DNA of 46,910 nt, from positions 1 to 46,910 of the IMG/VR virus record IMGVR_UViG_3300009093_000065. One strand, given 5' to 3'. This DNA comes from a virus. Shown one piece after another: positions 1 through 46,910 of this stretch (position 1 is its first letter; the number at the start of each line of letters is the position of its first letter). The notes beneath the pieces are model-generated. The model saw only the letters and a program-made list of their open reading frames with translations, did not search any database and was not told where the DNA came from. The position numbers and the translations under genes are program-made.

Positions 1-18
1 CCGGGGGCCCGATGGTCA
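1..18. repeat. Terminal overlap (copy 1) closing the circle
   Basis: These 18 bases are identical to 46893-46910. Joining the ends through this overlap keeps a long minus-strand frame open, so it is most likely the assembly overlap of a circular or circularly permuted genome, or a trimmed terminal redundancy. An 18-bp repeat is too short to be a typical phage direct terminal repeat. Confidence 0.85.
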
Positions 19-1123
19 GTAGTGAGTTCGTTCCGGTAGTCGTAGACCAATTGATATTCGCTGGCGAGAAGGAATTTAGGCCAGTGCCGGGATCATAGGT
101 AAACGGAGCCGCGCAGTCGATGTTGCCGCCGTTATTGTATTGGAAGGCGTGAGCGGTCGCGGTGCAGCGAATGCGGCCCTGTGCGCCATTGTTCTCAGAC
201 AGCACTAGATTGCCGCTTGAATCTGTCCCTAATTGCGCCGTTCCTGTTAATGGCGAAGTAGCTTTATTCGCAGGGATGGAGATAGGAGGGCCGCTGCCTG
301 AGAAAGTGGTTGGTTCTGAAACAGTAACAGCGGTTCCATTATCTGTGATATGAGATTGTGCCCCAATCGTGTTGGCTCCTGTAGCAAGTGGTACAGTACC
401 TGCGGCCTGACCAGACACCGCGAAGTTAGGGCAAACTCCCCACTTCACCCCTAGAGTCTGCGTCGAATCAGCCACAAAGCAATAGCCGTCCGTTCCTACT
501 GGAATCCGCGCCGGAACGGTAGAGAACCCGAATACATCGCCTTTAGTTGTCAAAGGGTTCGAGCCACAAGGCGCATAGGTTCCAGCCTGCGTGAGGCAGT
601 TGGCCGAACTTCCTGTATTCACGGGCAAAACATGTGTTCCGTCTACATTGACCGTGATCGCTGGTGTTGTCGTCGGATTGGATACCGTAGGAGCAAATCC
701 ATTAGCCGTGACGCCGGAAACGCTTGTTACAGTTCCACTCCCGCCGCCGCCGCTGGCGATAGTGAAGTAGTAGTTATATGAACTTCCCAAAGCCGTGATT
801 CTGGCCATGTACTGCCCCGGCTGAAACCACGCTCCCATGTTTCCGAACGGATCAGCAGATGAAACGCAGACCGCAGAACCATTCAAGACAACTTGAGCGT
901 TAGAGGGGCATGGGCTGACCGAAGTTGCTGAGTTGTAAGTGCTGGCTAAAGTACCTCCGGGTTCGTTGTAGAACGATACCCTCGCACCGGGAACAGCATA
1001 GACCGGTAAGAGATTTCCACCCTGCGCCTGCGTTGTAGTGACCGGTAAATCCCAACGCACATTCTGGCCAAAGACGAGCGCGGGAAATAGCGCAAAAATC
1101 CAGACGAATTTACTGAGCCGCAT
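1..1123 (-). CDS. Tail-spike-like protein, N-terminal part (continues at 46892)
   Basis: Codons 1-374 of a gene whose remainder is at 44278-46892. The ATG at 1123 follows a GGAGG ribosome site by 8 nt and overlaps the previous gene's stop by 14 nt. The protein starts with a positively charged, hydrophobic stretch (MRLSKFVWIFALFPALVFGQ) that looks like a Sec signal or membrane anchor. A compact domain follows (VPGARVSFYNEPGG ... WFQPGQYMARIT) of the type found at the head-binding end of tail spikes, then Gly/Ser/Thr-rich repeats. Role inferred: virion attachment end of a spike or fibre. The frame is open to position 1 and stays in phase across the joint. The function call rests on layout and composition, not on an alignment. 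Confidence 0.8.
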   Translation of the reverse strand, partial: MRLSKFVWIFALFPALVFGQNVRWDLPVTTTQAQGGNLLPVYAVPGARVSFYNEPGGTLASTYNSATSVSPCPSNAQVVLNGSAVCVSSADPFGNMGAWFQPGQYMARITALGSSYNYYFTIASGGGGSGTVTSVSGVTANGFAPTVSNPTTTPAITVNVDGTHVLPVNTGSSANCLTQAGTYAPCGSNPLTTKGDVFGFSTVPARIPVGTDGYCFVADSTQTLGVKWGVCPNFAVSGQAAGTVPLATGANTIGAQSHITDNGTAVTVSEPTTFSGSGPPISIPANKATSPLTGTAQLGTDSSGNLVLSENNGAQGRIRCTATAHAFQYNNGGNIDCAAPFTYDPGTGLNSFSPANINWSTTTGTNSLLTIGPP

Positions 1124-2102
1124 TTGCTATTCCTCCAGCGATCTTTCCGGGCAAACCTGTTCTCCTTGCCGCCTCTGCTGCCGCAATACCACCGCCAATC
1201 TTTGCAGCCTTGTTGAGCTGTGCTGCACGGCGGTATTCATTCATGGCTGCCGTGTAGTCTTTTCCTCTGCCAATCGTGTCTGCCGCCGATGTAAGGTCGG
1301 AATTCAAGGCATCTCGTACGCCGCCAGCGTTATATCGAAAAGACGGCATATTGGGAGATTCAATCGCACGTCGTAATAGACCCGGCTTTGCTGTAGCTCG
1401 ACTGATATTGGTATAAAAGTCCCTCGCTTCAGGAAACTTCACGGACTGCGGCCCTATTGCAGCTTCAGGTAGTCCAGAATCCAATCGCTTTGCCAGCTTG
1501 GTCATTACAGAAGCGTTGCGTCCTCCAGTCCTTACAGACTGCGAAAACTCGGATAATGCAGGCTGGGTCTTCTGCATAGCCACGGGAATCTCTTTCGCAG
1601 CATTTTCAATATCAGTTAATTTCGCCGCTGCTCTAGCGCGGCTAGGAATGGCTGCCAATCCAGCCTCTGCACCTTCTCCACCCATAAACATAGAAGGAAT
1701 CGTGAGCGTTTGAGCTACCCCTTCAGCGGCGTGGATCGGCCCCAGCACAGGATGCTGTGGAGTTTCGGCAACCCCCTGTGCGGCATGAATCGGGCCGAGA
1801 ACCGGACTGCCTGCAAACTGAGCGGCTTCGGGGCCAATTCCAGAATTCAGGCCGGTATATCCCCTATTGCCGCGTGCCTGCATATGACCAAGAATGCGCC
1901 CTGGAAGCGTCCTATCCCCGCCTTCTGTCATGTCTGTGTTTAGATCGCGCAGCCAATCTTGTACGGGATGCTGAGAAGGCTGCTGCGCTCTCATCTGAGC
2001 AACAGGCGCGGCGGTAATTGGCTTTCCCGTTGCGTCGTACTCAACAGAAGCAGAGGATGGAATCGGCTTGCCCTGAGCGTCGTATTCTACGGCTTGCGCC
2101 AT
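1110..2102 (-). CDS. Internal virion or tail-associated protein, 330 aa
   Basis: Unrecognised family, placed between internal-virion-like proteins and the tail spike. The start at 2102 (MAQAVEYD) has an AAGGGAT site just upstream and overlaps the preceding stop by 16 nt. The N-terminus carries two near copies of VEYDAxGKPI (about residues 4-13 and 20-29). The middle has a repeated GPIHAAxGVA segment. The C-terminus is Ala/Gly-rich with a helical region. Low-complexity N-termini of this kind are common in phage proteins ejected with the DNA, but that role is inference. A longer in-frame start exists at 2135 but would overlap the upstream gene further and lacks a good ribosome site. Confidence 0.75.
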   Translation of the reverse strand: MAQAVEYDAQGKPIPSSASVEYDATGKPITAAPVAQMRAQQPSQHPVQDWLRDLNTDMTEGGDRTLPGRILGHMQARGNRGYTGLNSGIGPEAAQFAGSPVLGPIHAAQGVAETPQHPVLGPIHAAEGVAQTLTIPSMFMGGEGAEAGLAAIPSRARAAAKLTDIENAAKEIPVAMQKTQPALSEFSQSVRTGGRNASVMTKLAKRLDSGLPEAAIGPQSVKFPEARDFYTNISRATAKPGLLRRAIESPNMPSFRYNAGGVRDALNSDLTSAADTIGRGKDYTAAMNEYRRAAQLNKAAKIGGGIAAAEAARRTGLPGKIAGGIANAAQ

Positions 2103-3553
2103 GATCCCTTGCCCCCATTCCCTTGTGGATTCCACACATAGTCTTCAGGTACACCAGCCGGTCTTGCGGGTGAATTTGCGTGCTGAGTATTCGGCTGACC
2201 CTGTTTTTGCATCTGCTGCAACCAAGGCAGCATGGTATTGATCGTGGCCTTCAGGTTCTCTGGCGTCTGCTTGGGCGAGTTAATTGCATGGTCGAATTCA
2301 AGCCGCAGGTTTTCGGGCAGTCTTCCCTGCGCGTGGGCCAAAGCCACCGCAGAAGACATCATCAAAAGATCGGAACGTAACGCAGCGAAATCGGGATCAT
2401 CTGACCCAATCTTGCCCTGCATAAACTCGTTCCACCTACCCTCAACCGGGCCGAGCTTGGGAGCGAGGGAGTCGATTCGAGAAATGACTTCAGGTGCCAT
2501 TGCTACGACTGTTTCGGCCCGTCCTGCTGCTGTGCGCTGCTGAGTTGTCGGAGTGTTTGTCGCATTTAATCCAGCCGCCGTCTGTGCCCCCGGCGCAACC
2601 TGGCTTCCCGGTCTAACAACCGTAGCTGTCTCTCCGCCTTGCGAATTGGGAACCATCATCATGATTGGAGTGACCTGTGGGGGTCTCTGAGTGTCGAGCA
2701 TGTAATGCCGTTCAGCCTCAGCCACGGTAGAGCCGGGATTATTCTTGGCGTATTCGTCCAAATACTGCTGCTCAGGAGTGTCGGGGCGCACGTTCTTATT
2801 TGACGCCTGAAGTTTTAGCCATTCCTCGATAGGCTTGCCGGGGTTCTGTTGTTGCCATGCCTCAAAATCGTTCTTTGCCTGTGGATGTAGTAGTGCTGCG
2901 GCTTGCGCATTATGCTCCGTAACCTCAGACTGCGCTAAAGCATGGGTATCGGCATCTTTGCCGGGCATTTCATTGGTAGCCTCGGTATGCTCTCCAGCCT
3001 CCGCCGTTTCATTTGCTGCCTGCGCCTCTTTCTGCGCGTTCGATTCGTCCAGACCGACTTCCCTATTAGCCTCGTTCAGCAATGCTCTGTGGTGATACTC
3101 CGTTCCGGGTAGGTTGGTAGAGAGTTCAGGCGCTACGGCGGACAAACCAACGTCACCCAACGTCGCTGCACCCTGCAAGGCTCCGCCCAGAATCTTGCCC
3201 AGAACAGGATGGTTCGGCATCACACTTTGAATCCGGTGCGAAATCTGGCTCTCGCCCGATCCTGTATCGAGAAGTCTTTTTCTCTCTAACTGATCGCCCT
3301 GCGTAGTGCCGCGAATCATCGGGCTTACATTGGTCTGCTGATTCAAAACCGGCATAGGAGATTCCATGTGCGCCGAAGACAACACAGGTGCAGGATCGTT
3401 CAACGGCGCAGCGTCTGCCTTCATTTGAGGCGTGATTAAAGGTGTAGCCGTCGAACCCGGATCAATCGGTAATTTATGCCCAGCCATCCCTAAAGCCGAT
3501 TGCGCGGCGGGAGAGAGGCCTTGGATTTCGCTAAGAACGGGGTTTATGTTCAT
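2087..3553 (-). CDS. Large internal virion (ejection-like) protein, 488 aa
   Basis: No named family recognised. It is Ala/Gln/Glu-rich with a long predicted helical middle (about residues 150-250) and an ordered C-terminal half with a helical segment (RSDLLMMSSAVALAHAQGRL). The end, VPEDYVWNPQGNGGKGSWRKP in part, is a Gly/Lys-rich tail often seen on phage virion proteins. It overlaps the upstream gene's stop by 4 nt and the downstream gene by 16 nt, so it is translated as part of the late operon. Position after the big tail protein and before the spike fits a podovirus ejection protein; this is positional inference. Confidence 0.7.
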   Translation of the reverse strand: MNINPVLSEIQGLSPAAQSALGMAGHKLPIDPGSTATPLITPQMKADAAPLNDPAPVLSSAHMESPMPVLNQQTNVSPMIRGTTQGDQLERKRLLDTGSGESQISHRIQSVMPNHPVLGKILGGALQGAATLGDVGLSAVAPELSTNLPGTEYHHRALLNEANREVGLDESNAQKEAQAANETAEAGEHTEATNEMPGKDADTHALAQSEVTEHNAQAAALLHPQAKNDFEAWQQQNPGKPIEEWLKLQASNKNVRPDTPEQQYLDEYAKNNPGSTVAEAERHYMLDTQRPPQVTPIMMMVPNSQGGETATVVRPGSQVAPGAQTAAGLNATNTPTTQQRTAAGRAETVVAMAPEVISRIDSLAPKLGPVEGRWNEFMQGKIGSDDPDFAALRSDLLMMSSAVALAHAQGRLPENLRLEFDHAINSPKQTPENLKATINTMLPWLQQMQKQGQPNTQHANSPARPAGVPEDYVWNPQGNGGKGSWRKP

Positions 3554-4197
3554 CCGGCCCCCAGATAAGCAGAGGCCGCGTCTCCACCACTCTTCATTCC
3601 CTGCATGAGTAATTTCTGCCAGAACGGATCAAGCTCACCAGCATTCTTAAGTGCGGTGTTCGATGAATTCAACCCTGCTACAGCTTCGCCTTCGTTCGTT
3701 CCGTAGAGACTACCCAGACCCTTCAATCCCTCTTCCTGCTGCTGCTGCTTAAGGTGCTGATCTTCCAGTTGGGTATCGAGGTTGGCCTTAGAAAGATTCT
3801 GGCTAGCAGCCTCACCGCTCTTTGCAATCGCTGCGTCTGCTGTACCTGCGTTTTTCGTTCTAGCGGCAAGCAAAGAACCCTGACCAACAGCTCCAGCGTT
3901 TGCACCGCCTGCTGTCTGCATGTTGGAAGTCTGGATTTTGGCCATGTCCGCAGGATTGATGCCCTGTGGGGCGGTGGCCATTGTGCTTAATTCAGGTGAG
4001 AGCGTCCCATAAAGGGCAGAGGCGTTATTTGCGCTGGTTTTAGAGAGGTTCTGACCTGTGGCAGCGTTAGCAGTGTCTTGTCGCCGGATTCCGCTGCTTG
4101 GATCGCACGATTCGATTGGGCCTGAGTATTCGTATGATTCATCTTCGAGAATCTGGCCGCTATCGATGTCCCAGACCGTTCTAGTGTGTACCCTCAT
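3550..4197 (-). CDS. Internal virion-like protein, 215 aa
   Basis: Unrecognised protein with a short ordered N-terminus (VHTRTVWDIDSG) followed by a long Ala/Asn/Gln/Ser-rich helical body with a Gln-rich stretch (EDQHLKQQQQEEGLKGLG). Such small helical proteins sit beside ejection proteins in short-tailed phages. The second ATG of a tandem pair (4197) is chosen because GGAG lies 7 nt upstream of it and only 4 nt upstream of the first (4200). The next gene starts 4 nt inside its end. It overlaps the preceding GNAT-like gene by 17 nt in another frame. Confidence 0.7.
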   Translation of the reverse strand: MRVHTRTVWDIDSGQILEDESYEYSGPIESCDPSSGIRRQDTANAATGQNLSKTSANNASALYGTLSPELSTMATAPQGINPADMAKIQTSNMQTAGGANAGAVGQGSLLAARTKNAGTADAAIAKSGEAASQNLSKANLDTQLEDQHLKQQQQEEGLKGLGSLYGTNEGEAVAGLNSSNTALKNAGELDPFWQKLLMQGMKSGGDAASAYLGAG

Positions 4198-4552
4198 CAT
4201 CCTTCTCCGAAAGAAGGATCGCCGTCTGGCAACCCTCATGCCATCCGAGAGATTCCAACCTTCTCAGGAAAGACCTCTCGATCTTCGGAGCGACAAGGGA
4301 AATTACCCTGGTATGCTTCGTTTCGTGCATCCAAATCAACAACTGCTGCTGCAAGACCTTCAACCAGTGCAGCCTAGAAGCCGGATGCCCTTTGGCTAGA
4401 ACCAGTACAGCCTCAGGAACCATCCTTACCCCTGCATGGCCTACAATCCTGCCATCCTCAACCAAAACACGCTCATAGAGCAACTTGGGTACAGGGCCAT
4501 CGTATAACTTTCTCAGTACCGCGTCATCAGAATCTTGTCGTTCTCGTATCAT
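4181..4552 (-). CDS. GNAT-fold-like protein, 123 aa
   Basis: The sequence has the look of a short acetyltransferase fold: an early strand (VEDGRIVGHAGVRMVPEAVLVL), a helix (LHWLKVLQQQLLIWMH) and a late element where a loner helix follows (FLRRLESLGWHEG). Phage late operons often carry such GNAT-like proteins among internal virion genes. The usual acetyl-CoA loop is not clear, so activity is uncertain and it may be a structural relic of the fold. It overlaps the upstream gene by 4 nt (ATGA type). Confidence 0.6.
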   Translation of the reverse strand: MIRERQDSDDAVLRKLYDGPVPKLLYERVLVEDGRIVGHAGVRMVPEAVLVLAKGHPASRLHWLKVLQQQLLIWMHETKHTRVISLVAPKIERSFLRRLESLGWHEGCQTAILLSEKDDEGTH

Positions 4553-5121
4553 CGGACTGGTGGGACACCAGTAGAGCTTCTAAAGGCTACTTTTCCCGGC
4601 CCCGCAGTGATTTCTCCAGCCGTAGAGGTTCCTGTTCCCTGTGAAGGCAAATAGAGCGGCCCTGCGCTACTGCCACCTCCCTGAACTGCGATTGGCGTCA
4701 CTCCACCATGAACTACCGGAGATGTTGGGCCTGACCAAGGGTAAGATTTATACGCCTGAACGTATCGTGTCTGATTGCCGATAAATTCGGTGTGGTTTCT
4801 AAGCTCCGTTCCTGATGCCTGCGTATGAACCGCGTTGGTCATTTGCGGGTTATCAGCGTGTTCGACCCAATACCTGACACCTCTATAAAGCGGCCCTTGG
4901 TCGTTCAGGGCGACGTGCATCCATCCCTCTCTAGCCGTGACCTGTATTCCCATAGCCGCAGGCGGAGGTTCAGGCTCACCAACAGGGTTTCCGTTAGTCT
5001 GCTGAGCGTGATTTGACAACGCAAGACGCAAGTCTTGGATGGTTTCGTACATCTTCCCGGCAAGCTCAGGTGTCCACTCCTTAGCGGCGCGGATTTCCGG
5101 CAAATTTCTTACCTTGATCAT
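4549..5121 (-). CDS. Tail-associated structural protein, 190 aa
   Basis: Unrecognised protein. The N-terminal 40 residues are helical (EWTPELAGKMYETIQDLRLAL), followed by a beta-rich middle containing GWMHVALNDQGPLYRGVRYW and a Gly/Ser/Pro-rich C-terminus. The position directly after the 1,267-residue tail protein suggests a tail assembly factor. The HNH gene at 5157-5669 has been inserted between it and its upstream operon partner. Confidence 0.65.
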   Translation of the reverse strand: MIKVRNLPEIRAAKEWTPELAGKMYETIQDLRLALSNHAQQTNGNPVGEPEPPPAAMGIQVTAREGWMHVALNDQGPLYRGVRYWVEHADNPQMTNAVHTQASGTELRNHTEFIGNQTRYVQAYKSYPWSGPTSPVVHGGVTPIAVQGGGSSAGPLYLPSQGTGTSTAGEITAGPGKVAFRSSTGVPPVR

Positions 5122-5149
5122 TGGGCCGCCCCGCTAGCCATGATAGACT
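5121..5149 (+). promoter_or_regulatory. Promoter for the HNH gene at 5157 (leaderless)
   Basis: A weak -35 (TTGGGC, 5121-5126), a 17-nt spacer ending in an extended TG element, and -10 TAGACT (5144-5149). The ATG at 5157 begins 7 nt after the -10 box, so the transcript should start at or next to the start codon. No ribosome site precedes the ATG. Geometry matches five better promoters elsewhere in this genome. Confidence 0.4.
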
Positions 5150-5156
5150 TGTCTAA

Positions 5157-5669
5157 ATGATTACCGAAAGAAGCATCGCGCTGTTTCATACCAAATACGC
5201 CAAGGGTGATGGCTGTTGGGAGTGGAATGCCTGTAAGTCTAAGAAGGGATACGGTATTGTGGCCGTCAGGATTCCAAAAAAGAGAAATTACATAGCCACC
5301 CGATTTCAATGGGAGATTACTTTTGGCCCTATTCCAGACGGGCTTTACGTGTGCCATAGGTGCGACAATCCGGGATGCGTTAGGCCAGATCATCTTTTTC
5401 TTGGAACACAGACTGATAATATGCGGGATTGCGCCACTAAAAAACGCTCGGCACTGGGAGAACGCAATGGGCAAGCGAAAATAACAGAGGATATGGTTCG
5501 TTCTATCCGCAGATATCCAAAACTCAAGCCATGCGGTAACTCTCTGGGCCGTTGCGCTGTTGGAAGTATCGCTCCGGGTTCGGCAAAAGACATTGCTCGG
5601 CAATTTGGCATATCGCGCCAACAGGTGCAGCGAATCTTGGATGGAAAACGATGGTCGCATATTAGGTAG
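5157..5669 (+). CDS. HNH homing endonuclease, 170 aa
   Basis: The first 95 residues form an HNH nuclease of the His-Me finger type, with the zinc/active-site segment CHRCDNPGCVRPDHLFLG at about residues 66-83 and an upstream GCWEW motif. The C-terminus (IARQFGISRQQVQRILDGKRW, in part) is a helix-turn-helix of the kind that directs free-standing homing endonucleases to their site. The gene is on the plus strand in the middle of the minus-strand late operon and its last 8 bases overlap the end of the large tail gene. It is likely a selfish insertion that cuts phages lacking it. There is no Shine-Dalgarno site; see the promoter at 5121-5149. Confidence 0.9.
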   Translation: MITERSIALFHTKYAKGDGCWEWNACKSKKGYGIVAVRIPKKRNYIATRFQWEITFGPIPDGLYVCHRCDNPGCVRPDHLFLGTQTDNMRDCATKKRSALGERNGQAKITEDMVRSIRRYPKLKPCGNSLGRCAVGSIAPGSAKDIARQFGISRQQVQRILDGKRWSHIR

Positions 5670-8600
5670 CCGCGCCACGGGTTCGGAGCCTTGTCGGGGC
5701 GAACGCCACTGTCACAGTCGAAAGACTGTAGGCATTATCAGTCTGGCCCTCTAGCGGAACAGAGGAGAACTTGAAGAAGAACCTGCTACCCCGTGCGATG
5801 ATCTGGTTTCCATAACCCCACTGAAGGTCAAAGTTTGGCTGGCTGACAGTTCTTTCGCAGGAAAGCGGCCAGATATTAGCTATATTGTTCGGTGCCACCT
5901 GTATCAGCATCGTTCCCGCAGGCCATGTCACCGTAGACAGAAGGCCGATAAAACCCTTCTGGTGACTTCCAATCTGTAGAGCCTGTTCTGCGCCGCGATT
6001 CACAAAAGCATAGGTAAAGTAGTAGCTCGACACCTGCCCATAGTCGTCATCGGTGTACTTATTCGGATTCAGGGTGTAGACGTTGCCAAACCCTCCCGTA
6101 CCGGGAGTAGCCGAGTTTCCTGCACCCAGAACCATCGACAAATCGCCAGCAGAGCGGTACATCAACGCCCCGCAGTTAGCTTGTACGTTCCACAAAGACC
6201 ACTTGCGGCTATTGTCCGTAGCAATCAATTTCCCGCTGAAGCCTACCCGGAACGGCGGTGAAGAAGCAATCGACTGTGCCGAGTCCAGTTCCCGGTAGGA
6301 CATAAACAGGATGTTCGATGGAGCGGTGGCCGAACCAAGCGGAACACCGAAGTAAATCTGCCTCGCAACGGGATCGTTGACGCACCACACCGTTTTCGCC
6401 GCCGCTAGGTTGATCTGCTCCCAATCTGGCTGAATCTCCTGAGAAATCTTGTCTGGGTATGAACCTCCAAAGATTCTCGCTCCCGAAAGAGATGCCCAAG
6501 CCATCCATTCTTCACCACCAGAGGCCGCCGTATCATCTGCCTGCGATTTCGTCATGGAAAAGGCTGATAACGCCCCGCAGTTTGCCCCGACTTCGTTGAC
6601 TTCCCACCCCGAAGGCTCGGTAGTGCCGTTGTCGGTCGTCTCGTGGAGTCTTCCTGAAGGCTCTTGAGTCAGCATGTAGAACGTCTCGCGCATGACCGAG
6701 AAATCCATGACTTTTCGCGTATCCGTCACAGGCCCAAACTTACCCGTTACTCCGTCGATACCCTCTTCATTATTTCCATAGGAAGCGAAGAGTTTGCCAT
6801 CCAGATAGGGCGTCTCGGAGTAGATGATGCTCTGCTCATCGACTAGCAGGGTTTGATTATTGGTCGTGGAAACCGCGTAGATGGTCAGCAGCATGTCCGA
6901 TGGGATAGATTCAGGCGTGACCGTATCGAAATCCGCTTCAAGAAAACCAGTATTCATGGCCGCGCCGTTGATGGTTGCGGTCGAAGTGAAGCTGGTTGAA
7001 ACACTCGAAATCACAGCATAGAAGTTCAGGTCTGCGTCTATCGCGCTAGGCTGAAGCCAAACCCTGTACTTATAGCGCGTGTTCCCGGTAAGAATGGGGT
7101 TGCCGTAGGCGTCCTGATAGGCACTTTGAGACAGCTTGCCGCTTTGCCCTGCACCTGCGTTGGCGGTGATAAGCCAAGCCGTAGACGGTGGAAGGGAGGG
7201 GTTAGCAGTAAGCGCACCAAAACTATCGCCCACAGTCCAGCCTAGAGGTACGGTAGGGCTGAGTGAATTTACTCCGCCATCGAACCCTAGTCCCAAAAGA
7301 TTTTGCAGGCGGTTTCTCTGGCCATAAGTAATCAGCCTGGTGGCGTACTGCCCGAATCCCAACGCCCCGTCTAAGGTTATCTGCGCCCTCAGATCATTGC
7401 CGGGAATCGAAGTCGCCAACCCGCCAAACAAGGAATTATCGGAAAAATCCAGAAGGGCTGAGGTGGTCGTGTTGTCGTTGATCTGCGTAGACGTTCCGAC
7501 GATCTGCCCGTTGATCTGCGGAACCGTAGGCAAGTAGTAGAAGTACGCTCCATCCGCTCCGGTGAATTCGATGATTCTTGCAACCACATTCTCAGGGCCA
7601 ATGGGGATGTTATCAACCTGAATATACTGCCCTCCGTTGGCGATGAACTTCACATAAGGGCTGGACTTCAAAACTGCGCCCTGACGAGTGAGGAAGGTAC
7701 ACCGCATCAAATGAAATCCCGGCGCGGCCTGACCGAAAGGCGTAACCGTTCCTATCGCGGTCGTCGCTCCATTGGGGCCGTATTGCTGATACTGAAACTG
7801 CGTCGGAGACAAAACGGCGGTGACGTAGAAAGTACCTTCCCACGCAAAACCTACCGTGCCGGTTGTCCACGTCCCATCACCGTAAGAAATAGGCACATAG
7901 AACGTCGTCGGAGTAGGAGCGGACGCCACCTGAAAGTATGTCGGTGTCGGGCTATCGGGAATAGGCCATGAAATCGCAATACTTCCACTATCAGACGTGG
8001 AAATAATCACATCAGGGTCGGTAGCGGTGATGGGAGATTGAGCGTAAGTGATCTGATTGGGAGAAGGAACGGTAGCGACAACGAACGTCCCATCAAAATT
8101 AAACGTCGTCCCTCCGGTAGAAGTAGAAACGCCTGAGATCTGAACGACACTGCCGGGAATCAGCTTGTGGCTAGTCTGGGTGGTGATAGTCGTCACCCCC
8201 GCTGACCATCTGGCGGAGGCGATGTTTGCCACCGAACCCGGCTCTACGCCAACGATGGAAACGTACTCTTCCGGTGCCAAGCCATGAGGCTGAGTCGTCG
8301 TGACTAAAGCCAGTCCGGGCGCGGTTTCATTGTTAATAACAATGGATTGAACAAAGGCCACGGTTCCCGAACCAGACAGCGTGTAGTAGACGGTGATGAC
8401 GAAAGGCTCGCCAATAAATACTCTTGAGGTGTCGGTGTTTACTGCCATCGAAAACCCGAACGTAGGATCGTTGACGATTGCAGGAGTCAGCGAAGCTCCC
8501 CACGAATCCCCTGCGCTGCCGTAAGTCACCGGATTTACTGAAGTCGTAAACGGTGTGCCGGGAGTCTTTGCTGTGCCTAATTGAACCCCAGACTGCCATA

Positions 8601-9465
8601 AGGCAACCTGAGAAACGGTCGAAGACGTAGGAAACTGAGAGACGATTGACGCTCCTACGGTGATGCCTAAAATCGTCGCGCCCGAAGGGATCGTAAAGCC
8701 GAAATTCGCCACCGTCATGTCACCTAAAGCGGTAGTGACAGGCTCGAAATGGGTTCTGAACTGTGTTCCAACAAACTGCCAGTCTCCGCTTATGACATCA
8801 GGGCTTCCGCTCATCGTCTGATTGACATTTGTTGAGTTGGAGTCGGGAACATCTGAAATCTGGACTTGATAGCCCACCTGAAGAGGTGGGTTTACCGGAG
8901 TCGCGGTGTTTGCCGTGACTGTGTTGCCGTTTCTGGTCAGCGTATTCGGTGAGGCGACCATTTGCGCTGGCGTAGGGGCTAGGGAAGTCACCGTAGGCGG
9001 CGCGGCGGGGCCGTCCTGCGTCACCCTATCCAGATTAGTTCCATCCCACTGCAACGGCACTGTGGCCCCATGCGAGGCGTCGTTGATGCCGATAAACTCA
9101 CGCCCAAACATCGTCGCAGACTTGGCGTACGACCCTGAAGGCCCGGTAAAGATCAGATTCACTATCCCCGGTGCGTTGATAGGGTCTTCCCACATCAACT
9201 GTCCGTTAGAAAACAGGTACAGGTTCTTAATCGCTCCGGTTTCGGAGACGAATGACTTTTGATAGGTGACTGTAGTGTTTGTAGGTGCGTTCGTAAGCTG
9301 CTTTTCAAGACATGGACGCGTTAATACTCCGCCGGGAACAAAAGTGTTGTCTTGTTCGTCGGGAGAAACGCCTTCCGGCACGTTGGCCGGTTCCATTTCA
9401 GTACAGCGGCCAGAAAATACTTCCAGCGTGACTTCCGTGGCATCCTTAACTGGCGGAAATGGCAT
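5662..9465 (-). CDS. Large tail protein, 1,267 aa (tail hub or stabilisation type)
   Basis: The largest uninterrupted gene besides the spike. The N-terminus (EGVSPDEQDNTFVPGGVLTRPC) resembles the start of long tail/stabilisation proteins of short-tailed phages that lie between the connector and internal virion genes. The protein is beta-rich and contains repeated immunoglobulin-like or adhesin-like segments between about residues 190 and 560, with recurring phrases such as HGLAPEEYVSIVGV and HKLIPGSVVQISGV. It has no signal peptide or coiled coil typical of a tape measure. Role inferred from position and size: distal tail or hub. Its stop is converged upon by the HNH gene (8 nt overlap). Confidence 0.7.
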   Translation of the reverse strand: MPFPPVKDATEVTLEVFSGRCTEMEPANVPEGVSPDEQDNTFVPGGVLTRPCLEKQLTNAPTNTTVTYQKSFVSETGAIKNLYLFSNGQLMWEDPINAPGIVNLIFTGPSGSYAKSATMFGREFIGINDASHGATVPLQWDGTNLDRVTQDGPAAPPTVTSLAPTPAQMVASPNTLTRNGNTVTANTATPVNPPLQVGYQVQISDVPDSNSTNVNQTMSGSPDVISGDWQFVGTQFRTHFEPVTTALGDMTVANFGFTIPSGATILGITVGASIVSQFPTSSTVSQVALWQSGVQLGTAKTPGTPFTTSVNPVTYGSAGDSWGASLTPAIVNDPTFGFSMAVNTDTSRVFIGEPFVITVYYTLSGSGTVAFVQSIVINNETAPGLALVTTTQPHGLAPEEYVSIVGVEPGSVANIASARWSAGVTTITTQTSHKLIPGSVVQISGVSTSTGGTTFNFDGTFVVATVPSPNQITYAQSPITATDPDVIISTSDSGSIAISWPIPDSPTPTYFQVASAPTPTTFYVPISYGDGTWTTGTVGFAWEGTFYVTAVLSPTQFQYQQYGPNGATTAIGTVTPFGQAAPGFHLMRCTFLTRQGAVLKSSPYVKFIANGGQYIQVDNIPIGPENVVARIIEFTGADGAYFYYLPTVPQINGQIVGTSTQINDNTTTSALLDFSDNSLFGGLATSIPGNDLRAQITLDGALGFGQYATRLITYGQRNRLQNLLGLGFDGGVNSLSPTVPLGWTVGDSFGALTANPSLPPSTAWLITANAGAGQSGKLSQSAYQDAYGNPILTGNTRYKYRVWLQPSAIDADLNFYAVISSVSTSFTSTATINGAAMNTGFLEADFDTVTPESIPSDMLLTIYAVSTTNNQTLLVDEQSIIYSETPYLDGKLFASYGNNEEGIDGVTGKFGPVTDTRKVMDFSVMRETFYMLTQEPSGRLHETTDNGTTEPSGWEVNEVGANCGALSAFSMTKSQADDTAASGGEEWMAWASLSGARIFGGSYPDKISQEIQPDWEQINLAAAKTVWCVNDPVARQIYFGVPLGSATAPSNILFMSYRELDSAQSIASSPPFRVGFSGKLIATDNSRKWSLWNVQANCGALMYRSAGDLSMVLGAGNSATPGTGGFGNVYTLNPNKYTDDDYGQVSSYYFTYAFVNRGAEQALQIGSHQKGFIGLLSTVTWPAGTMLIQVAPNNIANIWPLSCERTVSQPNFDLQWGYGNQIIARGSRFFFKFSSVPLEGQTDNAYSLSTVTVAFAPTRLRTRGAAT

Positions 9466-9476
9466 TCAGCCACCTC

Positions 9477-9848
9477 CTAGTAGAGCGGCGCGTAGACCCG
9501 GATGCGAAGCGCAGCGGCCAGCAGTCCAGCGGAGTAAGCCGAAGCCTGCGTGTACTCGGTCAGGTTGTTGCTGATGTTCACAACGCCATTCTTGAGCGTG
9601 GTTCCGGGGCAAAATGTGAAAATATACCCGGTTGGTGCCGTTCCAGCCGCAGGGTCTTCCCATACTTCTACCTTAGTTGGAAGCTGGGAGGTCTTGAGGG
9701 CATCGCCAAGCTGCGTGAGGTCGCAGGTATCGCCATGCGTAGACGCTCCACCGTAGTTTCCGGTGAGGGCAATCGTTCCCTCTGCGATCACTTGCCGTCC
9801 AGTCGTATCAGGGTTGCTCAAAACAGCGAGTGGCGTGATGGTAAGCAT
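9477..9848 (-). CDS. Small virion protein, 123 aa
   Basis: Unrecognised. Predominantly beta-strand with a conserved-looking opening (LTITPLAVLSNPDTTGRQV) and an end in VYAPLY. Size and Gly/Thr-rich composition fit a head or tail decoration or completion protein. It lies between the connector-like gene (9872-10666) and the large tail gene in the late operon. Confidence 0.65.
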   Translation of the reverse strand: MLTITPLAVLSNPDTTGRQVIAEGTIALTGNYGGASTHGDTCDLTQLGDALKTSQLPTKVEVWEDPAAGTAPTGYIFTFCPGTTLKNGVVNISNNLTEYTQASAYSAGLLAAALRIRVYAPLY

Positions 9849-9871
9849 GGTGTCTCCTCAGAGAAACTGTA

Positions 9872-10666
9872 TCAGTAATTTGCGTATCCGTAACCATAAT
9901 TCCTTGGCCCACTTCTCGGTCTGCGGCGGACATTCGAGCGGTTTTTCAGCCTTACATCGCGGTTGAAAATCAGCTTGGCCTCACCCTCGGCTCTGGATTT
10001 GAACGTCTGGGAGTCTATGTCGTCTCTGCCGTCGCAGGCTTCCACGCAGATGTAGTCAGCAAGGGCGTCCGTAGCACCAATAATAGGAATTGGCTGCTGA
10101 TACCACTGTGTCTCGCCCTGGGTGGTAAAAGCTGGAAAGAATTGGGCGAACCTGATGCGTAAATCCACAGGGATATTCGTACCCGGCATGTAGATTTTGT
10201 CGTTCCGGTATTCAAAAATGCCGTTTCTCTGGTACTTGAACGTCGCAGGAAGGCCGTCCATGATGTTCTCTAAGGGACAGCCCCAACCACAGTTAAAACC
10301 AGATACCCTATCCCAGACTTTCAGGGGAAATTCGCACTTTTGTGGGAGTGCCCAATTCGTCCAGACCTGGGTTCCGTCGTAAAAACCCGTCCAGTCCAGC
10401 CAGCACTGCACTGCGGGGTCGGCAGAGTTGCAAATCGGTAATCCGGTAAGGATCACTTCATCAATCAGTCTTGCATACCCTAAATTGGCGAGGAACTGCT
10501 GAAGCCTCAGCCATGCAGAATTAGCCATCGTCTGCGAAAACGGCTGCGAGTCCTTGAGGATGTCACCGGATAACTGCTGAATCGCGTCGTTAAGCCGAGT
10601 ACGCGCCTTATTCATCGCATCTTCTACGATGGGGTAAGGCGCGGTCAGTGTCGGCGGGAGAGGCAT
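9872..10666 (-). CDS. Head-tail connector or tail adaptor candidate, 264 aa
   Basis: The N-terminal half is helical (DAMNKARTRLNDAIQQLSGD), and the middle is Trp/Cys-rich. The end is strongly basic and aromatic (NVRRRPRSGPRNYGYGYANY). The N-terminal pattern of long helices directly downstream of coat genes fits a head completion or adaptor protein that binds under the portal. No family assignment can be made by eye. It ends 24 nt before the 123-aa gene and its start codon abuts the previous stop. Confidence 0.6.
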   Translation of the reverse strand: MPLPPTLTAPYPIVEDAMNKARTRLNDAIQQLSGDILKDSQPFSQTMANSAWLRLQQFLANLGYARLIDEVILTGLPICNSADPAVQCWLDWTGFYDGTQVWTNWALPQKCEFPLKVWDRVSGFNCGWGCPLENIMDGLPATFKYQRNGIFEYRNDKIYMPGTNIPVDLRIRFAQFFPAFTTQGETQWYQQPIPIIGATDALADYICVEACDGRDDIDSQTFKSRAEGEAKLIFNRDVRLKNRSNVRRRPRSGPRNYGYGYANY

Positions 10667-11494
10667 TTAGACGAAAAGACCATCCTTCTTGGCCTGCTCA
10701 TACTTTTTCTTGTCCAGAATGTATCCGCAGCTCTTGCATGTCATCGCTACGGACTTGACGTTTTCTCCACAGGAAGGGCATTCTGCCTGCGCCTGCGGAT
10801 CAGTCCCCCTCAGCCAAGCCCTGTCCTTGAGGTTCATCCACTCCGCGCAGACGTGGTGAATTTCAGGCCGGATAATAGCCTCTGCCCTCTGAGGACCAGC
10901 AGCCCATGCCCTGTCTGCGTCCAAAACCTGCTCTGCCATGAACTTCATCAGTTCAGCACGAGCGGCGGCCAGTTCTGCTTCGGTCGGAGTCTTACCAGCG
11001 GCGACGAAACAGCCCTTGCGAATCCATGAGGTATTGGTGTCGTGCCCAATCCCTACTCCGAGCATTTCATTGGCGAAATACCGTCCTTCGTCCTGCTGGT
11101 TCCATGAACAAACATCCATGTCGGTCGGAATAGGCTCAAGCATCAACCCCGGCAACGGGCGGAAGGCTGCATATTCCTTACGCGGTTCGGTAACTCGCTT
11201 CTCGCCTTCCTCCCACACGTCAGGAACGTAGACACCGGCAGGGACTTTCGGCAGAGGCAGCTTGACCCACTCCATCGGCGCACCGACTTCACACGGAGGA
11301 ATGAAGTAGTAGCCGAACGAACCCATATTGACCCGCTCTCCCCACGGCCCGACATTGAAGCAATGGACGGTGTTTTCGCGGATCATGGTCTGGATCATCG
11401 AATTTACGGGAGGAATCGACCGATGCCTGCCAGTCTTGTTCTTCAAATACTCGCCCATCCGCTTTTCTGCTTCTGCCGCCGTAATCCTTGCCAT
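10667..11494 (-). CDS. Late protein with C-terminal zinc ribbon, 275 aa
   Basis: The body is unrecognised. The last 45 residues contain CPSCGENVKSVAMTCKSCGY, a four-cysteine zinc ribbon, followed by a basic tail. Helical region AELAAARAELMKFMAEQV lies just before. It sits in the head/tail part of the late operon, 1 nt after its upstream neighbour's stop. A zinc ribbon on a late protein could bind DNA or RNA or stabilise a virion contact; which one is not visible. Confidence 0.65.
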   Translation of the reverse strand: MARITAAEAEKRMGEYLKNKTGRHRSIPPVNSMIQTMIRENTVHCFNVGPWGERVNMGSFGYYFIPPCEVGAPMEWVKLPLPKVPAGVYVPDVWEEGEKRVTEPRKEYAAFRPLPGLMLEPIPTDMDVCSWNQQDEGRYFANEMLGVGIGHDTNTSWIRKGCFVAAGKTPTEAELAAARAELMKFMAEQVLDADRAWAAGPQRAEAIIRPEIHHVCAEWMNLKDRAWLRGTDPQAQAECPSCGENVKSVAMTCKSCGYILDKKKYEQAKKDGLFV

Positions 11495-11495
11495 A

Positions 11496-12110
11496 CTAGC
11501 TCCTTACCTGCGAAAATCCCTGTCCCGGCAGCTTGAAAGCCTGTGCGGGGTTGAGGTTGATTTGCCTGCGCTTCTTGATCATCATAGACCCATTCGGATC
11601 AGGTTGAGCATCACGAAGCCTGTACCGTTCAGATTCGGTTCGTTCTTTCTGCTCTCGATCCAGCCGCTCCTCATGAATTCTCTTGCGTTCATGGAAACCT
11701 AGTCTCTGCTCTTTGTTGGCTCGGGCAATCAACTCACCTACGCCTTCAGGAACTCCGTCAAAGACGTGCCGGGTGATATAAACCCCGTCAAAGGGGTAAG
11801 GCTCGTGCTGGATAGTAGACGTGCAGTCTTTCTGCTGAAACCTGACAGCGTATTCGTCAGGCGTGCAAAGGGTATGTTCCATCGCGGACTGCCACGACTC
11901 TAACACCCACTTGCCTTTTACTCCGGTTTCCGTGTAAGCACGAACCGAACGATATTCTTCCTTCCCGTCAGGCCACTTGCCGCCGATTAGCCTTTTAACG
12001 CTGTCAGCAAAGACAATCCGCCATAGGTTTCCACCTGAAGGCGTCGTGCCATATTTTGCCATCGGCAAAGGGTAGTGAGTAACGGTGTCGGAACCGACTT
12101 GAGCGATCAT
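11496..12110 (-). CDS. Late hypothetical protein, 204 aa
   Basis: Unrecognised. The N-terminal half is beta-rich (YPLPMAKYGTTPSGGNLWRI). A charged helix runs through about residues 125-165 (ERKRIHEERLDREQKERTES), and the basic C-terminus contains MIKKRRQINLNPAQAFKLPG. Position right after the major capsid gene, beyond a hairpin terminator, suggests a head-associated protein made in smaller amounts than the coat. Confidence 0.65.
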   Translation of the reverse strand: MIAQVGSDTVTHYPLPMAKYGTTPSGGNLWRIVFADSVKRLIGGKWPDGKEEYRSVRAYTETGVKGKWVLESWQSAMEHTLCTPDEYAVRFQQKDCTSTIQHEPYPFDGVYITRHVFDGVPEGVGELIARANKEQRLGFHERKRIHEERLDREQKERTESERYRLRDAQPDPNGSMMIKKRRQINLNPAQAFKLPGQGFSQVRS

Positions 12111-12127
12111 TTGGGCTTAGAGTAACA

Positions 12128-12150
12128 CGCGGCCCCCAGAAGAGGCCGCG
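12128..12150 (-). terminator. Hairpin after the capsid gene, likely partial terminator
   Basis: Seven-bp perfect stem CGCGGCC/GGCCGCG with a 9-nt loop, followed on the minus strand by TGTTACTCT. It begins 8 nt after the capsid stop. The weak U-tract suggests partial termination, which would leave capsid mRNA in excess over the downstream genes. Confidence 0.55.
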
Positions 12151-12158
12151 CATCAGGG

Positions 12159-13424
12159 TTATTTCCCGAAGTAACCACGAGGGATAGTCCAGCCCGTCAA
12201 AGCCGCATTTAAGCGCGGCATCCATGAGCCGATCTGAACACCCATGATCATCCAGAACATGTTTGTGGTGGCCACAGACCCGTCAGAAGCGTACTGCGGG
12301 AATGTAGTCTGCCCGTCCACCTCATACATGTCCAGCGGCTTGGCTTCTAGACGGCCCCACTGCTTCAGCGGGAAGAAGTCGATGATCCCGGGAATTGCCC
12401 TGGGATTGACTACCATCTCGTACCCAGCCATTGTGCTGGGCGTCTTCTCCGCAAGCATGTCATTGGAGTTCCGACGCTTGCCGGAGGCCACGTCGATACG
12501 CTGCACAAGGAGAGCGTTGTCCTCCCATGCCGCTGCGCCGTCTACGTTGGTGTGAACGATCAAGTCGTTCTCGTCTGCCGCGTCGTTACCCTTGGCCAGG
12601 ATGATCTGCGCCAGCATCGCCCGGACATTCGCCGGAACCAATGCACCAGTCGCGGTGATGCCACGAGCGGAGAACTGGTCAGGGTATGAAGACCGGAGGA
12701 TGTTCATGAAGTTACCGGTGTTGCCGACAACCTGATAGTAGTTTCGGCCAAACAAACCAGAGTTAGCGATGCCAGCCGAACCAGCTACCAGAAGGAAATA
12801 CCCAGTCGTCACGCCAGCAGGAACTGGGCCGGTAAGCCACAAGGTTGTGTTGGTCGTGTCTACGGTCTGGATAACGACCGTGCCAACATACCCAGAAGAC
12901 CCAGTGAGGGCGGAGTAAATGTCAATCGGCTGGCCGGAAGAGAAGAAATTGGCGTTGTTGACGACGATGGAGTTCGTGCCAACCGAAACCACCGTGTCCA
13001 GAGTGTTTGCGCCGTCTCCGGTGCAGAGAACCGCATCCATCAGACCGGCAAAAGTCCTCGTGACCGTCTCTTCGGTGTAGGCAACGTAGTCCTTGATCGA
13101 ACGGGAGTCGCCGTCAGTCGCATATTCAGACTGAGCGGTGTAAGCCCCACCCTGAGCGAAGTACACGCAGGAGAGCTGTCCGTAGACTTCCTGAGGAGCA
13201 TCACCTACACCCAGACCTCCGCCGTTAGGATTAACCTGACGGAACGAAGCAGTCGGAATCGGAGTGAAGGGGATGCGCGAAGGACGCGAAGAGACAGGCT
13301 TGATGTCGGTGCGGGCCTGAATACGCGACCAGAGAACCGAAGAGAGCAGGAATGTCTCTTCCAATTTATCCCGCAGATACTCTCTTTGGGACGCAATAGT
13401 GTTTGCATTATTTCCAGCAGCCAT
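12159..13424 (-). CDS. Major capsid protein, 421 aa
   Basis: Size, position after the scaffold gene, and composition identify the coat protein of an HK97-fold head. The N-terminus begins with a helix (NTIASQREYLRDKLEETFLL). The middle contains the insertion-like beta segment around residues 160-220 and the end has the P-domain-like phrase MAGYEMVVNPRAIPGIIDFF. The start at 13424 has AAAGGTG 5 nt upstream. The 206-nt leader before it is unusually long for this compact genome and may hold a translation-enhancing structure. I cannot confirm the family by alignment. Confidence 0.85.
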   Translation of the reverse strand: MAAGNNANTIASQREYLRDKLEETFLLSSVLWSRIQARTDIKPVSSRPSRIPFTPIPTASFRQVNPNGGGLGVGDAPQEVYGQLSCVYFAQGGAYTAQSEYATDGDSRSIKDYVAYTEETVTRTFAGLMDAVLCTGDGANTLDTVVSVGTNSIVVNNANFFSSGQPIDIYSALTGSSGYVGTVVIQTVDTTNTTLWLTGPVPAGVTTGYFLLVAGSAGIANSGLFGRNYYQVVGNTGNFMNILRSSYPDQFSARGITATGALVPANVRAMLAQIILAKGNDAADENDLIVHTNVDGAAAWEDNALLVQRIDVASGKRRNSNDMLAEKTPSTMAGYEMVVNPRAIPGIIDFFPLKQWGRLEAKPLDMYEVDGQTTFPQYASDGSVATTNMFWMIMGVQIGSWMPRLNAALTGWTIPRGYFGK

Positions 13425-13630
13425 AGGGCACCTTTGGGGTGTGAGTTTTCGCCTATGTGTGCCCTTCGCCCTTAGGCCAGCCGGACGCTGCTGCCGCTTT
13501 TACACAGTCTGGTTTTCGTACCTTACTTCAGGCTAACCGTTTTAGGGGCCGGGTTCCCTCATGCCTGATGACGCTTACCATATCACTGCTTTGGTTGTAA
13601 TGTGATCGGTGAAATGTTATATTTATAAAT
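13425..13630. other. Intergenic leader of the capsid gene
   Basis: No gene seen. On the minus strand it is the 5' leader of the capsid mRNA: GC-rich and probably structured near the gene, with an AT-rich stretch at 13611-13630. On the plus strand it holds the promoter of the HNH gene at 13631. Confidence 0.5.
13595..13623 (+). promoter_or_regulatory. Promoter for the HNH gene at 13631 (leaderless)
   Basis: -35 TTGTAA (13595-13600), 17-nt spacer, -10 TATATT (13618-13623), then 7 nt to the ATG at 13631. No ribosome site is present, so the mRNA is predicted to start at the start codon. Confidence 0.6.
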
Positions 13631-14065
13631 ATGGGTAAAATAACGCATGGTCTAAGTGGCACAAAAATCCACATGCGATGGGTAAGCATGGTTGGGCGAT
13701 GCACTCAGCCGAGCCATTCAGTTTATTCATACTATGGGGGCCGGGGAATAAACGTGTGCGAGAGGTGGAAGAAATCCCTGACGGCGTTTATAGAGGACAT
13801 GGGGTATCCTCCGTCACAAAACCATTCGATTGATCGAATAGATACAGATGGTGATTACGAACCCAAGAATTGCCGATGGGCTACTAGAAGCGAACAGAGC
13901 CTAAACCGTAAGAATAACCGCTGGGTCATGATTAGCGGGTTCGGAGAGACTCTTCCCATTACGAGATGGGCTAGACTGGCAGGAACAACTCGCTTTAAGC
14001 TGCGCAATAAGCTACAGGCTAATGGATTCTGTATTGAGAAGTGCATTGACAACCCATTTAAATGA
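13631..14065 (+). CDS. HNH-family homing endonuclease, 144 aa
   Basis: Contains the signature [20 protein letters not shown] (about residues 66-85), typical of free-standing phage HNH endonucleases, preceded by a region with [13 protein letters not shown]. The C-terminal part ([19 protein letters not shown]) looks like a helix-turn-helix DNA-binding module. It lies opposite to the late operon, between the capsid and cold-shock genes, and overlaps the end of the latter by 8 nt. It is probably a second, independent selfish insertion: it shares no obvious similarity with the HNH protein at 5157. Confidence 0.85.
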
Positions 14066-14261
14066 CACGAACTTCCTCAGCCTGCAAGCCCTTTGATCCG
14101 CGAACTACCTCAAAAGAGACGCGCTGACCCTCTTTGAGAGTCTTGTAGCCGTCCATGTCAATCGCTGTATGGTGGACAAAAACGTCTTTTGCTCCGTCGT
14201 CCCTACGGATGAAACCAAACTGATCTTTAAACCAAGCTACCGTGCCTTCGATCCGTTCCAT
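14058..14261 (-). CDS. Cold-shock domain protein, 67 aa
   Basis: Full-length CspA-type protein (family size about 67-70 aa). RNA-binding motif 1 is FGFI (residues 15-18) and motif 2 is DVFVHH (26-31); the opening IEGTVAWFK and the closing [10 protein letters not shown] also match. It binds single-stranded RNA or DNA and melts RNA structure. Location between the scaffold and capsid genes is unusual and suggests co-expression with late mRNAs, perhaps to keep the structured capsid leader open; that link is inference. Ends convergently with the HNH gene. Confidence 0.92.
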
Positions 14262-14270
14262 TGCCTATCC

Positions 14271-15536
14271 TCACCGTTGAAATAACACTTTTGATCCGTC
14301 ACGGAGAATGTACTTACCATCTCCGCCCTTTTTGCCTGCGATTCGTGCCGTAGCCTGCCAGTCCACATCGTTGTAGTTGGGATTAGTCCCTACACGATTG
14401 AAACCAGTAACGGCGGTCGTTTCAGTCTTGGCCACAGGCCTGGTCTCAACCTTCTTTGGCCCCGGCTTATCACCTACTCCAGCCCTGCGGAAAGCCGCCT
14501 GCATTGCCGCAGGAGCCTTCGACCGAATAATGCCGTCCATGTACTTCCGATAGCCGGTGCGATCTTTCGCCGCCAGATAGCGGTCTACCTTCTCCTTGTG
14601 CCCCGGAACAGCTAGAACTGCGCGATTTAACGCAGATTCGTAAAGCTCCTGAATGGTGGAAACCTTGTCTGCGGGAAGTTTTCTAGTCCCGGCGTTTTTC
14701 TTGAACTCAGCCTCGGTAATTGCGCTTTTGACTGATTTACGTTCAGTCTTGAACTCCCTTACCGTTAGAGCCTGTTCGCGCTGATCGACTTCGCTTGTAG
14801 TTTTAGTCTCTGTTTTCTGCTCGGTCTTTGGCGGAGTCTTGGCTAACTGACCGATTCTGGCGATGTATTTAGCAATCGGGTTCCATTGCCGAGCGATTGC
14901 TTCCATGCCCTGACGCGCCTTACCGGATTCGTCGAAGATTAGGTTTTCCAGCAACGCGCCGTTGAACTCAACCCGGTTCGCGTCCATGTCCGCAGCGAAT
15001 ATCTGCGAAACCTTATGCGTAAACGCCTCCGGTGCCACCTCCGCGAACTTGTCCATGACATGCGGGGCGTGAAAGGCAAACGCCGAAGGGTTGGATTCGG
15101 CCATCTCCGTTGCGAACTGTGGTTTGTTGTTCGTCCAGTCAGCGTCAAGACCCTTCCATGCGTCCAACTCGCCCTTCATGCTTCCAACGCCGTCGATCCC
15201 GCCGTACTCCTCAAGCTCGGAAGTTAGCTGTTCGGCCTGCCGTGCGCCTTCGGGAAAGTGCTTGCGAAACGACGCAGAATCAAAAAGGGCCGCGCGAAAT
15301 TCTTTCGCCAACTTAGGGTCTTTGGCCTTCAGTTCCGTAAGCGTGGCTAGGGCTTTTTCAGACAGCTTCAGCTTGCCATCCGATTCGATGATGGAAGGCT
15401 CGTCTTGCTCTTCGGTCTGCTGTTCGGTAGTTTGTGACTCAGCCGAATCTCCTGTTTCCTGAGACTCTACTTCGCCGCTTTCTATCTCTTCCGCTTCCAG
15501 TTCGGGTGCATCGAGAACTGCTGCCGTATCTTCCAT
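14271..15536 (-). CDS. Capsid scaffold-like protein, 421 aa
   Basis: Very acidic N-terminus (about residues 8-55, rich in Glu/Gln/Ser), a helical middle, and a basic C-terminal region (RRAGVGDKPGPKKVETRP) that could bind coat protein. This charge layout and its place between portal and major capsid genes are characteristic of scaffolding proteins that shape the procapsid and are then released. Starts 9 nt after the portal stop. Confidence 0.75.
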   Translation of the reverse strand: MEDTAAVLDAPELEAEEIESGEVESQETGDSAESQTTEQQTEEQDEPSIIESDGKLKLSEKALATLTELKAKDPKLAKEFRAALFDSASFRKHFPEGARQAEQLTSELEEYGGIDGVGSMKGELDAWKGLDADWTNNKPQFATEMAESNPSAFAFHAPHVMDKFAEVAPEAFTHKVSQIFAADMDANRVEFNGALLENLIFDESGKARQGMEAIARQWNPIAKYIARIGQLAKTPPKTEQKTETKTTSEVDQREQALTVREFKTERKSVKSAITEAEFKKNAGTRKLPADKVSTIQELYESALNRAVLAVPGHKEKVDRYLAAKDRTGYRKYMDGIIRSKAPAAMQAAFRRAGVGDKPGPKKVETRPVAKTETTAVTGFNRVGTNPNYNDVDWQATARIAGKKGGDGKYILRDGSKVLFQR

Positions 15537-15545
15537 ACTTTCTCC

Positions 15546-17981
15546 TTACATCGTAGGTGCCGCTGCTGGGGCCGGTGGTGGTTGCTTCTGTTGGGGCGGT
15601 GGGGCGTGACGCAACATTGGAGCTTGCGCCTGTTGTGCCTGCATCATAACAGCCATGCGTTCAAGATGAAGTTTTACATGAAGTCTTACGTTCTCAACTC
15701 CCAAAGTATTTGGCACGGGATCACCGTCTGGCCCCGGTCGTCCGACATTGATCTCTCGCCAAGCCGCCTCTGTTGATAACCAGTCCTGACCTGCCGGGCC
15801 TTCCCACTGATGGAAGTCCAGATCGTCTACATCAATCGACGGCTTTAGCAACGCTTCAGGGTATTCAATCGGCGTCATACCGTCTTCGCTCATGCCAAAG
15901 GGGATCACCTTCAGCGGCTCGGGAGCCGGTGGAGCAGGTTGGCCCTGCTGCTGGGCTACAAGCGCAGCCGTGGCGTGCTGCTGCAATAGCATATCCTGCT
16001 GCTGCATAAACGCCTCTACTTCATCGGGCGTAGGAGGCAAGGGTTGGCCTTGTAGAAGCTCCTCAATCTCGCGCATCTGCTTCTTTGCAGACTCAGCCTC
16101 CATAAGCTGTAGTTCCTTGAATCCAAATATCTGGCAGATGATCTCCCAGTTGTAGGTATCACCCAAAAGCTGCGCCCCGATGGTCGGATTGGTGGTAGCG
16201 ATGTTGATGAGAGCCTGAAGCAAATCCCTCTTGGCAGAAGTTGTCTCTGGGAAGCTCGAATCGGTGTCGGGATACGCCCCAAACTTTCCTTTGGTCAGCC
16301 TTTCGAGCTTCAAAACCTGCGTCTGACCCTTCACTGGAACAAGAATCTGCTCTGCGTGGTCGGGATTCTTGGACGCCTTCTGTGCAGCCAGTTGATACAT
16401 TCTGGCCATGACGTTTTGCAGGGCCATCCACGGAATGCCCTTGACGCCCATTGCTTGATTTTTGGCCTGAGCATACCCGGAAGCAGTCTTTTGGTCTGCC
16501 ATCTGACCGCCAAACAAGGCAGGAGGAGTGCCGAGAACAAACTGTAGGAATGGCCCCGCAAGATACTCCATCAACTCATACAAAGACTCGGGCAGTACCA
16601 GGTCTGGTTCACGGAAGAAATCCGCTTCCAATGCTTGCCCGTTACGGGCCTTTTTCATCGAAAACGCATAAGGCTCTGACTTCTGATCCTGAATCGCATC
16701 GAACTCAGCGTCTTCCGCGTGGATAAATGTTCTAGGCCAGCCGTAGTCCTGTGCCTCACGAAGCGAATTGAGAATGTCGTTGAAGAAATCCTGAATGACA
16801 ATCGCATCATCCATGATGGCTTCCCGCGCCATGCCATCGCCTTCGTACGGAAAGCCGATTACAACTCCGTCATCAACGCTTTCTTCCCACGCCTCCGCAT
16901 AGGTCTTGCCAATAAACACAGCATGGACGCCTTGCGGGAAAAGTTGGTTGAGCTTGTCTCTTACCGAGAACGGAGAGCCGTCTTCGTTGGTGTTGTCCTC
17001 GGGCTTGTCAGCATCGTAGTTATTAGTCTTGCCCTGAAGCTGATAGGCGTCGTCAAACTTCTCATCCACAAAACAGCATGGACGAAGGTAGGCATTCGCC
17101 CGGACTCCAAGGTGAGTCAAAGCATCACCAACCTGTGCGTAACGCCGGGTTCCCTGCAAAATTCCTAGTCGTGCAATACGGGCATAAGCATCTTCCGCCA
17201 ACCCTGAAGTCATAGGCTTAATTTTCTTGGCGATGTGCGGGTATTCCTGCTTGAAGCTGTTTACTGTGCGGTCGTCGTAGAGAATCACCGCGTCTACTTC
17301 ATCCAAACAGTTTGCAGTGATAGGAAGGACTCTCGACTCTAATGCGCCCCAGACTCGCGCTGTCTCGTTTTGTTTTGGTTGGCCTTCTTCGTTTACACCC
17401 CAAAGCTGCTCATTTGCTTCAGTGTTAACGGTGACAATGGTCAGTCCTGATTCACAGAACTGCTGCACGATCTTGAGTTGAAGGCCTTTGACATCATTCG
17501 AGCGGTCGAAAAACTCACGATACACCTCAGCCGTCTTCGCGGCCTCAAGGTCTTCGGTGGACTGCGTGTCGGGTCGAAAGTCAATGCCGGGAGGGTTCTG
17601 GGTAAGAACCGCCTCAATCACCAACTCGGTCGGACGGACGATGTTGTAATCGCCCACATACTGAGGGCATTCGATCATGCCGTTCCCAGCGGCTACGGCT
17701 TCCCCAGCGACAGCGGCAACGTACATGCCCGTCTGCCGGTTCTCGTAGATATGCTGAAATCCCCTGCGGTAGTACTTGTTTCTGGCGACACGCATCACCT
17801 GACGGCGGCGGTCGTATAGCTCTCTTGCACCTACCTGCGTTTCAATGGCGATACGGAGGGCGTTTTGCAACTGCTCAGGCAGATAGCAGTTGTTTAGCCC
17901 ATAGGTAGGTGGCGCGTCCTGTTCTTCTAGTTCTTCAGGATGCTCGTCTACCGCCAGTTCGCCATCATTCTCATCTATCAA
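15546..17981 (-). CDS. Portal protein, 811 aa
   Basis: Ring protein through which DNA is packaged and ejected. Length is in the range of large podovirus portals (P22-like, about 700-800 aa) rather than the 400-550 aa of siphovirus portals. The N-terminus is acidic. The body has ARVWGALESRVLPI and NDILNSLREAQDYGWPR segments expected of wing and stem, and the C-terminus is a Gln/Pro/Ala-rich tail (MMQAQQAQAPMLRHAPPPQQ). It overlaps the preceding gene by 4 nt (ATGA). The call rests on size, position upstream of scaffold and capsid, and overall pattern. Confidence 0.85.
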   Translation of the reverse strand: MIDENDGELAVDEHPEELEEQDAPPTYGLNNCYLPEQLQNALRIAIETQVGARELYDRRRQVMRVARNKYYRRGFQHIYENRQTGMYVAAVAGEAVAAGNGMIECPQYVGDYNIVRPTELVIEAVLTQNPPGIDFRPDTQSTEDLEAAKTAEVYREFFDRSNDVKGLQLKIVQQFCESGLTIVTVNTEANEQLWGVNEEGQPKQNETARVWGALESRVLPITANCLDEVDAVILYDDRTVNSFKQEYPHIAKKIKPMTSGLAEDAYARIARLGILQGTRRYAQVGDALTHLGVRANAYLRPCCFVDEKFDDAYQLQGKTNNYDADKPEDNTNEDGSPFSVRDKLNQLFPQGVHAVFIGKTYAEAWEESVDDGVVIGFPYEGDGMAREAIMDDAIVIQDFFNDILNSLREAQDYGWPRTFIHAEDAEFDAIQDQKSEPYAFSMKKARNGQALEADFFREPDLVLPESLYELMEYLAGPFLQFVLGTPPALFGGQMADQKTASGYAQAKNQAMGVKGIPWMALQNVMARMYQLAAQKASKNPDHAEQILVPVKGQTQVLKLERLTKGKFGAYPDTDSSFPETTSAKRDLLQALINIATTNPTIGAQLLGDTYNWEIICQIFGFKELQLMEAESAKKQMREIEELLQGQPLPPTPDEVEAFMQQQDMLLQQHATAALVAQQQGQPAPPAPEPLKVIPFGMSEDGMTPIEYPEALLKPSIDVDDLDFHQWEGPAGQDWLSTEAAWREINVGRPGPDGDPVPNTLGVENVRLHVKLHLERMAVMMQAQQAQAPMLRHAPPPQQKQPPPAPAAAPTM

Positions 17982-18229
17982 TGGATGCGCCTCGTGGCGT
18001 TGTCAGCAGCCTTCTGCATGAACTCAATCGCATCGGTCTTGTCCATGCGATCTAAGATAGCACTTGTGGCCTCAGCAAACAGCTTACAGCACAAATACTC
18101 TTCGCTTGGACGGTTTCTCACCCCGCAGTAAGGGCAGAAAATTGACGAAGAATCCCCTTGTTTTACCTGCACGATCTGGTCATGCAGAAACTTGAGTTTT
18201 TCGTCGGGAGTGAGTTCGGCCGCGTTCAT
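17978..18229 (-). CDS. Small zinc-ribbon protein, 83 aa
   Basis: Contains FCPYCGVRNRPSEEYLCC (about residues 31-48), a plausible four-Cys zinc site, flanked by helices. Function unknown. It is translationally linked on both sides: TAATG with the upstream gene and ATGA with portal. Confidence 0.7.
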   Translation of the reverse strand: MNAAELTPDEKLKFLHDQIVQVKQGDSSSIFCPYCGVRNRPSEEYLCCKLFAEATSAILDRMDKTDAIEFMQKAADNATRRIH

Positions 18230-18411
18230 TAGATGGTCTTTTTGATAAATCTTAGTCCTAGCAATCCTCGACCTCGTTTCGATGGATCGGACGAGTGAGA
18301 ATCTACTTCAGCCTGTTGCAGCTTCGACCGGCCAGACGCCTTAGCTTCAGCCGTGAGCTTGCCGGGGCGTTTGACCGCTCCCTGAATCCATCGCTTCTTT
18401 ACTAGGCTCAT
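18229..18411 (-). CDS. Small basic late protein, 60 aa
   Basis: Begins MSLVKKRWIQGAVKRPGKLT, a pattern shared by a group of small basic phage proteins usually encoded near portal genes. Their function is not known to me. Lys/Arg-rich throughout, so nucleic-acid binding or packing in the head is possible. One-base overlaps with both neighbours. Confidence 0.7.
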   Translation of the reverse strand: MSLVKKRWIQGAVKRPGKLTAEAKASGRSKLQQAEVDSHSSDPSKRGRGLLGLRFIKKTI

Positions 18412-19103
18412 TATTTGCCTCTTGGCAACATAGGATAGCTTTCCGGTGACAGTCCGAACGGTGTTCCATTCTGATCGACGTGAATCGGTGTTACTCCTCC
18501 GTGCGCCACAATTCTAAACCCGGCCTCGGTGACTTTACGGCAGAAGTATAAATCCTCCGTGCCGCCACGAAACAAAATAGGCACTGCCCTGTCACCAATT
18601 TTTGTCGATTCCCCAACCGGAGCCTCGTGGGGTTCAAAGAACCACGGCTTGCTAAGGTGTTTGAATACCTCAGTCTTAATCAACATGCAGCCCGTCCCGA
18701 GACCTTCGCAGTCGAACACATCGCCGATCTTCCAGTTCCAGAAAGCCCCGTCTCCGAATCTTTGGAAGACAATCGGCACAGAAGGAAGTTCTTTGGTGCA
18801 GTAAATCCCGCCGCAGATCATGATTTCCGGGTCTTTCTCGATCTCGTAGACCAGATATTTCAAGGTCGTGTTGGGGCAAATCGTGTCGTCGTCCAAGTAG
18901 AACAGGTACTTCGCTCCAGCCTGAATCGCGGCCTCAGCCAGCTTTTCCCTATTCCCTGCCCTATCCGGGCCAGTCTCGACGATCCACGTCACAAACGATC
19001 CCATCGGGGCGTTCAACGCAAGATTGATAAGCGACAACGACCATCCAATATGCACAGGACGCCCGCTGGATGCGATTCCTACCAAAATCCCCGGATTACT
19101 CAC
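18411..19103 (-). CDS. GT-A type glycosyltransferase, 230 aa
   Basis: Resembles family-2-like glycosyltransferases: an N-terminal nucleotide-sugar binding half with the metal-binding motif YLFYLDDDT (DDD at residues 71-73), then GLGTGCMLIKTEVF and the acceptor-side segment GGTEDLYFCRKV (an ED motif typical of the catalytic base). It should act in the cytoplasm, using a nucleotide sugar. It overlaps the next glycosyltransferase by 4 nt; together they may modify a virion protein or host envelope precursor. The substrate is not visible. Confidence 0.8.
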   Translation of the reverse strand: MSNPGILVGIASSGRPVHIGWSLSLINLALNAPMGSFVTWIVETGPDRAGNREKLAEAAIQAGAKYLFYLDDDTICPNTTLKYLVYEIEKDPEIMICGGIYCTKELPSVPIVFQRFGDGAFWNWKIGDVFDCEGLGTGCMLIKTEVFKHLSKPWFFEPHEAPVGESTKIGDRAVPILFRGGTEDLYFCRKVTEAGFRIVAHGGVTPIHVDQNGTPFGLSPESYPMLPRGK

Positions 19104-19759
19104 GCTAAACTCTCCTCGTACTTTCTAAAAAGCTCATCGGTAGGCCAATGTCCGTTGGCATGAACAAACAATGGCGTAGTGCCGTAAAGTGTGTTAACTG
19201 GTTTACCTTGTTTGAATTGCAGTTCATCGTAACCAAGATGCAGACAGAAAAACAAGTTAGTTTCCGAGTCGATCTCAAAGAACTCTTCGCCCGTCGCCAG
19301 AAGGAAGTTCATAAACCCCTGGTCAACGTAATCCGGCCCGTAAGAATCGTTTGCTTCGATACGGTCGCACATCTCCCTCAACGCCTGAGGCGTTCCAGCC
19401 AGAAGTCCGCCATTGACGAACCGCCAAGGGCCATGCAAAGGGATTTGGTGTGCAATAGAGGCGTCGGGCCAGCAGTTCTTCTCCGCAGCCCACAGAACTT
19501 TATTTTGAGGAACCTTGTCGAGTAGTTCCTGCTTGGTGCCGTAGAACATCACGTCCCAGCCATCGCTCAGGATGATGCAGTCGTATTCTGAGAACCGTTC
19601 GGCTGACTGACGGATGTGTTTGAGTTTTTCTCCGATGCCAAAGGATTGGCCCGTAGTGGGGTCGAGATTGACTTCGACCCCACACGAGCTAAGGCGGCGG
19701 ACGTTCTCGGTCAGCATTCCATTGACGCGAGAAATACTCATCGAGACGATCACTTTCAT
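19100..19759 (-). CDS. PLOD/procollagen-type glycosyltransferase, 219 aa
   Basis: Matches the glycosyltransferase domain found in procollagen galactosyl/glucosyl-transferases and their viral relatives: SDGWDVMF (Asp 66 and 69, metal and sugar nucleotide), VLWAAEKNCWPD (88-99), and RFVNGGLLAGTP (113-124). Such enzymes attach sugars to hydroxylated side chains in animals; phage versions are of unknown substrate. No Gly-X-Y collagen repeat is seen in the phage proteins here. Placed between a virion-like gene (1-nt overlap) and a second glycosyltransferase, so virion glycosylation is a reasonable hypothesis. Confidence 0.75.
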   Translation of the reverse strand: MKVIVSMSISRVNGMLTENVRRLSSCGVEVNLDPTTGQSFGIGEKLKHIRQSAERFSEYDCIILSDGWDVMFYGTKQELLDKVPQNKVLWAAEKNCWPDASIAHQIPLHGPWRFVNGGLLAGTPQALREMCDRIEANDSYGPDYVDQGFMNFLLATGEEFFEIDSETNLFFCLHLGYDELQFKQGKPVNTLYGTTPLFVHANGHWPTDELFRKYEESLA

Positions 19760-20673
19760 TAGCTCAGGCCAGTAACCACCTTATAGTTGACGATGAGGTT
19801 GGCCGAGCATCCCGTACCGGCAGCAAATGCGGCGGTCGCATTGGTGTACTCGATAGGCTTGTTCAGGTAGTTCGACGACGTAGAAGCGGCCTCAACACCG
19901 GCCACCTTGACAATCGTGTTCGCTGCCAGACCGGTGTAGACCGCTGCGGAGATGGTAGCCGTAGCGGGGTAGGTAGTGCCGGTTCCGTAGGAGAGCTGCG
20001 CCGCACCGCCGGTCGTAAAGGCGTTGGTGCCAAATATCAGGTTCAGAGTTGCGTCTACCACGTCGATCAGGTTGCCAGCACCCGGAGCGGGGATAATCGG
20101 CACTGCCGTGGTAAAGGCGTTTTGAATCTGCGCCAGTGTGAGGGGAACCGTTACAGACTGAACCGTACCCGCTCCAGTGCTGCTGTCCCAGATAGATACC
20201 TTTGCCGGGATGGTTGCAGCCGCAAGAATTGTGGAAGTACCACCAGCGGCATACCACGCAGCGTCTACGATTACCAGACCACCGCCAGCAGCGGCAGCAG
20301 CGTTGAGTGCTTCCTGAAGCCCTACAGTACCGCTGGCAACGCGATCACCCGTACCGTGAGCGTGAGAGAAGGTTGTCGCAGTGAAGTTGGTGGACTGATA
20401 GACCTGAGGAGTGCCGTTGCTCACCGCCGAAGGGGTAACAGTATCGGCGTTTGAGCCTGTCCCCACGATCACAGGAGCGTTGGTGTTTAGCGGAGAAACG
20501 ACCGTGCCATCCTGCAATGTGATAGTGCCGAACGCCAGAGTCAAAGTCTGAGTGCCACCGGACGTTGAGCCGGATGGGTTGTCAACTTCGAGGGCCGGAA
20601 CATCGGCCACGATGCCATAGGCGTAGGAAACGGCGCGATACTGTCCAGCAAAGAACGTCGGATTGCGAGGCAT
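19759..20673 (-). CDS. Virion surface or decoration-like protein, 304 aa
   Basis: Ala/Thr/Gly-rich, beta-strand dominated protein with almost no charged residues, containing LTLAFGTITLQDGTVV and a His-containing patch (FSHAHGTGDRV). This composition is typical of phage head decoration or spike-stabilising proteins. No family recognised. A possible glycosylation substrate of the two enzymes encoded immediately downstream; this is inference from position and Ser/Thr content. Confidence 0.65.
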   Translation of the reverse strand: MPRNPTFFAGQYRAVSYAYGIVADVPALEVDNPSGSTSGGTQTLTLAFGTITLQDGTVVSPLNTNAPVIVGTGSNADTVTPSAVSNGTPQVYQSTNFTATTFSHAHGTGDRVASGTVGLQEALNAAAAAGGGLVIVDAAWYAAGGTSTILAAATIPAKVSIWDSSTGAGTVQSVTVPLTLAQIQNAFTTAVPIIPAPGAGNLIDVVDATLNLIFGTNAFTTGGAAQLSYGTGTTYPATATISAAVYTGLAANTIVKVAGVEAASTSSNYLNKPIEYTNATAAFAAGTGCSANLIVNYKVVTGLS

Positions 20674-20682
20674 TATGATCTC

Positions 20683-21012
20683 CTAGTACAGATTTCCATC
20701 ATTCTCTTCCGGCTCTTCGCCGCGCTCTTCCGTGCCCTCATCTGAACCCATAAACCTTTTCACATGCTCCGCAGAGTCTTCTCCATCATGCTCTTCGTGC
20801 TGGCCCTGCTCATCGACCGAATGAGACTTAGCCTCAAACCCGTCATGGGAGACTATCATGTGCTTCTTATGCGGTTCGGCCTTGTGCATCGACTCTGCCG
20901 CTTGGTGCATGTGGTCGCCAACCTTTTCCTCGGTCTTCATACCCTCTTTGCCGTCGCCGGACATGGACTTGGGTTCGCGGGGCAAACGGCTCATTGACGG
21001 CATGTTATCCAT
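20683..21012 (-). CDS. Acidic, His/Met-rich protein, 109 aa
   Basis: Highly charged and probably disordered: Glu/Asp/Lys plus many His and Met (GDHMHQAAESMHKAEPHKKH). The second half is strongly acidic (EEHDGEDSAEHVKRF). Start at 21012 (MDNMPSMSR) overlaps the upstream coiled-coil gene by 8 nt. The His/Met content could bind metals; a scaffold-like or DNA-mimic role is also possible. Unrecognised. Confidence 0.65.
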   Translation of the reverse strand: MDNMPSMSRLPREPKSMSGDGKEGMKTEEKVGDHMHQAAESMHKAEPHKKHMIVSHDGFEAKSHSVDEQGQHEEHDGEDSAEHVKRFMGSDEGTEERGEEPEENDGNLY

Positions 21013-21286
21013 TGGCGGGTTCCTTTTCCTGTTCGGACGCTTTCTCTGCCGCAGAACGGAACTGCTTCCAATTGGCAGGCTTCGGTACAATCTTCGCCGT
21101 AGTTGCCTTGGCTGTCAAACTATTTTCGCAGAAAGCGATACGGGCCTCTTGATCCTCTGCCTTTTGCCTGTCTGTGAGTAACGCCTTGGCCAAGGTGAGA
21201 TTTTCCGATTCAAGAGCGGCGATCCTATCGCGTAGTTCATCAATTCCCAGCCAATCTTTGATCCATCGCTTTATCGCGCCGACCAT
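21005..21286 (-). CDS. Amphipathic helix plus coiled-coil protein, 93 aa
   Basis: Starts with an amphipathic segment (VGAIKRWIKDWLGIDELRDR) and continues as a coiled coil (RIAALESENLTLAKALL), then a basic Pro/Lys C-terminus. The KRWIxxWLGI motif recurs in the early protein at 28373. May associate with a membrane or another protein through this helix. Overlaps the terminase stop by 16 nt. Confidence 0.65.
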   Translation of the reverse strand: MVGAIKRWIKDWLGIDELRDRIAALESENLTLAKALLTDRQKAEDQEARIAFCENSLTAKATTAKIVPKPANWKQFRSAAEKASEQEKEPANG

Positions 21287-22800
21287 TTCGCCCTCCGTCT
21301 GCCCCTGTTTCTATGCTCGGAATTGAACTTAGCCATTGCCATTGCAAGTTCTGTGTGGTCAACAATAACACCGTCTTCCACGAACTGCGAAGCTACTTCC
21401 GCTCTCATCACGGGGAGCGGCTTGCCCTTGATTCCAAGCATGTCCACAAGTCCATATCTCAGGCAGTCGCCGCAATCATCATACAGATGATCGGTTTTGA
21501 GGATGTCTTCTCCGCCTTCGTCTGAGTCGTATTCCAGTGAAGGAATCGCAGCCAAAGCCTCAGGGCACATATCCGAGATAAACCAAGTGTCTGAGCTAAT
21601 CAGGTTCGACACGAACCGCCACCCGACGACCCTTGAGCCGGGTTCCATGTTGGCAGGTTGTGGGTCTGGAAAACTCGGTGCGCCTGATCTTAGAAGCTCG
21701 GCGGCGGTGTTCTGGCTGGTCTTCTTCCCGAACGCATCACTTGAAAGAATCCATGTCCCAATCTTCTCTTTCCCGCTTTTTTGCTGAAGAATCTGGCCAA
21801 GTTCAATCTCTGACGTATCTGTATCCGCCAAAGTCGCAATATGTTCCCTATAAGTAAACACGCACTTTCTAGGCTCAGTCCATTCACGGCCTAAAAGCCT
21901 AGCCTGTTCCGGTGAGACATTCCCTACAGCGTGCCAGTAAACAGGGGAGGCGTGCTTATAACCCCAATCCTGCCCGATCCAGTGACTCCACCACGGCTGG
22001 ATAATCTGCATCATCACCGCATGTTTGACCTTGCGCTCAGACTCCTCAAAGTTGATGAAATACTGCCCTTCGGGAATCGTCCAATCGCCGTCTAATAGAG
22101 CCTTGCGTTTCTTCTCCGGCAGACCTTTTAGTGACTCTCTGTATTGCTCACCCAGATACGGATTGTCGCCTAGCAGAGCTGGAACATATCCGAACTCGTG
22201 CTTGAGGTGCTGAAGTTCAACAGGAAACTTGCGGTCGATCCACATTGCCTTGACCCACTGCAAACCTATTCCAGTTGGGTTCGTCGCACCTAGAAAGCAC
22301 GGCCTGTCGATACCAGGCGTTCTAAGTCTAAAGAGAACCAAGTCCTCAAAGACGTTTCTCAGGTTTTCAGTCAGCTCTTCTACTGCAATGTCGCAGAATT
22401 CAGCCGATTTATATGAATTCGCATCTTGTAGGTTTCTGAGAGCTATTCTCCCGCCGCCAAACTCTTCCTTGACAAAGAAGCACAGGCCCTCTTTCTCGGT
22501 GCGTTTTGTCATCCCTAGCCAATCGGGGAACTCGCGCTCTATCTTGCTTATCTGCCGATCTTGGAGGGTTGGGTAATCTAGAGAAAACAGGCCAACAGTG
22601 AGGCCTTTGATGCCAGTCTCAGCAAACCTTTTGAGTAACTGCCTAAGGCACCACCAGCGCAGCAGATAAGACTTTCCACCACCAGCAGCCCCGCCATAGA
22701 GGACGAACCTGAACTTGTCTGTTGCCTCAATGCACTCGCGCTGCTTCGGCGTAGGGTTGACTAGCTCAGAGATTCGGACGTTCTCTATCGTGCCAGCCAA
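21271..22800 (-). CDS. terL: Terminase large subunit, 509 aa
   Basis: ATP-driven DNA packaging motor and nuclease. Walker A GGAAGGGKS at residues 36-44, Walker B EFCDIAVEEL at 134-143 with the catalytic Glu, and coupling motif GATNP at 171-175. RNase H-like nuclease acidic residues lie in IGQDWGY (D278), SSDAFG (D355) and HLYDDCGD (about 440-445). Length is normal for the family. It acts at the portal vertex and is encoded just after the small subunit cluster. The start at 22800 overlaps the upstream gene by 16 nt. Confidence 0.95.
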   Translation of the reverse strand: MAGTIENVRISELVNPTPKQRECIEATDKFRFVLYGGAAGGGKSYLLRWWCLRQLLKRFAETGIKGLTVGLFSLDYPTLQDRQISKIEREFPDWLGMTKRTEKEGLCFFVKEEFGGGRIALRNLQDANSYKSAEFCDIAVEELTENLRNVFEDLVLFRLRTPGIDRPCFLGATNPTGIGLQWVKAMWIDRKFPVELQHLKHEFGYVPALLGDNPYLGEQYRESLKGLPEKKRKALLDGDWTIPEGQYFINFEESERKVKHAVMMQIIQPWWSHWIGQDWGYKHASPVYWHAVGNVSPEQARLLGREWTEPRKCVFTYREHIATLADTDTSEIELGQILQQKSGKEKIGTWILSSDAFGKKTSQNTAAELLRSGAPSFPDPQPANMEPGSRVVGWRFVSNLISSDTWFISDMCPEALAAIPSLEYDSDEGGEDILKTDHLYDDCGDCLRYGLVDMLGIKGKPLPVMRAEVASQFVEDGVIVDHTELAMAMAKFNSEHRNRGRRRAKWSAR

Positions 22801-23141
22801 ATCGTACCTGCCGTAATCGCACCGCCTGCTTTGACTGCATAGAACAGACTCGGTGAGACTGTAGCCGTCATGACCGTATCCGTCGCAGCAGTGACGGAGG
22901 CTCCCTCAGCGTCCGTGACCGGGTAGTAGGTCGATCCGTCTGCCTTGTTATCAGCAGAGGCGACCAGAGAAACAGTCTGCGATGATCCGTTGACAATCGC
23001 TAGGACTACTGGGGAAGGCTGGGCCAGAAGGTTGACAGCCATCGTCAGCGCACCGCTGCCTAGGTTCTCATTGTTCAGCACGGCGATCTTATCGCCACTG
23101 GATAGAGCGGAAGGAGTATTGGCTGCGCCGAAGAGTGGCAT
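22785..23141 (-). CDS. Small decoration-like protein, 118 aa
   Basis: Ala/Val/Ser/Thr-rich, with regular beta-strands (ALTMAVNLLAQPSPVVLAIV) and a Gly-rich end, similar in style to the 304-aa and 123-aa virion proteins. A structural role is inferred from composition. Lies between small zinc proteins and terminase large subunit in the same operon. Confidence 0.6.
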   Translation of the reverse strand: MPLFGAANTPSALSSGDKIAVLNNENLGSGALTMAVNLLAQPSPVVLAIVNGSSQTVSLVASADNKADGSTYYPVTDAEGASVTAATDTVMTATVSPSLFYAVKAGGAITAGTIWLAR

Positions 23142-23144
23142 CTA

Positions 23145-23411
23145 TCACCTCTGAGAGAGTGTATCAGCAACCTCCTCCGGTTGCTCGACAATACGCGACG
23201 TTGAGCTTTCCGTGCGGGCAATCCGTGGATCGCGGTTCAAGTAGTCCGGCAGGTGCATCTCTTCCGCCAGCCAGTTTATCCCGCACCGATTGCACCGGAT
23301 GTAGTCGCTTCTTAGTACCCTTGGCCTCTGGCAAAAGGGGCAATCCGGCTCCGTTCCCGCTTCCGCTAGACGTTCCGCCCTGCTTGTTTGCATCAACTCC
23401 GCTGTGTCCAT
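23145..23411 (-). CDS. Zinc-ribbon protein, 88 aa (overlaps an RHH gene)
   Basis: Four-Cys zinc ribbon CPFCQRPRVLRSDYIRCNRC at about residues 24-43, followed by an acidic, helical C-terminus. The start is well supported: ATG preceded by GGAGG with 6 nt spacing. It shares 248 nt, in another frame of the same strand, with the ribbon-helix-helix gene 23164-23523. Its codons give the ordered domain in the shared stretch, so this frame is the older or main one there. Confidence 0.75.
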   Translation of the reverse strand: MDTAELMQTSRAERLAEAGTEPDCPFCQRPRVLRSDYIRCNRCGINWLAEEMHLPDYLNRDPRIARTESSTSRIVEQPEEVADTLSQR

Positions 23412-23523
23412 TTGAACCCTCCAGCTTCAGAATTATGGTCTGGTTTCTACTGCGTCGCTGAACCTTGGCATCAGCATCAATCTTCGCCAGCAACTCATCA
23501 GGTATCCGAAGCGATATCAACAT
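23164..23523 (-). CDS. Ribbon-helix-helix protein with overprinted tail, 119 aa
   Basis: Residues 1-35 (LISLRIPDELLAKIDADAK and following) form an Arc/MetJ-like ribbon-helix-helix DNA-binding domain. The remaining 84 residues are Gly/Ser/Pro-rich and lie wholly within the zinc-ribbon gene in a different frame, so they look like a by-product of overprinting or of a lost stop codon. Likely a DNA-binding regulator or nicking accessory for the adjacent small terminase. Confidence 0.65.
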   Translation of the reverse strand: MLISLRIPDELLAKIDADAKVQRRSRNQTIILKLEGSNGHSGVDANKQGGTSSGSGNGAGLPLLPEAKGTKKRLHPVQSVRDKLAGGRDAPAGLLEPRSTDCPHGKLNVAYCRATGGGC

Positions 23524-23535
23524 GGATACATTGTA

Positions 23536-23880
23536 CTACAGATCGGCCACCACGCGCTTGATCGCTACTTCGCCGCCGTGGTGCAAATTGAGTTGATCTG
23601 TCCAGCCGTAATTCTTGAGCGCAAAGATCGCGCCAGCAGCGTTGTTGCTGTAAATACGTGATTCTGCGTAACTTTCGCAAACGGATTTCAGCTCTTTTAC
23701 GGCGTCAGAAAACTCAGGACGACGACCGTATTCTGCGAAAGCTTCTCTGCCTGAGAGTCCAAGAGCTAAAGCTAATGCTGTTATCAAGATAGGGGATTCG
23801 TTAGCTTTACACTGATCGAAATAAGCGTAGCCGCGTTCTAGCATTTCATCAGGAGAGGCGATCAGTCGAGGTCTGCCCAT
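23536..23880 (-). CDS. terS: Terminase small subunit, 114 aa
   Basis: Pattern of phage DNA-packaging small subunits: an N-terminal HTH-like region (ILITALALALGLSGREAF), a central helix (VKELKSVCESYAESRIY) and the hallmark IFALKNYGWTDQ near the C-terminus. It recognises the packaging site and hands DNA to the large subunit encoded downstream. Preceded by a short gap from the 68-aa gene. Confidence 0.85.
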   Translation of the reverse strand: MGRPRLIASPDEMLERGYAYFDQCKANESPILITALALALGLSGREAFAEYGRRPEFSDAVKELKSVCESYAESRIYSNNAAGAIFALKNYGWTDQLNLHHGGEVAIKRVVADL

Positions 23881-23895
23881 AACGAAGAAAGTTTA

Positions 23896-24102
23896 TCATG
23901 CCTTGTTTTCAGTAGGTGCGGATGTTTTAGGTATGGATTCTCCAAATATACAAGCGAGCTTGATCTCGTCTTCCCAATACAGAGCTAGGAGCTGGTCGTA
24001 ATCAGTTTTGCGCACAACAAAGACTGCATAATCTGCGGTGCTAAATGGGCCATTGAATCTAGCCTCACACTCTACGGTTTCTGGATCAAATACTGCGGCC
24101 AT
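23896..24102 (-). CDS. Hypothetical protein, 68 aa
   Basis: Unrecognised acidic protein with mixed strands and helices (FSTADYAVFVVRKTDYDQLL). Separated by one base from the upstream gene, so co-translated. No motif of known function. Confidence 0.6.
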   Translation of the reverse strand: MAAVFDPETVECEARFNGPFSTADYAVFVVRKTDYDQLLALYWEDEIKLACIFGESIPKTSAPTENKA

Positions 24103-24103
24103 A

Positions 24104-24343
24104 TTATCCTTTCTTTTCAGTGAGTTTGTGGCGCAATTCTTCTAATCCAGCCTGCATCTTTTCGCGCAACGACTCAAGGGTGTCGTCATGTGCAAGTTCA
24201 ATGCCGTACATTCCGTTGCCTTCGCGCAAAAACACGAAGGGAGGCCCGTCGGGCTGAGGGAAGATGAGTTGGGCTTGATCCTCCGCAATCGGAAATTCAT
24301 CCCTGAGTCGTTCCACAATCGCACATTGTTGCCAGCTAATCAT
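24104..24343 (-). CDS. Hypothetical protein, 79 aa
   Basis: Unrecognised; the C-terminal third is a charged helix (LESLREKMQAGLEELRHKL) that may form a coiled coil. Preceded by AAGGCGG. First gene after the HTH repressor on the minus strand; 97 nt of apparently non-coding DNA separate the two. Confidence 0.6.
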   Translation of the reverse strand: MISWQQCAIVERLRDEFPIAEDQAQLIFPQPDGPPFVFLREGNGMYGIELAHDDTLESLREKMQAGLEELRHKLTEKKG

Positions 24344-24440
24344 GCCGCCTTCTTTGGGTAAATGGTTTGTATTCCGTCAGTTAATGCCCCTTTGATGACA
24401 GGATGAGGACGGAACCCTATTTGAATCAACAGATGCGGCC

Positions 24441-24617
24441 TTACGCGGCGCGGATCGTCTCGGCCATTTTCAGAGCCATATTGCTCGGTTCGTTTTTGCC
24501 GCTCATCCACTGCTGTACCGCCTGTTTGCTTACACCAAATGCGTCCCCAATAGCCTTGTAGGACTCGCCAGCCTCTAAGCGCCGTTGTATGTAAACGCGA
24601 AATTCAGCCGCCGTCAT
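24441..24617 (-). CDS. Cro/XRE-type HTH repressor, 58 aa
   Basis: Minimal lambda-repressor-like DNA-binding domain. After a first helix (FRVYIQRRLEAG) comes the HTH (SYKAIGDAFGVSKQAVQQWM, residues 19-38), ending EPSNMALKMAETIRAA. There is no dimerisation domain, as in Cro. The ATG lies only 6 nt after a good -10 box, so the message should be leaderless, like the lambda repressor message from PRM. It is divergent from the early operon and probably represses it through the palindrome 24647-24663. Confidence 0.85.
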   Translation of the reverse strand: MTAAEFRVYIQRRLEAGESYKAIGDAFGVSKQAVQQWMSGKNEPSNMALKMAETIRAA

Positions 24618-24623
24618 TGTTGA

Positions 24624-24652
24624 AGAATAAACACTGAAAATATATTTGTCAA
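24624..24652 (-). promoter_or_regulatory. Leftward promoter for the HTH repressor
   Basis: On the minus strand: -35 TTGACA (24652-24647), 17-nt spacer, -10 TATTCT (24629-24624), 6 nt to the ATG. Perfect -35 and standard spacing. Confidence 0.8.
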
Positions 24653-24663
24653 GCCTATTGACA
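24647..24663. promoter_or_regulatory. Palindromic operator joining two -35 boxes
   Basis: Perfect inverted repeat TGTCAAGCCTATTGACA (6-bp arms, 5-bp centre). Each arm is the -35 box of one of the two divergent promoters, so a protein bound here would block both. A partly overlapping second repeat (TTGACACGTCAA, 24658-24669) extends it. The likely ligand is the adjacent HTH protein. Confidence 0.65.
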
Positions 24664-24686
24664 CGTCAACTCAATTGCCTTATAGT
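24658..24686 (+). promoter_or_regulatory. Rightward early promoter
   Basis: -35 TTGACA (24658-24663), 17-nt spacer, -10 TATAGT (24681-24686): a near-consensus sigma-70 promoter. It drives the plus-strand early operon, whose first start codon is 34 nt downstream with a GGAGG site. Confidence 0.85.
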
Positions 24687-24720
24687 CATTCTTGTTGGAA
24701 GGATTCACCACGGAGGCGAT

Positions 24721-24879
24721 ATGGACGGAGCAATCAGCACTCGCAAGTTTCCTGCTTATACCACGGCTCAGTTGGAAGCAGCAGTTGCGGCGGGCCGTGG
24801 CACCGAGGCCATGATTCAGGAGATCGCGGATCGCAACGCGAAGTCGCCCTCACCCTTTGTATGCAGAACAGGCGGTTGA
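24721..24879 (+). CDS. Early protein 1, 52 aa
   Basis: First gene of the early operon. The ATG at 24721 follows ACGGAGGCGAT. Short helical protein (TTAQLEAAVAAGRGTEAMIQ) of unknown function; the sequence resembles small phage proteins with an Ala/Gly-rich helix. Overlaps the next gene by 19 nt. Confidence 0.7.
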   Translation: MDGAISTRKFPAYTTAQLEAAVAAGRGTEAMIQEIADRNAKSPSPFVCRTGG

Positions 24880-25061
24880 GGAAGGCGTTGGAGCCATTCG
24901 TAAGTTTCCACGATGTCTACCGCACTATGCGCGGATTGGGCCAGGATGACATCTACTCGTGCCATTCGCATGTGAAAGGCGAGGGGGTTCTCACTGGCGA
25001 AATGTTCAATGCGGCCCGCGAAGCTCTGGCCGATACAGGAGGGGATCAGAATGACAAATAA
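24861..25061 (+). CDS. Early protein 2, 66 aa
   Basis: Helical protein with RRLRKALEPFVSFHDVY at the start and MFNAAREALAD at the end, a pattern seen in short phage proteins that keep a LxxA-L helix pair. Function unknown. The ATG at 24861 lacks a strong ribosome site, so translation is probably coupled to the overlapping upstream gene. Confidence 0.6.
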   Translation: MQNRRLRKALEPFVSFHDVYRTMRGLGQDDIYSCHSHVKGEGVLTGEMFNAAREALADTGGDQNDK

Positions 25062-25425
25062 GTTCCCGACCAAGAATCAAATGCGAGCGGCTAAGATTTT
25101 CAATTCCTACGATATGGCTGCCATGTTCCCGGAGGCGAAGGTCTGGATCAGTGTCGTAGCGGCTGATACTGGGCGCGGTGGACATTCTGCCAGAGTAAAA
25201 GTTCATGGCATAGGTTTCGATACGGACTCGAAGGCGCATTGGGCCGACTATGGCAGCAAGACCTTCATCGTATGGGGCCGCGACACTAAAGAGGAGACTA
25301 TCGAAGAGGCCAAGCTATGGGCCAATGAGAAGTTCGGCCCTCGCGTATGGGTAAGAAACCCGTATGGCGATTGGTTGGATGCGCGAGTGCTTCCGTTGAT
25401 TTGGGGCAAGGTGAACGGCGAATGA
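25051..25425 (+). CDS. Early protein 3, 124 aa
   Basis: Ordered protein with strands and helices (YGSKTFIVWGRDTKEETIEE), not recognised. Well supported by AGGAGGGGATCAGA before the ATG. It is one of only a few early proteins above 100 residues. Its stop overlaps the next start (ATGA). Confidence 0.7.
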   Translation: MTNKFPTKNQMRAAKIFNSYDMAAMFPEAKVWISVVAADTGRGGHSARVKVHGIGFDTDSKAHWADYGSKTFIVWGRDTKEETIEEAKLWANEKFGPRVWVRNPYGDWLDARVLPLIWGKVNGE

Positions 25426-25541
25426 CCCCCTCAGACCTCGCCGCCGTTTTTGGCGCATTGAAGTGGATTGTTGAGGTTCCGCTGCTTGCACTGTTCCTGA
25501 TGTTTGTTTATTGGGCAGCACCGTATTGGAGGAAGAGATGA
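25422..25541 (+). CDS. Single-TM micro-protein, 39 aa
   Basis: One transmembrane helix (VPLLALFLMFVYWAAPYW, about residues 18-35) with a basic end RKR, so the C-terminus is likely cytoplasmic. ATGA coupling on both sides supports it as a real gene. Small membrane peptides in early phage operons can alter host membrane processes or exclude other phages; the role here is unknown. Confidence 0.65.
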   Translation: MTPSDLAAVFGALKWIVEVPLLALFLMFVYWAAPYWRKR

Positions 25542-25711
25542 GCGACTTGTTATTGATTGAAGCCAACACGCGATTAGTTCAGTCTCGTGCGGAGATTCAG
25601 GAACTGCGGCGGCTCCTGCGTCTGACCGAGCCGTATCTGTGCGAGATGCCTGCGGAAGTTGATGCGGAGATTCGGGAATATATCAAGCGGTTTCCCAAGG
25701 AGGCGGCATGA
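25538..25711 (+). CDS. Early coiled-coil protein, 57 aa
   Basis: Mostly helix: LLIEANTRLVQSRAEIQELR suggests a short coiled coil, then CEMPAEVDAEIREYI. Strong ribosome site GGAGGAAGAG directly before the ATG, which overlaps the previous stop. Function unknown. Confidence 0.65.
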   Translation: MSDLLLIEANTRLVQSRAEIQELRRLLRLTEPYLCEMPAEVDAEIREYIKRFPKEAA

Positions 25712-26064
25712 CGACAGTAGATGTGATTGACGATCTTTGCCTGCGGAACCGCGCGTATCAGGTGCTGTATGCGCTCGGCGACAGCGATCCGGCAACGCTG
25801 TACCCCGGTGAGGCGGCAGTTCTTGTGGGCATTGTGCAGCAGTTGAAGCAAGAGCCAATTACAGTGTTGGATCGCATTCTGTTGAGCAAGATGTCCAAAG
25901 GCATGATTGAGTATGTGGCTGGGGAGTCATTCAGCGCATTTGAGGTAATAAATTCAGCCGCCGCGCCTGTTCCAACGCGCGATGAGTTGAATGGTATGGG
26001 CTTCAACATCCCAGAGGGCGCAACAATAACGGCGGTTGAAGCGGATACAGGAGATGAGGGATGA
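25708..26064 (+). CDS. Early protein, 118 aa
   Basis: Unrecognised. Helical N-terminal half with DPATLYPGEAAVLVGIVQQL, then a beta-rich end (FNIPEGATITAVEADTG). ATGA overlap on both sides. Confidence 0.65.
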   Translation: MTTVDVIDDLCLRNRAYQVLYALGDSDPATLYPGEAAVLVGIVQQLKQEPITVLDRILLSKMSKGMIEYVAGESFSAFEVINSAAAPVPTRDELNGMGFNIPEGATITAVEADTGDEG

Positions 26065-26282
26065 AGCGATTTTGGCATATTCACGATTGGACATCTTGGA
26101 GTAGGGCGGCATATTCAGCAACCACAGAACCCGCGATGTGGAAGGCTGTTTATCAAATAGGTATTTGCTTGAAGTGTGGAGCGGTCAGGTTTAGACACGT
26201 TCGCTCAGACATGGATACCTCCCTGAAATCTCCCACGGAATATGCCGATCAACCAGCCGCCTCATCTGGAGACAAGCCATGA
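26061..26282 (+). CDS. Early Trp-rich zinc-knuckle-like protein, 73 aa
   Basis: Trp/His-rich start (FWHIHDWTSW) and a lone CLKCG motif. With the two nearby His it could bind zinc, but this is less clear than in its neighbours. The beginning GATGAAGCGAT is also found at the start of the gene at 28373. Function unknown. Confidence 0.6.
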   Translation: MKRFWHIHDWTSWSRAAYSATTEPAMWKAVYQIGICLKCGAVRFRHVRSDMDTSLKSPTEYADQPAASSGDKP

Positions 26283-26560
26283 ACTACGCCGACACCAATC
26301 TACCGCCGGGAACGCATGTCAATGACTACGATCCCTTCTACGGCTTCCACTCAGAGAAGCCTTATGTCGAGTCGGTAGCCGAGTGCGACATGCTTGGATG
26401 CGGTGAGCCAAGGGCAGAGGGCAGTCCTAGCGATTACTGCGTGAGGCACACGATAGAGATTATCGCGGATGAGATTCAGGATACGCCGTTGAGTGAGCCA
26501 GCTAAACTTGCGGCCCTTGTTGATGAACTGAATGAATGGAGGAAGCGATGCGAGATGTAG
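26279..26560 (+). CDS. Early protein with Cys/His cluster, 93 aa
   Basis: Contains CDMLGCGEPRAEGSPSDYCV followed by RH, a possible zinc finger of the C-x4-C...C-x2-H type at about residues 37-58. The C-terminal helix is acidic. ATGA overlap with the previous gene; the next start lies 13 nt inside its end. Confidence 0.65.
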   Translation: MNYADTNLPPGTHVNDYDPFYGFHSEKPYVESVAECDMLGCGEPRAEGSPSDYCVRHTIEIIADEIQDTPLSEPAKLAALVDELNEWRKRCEM

Positions 26561-26676
26561 AAGGAAAGTTGGCGGGAGTTGTGATGGCATTCTGGGCGTT
26601 GTGTGTATTGGCGTCTCTGGGTGGAACTGGATTATTGATCTGGGCCGCGATTCATTTCATAAAGAAGTTTTGGTAG
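26548..26676 (+). CDS. Single-TM micro-protein, 42 aa
   Basis: A short N-terminus, then one or one and a half membrane helices (VVMAFWALCVLASLGGTGLL), ending IHFIKKFW with positive charge. Ribosome site GGAGGAAGCG precedes the ATG. Unknown function; second membrane micro-protein of this operon. Confidence 0.65.
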   Translation: MRDVEGKLAGVVMAFWALCVLASLGGTGLLIWAAIHFIKKFW

Positions 26677-26699
26677 CAGGAGTTGGAGGAGTGGCGGGG

Positions 26700-26912
26700 A
26701 TGACGCGAGAAATTTTGACGATCACGCAAAATGGTGGCCCAGATGTAGAGGCTTACTACGATCCGAACTACAAGGACAAGTGTGAAGTCTGCGGACAGAA
26801 GCCAGTTGTGCGAATCAGGAAGGCCGCAGACGATTCGATATTTTATGACGGATCAATGTGTGGGGCATGTACTTGGGGCGAGGCTGATTGTCTCGATCCT
26901 GCTAACTGGTAG
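26700..26912 (+). CDS. Zinc-ribbon protein, 70 aa
   Basis: Two Cys pairs, KCEVCGQKP and MCGACTWGEADC, separated by a basic strand pair (VVRIRKAADDSIFY) that form a plausible zinc ribbon. GGAGGAGTGGCGGGG precedes the ATG. Unknown target. Confidence 0.7.
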   Translation: MTREILTITQNGGPDVEAYYDPNYKDKCEVCGQKPVVRIRKAADDSIFYDGSMCGACTWGEADCLDPANW

Positions 26913-26947
26913 GGCCGCATCCCCTGATACGAAGGAGGGCTAGGAAG

Positions 26948-27130
26948 ATGCCTTTGACGAGTGAAGCGATGACCTTGGACATGCGATGCACCAACTGCGG
27001 CAAGGTTGGCATCGCGTATCTGAAAAAGGCTGGCCCGATACCAGCCCGCGAGGTGATGGATTGCCCACAGTGCGGAGAGCGGAAGTATCAAGCGCATGAA
27101 GTAGCAGCGGAGGCCCAGGATGGCGAGTGA
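26948..27130 (+). CDS. Zinc-ribbon protein, 60 aa
   Basis: Compact ribbon with MRCTNCGKVG (Cys 14 and 17) and DCPQCGERKY (Cys 39 and 42), the typical spacing for a four-Cys zinc ribbon. Good ribosome site (GGAGGGCTAGGAAG). Overlaps the next gene by 11 nt. Confidence 0.75.
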   Translation: MPLTSEAMTLDMRCTNCGKVGIAYLKKAGPIPAREVMDCPQCGERKYQAHEVAAEAQDGE

Positions 27131-27608
27131 GAGGGAGAGGATGAGCGATTTCGAGGCAATGAAGGCGGCTAAGGTAGGCCACAAGTTCGTGGATAAGTTC
27201 GATGAGGGGCTGCGCTTTATTGTTCTGCGCGGGCCTTTCCACCCGTGCGCCTACGTCGGCATACCGGAGGATCATCCGCTGGCCGGATACGACTATGAGG
27301 CTCTGCCAATAAATGCGCATGGCGGTCTAACCTACGCCGCAAAGGGAACAGGCACCTACCTTCCCACTGGCTTCTACTGGTACGGCTGGGATTATGGACA
27401 CTGCGACGACTACATGATATCAGACACGCATAGCGAAAGCTATGCGACCGTCAATGAGACGCGCACTAAATGGGATGCCAAATCTGTCGAGTCTGATTCG
27501 TGGACAGCTCTCTACGACTTTCGCAAGCTAATGAAGCTGGCTGAGGAGATAACCCGTAAGGCAGCATCTCCTGTTACCGCCGACCAAGAGGTGCGCGATG
27601 GGGAGTAA
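27120..27608 (+). CDS. Early protein of a common phage family, 162 aa
   Basis: Shows the pattern HPLAGYDYEALPINAHGGLT and YWYGWDYGHCDDY, which I know from many uncharacterised phage and prophage proteins (HGGLTY...W.G.D..H). The His, Asp and Trp residues may form a binding pocket, but no activity is established. Two starts are possible: 27120 with GGAGG, or 27141 with GGGAGAGG. Confidence 0.75.
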   Translation: MASERERMSDFEAMKAAKVGHKFVDKFDEGLRFIVLRGPFHPCAYVGIPEDHPLAGYDYEALPINAHGGLTYAAKGTGTYLPTGFYWYGWDYGHCDDYMISDTHSESYATVNETRTKWDAKSVESDSWTALYDFRKLMKLAEEITRKAASPVTADQEVRDGE

Positions 27609-27771
27609 GCCGATGAGTTGCAAGAATTGCGGCGATCCTATCGACGAGTTCCCGAACATACCTACGCCGGAGCTGCGCTGGAAGCACGCTAGCGGCTATT
27701 ACAACTGCGCAGGAGCCAACTGTCACTCCAGCACATACGCTGAACCAAAGGAGTCCATCGATGCCAACTGA
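27598..27771 (+). CDS. Zinc-finger micro-protein, 57 aa
   Basis: CKNCGDPI near the start and YNCAGANCHSSTY near residue 40 give a four-Cys zinc site. The last codons (GAT GCC AAC TGA) overlap the next gene's start and form part of a 16-bp repeat also present at 27929. Confidence 0.7.
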   Translation: MGSKPMSCKNCGDPIDEFPNIPTPELRWKHASGYYNCAGANCHSSTYAEPKESIDAN

Positions 27772-27944
27772 AGCGACCACGAAGGTAGAGCACGGCGGTG
27801 ACGGCTGGTTCTACGACAACTTAGGCGAAGGCTGGAGGATGCAATGCCTTTGCGGATTCCAGACCACCGCCGACATTGCCCTCAGCGTGTGCGGTGAAGA
27901 GATGGATGAGCATTTGTACGAGGTGAGTGATGCCAACTGAAGCG
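27760..27944. repeat. Pair of 16-bp direct repeats at gene junctions
   Basis: GATGCCAACTGAAGCG occurs at 27760-27775 and 27929-27944, 169 bp apart. Each copy contains the stop of one gene and the overlapping start of the next. Confidence 0.9.
27761..27940 (+). CDS. Early micro-protein flanked by direct repeats, 59 aa
   Basis: Trp/Gly-rich small protein with a CLCG pair and a later single Cys (MQCLCGFQTTADIALSVCG), possibly a zinc or redox site. Ribosome site AAAGGAG. Its start and its stop both lie in identical 16-bp sequences (27760-27775 and 27929-27944), so it is built like a removable cassette. Confidence 0.65.
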   Translation: MPTEATTKVEHGGDGWFYDNLGEGWRMQCLCGFQTTADIALSVCGEEMDEHLYEVSDAN

Positions 27945-28208
27945 GAGCGCAGGGCGGCTCATTGGAAGAAATTTGCCTTCACGGTAGAATTGGCCCTCTC
28001 CGCCGCCGAGGAGGAGCGGGCTGAGACTCAAGCCATGTTGCGGATTGAATCAGCCGCAGCACTTGAATGGCAAACACGCGCCGCCAACGCCGAGGAGAGG
28101 CTGCGGAGGGCCAAGGACTTACTGAGGATGAGGCTAGACGGGTTTACGGCTCATTCCGACGCACTGAATGAATCCATCGTGGCCCTTCTCGCCGAGAAGG
28201 AGGGGTAG
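27930..28208 (+). CDS. Early coiled-coil protein, 92 aa
   Basis: Almost fully helical and charged (SAAEEERAETQAMLRIESAA, then AEERLRRAKDLLRMRL), likely a dimeric coiled coil. Starts inside the second 16-bp junction repeat with the same first five residues (MPTEA) as its upstream neighbour. Function unknown. Confidence 0.65.
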   Translation: MPTEAERRAAHWKKFAFTVELALSAAEEERAETQAMLRIESAAALEWQTRAANAEERLRRAKDLLRMRLDGFTAHSDALNESIVALLAEKEG

Positions 28209-28211
28209 GGG

Positions 28212-28376
28212 ATGGCCGAACCGATTTATGACTATCGTTGCTACTGCGCGGATTGCAGTTATCAGTGGCTTTCAGATGGAGAGCCGGATCAATGCCCGAA
28301 CTGTGGAGGTAGCGGCACGGTTAGCTTTACGCGGCTTGGAGCCGCCCCACCTGTGGAAGAGGAGAAGATGAGATGA
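28212..28376 (+). CDS. Zinc-ribbon micro-protein, 54 aa
   Basis: YRCYCADCSYQWLS and QCPNCGGSGTV provide a four- or five-Cys zinc ribbon of the regulatory-protein FmdB type in appearance. Overlaps the next start (ATGA). Confidence 0.7.
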   Translation: MAEPIYDYRCYCADCSYQWLSDGEPDQCPNCGGSGTVSFTRLGAAPPVEEEKMR

Positions 28377-28579
28377 AGCGATGGATCAGGAAATGGCTGG
28401 GCATAACCGAATATTCGGGCTACCCTCACAGGTTCGTTTCTCTGGTGTACTGGCACGATCATATATTGGGCGTGGATGGAAACGGGGACATATGGCAACT
28501 TGATTTTGACTATGCGGCGAATATCCCAACCGTGCAACTGTTGACGATAAACCCTCTCCAACGGAGCCATCATGACTAA
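28373..28579 (+). CDS. Early protein with amphipathic N-terminus, 68 aa
   Basis: Begins MKRWIRKWLGI, an amphipathic helix nearly repeated in the late protein at 21005 (IKRWIKDWLGI). The rest is a beta-type domain (FVSLVYWHDHILGVDGNGDI). Possible membrane or host-protein docking; unknown. Confidence 0.65.
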   Translation: MKRWIRKWLGITEYSGYPHRFVSLVYWHDHILGVDGNGDIWQLDFDYAANIPTVQLLTINPLQRSHHD

Positions 28580-28721
28580 AGCAATCGCTATTGGGGTTTT
28601 GTTGCTGGCAATCACGACGCCGATATTTGCTCAAGACTGCTGGTGCCAAGCTATACGAGTAACAATTCAGTTCCACCGAAGCTGGCCAACAGAGAGAAAG
28701 GGGCGAGATGAGACTCCGTGA
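28572..28721 (+). CDS. Exported micro-protein with signal peptide, 49 aa
   Basis: A classical Sec signal (MTKAIAIGVLLLAITTPIFA, residues 1-20), then a short mature part of about 29 residues beginning QDCWCQ. The mature peptide would be periplasmic, with a Cys pair that could form a disulfide. Early-expressed exported peptides are good candidates for superinfection exclusion; this is inference. Overlaps both neighbours. Confidence 0.65.
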   Translation: MTKAIAIGVLLLAITTPIFAQDCWCQAIRVTIQFHRSWPTERKGRDETP

Positions 28722-28848
28722 ACACGAATGCCCTTATTGCCGGCACACAACCGCAAGCCTTGAGTCAATGAATTCCCACATCATGTTTACCTGCCACTTT
28801 GCGCCATGCGGGTGGGGACTGAGGGCGCAAGAGAAAGGACGCAACTGA
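28708..28848 (+). CDS. Zinc-finger micro-protein, 46 aa
   Basis: HECPYCRHTTASLESMNSH followed by FTCHFAPCGWGL gives Cys/His ligands for one zinc, close to the C-x2-C...C-x4-C pattern of Ogr/Delta-like zinc fingers, although too short for a full one. Coupled to the next gene by overlapping stop and start. Confidence 0.65.
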   Translation: MRLREHECPYCRHTTASLESMNSHIMFTCHFAPCGWGLRAQEKGRN

Positions 28849-30203
28849 TGACTGCATTAGATGTAGCTTGCCCGCGATGCGATGCCAAGCCGGGTATGAA
28901 GTGCTTTGAGAAGCAGTTTGGTTTTTTCGAGTCCAAGTTTCACAACGCACGAATTGAGGCCGCACAGAAGCCCGCAATTCCCGCGCAGGCCACGACGAGA
29001 GCAAGCGACGAGGGGGGATTTCAGGAACGTCCCATCCGTGCAACCTCAGGAGAAGGTGCGATAGAGGTTGGCGACAAGAAGGGCGGTATGCCGAGGCTTG
29101 AGAACTGGTTTGTAATTGGAACTGGAGATGCCTACACCGCTCCCGAAGCTCAAGGCCGTGTATTGGTTGGCATCGTCTACGGCCATCCTAAGCACGATGA
29201 TGGCAAGCAGATTCGCACGTCGAGGCTCCAAACGCTTGACCTGAAAACAAGAGTGGCCGTTACGCGGAATACTACCTACACGCTGGGAATGCCGGACGCT
29301 GACTACGCAAAGCAATTCCCCGCCTCCCTCCCTGCAACCAAAGTGGCCTGCCCTTCATGTGGGCATCCCAGCCATTTTCCACTGCGATGCGGCTTTCTTA
29401 TCAGCGACAGTAGGGAAGAGTACGGACAGCTGCGCTGTGAGTGCCTTGAAGCTGCAACCAAAGTGGCCGAGGGCAACGAGACTAAGCCAGTTAGCGACCT
29501 GCTGGAGTCGATGAAAGTGGTAGATCGGTCGCAGCGATACATTGAATGCCGCTCGGATGTGCTTATCGCGCTGATGTACGAGCTTGCACGGCACCGAGAA
29601 GGAAGCCCGATAGATTGTTGCCGTGGAATGGCCCCAGCTCATGAGTGCTACATCAACTGCGGAGGTACGAAGGCGAATCCCTCCCCCGCTGTGGATGCTG
29701 GAGAGCCTTTGCCGCCGATTGCCCAGCCGTTTCGCATTGAATCCGAGCCTAGAGCTGGCCGCGTTGTGTGGGAGGCCGATTACACACTGCTAAGACTCGC
29801 TGCCGAGAACTCGATTCGTGCGCTGGAGCAAAGACTGGCCGACAGTGATAAGACGTTGGCGATTCAGCAAGAGGCGACTAAATCGGCCGAGGCCAAACTA
29901 AAACGCGAACGCAGCGTGTGGTGCGACCAGCCCGAGGATCGCCTGTACCATGCCTCAGACCGGACATGGTGGAAGCGAGTAGGCGTGGATTGCACACTAG
30001 CCGATGCGCCGCCCATAGTCGCTGAACTATCATCCCAAATAGCCGCTCTTACTGCCGCGATGAAAGAGATTGCAGGCATTCTCGAAGGCCCGATCATGGG
30101 CGCGAGTCCAAACCACTACCGTAAAGTCGCACTAGTTAAACTACGCGCGGCTCTCGCAGCCGGGAAAGGAGATGCAAATGCGCCTAGCGGTTCCAAAGCA
30201 TGA
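28848..30203 (+). CDS. Large early protein with phage zinc fingers, 451 aa
   Basis: The only large gene of the early operon. It begins with the phage zinc-binding motif CPRCDAKPGMKCF ... KFHNARIEAA (C8, C11, C19, H about 32), known from many phage proteins and present again at 36399. Further Cys pairs are ACPSCGHPSHFPLRC and a C..C cluster around residues 260-275 (DCCRGMAPAHECYINC). The C-terminal part has a coiled coil (ADSDKTLAIQQEATKSAEAK). It looks like a mosaic of several small domains joined in one frame; function unknown, nucleic-acid binding likely. Confidence 0.7.
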   Translation: MTALDVACPRCDAKPGMKCFEKQFGFFESKFHNARIEAAQKPAIPAQATTRASDEGGFQERPIRATSGEGAIEVGDKKGGMPRLENWFVIGTGDAYTAPEAQGRVLVGIVYGHPKHDDGKQIRTSRLQTLDLKTRVAVTRNTTYTLGMPDADYAKQFPASLPATKVACPSCGHPSHFPLRCGFLISDSREEYGQLRCECLEAATKVAEGNETKPVSDLLESMKVVDRSQRYIECRSDVLIALMYELARHREGSPIDCCRGMAPAHECYINCGGTKANPSPAVDAGEPLPPIAQPFRIESEPRAGRVVWEADYTLLRLAAENSIRALEQRLADSDKTLAIQQEATKSAEAKLKRERSVWCDQPEDRLYHASDRTWWKRVGVDCTLADAPPIVAELSSQIAALTAAMKEIAGILEGPIMGASPNHYRKVALVKLRAALAAGKGDANAPSGSKA

Positions 30204-30372
30204 CAACAGGCCAGTGCGGGAGGGCGAATGTCCACCGCAGCCATTGACTATCGACTACCACGGCCCCGAGTCAGTTCCATTGCTGGATTTGTTCGACATT
30301 CACCTAACACTGGATGACAAGATTATTCTCCGCAGATTGCAGATTGCGAATGGTGATGCAAATGGAAAGTGA
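30178..30372 (+). CDS. Early protein, 64 aa
   Basis: Unrecognised, with an acidic C-terminal helix (LDLFDIHLTLDDKIILRRLQ). The start at 30178 is preferred over the ATG at 30172 because AAAGGAG lies 6 nt before it. The sequence GATGCAAATG at its start recurs at the start of the next gene (30355-30364). Confidence 0.6.
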   Translation: MRLAVPKHDNRPVREGECPPQPLTIDYHGPESVPLLDLFDIHLTLDDKIILRRLQIANGDANGK

Positions 30373-30685
30373 ACTGAATCCGTGCCCTAGCGGTGTGGGC
30401 TGCAAACGCATTGAGCCGTGGTGGAATGGATCGCGCGAAGGAGATGGCCAGAAGTATCGCGTGGTCTGCTATGACTGTGGCTGGGAAGGCCCAGAGTGCG
30501 CTACTGAAGAAGCCGCCATCGCCGCATGGAACACACGCCCCGCTCTTGCTGGAGGAGCCGAGAGAACTTTAGTACGCCGCTCGGAAGGATTTGATGGGCC
30601 TAGCGATGGAGAAGCTACTTGGGTTGTCCGTGCCTCCGACTACGACGCCGTATGCGCCGAACTCGCGGCCTGCCGTGCTAAGTAG
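30362..30685 (+). CDS. Lar-family restriction-alleviation-like protein, 107 aa
   Basis: The segment LNPCPSGVGC ... YRVVCYDCGWEGP ... AAIAAWNTRP matches the Lar-type zinc domain (restriction alleviation protein family): paired cysteines, then the conserved AW-N-R end. Lar of the Rac prophage reduces attack by type I restriction systems, so anti-restriction is the best guess, although most phage members are untested. The C-terminal 40 residues are extra and acidic. Last gene of the operon; its stop abuts the convergent nuclease gene with no gap. Confidence 0.7.
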   Translation: MESELNPCPSGVGCKRIEPWWNGSREGDGQKYRVVCYDCGWEGPECATEEAAIAAWNTRPALAGGAERTLVRRSEGFDGPSDGEATWVVRASDYDAVCAELAACRAK

Positions 30686-31018
30686 TCATGGATTCAACAG
30701 TTGCGGCCTAATTACGTTGATGGCCTCGCCAGATTTCACCATGTCTGTAGTGAACTTGAATACCAGCCATTCAAGCGATGCGGCCAGATTGTATTTGCGC
30801 ATGTCGGACTCGATCGACGATCCACGGTTGTGACGGCCCTGCACCCAAGTTCCGCCTTCAATCTCTACGGCGATCTTGTGGCGAGGCCAAGCAAAGTCAA
30901 AGCGGTACTTCCTGCCCTCAGCGAATTTGTATTCGCGTTCAGGGGTAAGGCCGTTCAACTGGCAGTGCAGCGCGAACTCTTCTTCGCCGGGACTGAGCTT
31001 CTTCGGTAAATCAGCCAT
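30686..31018 (-). CDS. Restriction-fold (DUF559/Vsr-like) endonuclease, 110 aa
   Basis: Pattern of small PD-(D/E)XK nucleases: EFALHCQLNGLTPEREYKF, then the active-site strands YRFDFAWPRHKIAVEIEGG (D-x(n)-E-x-E), then the GRHNRGSSIESDMRKYNLAA helix and WLVFKFT. Such proteins in phages may resolve junctions or cut host or rival DNA. The start at 31018 overlaps the upstream gene by 8 nt. It ends the leftward DNA-metabolism operon. Confidence 0.8.
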   Translation of the reverse strand: MADLPKKLSPGEEEFALHCQLNGLTPEREYKFAEGRKYRFDFAWPRHKIAVEIEGGTWVQGRHNRGSSIESDMRKYNLAASLEWLVFKFTTDMVKSGEAINVIRPQLLNP

Positions 31019-31226
31019 GAGCGGCCCCAGAAACGGCGGATGGCCTGTGAGACGGCTTTGATGCCATCGAAGGCGTGTAGGGCTTGCTAGGCTCGGCAAT
31101 CACCATTTCACCGCAATGGCAGACGTAGCGTATGGGATGGGCGGGACGCTTTCCCTGCATCACCTGACGCATCCTGCTATGACAGTCTGGGCAGATTCGT
31201 ATGACTTGATTGAATAACCTACGCAT
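31011..31226 (-). CDS. Zinc-ribbon protein, 71 aa
   Basis: CPDCHSRMRQVMQG followed by RYVCHCGEMV gives a four-ligand zinc ribbon, with a Ser/Pro-rich tail. Overlaps both neighbours. Role unknown. Confidence 0.65.
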   Translation of the reverse strand: MRRLFNQVIRICPDCHSRMRQVMQGKRPAHPIRYVCHCGEMVIAEPSKPYTPSMASKPSHRPSAVSGAAHG

Positions 31227-31419
31227 GACGATTACCCCTCATCTTACGCATCTGTTGAGGCCATATATCAAGGTCTAAAATCCATCTATTCAATGTGTTA
31301 CGATGGATACCAATAGCTGCGGCTGTTTTCACCTGATTGCAGTCATTAGCTTTTAGGGCGTCTAGGACGAACTTTCTGTGGAATCGCTCGAAGGCTTCCC
31401 GATAGAGGCCATGACCATC
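31219..31419 (-). CDS. Fis-type HTH segment, needs -1 frameshift from upstream
   Basis: This frame encodes DGHGLYREAFERFHRKF and KTAAAIGIHRNTLNRWI, a clear Fis-family (HTH_8) DNA-binding domain, ending RKMRGNRHA. It has no convincing start of its own: the only upstream ATG in frame (31614) lies inside the previous gene and out of that gene's frame. The upstream overlapping gene (31362-31580) reads in the +1 frame relative to it and ends in nonsense-like residues across this domain. A -1 shift, natural or caused by a sequencing indel, would join them into one protein of about 120 aa. Confidence 0.6.
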   Translation of the reverse strand, partial: DGHGLYREAFERFHRKFVLDALKANDCNQVKTAAAIGIHRNTLNRWILDLDIWPQQMRKMRGNRHA

Positions 31420-31580
31420 TTGTAATCCGGGTAGATTCGCCGTTTCTCCAGTCCGATGCTGAAGCTCTGCGGGCAACCCGACGCTTGTTCCGCTAGGAGC
31501 TGCTTGAGCATATAGTTCTCTCGGGTAATCCTCTCCCGGCATTGAGCGCATATTCGATTCTGGGTGCATTTGCATGTCAC
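31362..31580 (-). CDS. Cys-motif protein, 72 aa, N-terminal part of split HTH gene
   Basis: Starts with GTG at 31580, overlapping the previous stop (GTGA) and preceded by GGAGG, so initiation is well supported. Encodes CKCTQNRICAQCRERITREN (zinc knuckle) and a helix (MLKQLLAEQ). The last 16 residues (SIGKPSSDSTESSS) are low-complexity and occupy the DNA of the HTH domain in the other frame, which suggests a frameshift near 31419-31445. Confidence 0.65.
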   Translation of the reverse strand: MTCKCTQNRICAQCRERITRENYMLKQLLAEQASGCPQSFSIGLEKRRIYPDYKMVMASIGKPSSDSTESSS

Positions 31581-31933
31581 ATAATCCTCCGTCGTACAGT
31601 TTCAGCTTCTTCATCTGAAATCAGGGGAGGGCCGCGATAAATACCAGGCTCCCTGTAAACAGGTGCTGAGGCCTCGCCAGCCCACCATTCTGCGGGGTCG
31701 TCCATATAGCGGCCTTGATTGAAAAATGTCGCCGGATGTGGGGTGAACATGCCCTTATTGCCAGCAGGCGAGGCGGCGTATTTAACGACCTGATCGTATA
31801 TTCTCTTGCGGGCCGTATCCATATCCACGCTCATCTCTAGCGAGTAAGCTCTGACCGCCTTGGCAATGGCTTTGAGTGCGGCGATTTTCCCAACGTGGCG
31901 GGGGTAGGCTGCGTACACTTGCTCGTCGTTCAC
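31577..31933 (-). CDS. Replication-initiator-like fragment, 118 aa
   Basis: Matches the C-terminal region of phage replisome organiser proteins: AYPRHVGKIAALKAIAKAV near the start and FTPHPATFFNQGRYMDDPAEW later. In larger phage O/DnaT-like proteins this part contacts the helicase loader or helicase. Here it is a stand-alone protein without the DNA-binding N-terminus; the separate HTH gene downstream might supply that. This is the only replication-like protein found. Confidence 0.7.
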   Translation of the reverse strand: MNDEQVYAAYPRHVGKIAALKAIAKAVRAYSLEMSVDMDTARKRIYDQVVKYAASPAGNKGMFTPHPATFFNQGRYMDDPAEWWAGEASAPVYREPGIYRGPPLISDEEAETVRRRIM

Positions 31934-31941
31934 GTTCTCTC

Positions 31942-32340
31942 CTAATCGCAGATTACGCCCGGAGGCTCAATACCTTTCAAGCGCAGCAGTGTTCCAATCG
32001 AAGCCCCTTCAGCCTTCCATACGGTAACCTTGCAAGTGGTAGCCGCACTGAATCGAGGCGGACTCCGATATAGAAAATCTCGTTTACGCTTGCTCTCGAC
32101 TCGAATGGGAGGAACGCTTTTGGGATGGAGCGCGAAGGCGAGCCGCCGTTCATGCAGCTCCAAGGCGCTTTGATGCGCTCGCTCGATACGCGAGAATCCA
32201 TCGCTAGCGAAGTGGATATAGCCGCAGTGATTGCAGACATAAAGCTCGGTTCCGGGGTGAGTACCCCATCGCTCTGCCGCAGTCTCCATCGTATGCTTCC
32301 ACTTCCGCTTGCACGAAATATCATTCCGATACCGTTCCAT
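31942..32340 (-). CDS. Zinc-binding protein, 132 aa
   Basis: The start at 32340 (MERYRNDISCKRKWKH) follows GAGAAAG and lies 11 nt after the tRNA-Leu-like gene. A longer frame running through both tRNAs is rejected. YVCNHCGYIHF and the early Cys/His give a zinc site (about residues 10-42). The rest is basic (SKRKRDFLYRSPPRF). Function unknown. Confidence 0.6.
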   Translation of the reverse strand: MERYRNDISCKRKWKHTMETAAERWGTHPGTELYVCNHCGYIHFASDGFSRIERAHQSALELHERRLAFALHPKSVPPIRVESKRKRDFLYRSPPRFSAATTCKVTVWKAEGASIGTLLRLKGIEPPGVICD

Positions 32341-32350
32341 ATACTTTCTC

Positions 32351-32427
32351 TGGTGCGGACAGGTGGATTTGAACCACCAACCAGATGATTTTAAGTCATC
32401 TCGCTCTTCCAGTTGGAGCATACCCGC
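32351..32427 (-). tRNA. tRNA with anticodon UAA (Leu codon), class I shape
   Basis: 77 nt including encoded CCA. Acceptor GCGGGTA/TGTCCGC (two G-U pairs), D-stem GCTC/GAGC, anticodon stem GATGA/TCATC with loop CTTAAAA (anticodon TAA), variable loop of only 5 nt, T-arm GGTGG-TTCAAAT-CCACC. The anticodon reads UUA, but bacterial tRNA-Leu normally has a long variable arm. Only one base separates acceptor and D-stem. So the amino acid is uncertain. Confidence 0.8.
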
Positions 32428-32433
32428 TAATTT

Positions 32434-32508
32434 TGGAGGCGGATGGTGGAGTCGAACCACCATCTCAGATTTAGGAAATCCGCACGCTATCCGTTGCGCC
32501 AATCCGCC
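32434..32508 (-). tRNA. tRNA-Arg(CCU)
   Basis: 75 nt with CCA. Acceptor GGCGGAT/ATCCGCC is perfect; D-stem GCGC/GCGT; anticodon stem CGGAT/ATCTG with loop TTCCTAA (anticodon CCT, reads AGG); T-arm GTGG-TTCGACT-CCAC. AGG is commonly rare in bacteria, so this fits a phage codon supplement. First of the two tRNAs in the leftward transcript. Confidence 0.9.
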
Positions 32509-32990
32509 TATAAATCCTTTCAGACAAACCCCTTCCCTAGGCATTTAGCCTTTGGGGAGTATTACTCGGTACTGCGGCTAGTCTCTTGAAACAGGAGAGG
32601 CGCGTTATTTCCCTTGCGGGTGCCGTTGACCGGGACGTAGGGGATTGCAGGATCGATTACCTGCCCGTTGCCCGGATTTGGCGCGTCACTGCTTCATCTG
32701 GTGCCTATTTCCAGTAGACTTTACTGCGAACAGAGCCGTTGTTTTGAGGAGGAAAGGTGTCTCTGGAACCAAACCATTTCGTCCGCAATACCTAAGCAAA
32801 ACAACCTTGACACGTCCCGCCGCATCTGTCAACATCAAAGTGCGGGTGTTGCTAGACCGCGAATGCCTAAGCAACCTTCCAAGTCGAACCAACCCGGCGA
32901 CCCCGCACCCTTTTGGAAGAGCCAGACAACCGAACTGTCACCGTATGGTGCGCGTGCCCGAAAGGGATAGGGAATCTGGACAACTAGCTG
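32509..32990. other. Long apparently non-coding region with repeats
   Basis: No convincing gene; a TTG-started 68-codon frame (32686-32892, minus) has no ribosome site. It contains two copies of AAT(A/G)CCTAAGCAA (about 32785-32798 and 32863-32876), the sequence TTGACACGTC (32806-32815), also found at the early promoter/operator, and TGTCAA 20 nt further on. Possible roles are an operator, packaging site or origin, or a leader of the leftward transcript ahead of the tRNAs. Confidence 0.4.
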
Positions 32991-33011
32991 GCCCCGTCCT
33001 AGTGGCGGGGC
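32991..33011. terminator. Strong hairpin between leftward operon parts
   Basis: GCCCCG-9 nt-CGGGGC (32991-32996/33006-33011), followed by TTTAG on the plus strand. It lies 2 nt after the stop at 33013 on the minus strand, where the U-run is missing. It may pause or partly terminate leftward transcription, or protect the mRNA end. Confidence 0.45.
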
Positions 33012-33012
33012 T

Positions 33013-33222
33013 TTAGCTGTCTGAGAGTTGCATTACAACTACGTTTTCCCCAGAAGGGGCGGCTTGAGTAGGCGATTCGATTATTCTCCGCAGGGCATCG
33101 CACAGGCCCATCGCCTCCGAATCAGTCATAGCCACCTGAAAACCGTTGAGGATGTCGCCGAATTGAAGCAGTACAGGGCCAGCTATGCTCCGGCGAACGG
33201 TGAACTTGTTTACAAACTTCAT
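33013..33222 (-). CDS. Hypothetical protein, 69 aa
   Basis: Unrecognised small mixed alpha/beta protein (SIAGPVLLQFGDILNGFQVA then MGLCDALRRIIESP). Followed directly by a hairpin. Separated by 12 nt from the upstream winged-helix gene. Confidence 0.6.
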   Translation of the reverse strand: MKFVNKFTVRRSIAGPVLLQFGDILNGFQVAMTDSEAMGLCDALRRIIESPTQAAPSGENVVVMQLSDS

Positions 33223-33234
33223 CGTGCCGCCTCT

Positions 33235-33450
33235 CTATTCGCAAATCGCGTATTCATAAACTGCGCGTCCATTACGATCCTTTGAATACCGCTTCGTGAT
33301 CGGGTGGCCTTTCTGTCTCAGTTCACGAATGCGGCGCGTCGTAGATGATTCGCTGATGTGGATTTTGTACCTAAGGATGTAGGCCTGCGCCTGATAGCCT
33401 TGCATCCATCGCGTGTTGAGTGCCTTGAGAATTGCCTCGTGAGTGGTCAT
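33235..33450 (-). CDS. Winged-helix DNA-binding protein, 71 aa
   Basis: Helices and wing are apparent: EAILKALNTRWMQGYQAQAY, SESSTTRRIRELRQKG (recognition helix), then a beta wing RYSKDRNGRAVYEYAI. This resembles small phage replication or regulation proteins that bind DNA. Overlaps the upstream gene by 4 nt. Confidence 0.7.
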   Translation of the reverse strand: MTTHEAILKALNTRWMQGYQAQAYILRYKIHISESSTTRRIRELRQKGHPITKRYSKDRNGRAVYEYAICE

Positions 33451-33668
33451 TCCGCCGCCTTTCCTGCTGCCACTTGCTGCTTACTAAGCCATCCCTGCAC
33501 TTGTTTAATTACACAAGCATCAGAGCATAGATGTAGCTCGTCTTCTCTGTCCGCAAATCCCCATCGCACAACTCGACATTGAGTGTCATGCGATCCGAAG
33601 AGGAACCAGTGGTTAAGTTCGCCCTTCATCTGTCCGCACTGGTCGCACTTGTAGGTATCGACTTTCAT
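33447..33668 (-). CDS. Zinc-finger protein, 73 aa
   Basis: YKCDQCGQMKGELNHWFLF and LHLCSDACVIKQVQGWL provide two Cys pairs at about residues 8-11 and 48-52, a treble-clef-like zinc site with an LCSxxC helix as in small prokaryotic MYM/FLZ-like fingers. Shares one base with the Gp157-like gene upstream. Confidence 0.65.
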   Translation of the reverse strand: MKVDTYKCDQCGQMKGELNHWFLFGSHDTQCRVVRWGFADREDELHLCSDACVIKQVQGWLSKQQVAAGKAAE

Positions 33669-34243
33669 TAGCGAATCCTCAGATAACGCTTGCCGGGATT
33701 AGTGACAACTTGGATTCCGTCTGGCAATTTATCCCCCGCCTCAAAACGGTTTTTGAGCGCGATCTTGTCCAGTTCATACTTCCGCCGCACAAACTCAGAA
33801 TCCGTCTCTGCGATCCTCGCCAAGTCCGCGTCGGGCGCAACCTCAAAGCCAACAGTATCCGGTGAGTTCTGGCCCCAGATGGTGTTGTGTGTCGTCTTGA
33901 GTTTCCCAGAGAAGGCGGCATCAACAGCGAATAGCATCCGAGCCTTGAGGCTTTCAGCCTGCTTCTCAAATGACGCAGCACGATCCATATACCGCTTCGC
34001 CTCAGCCTTGCATGTCTCAGCTTCTCCGGTCAGCTTGCGAACAACCCACGCCGCCGCGTCCAATGCTTCTGCTCCGCTGGAAAGCAGGTTGTCCAAAGCA
34101 GCTTCGAGTTCAGGCGTCAGTTCGCCCATCGACTCGAAAAGTGCATCCTGAATCTTTATCGCCGTCTCGCCAATGTCCAACAGGGATGGTTTCACCTTCA
34201 CGTCCTGGCCGCGTTCCTTCAAGGGTACAAATGCCTGCGTCAT
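33668..34243 (-). CDS. Gp157-like phage protein, 191 aa
   Basis: Fits the siphovirus Gp157 family: a long helical coiled-coil first half (SSGAEALDAAAWVVRKLTGE, CKAEAKRYMDRAASFEKQAE) and a beta-rich end (LKTTHNTIWGQNS ... LPDGIQVVTNPGKRYLRIR). Members lie in recombination/replication operons next to SSB or recombinase genes, as here; one was linked to phage resistance in Streptococcus. Molecular role unclear. Confidence 0.75.
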   Translation of the reverse strand: MTQAFVPLKERGQDVKVKPSLLDIGETAIKIQDALFESMGELTPELEAALDNLLSSGAEALDAAAWVVRKLTGEAETCKAEAKRYMDRAASFEKQAESLKARMLFAVDAAFSGKLKTTHNTIWGQNSPDTVGFEVAPDADLARIAETDSEFVRRKYELDKIALKNRFEAGDKLPDGIQVVTNPGKRYLRIR

Positions 34244-34284
34244 GGTCGTCTCTCCAGTCTATTGAATCTAGGTAATCCCCGAAG

Positions 34285-35031
34285 CTAGAAGGGGATGTCA
34301 TCGTCGGTTATCTCAGGGTTGCTGTAGTTGGAATAAGCCTCGATAGGTGGCCCATCGTCTCCCGGCTCAGGCGCATCAGGCCGTGCCGTTGGAGCGGCTT
34401 CTACCTGATCCTTCTTATTCCGCGACAGGTATCCAGCAAGGAACTCCTGAAGCTGCTTGTCCAGTTCAACCGCCGCCGCCATCGTCGCGGGGGAAATTTC
34501 GACCATCGAAAACTTCGGCATACGGAAGGTGATACGTCCCTTTTTCCCCTCAGTGAAGCCGTCGATCTTGACCGATTTCGTATAGAAGTCCTTGCGGTTT
34601 TCCTTGCGGAACTCCATCCACGCTCCCAAAGAAGCTCCCCGGAAACGCAAGACTCCAATCTTGATTTCGCCGCCATCCTTGAAGGCGATATAGCAGTTAG
34701 CATGGAAGGAACCGCCTTGGGCTATCACGCTATCTCGAATGTCTTTGTATATACCTTCGGCCAGCGTTCCACCCTTGAACGCCTTGACTACCAGCGTGTC
34801 CTGCCGGGTATCCTTGACCTCGTTGGAATAGATGCCCGAAGAACTTGCGTCATGCCAACAGCGTACACTTCCAAGCTCGTCTAGCAGGATGAACGTGAAG
34901 GGCTGAGGAATGTATATGTTTTCCTTGGCCTCTTTATCGTAATAGCTAATTGCGCCACTCTCCCCGTTCCACTCAAACCATCGCGTAGAAGGGTTAGGCT
35001 GGCCGTTTTCGTGTGGATTGCTTAGGCTCAT
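34285..35031 (-). CDS. SSB-like single-stranded DNA-binding protein, 248 aa
   Basis: Beta-rich body (YIPQPFTFILLDELGSVRCW, KIGVLRFRGASLGAWMEF) followed by a disordered Pro/Asp region and the exact SSB-type acidic tip DDDIPF. In bacterial SSBs this tip recruits replication and repair proteins, so the phage protein probably coats its ssDNA and attracts host enzymes. The body does not match the usual OB-fold by eye, so the call relies on the tail and the gene neighbourhood. Start at 35031 follows GGGAGA. Confidence 0.65.
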   Translation of the reverse strand: MSLSNPHENGQPNPSTRWFEWNGESGAISYYDKEAKENIYIPQPFTFILLDELGSVRCWHDASSSGIYSNEVKDTRQDTLVVKAFKGGTLAEGIYKDIRDSVIAQGGSFHANCYIAFKDGGEIKIGVLRFRGASLGAWMEFRKENRKDFYTKSVKIDGFTEGKKGRITFRMPKFSMVEISPATMAAAVELDKQLQEFLAGYLSRNKKDQVEAAPTARPDAPEPGDDGPPIEAYSNYSNPEITDDDIPF

Positions 35032-35351
35032 TATTTTTCTCCCATCGTGTGTTCGCGTCTTAGGTGACAATCCGCACACTTCGTCACCACGTTGGACAAC
35101 TCATCTTTGCCGCCAATAGATCGTGCCCGTATATGCGCCATATGGCCGCTTTCAGGAAAGCCTGAATCCCACGCAACAGGGCGAAGACATTTACGCACTA
35201 CGCGCTTTCCATCCTGCCAAAAAGTATCCAATCCATGCTGGCACATGTACCCATCCCGCTCGAAACAGGCACGGCGTAGCTTCTCTAATGCGTTGCCGGT
35301 TAGCCGTCCGGGGCGAGTGGAGCGTGGGCGCGATTTAGGCTTTTCCGGCAC
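35031..35351 (-). CDS. HNH endonuclease, 106 aa
   Basis: Basic N-terminus, then RRACFERDGYMCQ (first zinc Cys) and the core GHMAHIRARSIGGKDELSNV with CADCHLRREH. All HNH residues seem present. GTG start at 35351, overlapping the RHH gene by 17 nt; stop overlaps the SSB-like gene (TAATG). As part of the operon, not an antisense insertion, it likely serves phage DNA metabolism rather than homing. Confidence 0.85.
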   Translation of the reverse strand: MPEKPKSRPRSTRPGRLTGNALEKLRRACFERDGYMCQHGLDTFWQDGKRVVRKCLRPVAWDSGFPESGHMAHIRARSIGGKDELSNVVTKCADCHLRREHTMGEK

Positions 35352-35508
35352 GCTTTTCCATTCCCTCCTCGATCATGACCTGAGCGAGATTGTTGATCTT
35401 GCGCTTCTCGGCTTTCGCCATTTCGCAGAGCGTGGTGTACTTCTCATCCGTAAGACGGATTCTCACCACTTCTCCATTCTTCTTTGCGGGCGGTGTCTTT
35501 TTGGCCAT
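35335..35508 (-). CDS. Ribbon-helix-helix regulator, 57 aa
   Basis: Lys-rich N-terminus, strand VVRIRLTDEKY, then helices TLCEMAKAEKRKIN and LAQVMIEEGM: the standard Arc/CopG fold. First gene of the leftward DNA-metabolism operon, so probably its autorepressor. Its ATG lies 6 nt from a -10 box, giving a leaderless message. Confidence 0.8.
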   Translation of the reverse strand: MAKKTPPAKKNGEVVRIRLTDEKYTTLCEMAKAEKRKINNLAQVMIEEGMEKRAGKA

Positions 35509-35514
35509 GTCGAT

Positions 35515-35543
35515 ACTATTGCACGTCAGTCTACTTTTGTAAA
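35515..35543 (-). promoter_or_regulatory. Leftward promoter for the DNA-metabolism operon (leaderless)
   Basis: On the minus strand: -35 TTTACA (35543-35538), 17-nt spacer, -10 AATAGT (35520-35515), 6 nt to the ATG at 35508. Confidence 0.6.
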
Positions 35544-35567
35544 CATAAATCTACGCGGATAATCTTG

Positions 35568-35595
35568 TTGCCTTTTTTGTGGCAAAGCGTATACT
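35568..35595 (+). promoter_or_regulatory. Rightward promoter for the holin-region operon
   Basis: -35 TTGCCT (35568-35573), 16-nt spacer, -10 TATACT (35590-35595). A 5-bp inverted repeat (TTGCC/GGCAA) overlaps the -35 region and could be an operator. Divergent from the leftward promoter at 35515-35543. Confidence 0.55.
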
Positions 35596-35615
35596 TCTCC
35601 CGAAAGGGCACGAGA

Positions 35616-35705
35616 ATGCGCAAGACCCTAGAAGATATGGCTTGGTTTGTGGTTGAGAAGTTTATGCAGGGTATCTGCGAGATGCACACAAGAGAGGCGG
35701 CATGA
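35616..35705 (+). CDS. Micro-protein, 29 aa
   Basis: Helical peptide (TLEDMAWFVVEKFMQGICEM) starting 20 nt after a -10 box with GAAAGGG upstream; its stop overlaps the holin-like start (ATGA). It may act as a coupled leader for the holin-like gene. Unknown function. Confidence 0.6.
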   Translation: MRKTLEDMAWFVVEKFMQGICEMHTREAA

Positions 35706-36010
35706 CGAACAACACGCGCATTTGGCTTCATGGACTTGGAGCCGCCGCTATTGGTTCCTCAGCCTCTTCCATCGCAACTATTATGGTTGCCCCCGACCGA
35801 TTCAATCTGACCAGCCTTTCGGGATTTGGTCATGTGTGCCTCGTGGCTCTTGTCGCCGGGATTGTTAACGCCGCAGCCTACCTTGCAAAATCTCCCCTTC
35901 CGCCGCTTGTTATGGGGCCGGGAGACAAAGCAACACTCCAAGACCCCAGCGTTTCACCGGACGGAACGATTACTGGAAGTTCCGCAACTTTAGAAAAAGC
36001 CCCCAAATAG
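35702..36010 (+). CDS. Holin-like membrane protein, 102 aa
   Basis: Two membrane helices (about residues 9-28, LGAAAIGSSASSIATIMV; and 43-61, HVCLVALVAGIVNAAAYLA) with a hydrophilic C-terminal tail, the layout of small class II holins. A holin would form the membrane lesion that releases the endolysin, encoded nearby on the opposite strand. Call from topology and context only. Confidence 0.6.
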   Translation: MTNNTRIWLHGLGAAAIGSSASSIATIMVAPDRFNLTSLSGFGHVCLVALVAGIVNAAAYLAKSPLPPLVMGPGDKATLQDPSVSPDGTITGSSATLEKAPK

Positions 36011-36018
36011 GAGACGTA

Positions 36019-36399
36019 ATGAGCTTTCTCAGCGGTTTGAAAGTATTTGGCAAGGACATCGTAAAGGCTTTTGCATGGTTCGGCAGTCCCAAGGGCAAGA
36101 CTGTGATCGCTACCGGCGAGGCCGTACTGGAGGACATCATGCCAGCGAGTGCTCCGATTGTCGATTTGTTCAATTCATGGGCTGCTAAGGCCTACAACGT
36201 AGAAGCTCTCGCTGTGGCGGCAGGCAAGGCGCAGGGAAGTGGCCCAGATAAGGCCGTGGCGGTCAATGAGGCCATCCTGCCAGACATTCTCACCTACGCA
36301 GTACAAGAGGGACTGTCGCCTCGCACGGCTGATCAAATTACGGCTGCAAACAATGCCGTGATTGCGTTCATCAACGCCATGACGCAGCCTACCCCCTAA
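36019..36399 (+). CDS. Phage protein with helical repeats, 126 aa
   Basis: Ala-rich helical protein (APIVDLFNSWAAKAYNVEAL, NNAVIAFINAMT) starting MSFLSGLKVFGKDIVKAFAW. Similar small proteins accompany holin and endolysin genes in several soil phages in my experience, but no function is established. Ribosome site GGAG 8 nt upstream. Confidence 0.6.
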   Translation: MSFLSGLKVFGKDIVKAFAWFGSPKGKTVIATGEAVLEDIMPASAPIVDLFNSWAAKAYNVEALAVAAGKAQGSGPDKAVAVNEAILPDILTYAVQEGLSPRTADQITAANNAVIAFINAMTQPTP

Positions 36400-36584
36400 T
36401 GCTCTATGCGCCTATAGACATCGCCTGTAGGAAATGCGCGGCGCAGCCAAAAGAAAACTGCGTGGGGTATCCAGATGGACACTACCACGCAGAGAGGGTG
36501 GAGGATGCGTTTTCTATCAGTACGACCGCATCTCCTGTAGAAGAAACTGAGTTCGATGAAGCTGTAGCTAACCGACTGTTTTAG
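36399..36584 (+). CDS. Phage zinc-finger protein, 61 aa
   Basis: The motif CRKCAAQPKENCVGYPDGHYH (in part; C10, C13, C21, H28/H30) is the same phage zinc-binding unit as at the start of the 451-aa early protein. The rest is acidic and helical. One-base overlap with the previous gene; followed by a terminator. Confidence 0.7.
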   Translation: MLYAPIDIACRKCAAQPKENCVGYPDGHYHAERVEDAFSISTTASPVEETEFDEAVANRLF

Positions 36585-36587
36585 ATT

Positions 36588-36617
36588 CAGCCTTCCTTCG
36601 GGGAGGCTGTTTCTATT
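36588..36617 (+). terminator. Rho-independent terminator
   Basis: Stem CAGCCTTCC/GGGAGGCTG (9 bp with one G-U) and tetraloop TTCG, followed by TTTCTATT. Ends the rightward transcript from 35590. Confidence 0.85.
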
Positions 36618-36675
36618 GCTTGAAGTTTACAATCGCGGGATGGATGTTTCCAATTACCGAACGCAATGTTGACAA

Positions 36676-37155
36676 TCAGCTTAGGTCGTATTGCTTCCAA
36701 ACCGCATCGAGGCCGCCAGCAGCAAGGGCGGCCCGATCTGCGTCCGTTGGGTTTACAGGAACCCCGGCAAGCTGGAAGTGGGGAGGGTCTTTGAGCGTCT
36801 TCCAGTCGCCGCCCCAGACCAGACCTTGGGCCTTGAGCGCACCCACCATGCGCTGAAACTGTACCGATTCGGCGTCCCAATTCAACTCGCCGCTACTGCC
36901 GTTCATAAACGGGTAGCAGTCAACCGCCATGCCGAAGTTGTGATTAGAGTACCCGCCGCGTGCGTTGGTGACGATCTTGCCTTCAGCTGTCCGGCCTTGG
37001 GCGTAGAGAGCGTCTTGGTCGGTGTAGGTGCGCAGTCCTTGCGCCACGCGGAAGTAGAGTCCTTCCATCGCTAGCAGGTTGGCAGCGGTGTTGACCTTTT
37101 GGGCTAGGAAGGGATGGACGAGGGCGAGGCGTTGGTTAGAGATGGCGTCGGTCAT
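36676..37155 (-). CDS. M15-family peptidase endolysin, 159 aa
   Basis: L-Ala-D-Glu or D-Ala-D-Ala type zinc peptidase that cuts peptidoglycan stems. Substrate-side motif QGLRTYTDQDALYAQGR (39-55), zinc ligands H72 and D79 in SNHNFGMAVD, and H126 in KDPPHFQL. There is no signal or cell-wall domain, so it needs a holin. Start at 37155 follows GGAGAGCGGC. Length normal for single-domain endolysins of phages of Gram-negatives. Confidence 0.92.
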   Translation of the reverse strand: MTDAISNQRLALVHPFLAQKVNTAANLLAMEGLYFRVAQGLRTYTDQDALYAQGRTAEGKIVTNARGGYSNHNFGMAVDCYPFMNGSSGELNWDAESVQFQRMVGALKAQGLVWGGDWKTLKDPPHFQLAGVPVNPTDADRAALAAGGLDAVWKQYDLS

Positions 37156-37220
37156 GCCGCTCTCCGTGCTCTCCAAATCGCAACCGGAATAAACAACGCG
37201 ATGATGAGGAGTTGGTGCAT
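37152..37220 (-). CDS. Hydrophobic micro-peptide, 22 aa
   Basis: MHQLLIIALFIPVAIWRARR: one short membrane helix with a basic end. Its stop overlaps the endolysin start (ATGA) and it begins just after the XhlA-like gene. Possibly part of the lysis apparatus or only a translational coupler. Confidence 0.5.
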   Translation of the reverse strand: MHQLLIIALFIPVAIWRARRAA

Positions 37221-37221
37221 T

Positions 37222-37476
37222 TCAATGCCTGCTTGCCTGAATGATCCCGAACACAATTCCGATGACAGTTAGCAGGGCCATAGTGAACCTGCCATAGTTG
37301 ATAAGCGTGTCTGCTTTTGAGTCCACTCGGTCTACTTTCCTTACCAATCCGACGTTTTTCTCGTCCCCTGGTATCCCATTTAGGGTAGTTTCCACTGAAC
37401 CCATCCTGTTCTGAAGATTGTTGACCTTAGCGACAAGACTCTTCCAGTCCTCGGAATCATGCGTCACTGGACTCAT
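37222..37476 (-). CDS. XhlA-like lysis/holin-associated protein, 84 aa
   Basis: A coiled coil (SLVAKVNNLQNRMGSVETTL) and a single C-terminal membrane helix (GRFTMALLTVIGIVFGII, about residues 62-79), the layout of the haemolysin XhlA family that assists holins. Directly upstream of the endolysin in the same operon. Confidence 0.75.
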   Translation of the reverse strand: MSPVTHDSEDWKSLVAKVNNLQNRMGSVETTLNGIPGDEKNVGLVRKVDRVDSKADTLINYGRFTMALLTVIGIVFGIIQASRH

Positions 37477-37598
37477 TTCTGGATTCTCTGCTCCGCTGAA
37501 GCATGGTTGTTCCTAATGACGATGTAGGCATCCGCAGCCAAGGTCGCTAGGAATAAGATGCCTAGGATGGCCGTAACGCACTGATTTGGGCGGCTCAC
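37473..37598 (-). CDS. Single-TM lysis-cassette protein, 41 aa (GTG start)
   Basis: One membrane helix (CVTAILGILFLATLAADAYI) and a basic C-terminus. Its stop overlaps the XhlA-like start (ATGA). The GTG at 37598 has no ribosome site, so the start is uncertain. Candidate holin or spanin-like partner of the minus-strand lysis cassette. Confidence 0.5.
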   Translation of the reverse strand: MSRPNQCVTAILGILFLATLAADAYIVIRNNHASAEQRIQK

Positions 37599-37654
37599 AA
37601 TGAGAGAATCATAGCGGAAAGAGGCAGTATCGTATAGATTTATTTGCATCTAAG

Positions 37655-38098
37655 ATGGTCGCTCTTGAGGCTGTGTGTTATCTCGCCATGCTTACGGCTC
37701 TCTGGTACAAAAGAGGCCGCCTTACCTTGTTTGCCATCATCCAAACGGCGACCCTAATTGAGTGGCCCATTCATGCCTTCCTACATCAACCTGCCGCAGA
37801 CACCTTCTGGTTCTGGGCCGACATCATCAACATCGGCCTGTCGCTATGGCTGACTAGGATCGCGTGGGAGTTGATGCCTGTTGTCTCATGGCTGCTGCTG
37901 GCCCAGATTGCCGTCAAGATGACGCACTATGCACTCTTTGACCGTCTGGTAGCGGAGGAGTTCTGGCAGACGCCTTCCTTGTTTTACGCCTCGAAAATGC
38001 TGGACATGGCTATAAATATCACCGTAATCTGGTACTGCTTTCAAGGAGAAGGTCATGAAGTATTTGAGGCGCGGCACAAAATGCAGGTTCAGCGTTGA
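37655..38098 (+). CDS. Polytopic membrane protein, 147 aa
   Basis: About four membrane helices (VALEAVCYLAMLTALWY, TLFAIIQTATLIEW, IINIGLSLWLTRIAW, ELMPVVSWLLLAQIAV) rich in Trp and His, with a basic C-terminus. No family recognised. Could be a second holin, an exclusion protein or a regulator of membrane state. No clear ribosome site. Confidence 0.6.
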   Translation: MVALEAVCYLAMLTALWYKRGRLTLFAIIQTATLIEWPIHAFLHQPAADTFWFWADIINIGLSLWLTRIAWELMPVVSWLLLAQIAVKMTHYALFDRLVAEEFWQTPSLFYASKMLDMAINITVIWYCFQGEGHEVFEARHKMQVQR

Positions 38099-38264
38099 GT
38101 CTGGCAATCCTCCAGTCGGAGTTACGGTTGCTGGGCATGAGCGACACAACGGCATGACGTTCTATCGTCTGCAAGAAGTGGCTGGATTGTTCCTGCGCCG
38201 CAGCCTGACACATCTAATGGATTATGAGATTGGTTGCCGTCATCCCTATACAATTCCAAACTAA
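38055..38264 (+). CDS. Hypothetical basic protein, 69 aa
   Basis: Beta-rich small protein (YLRRGTKCRFSVESGNPPVG) overlapping the membrane protein's end by 44 nt. The ribosome site AAGGAGAAGGTC supports it. Confidence 0.6.
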   Translation: MKYLRRGTKCRFSVESGNPPVGVTVAGHERHNGMTFYRLQEVAGLFLRRSLTHLMDYEIGCRHPYTIPN

Positions 38265-38275
38265 AGGAGCCTTCC

Positions 38276-38452
38276 ATGCCCGATCCGAACGAGCATCCTA
38301 CCCATCCTGAGCATCCCGACACCCCCAACAACCCAACCGATCCCACGCCCGATTCGAATGATCCCCCCTCTGGCGGGCCGGGTGGTGGATTTACACCGCC
38401 TCCTCCTGATGGTGGCGGAAGGGTACTGGTCAAGTTTGAGGCTAGACCGTAG
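38276..38452 (+). CDS. Proline-rich micro-protein, 58 aa
   Basis: Low-complexity Pro/Asp/Asn/Gly protein (HPEHPDTPNNPTDPTPDSND), probably unstructured, with a short ordered tail VLVKFEARP. AAAGGAG before the ATG. Role unknown. Confidence 0.6.
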   Translation: MPDPNEHPTHPEHPDTPNNPTDPTPDSNDPPSGGPGGGFTPPPPDGGGRVLVKFEARP

Positions 38453-38482
38453 AAATGGTACTGGCGAACAAAATACGAAGTG

Positions 38483-38491
38483 TGCTATTAT
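38483..38491 (+). promoter_or_regulatory. Extended -10 promoter before the Panacea gene
   Basis: TGC-TATTAT (extended -10, hexamer 38486-38491) without a good -35. Fourteen bp downstream is the inverted repeat 38505-38522. Confidence 0.45.
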
Positions 38492-38504
38492 CGATTCAAG
38501 GCAC

Positions 38505-38522
38505 GCCAAGGAAAATCTTGGC
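38505..38522. promoter_or_regulatory. Inverted repeat, candidate operator
   Basis: GCCAAG-6 nt-CTTGGC, perfect 6-bp arms, just downstream of the extended -10 element and upstream of the Panacea gene. An operator for autoregulation is typical in toxin-antitoxin loci; an RNA hairpin is the alternative. Confidence 0.45.
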
Positions 38523-38570
38523 ACATGATCCCCATGTAGCGCAGAATGGGCGTGTCTCTCTGGTCTAGCC

Positions 38571-39038
38571 ATGACATATCCATCTCTAGTTGTTGCAAAC
38601 GAGTTCATCAGATTGGGTGTTGATAGTGGCCGCCCTGTTGACCCGATGAAGCTACAGAAGCTGGTTTATGTAGCGCACGGATGGAGTCTCGCTCTAAAAA
38701 ATCAGCCTCTTATCCGGGACACTATAGAGGCTTGGCCTTACGGGCCTGTTGTTCCCAATCTCTACTCCACATTCAAGGCATATAAGGCTGGAAGCATCAC
38801 TGCGCCTATCCCTCTTACGTCGAGAGCCCCGATCTTGAGTGACGAAGACCGGGAATTCATCGGGAAAATTTGGCAGGCTTACGGAGGAAGAACCGCAATA
38901 GAACTTTCGGTTTTTACGCACGAACCAGGATTTGCATGGGATCTTGCACGAAAGGCCAGCGAGGGAAGCCCGGAGATTAGCGATGCTCTAATTCGCGATG
39001 AATTTCTAAGGCGCAAACGCGATGGTGCACGCCACTAA
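38571..39038 (+). CDS. Panacea-domain (SocA/GepA-like, DUF4065) antitoxin, 155 aa
   Basis: Strong match to the Panacea domain by eye: VVANEFIRLG, RPVDPMKLQKLVYVAHGW (21-38), EAWPYGPVVPNLYSTFK (53-69), and a C-terminal AIELSVFTHEPGFAW element. The domain is known as an antitoxin that neutralises many unrelated toxins by direct binding. It overlaps the downstream two-TM gene by 17 nt, the usual arrangement of a toxin-antitoxin pair. Confidence 0.85.
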   Translation: MTYPSLVVANEFIRLGVDSGRPVDPMKLQKLVYVAHGWSLALKNQPLIRDTIEAWPYGPVVPNLYSTFKAYKAGSITAPIPLTSRAPILSDEDREFIGKIWQAYGGRTAIELSVFTHEPGFAWDLARKASEGSPEISDALIRDEFLRRKRDGARH

Positions 39039-39402
39039 AATGGCGAACGAAGATTTCGAGATACCAATCGAGGATTCGCAATCCGTAGATGTTAGTGCCG
39101 CGCTTGAATTGGAAGCGTTTGAATCGGGGAGTCTAACTCCTCAACAGGTTCATGCGGATTGGCGACTGAGATTTTGGTTACGAACAGTTTTCTTCTTTTT
39201 TGCCCTGCTGATCAATCTTTGGTGGGATTGGAATGTTCGGTGCATGATGTGGCAGTCGGGACGAGAGGGAACCGGGTTTCACCTGAGCGATAAAGTCATC
39301 ATCGCCCTTCTCACGAGTTCCATTGCTAATTTCCTAGCACTTCTGACAATCATTGCGAATCACCTCTTCCAAAAACAGCCCAAGAAACTAAGCCCTCAGT
39401 AA
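39022..39402 (+). CDS. Two-TM protein, candidate Panacea-neutralised toxin, 126 aa
   Basis: An acidic soluble N-terminus of about 45 residues, then membrane helices at about 51-70 (FWLRTVFFFFALLINLWWDW) and 91-113 (KVIIALLTSSIANFLALLTI), and a short basic tail. No family recognised. Starting inside the Panacea gene, it is probably its partner. Membrane-damaging toxins are known among Panacea partners. The alternative start at 39040 (MANEDFEIP) is possible; neither has a good ribosome site, which fits translational coupling. Ends 15 nt inside the convergent transposase gene. Confidence 0.65.
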   Translation: MVHATKMANEDFEIPIEDSQSVDVSAALELEAFESGSLTPQQVHADWRLRFWLRTVFFFFALLINLWWDWNVRCMMWQSGREGTGFHLSDKVIIALLTSSIANFLALLTIIANHLFQKQPKKLSPQ

Positions 39403-40209
39403 TCCTACAAGCTCTTCCATTTTCCAAACGTGTCCCGCTAGTCCGGCTTCCATCGCGGGTGTCACACGCAGACTCTGATGGATTCGGCAGTAGTTGTAGT
39501 GCATGTAGTGGAGCGCAACCGCAGCTTCGTGATTTTCATACTTCTTTGAGTGGGCGTTTGTAAGCCGCGTAAACCGGCGAATGCTCATTCTCATGGTGAG
39601 ATTCTGACGCTCAACGAACGATGTGCTGATGTGCTTAGGGTCGGGATTGCCCATCAGCACGGCGGTCTGCGTACCGATGCACTCGCCGGGGCTGTATCTT
39701 GTATCGAAGGAATCGTTGCCGTACAGCTTTATCAGCATCGCGTAGTCGATATCCGCGCCAAACACGCCCTCAACCGCATCGCCATACATCTTGAGGCCAT
39801 CAGTTGTGAGTTGAATCCGCGACTCGATCCGCGAAGCAATGTCCTCCATAAACATCTTTGCCCAGCGCGGGCCGCGCTGGCCTACCAAATAGCTCACCAT
39901 GAGCTTTGAATCGGCGTCGATTGCCGTCCACGTCCAAACATCGCCCCAGCCCTGAGCCATCTTCTCTTCGCTGGTGTTCTTCATCTTCGCGCCAACGAAG
40001 CTCCAAATCTCATCGCACTGTACTCGCTTGCAATGCAGGCCGCGCACATTCGCATCGTGATAGGCATAGCAGGCCCGCCCTAAATCGCCGAGGAGCTTTA
40101 GGACTGTAGGCTTTGAAACGCCCGTCATGCGGCAAGTGGCATTGATGCCCATGCCCTCCACCAGAGCCGCTACAACCTTTACTCGCTCGGAAGTCTCAAG
40201 CCGATTCAT
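39388..40209 (-). CDS. IS1-type transposase, 273 aa, without visible element ends
   Basis: N-terminal HTH (GINATCRMTGVSKPTVLKLL), then a DDE core: CDEIWSF (D66), LTTDGLKMY (D137) and STSFVERQN (E200), with the typical close CRIHQSLRVTPAMEAGL. This subgroup is annotated as IS1-family-like. Intact and uninterrupted. No terminal inverted repeats or target duplication are seen around it; its stop overlaps the neighbouring membrane-protein gene. It may be an old insertion that lost its ends or a captured gene. Leaderless promoter upstream. Confidence 0.85.
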   Translation of the reverse strand: MNRLETSERVKVVAALVEGMGINATCRMTGVSKPTVLKLLGDLGRACYAYHDANVRGLHCKRVQCDEIWSFVGAKMKNTSEEKMAQGWGDVWTWTAIDADSKLMVSYLVGQRGPRWAKMFMEDIASRIESRIQLTTDGLKMYGDAVEGVFGADIDYAMLIKLYGNDSFDTRYSPGECIGTQTAVLMGNPDPKHISTSFVERQNLTMRMSIRRFTRLTNAHSKKYENHEAAVALHYMHYNYCRIHQSLRVTPAMEAGLAGHVWKMEELVGLLRA

Positions 40210-40216
40210 ACTTTAC

Positions 40217-40245
40217 ATTATGCTTGATGGATTAATCGGTGTCAA
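40217..40245 (-). promoter_or_regulatory. Promoter for the transposase (leaderless)
   Basis: On the minus strand: -35 TTGACA (40245-40240), 17-nt spacer, -10 CATAAT (40222-40217), 7 nt to the ATG at 40209. No ribosome site. Confidence 0.75.
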
Positions 40246-40284
40246 TATCCTGTACCGGGATTTCCACAGAAAAGTTAATCCATC
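40226..40284. repeat. 10-bp inverted repeat at the transposase promoter
   Basis: GATGGATTAA (40226-40235) and TTAATCCATC (40275-40284). One arm lies inside the promoter spacer, the other upstream, so a bound protein could loop out or block the promoter. It may alternatively be a remnant of an element end. Confidence 0.6.
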
Positions 40285-40319
40285 CTAAAGCGATGGGGGA
40301 ATTGATTAAGGTATAGTGA

Positions 40320-40490
40320 AACACGACCCCGTCCCTCTGGCTTCCGAGTCAATTGGGATTGGGCGTGTGTGGTAACCAACCTCAGGATGGTCAGATATGG
40401 TACGGAAAATACCAGATCACGCTGCCTAGGGCAGCGTGGGTAACCCTGAGTGGCTGGGGCGTATTAGGAGTACGCCTCGGCCCTCAGTAT
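40320..40490 (+). ncRNA. Structured leader RNA with alternative pairings
   Basis: Three hairpins: TGGTA/TACCA (40398-40414), a perfect 9-bp stem CACGCTGCC/GGCAGCGTG with 3-nt loop (40418-40438), and a long stem at 40446-40487 with loop TTAGGAG. CTCAGG at 40381-40386 can pair with CCTGAG at 40445-40450, closing a three-way junction. The same 3' arm is also the base of the long hairpin (with CTCAG 40483-40487), so the two forms exclude each other. Located just before the gene at 40509. A riboswitch- or protein-controlled leader is possible; no known class recognised. Confidence 0.5.
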
Positions 40491-40508
40491 AGAACGGGAG
40501 GGAACGAA

Positions 40509-40994
40509 ATGGCAACCGATTATCGTGAGGTTCTGGCGGAATTGCGAGCGGAAGAGGCTCGCCTAGAATCCGACCTAGAGGCAATTCGGGCAATGATTCC
40601 CGGTGCCGAGGTGATGGTGCGGAGAATGGCAACCGCAACCATTGACCTGTTTTCTGCCCCAAAGGCCCCAAGCTGGGGACGCCCGTTCGCTGGTATGGGC
40701 ATCCGGCAAGCAATAATCCGCCTATTAGCTGGTAGCGATAGGCCCATGATGCCATCGGACATTACGCGGCGACTCATCGAAGGCGGAGTCGAAACGAAGG
40801 CGGCGGACTTCTCTGGAAACGTCAGCTCGACGCTCACTCAGATGCGGCAGGATGAGATCGTAGACCGCGTAGAAGATGGATGGACACTAATGCACAGGCC
40901 CGATGCTCACGGTAATCCGCCCATGAATGTTTCTGCGACTAGCCCCGCTTGGATTGCGATTTCCAACGCGCTTCGGCAGCAGCCCGCGCAATAG
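40509..40994 (+). CDS. Coiled-coil plus winged-helix protein, 161 aa
   Basis: N-terminal coiled coil (DYREVLAELRAEEARLESDL), then a winged-helix-like module (GIRQAIIRLLAGSDRPMMPS, DITRRLIEGG, STLTQMRQDEIVDRVEDGW). It resembles proteins that sense or bind DNA in small regulators. GGGAGGGAACGAA precedes the ATG. Expression is presumably controlled by the structured leader. Function unknown. Confidence 0.65.
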   Translation: MATDYREVLAELRAEEARLESDLEAIRAMIPGAEVMVRRMATATIDLFSAPKAPSWGRPFAGMGIRQAIIRLLAGSDRPMMPSDITRRLIEGGVETKAADFSGNVSSTLTQMRQDEIVDRVEDGWTLMHRPDAHGNPPMNVSATSPAWIAISNALRQQPAQ

Positions 40995-41127
40995 CAGTCC
41001 GCTTCTCAGGACTCAACGCCTCAGCCCTCGCCGTGCCTCTCTTGGCCGCGCGAGGGTTTGGCTTTTTAACTGGCTTCTCGCCTATCGACTGCAAGAACAC
41101 GTCGTAGGCTTTCTGGTTCACATCCAT
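40939..41127 (-). CDS. Small basic protein, 62 aa
   Basis: C-terminal motif ARAEALSPEKRTAIARAAAE ending in ARWKSQ belongs to a widespread type of short basic sequence (A-L-S-P-E-K-R-x-x-I-A-R-x-A-A-x-x-R-W) of unknown function in bacteria and phages. Convergent with, and overlapping by 56 nt, the gene at 40509. A weak promoter with ATG 6 nt from its -10 (GATGAT) is possible. Confidence 0.65.
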   Translation of the reverse strand: MDVNQKAYDVFLQSIGEKPVKKPNPRAAKRGTARAEALSPEKRTAIARAAAEARWKSQSKRG

Positions 41128-41208
41128 GCGCTAATCATCGCGCCTTATCCGGTTTGCCGCAAGCCGTGTGGAAAAGCAAACTTTACCAGTGCCGGCGGAA
41201 GCTAGAAC

Positions 41209-41237
41209 TTGACTCCTGCATCACTGTTTCATATACT
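41209..41237 (+). promoter_or_regulatory. Strong promoter of the tRNA operon
   Basis: -35 TTGACT (41209-41214), 17-nt spacer, -10 TATACT (41232-41237). The leader ORF starts 7 nt after the -10 box. Confidence 0.85.
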
Positions 41238-41244
41238 GCTGCCT

Positions 41245-41310
41245 ATGAGGTTCATCGTCATCAACACGCCACCGACCACCGGCACAGGAGCCGCGCGAGG
41301 GCGTGTCTGA
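41245..41310 (+). CDS. Candidate attenuator leader peptide, 21 aa
   Basis: ATG at the predicted transcription start; codes MRFIVINTPPTTGTG, then AARGRV and TGA. Of 21 codons nine are for Thr, Pro or Gly (plus the CCA, ACA and GGA codons read exactly by the three downstream tRNAs). No other role is apparent. GAGGGCG near its end (41297-41303) is complementary to the 5' arm of the downstream terminator with one bulged A. A short leaderless ORF between promoter and terminator is the layout of peptide attenuators. Confidence 0.5.
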   Translation: MRFIVINTPPTTGTGAARGRV

Positions 41311-41325
41311 ATCTCTAAGGAGATT
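41310..41325 (+). promoter_or_regulatory. Short hairpin between leader ORF and terminator
   Basis: AATCTC-TAAG-GAGATT, perfect 6-bp stem starting at the last base of the leader stop codon. It may pause RNA polymerase, as pause hairpins do in attenuators. Confidence 0.5.
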
Positions 41326-41335
41326 AGGTATAGCG

Positions 41336-41360
41336 ACCCTCCCAAATCGGGAGGGTTTTT
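41336..41360 (+). terminator. Intrinsic terminator in front of tRNA-Pro (attenuator)
   Basis: Perfect 8-bp stem ACCCTCCC/GGGAGGGT with a 5-nt loop, followed by TTTTT. The tRNA-Pro gene starts 6 nt later, leaving no room for another promoter, so the tRNAs must be made by read-through. Confidence 0.9.
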
Positions 41361-41365
41361 AGTTT

Positions 41366-41443
41366 CGGTATGTAGCGCAGCCGGGTCAGCGCACTCCGCT
41401 TGGGACGGAGGGGCCGGTGGTTCAAATCCATCCATACCGACCA
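41366..41443 (+). tRNA. tRNA-Pro(UGG)
   Basis: 78 nt with CCA. Acceptor CGGTATG/CATACCG, D-stem GCGC/GCGC, anticodon stem CTCCG/CGGAG with loop CTTGGGA (anticodon TGG at 41401-41403), T-arm GGTGG-TTCAAAT-CCATC. First C1-G72 pair is typical of bacterial tRNA-Pro. Confidence 0.93.
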
Positions 41444-41508
41444 ATTCGGGAGATAGTGTAAAGCGGCCAGAACCCAGAGCCTATACGGACGGACGGGTAT
41501 CGACACAT

Positions 41509-41646
41509 AACGGACAAGAGCCGTTGATGCGAGTATGGCAGACTCGCTCTCTCGACCAAGTTTGCAGGGCCGCCCGAAAGGGCGCAGTCCGAACCTAAGG
41601 AAACAGCCGCGAGTAATCAGAGGGGACTGGCGCGGTGGCCCTGCAA
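41509..41646 (+). ncRNA. Structured spacer RNA between tRNAs
   Basis: The 212-nt spacer between tRNA-Pro and tRNA-Thr has no gene but holds ordered stems: AACGG/CCGTT (41509-41525), GCGAGT/ACTCGC (41529-41547), CGCCC-GAAA-GGGCG (41571-41584), a 10-bp long-range stem TTGCAGGGCC/GGCCCTGCAA (41562-41571 with 41637-41646) and, nested in it, GCGCAGTCC with GGACTGGCGC (one bulge). The GAAA hairpin and the nested stem are alternatives. A small regulatory RNA, processing signal or ribozyme is possible. Confidence 0.45.
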
Positions 41647-41655
41647 TTCAGTTAT

Positions 41656-41731
41656 GCTGGTGTAGCTCAGACAGTAGAGCTGCGGTCTTGTAAACCGCCG
41701 GTCGTGGGTGCAACTCCTACCACCAGCCCCA
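41656..41731 (+). tRNA. tRNA-Thr(UGU)
   Basis: 76 nt with CCA. Acceptor GCTGGTG/CACCAGC, D-stem GCTC/GAGC, anticodon stem GCGGT/ACCGC with loop CTTGTAA (anticodon TGT at 41689-41691). The discriminator base is C, where A is more usual. Confidence 0.9.
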
Positions 41732-41735
41732 ATTT

Positions 41736-41809
41736 GCAGGTGTCGTCCAACGGTAGGGCCTCAGTCTTCCAAACTGATGATCGCGGTTCGAGTCCGCGCA
41801 CCCGCTCCA
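41736..41809 (+). tRNA. tRNA-Gly(UCC)
   Basis: 74 nt with CCA. Acceptor GCAGGTG/CACCCGC with one A-C mismatch, anticodon stem TCAGT/ACTGA with loop CTTCCAA (anticodon TCC at 41768-41770), T-arm GCGG-TTCGAGT-CCGC. It starts 4 nt after tRNA-Thr and ends 1 nt before the convergent tail gene's stop. Confidence 0.9.
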
Positions 41810-41810
41810 A

Positions 41811-43934
41811 CTACTGAATCACCACGCTCCCCGAAACTGTCACTCCCCCGCCCACGCTGGTAGAGGTGGGTGCTGGGGTTGAACCGAACTCATACATGCC
41901 GATGGCTGGCGGAATCAGGAAGGGCGCATTGGCGTAATCGTTCGCTGGCCCAGAGGTGATCCCGTTGCCTCGCGCCGGACTGCTGGACGTGAGCATGGGA
42001 TTTATGGCGTTGACATCGCTCTGCGCCACCAATAGAGGATCGCCGCACTGGTAGTTCGTTTCATGGCCATTCTGTGGGCAGGTAGAGCTACGCATCGTGT
42101 TCCAAAGGTTGTAGCTGATGTTGGAGCCAGCGTTGGCGAATGGGTCTTCACCTTGGAAGAAGAAGCCAGCGGGGAGGGTTCCGCTGTTGCCGGGATCTGG
42201 GGCACCCTTCGAGATATTGTCCTTGAAAATCAGATGTTCGGTTCCGTCGCAGAATCCCGTACAGGAGATGTCATACATGGTGCTGGCATAGCCTATTGAG
42301 GTGTTATGCACGATGGTCGTCGTGTGGCCGTTGCTTAGGGAGATGGCCCATTGGTCGGGGCCGCCCCGGCAGAGGTCGCCATTCACTTGTAGTCCAGCAT
42401 TCCATCCCGAAGGATTCAGTGTCAGCGGGAACGAGCCTCCGATCCCCATAAAGCGGCAGTTGCCATCGGAAAAGTTCAGCTCTGCCGTTGTATCGGCCAC
42501 GCCGCCAATCTTGAAAGTCTGGCCCATGTTTCCTTCGGCCCAATTTGCGATGATGTTCACGATCTGCGTGCGCAGCGGGTCGTCGCTCAGATGGGTCATA
42601 TCGAAACCATCCTGCGTATTCCAGCGCGAGAAAGAATTGCTGATGCTGAAAGTAACGTCACCCGCTGCGATCAGCACAAACCCGTCGCCTTGGCCTCCGG
42701 TGTTCTGCGCGTAGCAGTAGCGGTACCCGTCAGCGTCCGTGCCGATAGAAGACGGAGATGATGAGGTGTTGACCTCTACGCAGCCATTGAATTCAGTGCG
42801 GATATTGTTGAACGTAACCGTTCCAACACTCTCGCAGGAGGTTCCGCAGCCGCCGCCGTCCGAGTCCCAGCCCGTTCCGCCGTTGCCCCTGAGAAAGATA
42901 TTGTTCGCCGTGAAGGTGTCACCGGGATTCTGATTGAGATGGCTGCCGATCACTCCGGTGTAGGCGATGCCATGCGCTCCAATATCGTTTAGCTCCGTAT
43001 TGCTTGGCCCCTGGTTATGGTTTTTCTGCAATATCAGGCCGTAGACCGTGAAGTTGTTGCTGTTGCCGCAGTGTCCTTGAGGCACTTCGACACCGGACTC
43101 AGAAGCATCTGCAACCGTACCGGAAGCAAAGCCATTCACCGTGAAGGTCGAGCCGGAAATCGAGGCAATCTGGAAAGTGCCGTTGAATATCCCGCCGCCG
43201 TTCGTTGTGCCGGTGATGATGACCCACTGATTCACGAGCGGAGTTTGTCCGAAGGTAGGAGAGAAGGTGTAGGTCGCCACCGTCCCAGACTTAGAGGTGT
43301 GGGTGATGGCGTTCTGGCCGTCGCCTTGGCCCGTGCAGGAGTCAGGCTGCGTGAGGTCGAAGCCCTGCATGTCAAACCAGTTCACTCCCTGGATGGCAAA
43401 GAGGTAGTACGGCCCCGCCGCCGCCTTGAACACGGTAGGATTCTTGAGGTTCGAGCCGTCTGACTGATGGCATCCCGTTCCAAGTAAGACGCAGTATCCC
43501 AGCCATTTGGTGTGCGCTCCGCTTGAACCGTTGGGAGGCGATATAGGAAGGGTGCAATCAGGCACCGATCCGCTTCCGAAACACTGACGGAAGTTCAACG
43601 CGAACCAATCCGTCCCAAATCCGTTGTTTCCTTGGCCGATGGCGTAAGGCCCCGCATCAGCGAACTGGACGGTATCGCCGCCAAGGTAGTCCGTCCGCCA
43701 TGTCGCGTTAGTAAGGCCGGTCTGTAGCAGCCAGAACGGATGAGATAGAGCGCAGGGCTGGCCCGATCCTGTTCCCGGATACGCCGCGTTGGTGTGGCCG
43801 GTGCATTGAGTCGCAGTGCCGCCGTCCAAGCGGATATACCACGTCTGAGGGGAAGTGGCGTGAACGGTCACTGGCTTACGAAGGCTTAGTGCGATGCACA
43901 AGATTAGAGCGAGCGAGATGAGTAGTTTCTTCAC
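41811..43934 (-). CDS. Secreted-type beta-helix surface or tail protein, 707 aa
   Basis: An N-terminal Sec-like signal (KKLLISLALILCIALSLRKP and on to VHA), then a long protein with repeated Asn/Gly/Thr-rich strands characteristic of right-handed beta-helices (GNSNNFTVYGLILQKNHNQG, TFNNIRTEFNGCVEVN). It opens with a Cys-containing segment (YIRLDGGTATQCTGHTN) and has about 20 Cys in all, unusual for a cytoplasmically assembled virion protein and consistent with disulfides after export. May be a polysaccharide-binding or cleaving protein. It overlaps its upstream neighbour by 4 nt. Confidence 0.7.
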   Translation of the reverse strand: MKKLLISLALILCIALSLRKPVTVHATSPQTWYIRLDGGTATQCTGHTNAAYPGTGSGQPCALSHPFWLLQTGLTNATWRTDYLGGDTVQFADAGPYAIGQGNNGFGTDWFALNFRQCFGSGSVPDCTLPISPPNGSSGAHTKWLGYCVLLGTGCHQSDGSNLKNPTVFKAAAGPYYLFAIQGVNWFDMQGFDLTQPDSCTGQGDGQNAITHTSKSGTVATYTFSPTFGQTPLVNQWVIITGTTNGGGIFNGTFQIASISGSTFTVNGFASGTVADASESGVEVPQGHCGNSNNFTVYGLILQKNHNQGPSNTELNDIGAHGIAYTGVIGSHLNQNPGDTFTANNIFLRGNGGTGWDSDGGGCGTSCESVGTVTFNNIRTEFNGCVEVNTSSSPSSIGTDADGYRYCYAQNTGGQGDGFVLIAAGDVTFSISNSFSRWNTQDGFDMTHLSDDPLRTQIVNIIANWAEGNMGQTFKIGGVADTTAELNFSDGNCRFMGIGGSFPLTLNPSGWNAGLQVNGDLCRGGPDQWAISLSNGHTTTIVHNTSIGYASTMYDISCTGFCDGTEHLIFKDNISKGAPDPGNSGTLPAGFFFQGEDPFANAGSNISYNLWNTMRSSTCPQNGHETNYQCGDPLLVAQSDVNAINPMLTSSSPARGNGITSGPANDYANAPFLIPPAIGMYEFGSTPAPTSTSVGGGVTVSGSVVIQ

Positions 43935-44269
43935 GGCTTCACCAGTTGAATCGTGCCAATCGTGACCGAGCCGCCATTGATGAAAACCTGCTGCAACTGC
44001 TGTGCCTGCTCCGGCGTGAGAGTGATCGTGAAGTTTAGATTCGTTCCGCTGAGGTTCACTGATGCTGTTATTTGTGCCGTCGCTCCCACCACCACGGCGT
44101 CATAGGCCGGGAAGCTGAACTTGCATGTGCCGCCGTTTTTGGGAACCGTGCAACTCGCAGACTGAGCATTGATGTGCGCCGTGCCGCTCACCTTGGAAGC
44201 AGGCACGCTCGCCGTCTGCGCCATCAGCGCGGGAGAGAGCAGGAAGAGGAAGAAGGAGGCAAATCGCAT
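43931..44269 (-). CDS. Small exported or fibre-associated protein, 112 aa
   Basis: Begins with a signal-like stretch (MRFASFFLFLLSPALMAQ) and a mature beta-rich domain with two Cys (CTVPKNGGTC). Ends with TLTPEQAQQLQQVFINGGSV, a helix followed by strands. Start at 44269 has AGGAG 5 nt upstream. It sits between two large spike-like genes and could be an assembly partner or cap for them. Confidence 0.65.
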   Translation of the reverse strand: MRFASFFLFLLSPALMAQTASVPASKVSGTAHINAQSASCTVPKNGGTCKFSFPAYDAVVVGATAQITASVNLSGTNLNFTITLTPEQAQQLQQVFINGGSVTIGTIQLVKP

Positions 44270-44277
44270 CAATGCTC

Positions 44278-46910
44278 CTATGGCTGACACTGGTAATCGA
44301 TATTTAGGGTTGCCCCGATGACGCTCAGGCCGGCCGTAATGGTAAAGTTCGTGGTTCCCGGCGTTCCATGCCCCAAGTCAAATCCCGCCGTTCCCGTGCT
44401 ACCTGATCCATTCAAAAAGATCGAACAAAATGGTGCTGCGCTTAGACCCGCAGAAAAATTTACGGTTACGATTGTCCCGGTGGTTGCTGTCCCGCCAACT
44501 AAAGCAATCTCGCCCCTCGTATTGGTGCAGGTATAGCCGCTCGCGCACCCTGCGGAAGTAACGCCCGTGCCGGGAGTGAACGTAGCCGTGCCTAGAGGAA
44601 TTGACAGTCCGAGCGCGCAGAATCCCGGCCCATTAGCGAGCAGACCCCCCGTTGTCGCCTGAACGCAGTTACCGGACGTTAAGGTGGAATCAGCGATTGC
44701 CGCAGCCTTCAGTTTGCCGGACGCATCGCCAGCCGTGCCATTTCCCACATCGATCACACCTGCCCCTTCGCTAGTGTCGCGCGAGAGGCCTGTATCAGGT
44801 GTTGCACTCGCTCCTATGCCATAGACCTCGCCGTTGGGCAAGGTGACTCCCGTAGAGGCGACCGTAAAACGCGCGATATCCTGCGTCATGATGTTTACCG
44901 GCGCACCTGTAGCCCCTGCGTCGATATTGAGTCCAGCCGTCAGCCCTGTATCCGAACGGATGATTGAACTGGACGGCGTGAATGGAGCACCTAGTCCTGT
45001 CGCCGTGGATGGAATCGTTATCAGGTTCATCCAGTTTGGATATGCGCCGATGTTGTGTGCCTGGTAGCAAGTAGTCGTCGCGCAGGTGGTGAATGTGGCC
45101 GATACCGCTGGCTCGTTCGAGGTCGTCACGAAGAAGTTAGCGAAGTTCGAGCTGGAGTCAGCCGTCGAGACACCGACAGAGCCGCCGTTGCTGGTGACAA
45201 GGCCATTGACAGTGGTTAGAGAAATATTCGGCGTGAATGAACTCGCACGCCAGTTGATGGCACCCGTACTCCCTCCGCTGCCATTGGCTCCCGTACCATC
45301 GTCAAACGCTACGCCGGGATATTTCAGGTTGTGTAGCCGAAGGTTCGTTCCGCCATTCTTGACGGCATTATAGATGGTCGAAGTCGAGCGGCCATCGGTA
45401 TAAGGGACGTTGTAATAAACGTCTCCGGTCAGCAGGTTGCTTGGATCATTGATTGCTGCTGTGACCGCAACCTCGAAATCTGCGGCCTGCACATTGATCG
45501 TCGCCTGCGCTACTCCCGCCGAAATCTCATAGTCGCAAAGCTGGCACCATAGATAATCGACGGACACCGAATTGCCCCATGTCGAATGGCTTGGGTCTGT
45601 TCCCGGCTCCGCATCGAACACCCAGCCGAGATGTGAATTGGCTCCGGCGATATGCCCAATGTGAGAGTGTTCGCCAAATCGGGCCAGAGCATAGAATCCA
45701 ACAACGGCCATATGGTCTACCGAAAGATAGACATTGTTGGAAAGGGCGGGGGAATAGTAGCCTGCGCCGGTGGTCGTGGTGGGCGTTCCTGAAGCGTCCG
45801 AGCGGATCACCACATCGTTGATCGTGGACGATGGGAAGAACGTCGCATTGACCATCACTGCTCCGGGGTTGACCTGCGCGTTGTGAATCTCTACGCTGTC
45901 CAGCTCAAAGTCTGTGTTGATGAATCCACCGTAAGGCCCAGAGACGACATAGCCGCCGATGAAGTTTCCGACCGATACATCTGCGTTGAGCGTGGCGGCG
46001 ACCGATTGATAGTAGACGTTCGGAGCGCATAGGCCTTTGAACCGGATGCGCTTCGTCGTCCCCACTGATAAGGGATTCGCAGGCATTGGAATAACGGCAT
46101 TCGCCCCGCCAGGGTCGAGCTTTGATCCGTGGACGTTGTATTCAGTCGATGAGCAGGGGATAAACAGCGTTCCTCCGCCTTCGCCGTCAAGGTCGGTTAC
46201 GGCCTGCCGGATGGCTGTCGTCCAGTCGCCCGAAACAGCGACGTAGGGGCTTACGCCAAGGCATTTGTTGCCGGTGCTGTTGGCCGTGCAGGTGGTCGGA
46301 TTAGATGATCCCCCACCGCAGGGATCGGCAGAGGTGCATACTGGAGAGACGCCAGAGCCGGAGTTGGCCTTGAGTGGCCCGTTGAATACAGCAGGGGCAA
46401 CCGTAGAATCAGAAACCAGCGCGTAGGTATTCACCGCACCCGGAACCGAATCCTGTGAAGAGATTTTCACGCCAACATTGTTGGTGGTGGTTCCCATAGT
46501 GATAGCGGTATTGGGAGTCATAGCCCAAATCGCATATTGGTTCGTGGTTGTTCCCGTCTCGGTGTCCGCCTCACCTGACAGGCCATACAGTGTTCCGATT
46601 GTGCCGGATGACTGATTCCTTACCGCTCCCAACACTCCGCCAAAAGTCAGAATATTACCTGAACTGCCGAACGCTCCCCCTTCGGAGTGATTGGCGATAA
46701 AAGTGGTGGACGCGTGGCTGACAGCATCCGAAATCGACATGAAGTTTTCATGACCGACCACAATGCTATTCGAGGGATCATTCACCGTTTTGTTGATATA
46801 GGTGGCAGTCTCAAACGATGTGTTTGCGCCCGGGTAAATAAAGGACGTTACATCATCTAAAAGCTGATACCTGGCCTCAACATCAACGTCGCCCGGGGGC
46901 CCGATGGTCA
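44278..46910 (-). CDS. Tail-spike-like protein, C-terminal part (continues from position 1)
   Basis: Codons 375-1245 of the gene that starts at 1123. No stop occurs between the joint and 44278. After Gly/Thr-rich repeats comes a pectate-lyase-like beta-helix beginning DWTTAIRQAVTDLDGEGGGT followed by LFIPCSSTEYNV, the usual entry to phage spike depolymerase domains. The C-terminus has a distinct beta domain (CASGYTCTNTRGEIALVGGT) ending NIDYQCQP. Expected role: binding and possibly degrading host surface polysaccharide. An internal GTG at 46785 is not the true start. Confidence 0.8.
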   Translation of the reverse strand, partial: TIGPPGDVDVEARYQLLDDVTSFIYPGANTSFETATYINKTVNDPSNSIVVGHENFMSISDAVSHASTTFIANHSEGGAFGSSGNILTFGGVLGAVRNQSSGTIGTLYGLSGEADTETGTTTNQYAIWAMTPNTAITMGTTTNNVGVKISSQDSVPGAVNTYALVSDSTVAPAVFNGPLKANSGSGVSPVCTSADPCGGGSSNPTTCTANSTGNKCLGVSPYVAVSGDWTTAIRQAVTDLDGEGGGTLFIPCSSTEYNVHGSKLDPGGANAVIPMPANPLSVGTTKRIRFKGLCAPNVYYQSVAATLNADVSVGNFIGGYVVSGPYGGFINTDFELDSVEIHNAQVNPGAVMVNATFFPSSTINDVVIRSDASGTPTTTTGAGYYSPALSNNVYLSVDHMAVVGFYALARFGEHSHIGHIAGANSHLGWVFDAEPGTDPSHSTWGNSVSVDYLWCQLCDYEISAGVAQATINVQAADFEVAVTAAINDPSNLLTGDVYYNVPYTDGRSTSTIYNAVKNGGTNLRLHNLKYPGVAFDDGTGANGSGGSTGAINWRASSFTPNISLTTVNGLVTSNGGSVGVSTADSSSNFANFFVTTSNEPAVSATFTTCATTTCYQAHNIGAYPNWMNLITIPSTATGLGAPFTPSSSIIRSDTGLTAGLNIDAGATGAPVNIMTQDIARFTVASTGVTLPNGEVYGIGASATPDTGLSRDTSEGAGVIDVGNGTAGDASGKLKAAAIADSTLTSGNCVQATTGGLLANGPGFCALGLSIPLGTATFTPGTGVTSAGCASGYTCTNTRGEIALVGGTATTGTIVTVNFSAGLSAAPFCSIFLNGSGSTGTAGFDLGHGTPGTTNFTITAGLSVIGATLNIDYQCQP
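46893..46910. repeat. Terminal overlap (copy 2) closing the circle
   Basis: Second copy of the 18-bp sequence found at 1-18. Position 1 corresponds to 46893 in the closed molecule, of about 46,892 bp. Confidence 0.85.

Follow-up and report, generated by a model that had tools for sequence, protein, structure and literature searches.

A putative leader-peptide attenuator upstream of a phage tRNA operon, and matching leaders before tRNA blocks of other phages

The tRNA operon and its genome

The window, which here means the whole analyzed stretch of 46,910 nucleotides (IMG/VR virus record IMGVR_UViG_3300009093_000065), possesses at 41209-41809 a plus-strand operon in which a promoter and a short leader ORF are followed by an intrinsic terminator and three tRNA genes (Table 1). 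Every element named in the preliminary description, including the promoter, the 21-codon ORF at the predicted +1, the terminator and the adjoining tRNA-Pro(UGG), was located at the coordinates of Table 1 by means of the sequence itself, ARAGORN, Rfam and pattern scans. The leader ORF has no Shine-Dalgarno sequence, its start codon being the predicted +1, and its stop lies 24 nt before the terminator. The terminator stem consists of nine pairs, six of them G-C, and is the joint-longest G+C-rich stem in the genome scan. tRNA-Pro starts 5 nt past the T5 run of the terminator; because this gap is too short for a promoter of its own, tRNA-Pro requires read-through, and the earlier claim that the tRNAs depend on read-through is borne out for this gene.

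Table 1. Features of the tRNA locus in the window
Feature	Position	Strand	Detail
Sigma-70-like promoter, TTGACT-17-TATACT	41209..41237	+	10/12; ATG 7 nt past the end of the -10 box
Leader ORF MRFIVINTPPTTGTGAARGRV*, 21 codons + stop, apparently leaderless	41245..41310	+	ATG at predicted +1
8-codon Thr/Pro/Gly run, ACG CCA CCG ACC ACC GGC ACA GGA	41266..41289	+	
Predicted protector hairpin (regions 1:2), stem 41264-41270/41300-41306	41264..41306	+	-21.7 kcal/mol
Predicted antiterminator (regions 2:3), GAGGG-CGU 41297-41304 with GCG-A-CCCUC 41333-41341	41297..41341	+	encloses a small hairpin
Small hairpin AATCTC-TAAG-GAGATT, in the antiterminator loop	41310..41325	+	
Intrinsic terminator (regions 3:4), 41335-41357 + U-tract TTTTTAGTTT	41335..41361	+	-17.1 kcal/mol
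tRNA-Pro (UGG), CCA encoded	41366..41443	+	ARAGORN, Rfam
Operon spacer, 212 nt	41444..41655	+	two foldable domains, no Rfam family
tRNA-Thr (UGU), CCA encoded	41656..41732	+	ARAGORN, Rfam
tRNA-Gly (UCC), CCA encoded	41736..41809	+	ARAGORN, Rfam

Processive antitermination, either lambda Q/N-like or put-RNA-like, might also control the terminator as in lambda pR'-tR', which is resembled by a terminator ~100 nt past its promoter. However, the operon consists of tRNAs only and is followed by a convergent gene on the minus strand (41811-43934), with no late genes downstream; no antiterminator gene or family was recognised among the proteins searched; and the cognate codons described below would not be predicted. 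Control of this kind is therefore hardly probable.

The spacer between tRNA-Pro and tRNA-Thr contains a segment with a tRNA-like look (41446-41557, CGGGAGA...TCTCTCG-ACCA, with possible D- and T-like stems) and a second one, 41562-41646, closed by TTGCAGGGCC/GGCCCTGCAA. A further tRNA or tmRNA in the spacer was rejected, as relaxed ARAGORN and Rfam searches gave no match and the fold z was only -1.45. On the other side of the operon, 40939-41127 (minus strand) is probably the gene of a small basic protein (MDVNQKAYDVFLQSIGEKPVKKPNPRAAKRG...), which is divergent from the tRNA promoter and overlaps called plus-strand ORFs.

The window record, which carries an 18-bp terminal repeat (1-18 and 46893-46910) and encodes proteins with terminase and endolysin matches, is probably a complete phage genome obtained as a circular assembly. 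Its group has no cultured relatives. No homologue of the leader or the operon was found by blastn against phages, plasmids and E. coli genomes, nor was an operon homologue found via TerL-based relatives, neighbouring-protein scans, tRNA patterns or GTDB TerL scans, and the leader peptide search gave no matches. The TerL relatives are without the tRNA operon, and one of them (G020, 46.8 kb) has no tRNA. A second tRNA pair in the window, Arg-CCU and Leu-UAA (32351-32508, minus strand), has no comparable cognate leader. Upstream of this pair, a DUF3800-IX RNA (Rfam RF02968, 50 bits) is present at 32921-32984 on the plus strand, opposite a stretch of ~500 nt without a clear gene.

Codons and predicted folds of the window leader

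As had been claimed, the leader contains CCA, ACA and GGA together with wobble-readable codons. All three codons are found together in 2.9% of the real short ORFs, compared with 8.8% of the shuffles, and six readable codons occur in 7-10%. The 8-codon Thr/Pro/Gly run, a comparison made post hoc, was found in 0.1% of 6997 real short ORFs and in 0/17355 shuffles, and Thr/Pro/Gly belongs to the top 0.85% of random three-amino-acid sets for this leader (rank p 0.0085). ACC ACC GGC within the run are non-standard codons for the UGU and UCC anticodons. Moreover, GGA and GGG sit late, too near the pairing site to serve as control codons, just as the preliminary description had cautioned.

The leader RNA is unusually structured, with a fold z of -4.55 (-2.2 minus the terminator). 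According to the folding model, the protector hairpin forms with P=1.0 when no ribosome is present, while a ribosome on codons 9-12 gives the antiterminator with P 0.97-1.0 in nascent RNA to 41351. The antiterminator appears only with the protector arm masked and persists only until the 3' arm of the terminator emerges, and region 2 is masked by a ribosome that has reached the stop codon. Codons 8-14 are so placed that a ribosome stalled on them frees region 2. These tests used simple ribosome footprints and no kinetics, and the first statistic, arm occupancy, was replaced by an energy-based one because weak partial pairings blurred it. The switch energy of the window leader is +2.4 kcal/mol (p 0.056), compared with +2.8 to +9.7 kcal/mol for E. 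coli attenuators (p 0.000-0.020), and 5/5 E. coli leaders (thrL, leuL, trpL, hisL and pheL) pass the same kind of switch test. The antiterminator proposed earlier, GAGGGCG with CG-A-CCCTC, folds in the model when a ribosome occupies codons 9-12, but shuffled leaders equal its switch energy in 4-12% of cases (p 0.04-0.12). At equilibrium, the terminator is always the preferred fold of the full leader, a result that was not counted against attenuation because classical attenuators also act kinetically.

The codon and RNA-switch evidence of the window alone is borderline (p about 0.001-0.1), so that by itself the window holds a plausible, unproven attenuator. The strong folding, which persists in part without the terminator, would also suit a small non-coding RNA (41245-41361) ended by the terminator, with the tRNAs supplied by constant leaky read-through, since intrinsic terminators leak, and with the ORF present by chance. 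We regard this as unlikely, as it leaves unexplained why about 18 unrelated blocks have an ORF matching the downstream tRNAs in this position.

Matching leaders before other phage tRNA blocks

The other loci were selected only on a terminator directly upstream of a phage tRNA, and the two scans covered some tRNA types only. The first scan (T5 <=25 nt upstream of a Pro/Trp-type tRNA) yielded 66 distinct loci besides the window, of which four have a strong terminator; a short ATG ORF of cognate codons is present at 4/4. Further leaders came from a systematic rescan, from the second scan and from extra blocks that were not selected by pattern (Table 2). For instance, the leader before Pro/Gln/Arg tRNAs contains RRPQPQQPRR, and that before Phe/Glu/Asp/Pro/Ala tRNAs contains FDFAFEFAAEAD.

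Table 2. Leaders found upstream of tRNA blocks in other phages
Leader	Downstream tRNAs	Source
MKKISFETQQPQPTTE	Pro, Gln	first scan
MKSFTKNTYQPWPQPD	Trp, Gln	first scan
MKVTTLHLLPEEPSKQRVLE	Pro, Glu	first scan
MVYANNIRRPQPQQPRRLYA	Pro, Gln, Arg	first scan
MIRDFANQPVNQPGLGGMYV	Ile, Asp, Gln, Pro, Asn	systematic rescan
MTGKRVIWGIVSGGLGT	Trp, Met, Lys, Val, Thr, Ile, Gly	systematic rescan
MTSLTCNSNYFTSSFSNY...	Phe, Asn, Ser	second scan
MLNAKLLPGNTGPATEDTPRP	Gly, Glu, Leu, Asp, Asn, Met, Ala	second scan
MRTFANIFDFAFEFAAEAD...	Phe, Glu, Asp, Pro, Ala	second scan
MQTTLVNIIEAMEAIMVEGAEVCL	Ala, Val, Met, Ile, Glu	second scan
MNQTPTTRTTTTQRIT...	Ile, Thr, Gln	second scan
MTPKYKTSNINKSITWSNYS...	Thr, Ser	second scan
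...SSLSWLLEGEGYD...	His, Leu, Asp, Trp, Gly, Tyr, Glu	extra block, same records, not pattern-selected
MFVSSSHSYCYSSHALS...	Ser, Cys	extra block, same records, not pattern-selected
VKTLCLSSLSSYSSLLSGSGGS (L290, GTG start)	Leu, Cys, Leu, Leu, Ser, Tyr	extra block, not pattern-selected

Two named phages also carry such leaders. In Stenotrophomonas phage Moby, the terminator of which was annotated by the depositors, the leader MNNMYSQNQFCKWSVEDAG... ends 58 nt before tRNA-Trp and has 18 consecutive residues all cognate to the 16 downstream tRNAs. In Vibrio phage D69 the leader MSHSICSQSAQHSARYNAFNSWISN... has 24 consecutive residues, in which all 11 amino acids served by its 12 tRNAs occur and no others. 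The D69 leader (L237, 3386-3493) falls within the 3'-terminal part of VPHD69_0165, a CDS annotated as hypothetical, and some attenuator leaders would thus already be annotated as proteins. Separate leaders can also match separate blocks of one phage genome: in G023 they correspond to Phe/Asn/Ser, to Pro/Gln/Arg and to His/Leu/Asp/Trp/Gly/Tyr/Glu, respectively. Loci L281 and L282 belong to a single phage contig of 330 kb (IMGVR_UViG_3300028840_008160), which has about 58 tRNA matches and at least three separate, putatively attenuated tRNA blocks, each leader matching its own block.

In total, a cognate leader precedes about 18/20 independent multi-tRNA blocks with many different tRNA sets. Two multi-tRNA loci with a terminator, L192 and L208, have no matching leader, and without cognate codons they show no switch either. 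Most phage tRNA clusters do without this arrangement; among 18 named-phage loci the leader was found at two, and most lack such a terminator.

The match was evaluated with ORFs picked by position, blind to their codons, and with tRNA sets permuted among loci. For 15 clusters the cognate fraction was 0.405 vs 0.218 +/- 0.030 permuted (0/20000), and the permutation test on 17 clusters including named phages gave 0/50000. For 18 clusters (named phages and extra blocks) it was 0.473 vs 0.251 (z 7.7, 0/50000), and the longest cognate run was 7.2 vs 2.5 +/- 0.5 (z 9.0, 0/50000); the 15-60 nt ORF rule of this 18-cluster test was fixed after the first examples, and the looser rule of the 15-cluster test agrees with it. 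As negative controls, 18 single-tRNA loci from the second scan, which are mostly prophage attachment sites and mostly tRNA-Thr, gave a cognate fraction of 0.044 vs 0.042, which is not significant. In four- and six-codon boxes, 61/95 codons are readable by the cluster's own anticodons, vs 49.7 expected under uniform synonymous codon use (z 2.4). As well, sequestration of the terminator 5' arm was compared between a mid-ORF and a stop-codon ribosome against shuffles, and antiterminator/terminator switching was enriched in the class (Fisher 2.9e-13 without the window; 2.6e-11 with cognate-codon positions).

In this class the ORF ends 19-54 nt ahead of the terminator, nearly always at 19-33 nt. 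These distances argue against a pyrBI-type coupling, in which ribosomes on a terminator-spanning GTG ORF (41303-41362) would break the hairpin. Such a frame is indeed open in the window (VSESLRRLGIATLPNREGF, ending at 41362) and has AGGAG 12 nt upstream of its GTG; however, this spacing is long, the start is a GTG, and leaders of the class stop ahead of the terminator instead, which makes the coupling exceedingly improbable. Alternatively, the leader peptide itself might be the sensor, through nascent-chain arrest at, e.g., Pro-Pro, rather than charged-tRNA levels. PP is present in the window leader, and QPQP or PEEP motifs occur in some others, but many leaders are without PP, and no peptide motif is common to them, only the match to their own tRNA set; arrest of this kind is very unlikely.

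Other leaders of the class, unlike that of the window, have a Shine-Dalgarno sequence. The short distance between the -10 box and ATG recurs in L174 (TAGACT-17-TATAAT-6-ATG) and L096 (TATAGT-6-ATG), and an ATG 6-7 nt past a TATAAT-like box in these three (window, L174 and L096) points to leaderless initiation among some members of the class.

Proposed attenuation and known systems

With cognate leaders in about 18 of 20 multi-tRNA blocks and with the enriched switch, the class supports the trp/his-type reading of the preliminary description, and we consider it very likely that 41209-41809 is a phage tRNA operon under ribosome-mediated transcription attenuation and a member of a recurring phage class. 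From the computed architecture, codon match, fold alternatives and recurrence, we infer leader translation, stalling that leads to read-through, and a trigger. RNA polymerase would start at ~41245, and a ribosome would translate the leader ORF. With ample charged Pro-, Thr- (or Gly-) tRNA, translation would proceed to the stop codon, the ribosome would cover region 2, the terminator would form and no tRNAs would be made; in the case of no translation, the protector hairpin would also hold region 2, with the same outcome at the terminator. A shortage of any one of these tRNAs would halt the ribosome at codons 8-14, where it would break the protector hairpin; the freed region 2 could then pair with the terminator's 5' arm, allowing the polymerase to read on and make tRNA-Pro, tRNA-Thr and tRNA-Gly. 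Candidate triggers are host defences that cut tRNAs, a shortage of amino acids, or codon demand; on-demand synthesis would suit counter-defence, and the two other triggers would act in the same way.

In phages of this class, the tRNA genes are probably switched on only during a shortage of the very tRNAs that they encode. More broadly, it is likely that many unrelated phage groups, including jumbo phages, share an apparently undescribed class of tRNA operons, sometimes several per genome, each with its own attenuator. The leader would list nearly all amino acids of the tRNAs below it, and the operon would measure and refill its own products on demand, e.g., when the host destroys tRNAs.

Similar to the phage leaders, E. 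coli trpL, hisL, thrL, leuL, pheL and ilvL have a short ORF with control codons, protector, antiterminator and terminator alternatives, and a terminator before the regulated genes. Those amino-acid leaders regulate enzymes, whereas the phage class would regulate tRNAs and sense up to about 15 amino acids per leader; unlike them, some phage leaders (those of the window, L174 and L096) also appear leaderless. Within the tRNA-charging machinery, pheST, which encodes Phe-tRNA synthetase, has a leader-peptide attenuator that senses one amino acid, but it controls a synthetase instead of tRNA genes. In T-box riboswitches, uncharged tRNA binds the RNA directly without translation and decides between terminator and antiterminator; the choice proposed for the window depends likewise on tRNA, but through translation, and Rfam matched no T-box in the window, neither at the gathering threshold nor with E relaxed to 5. 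As a mechanism, leader-peptide attenuation is known; the tRNA target, the multi-amino-acid leaders and the phage setting are apparently new as far as we know. In the open-access full-text literature, no tRNA operon under a leader-peptide attenuator was found, and the earlier statement that none had been described held there.

The purpose of phage tRNA genes has been under debate for decades. If the reading is correct, the leaders imply that phages detect when the matching charged tRNAs become scarce and react to it, in better agreement with replacement of lost tRNAs than with codon supplementation at a constant level. Phage tRNAs have been shown to replace host tRNAs removed by tRNA-targeting defence systems (PMC10264068, PMC11555353); attenuators or leaders are unmentioned in these studies, and on-demand control would add the missing sensor. 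The leader codons would offer a direct genetic handle on the response to tRNA depletion, and these would be the first attenuators known to us on tRNA genes, integrating up to about 15 amino acids per leader. Finally, CCTCCCAAATCGGG at 41342-41355 of the window terminator is common to the terminator of the E. coli pheL attenuator, probably by convergence.
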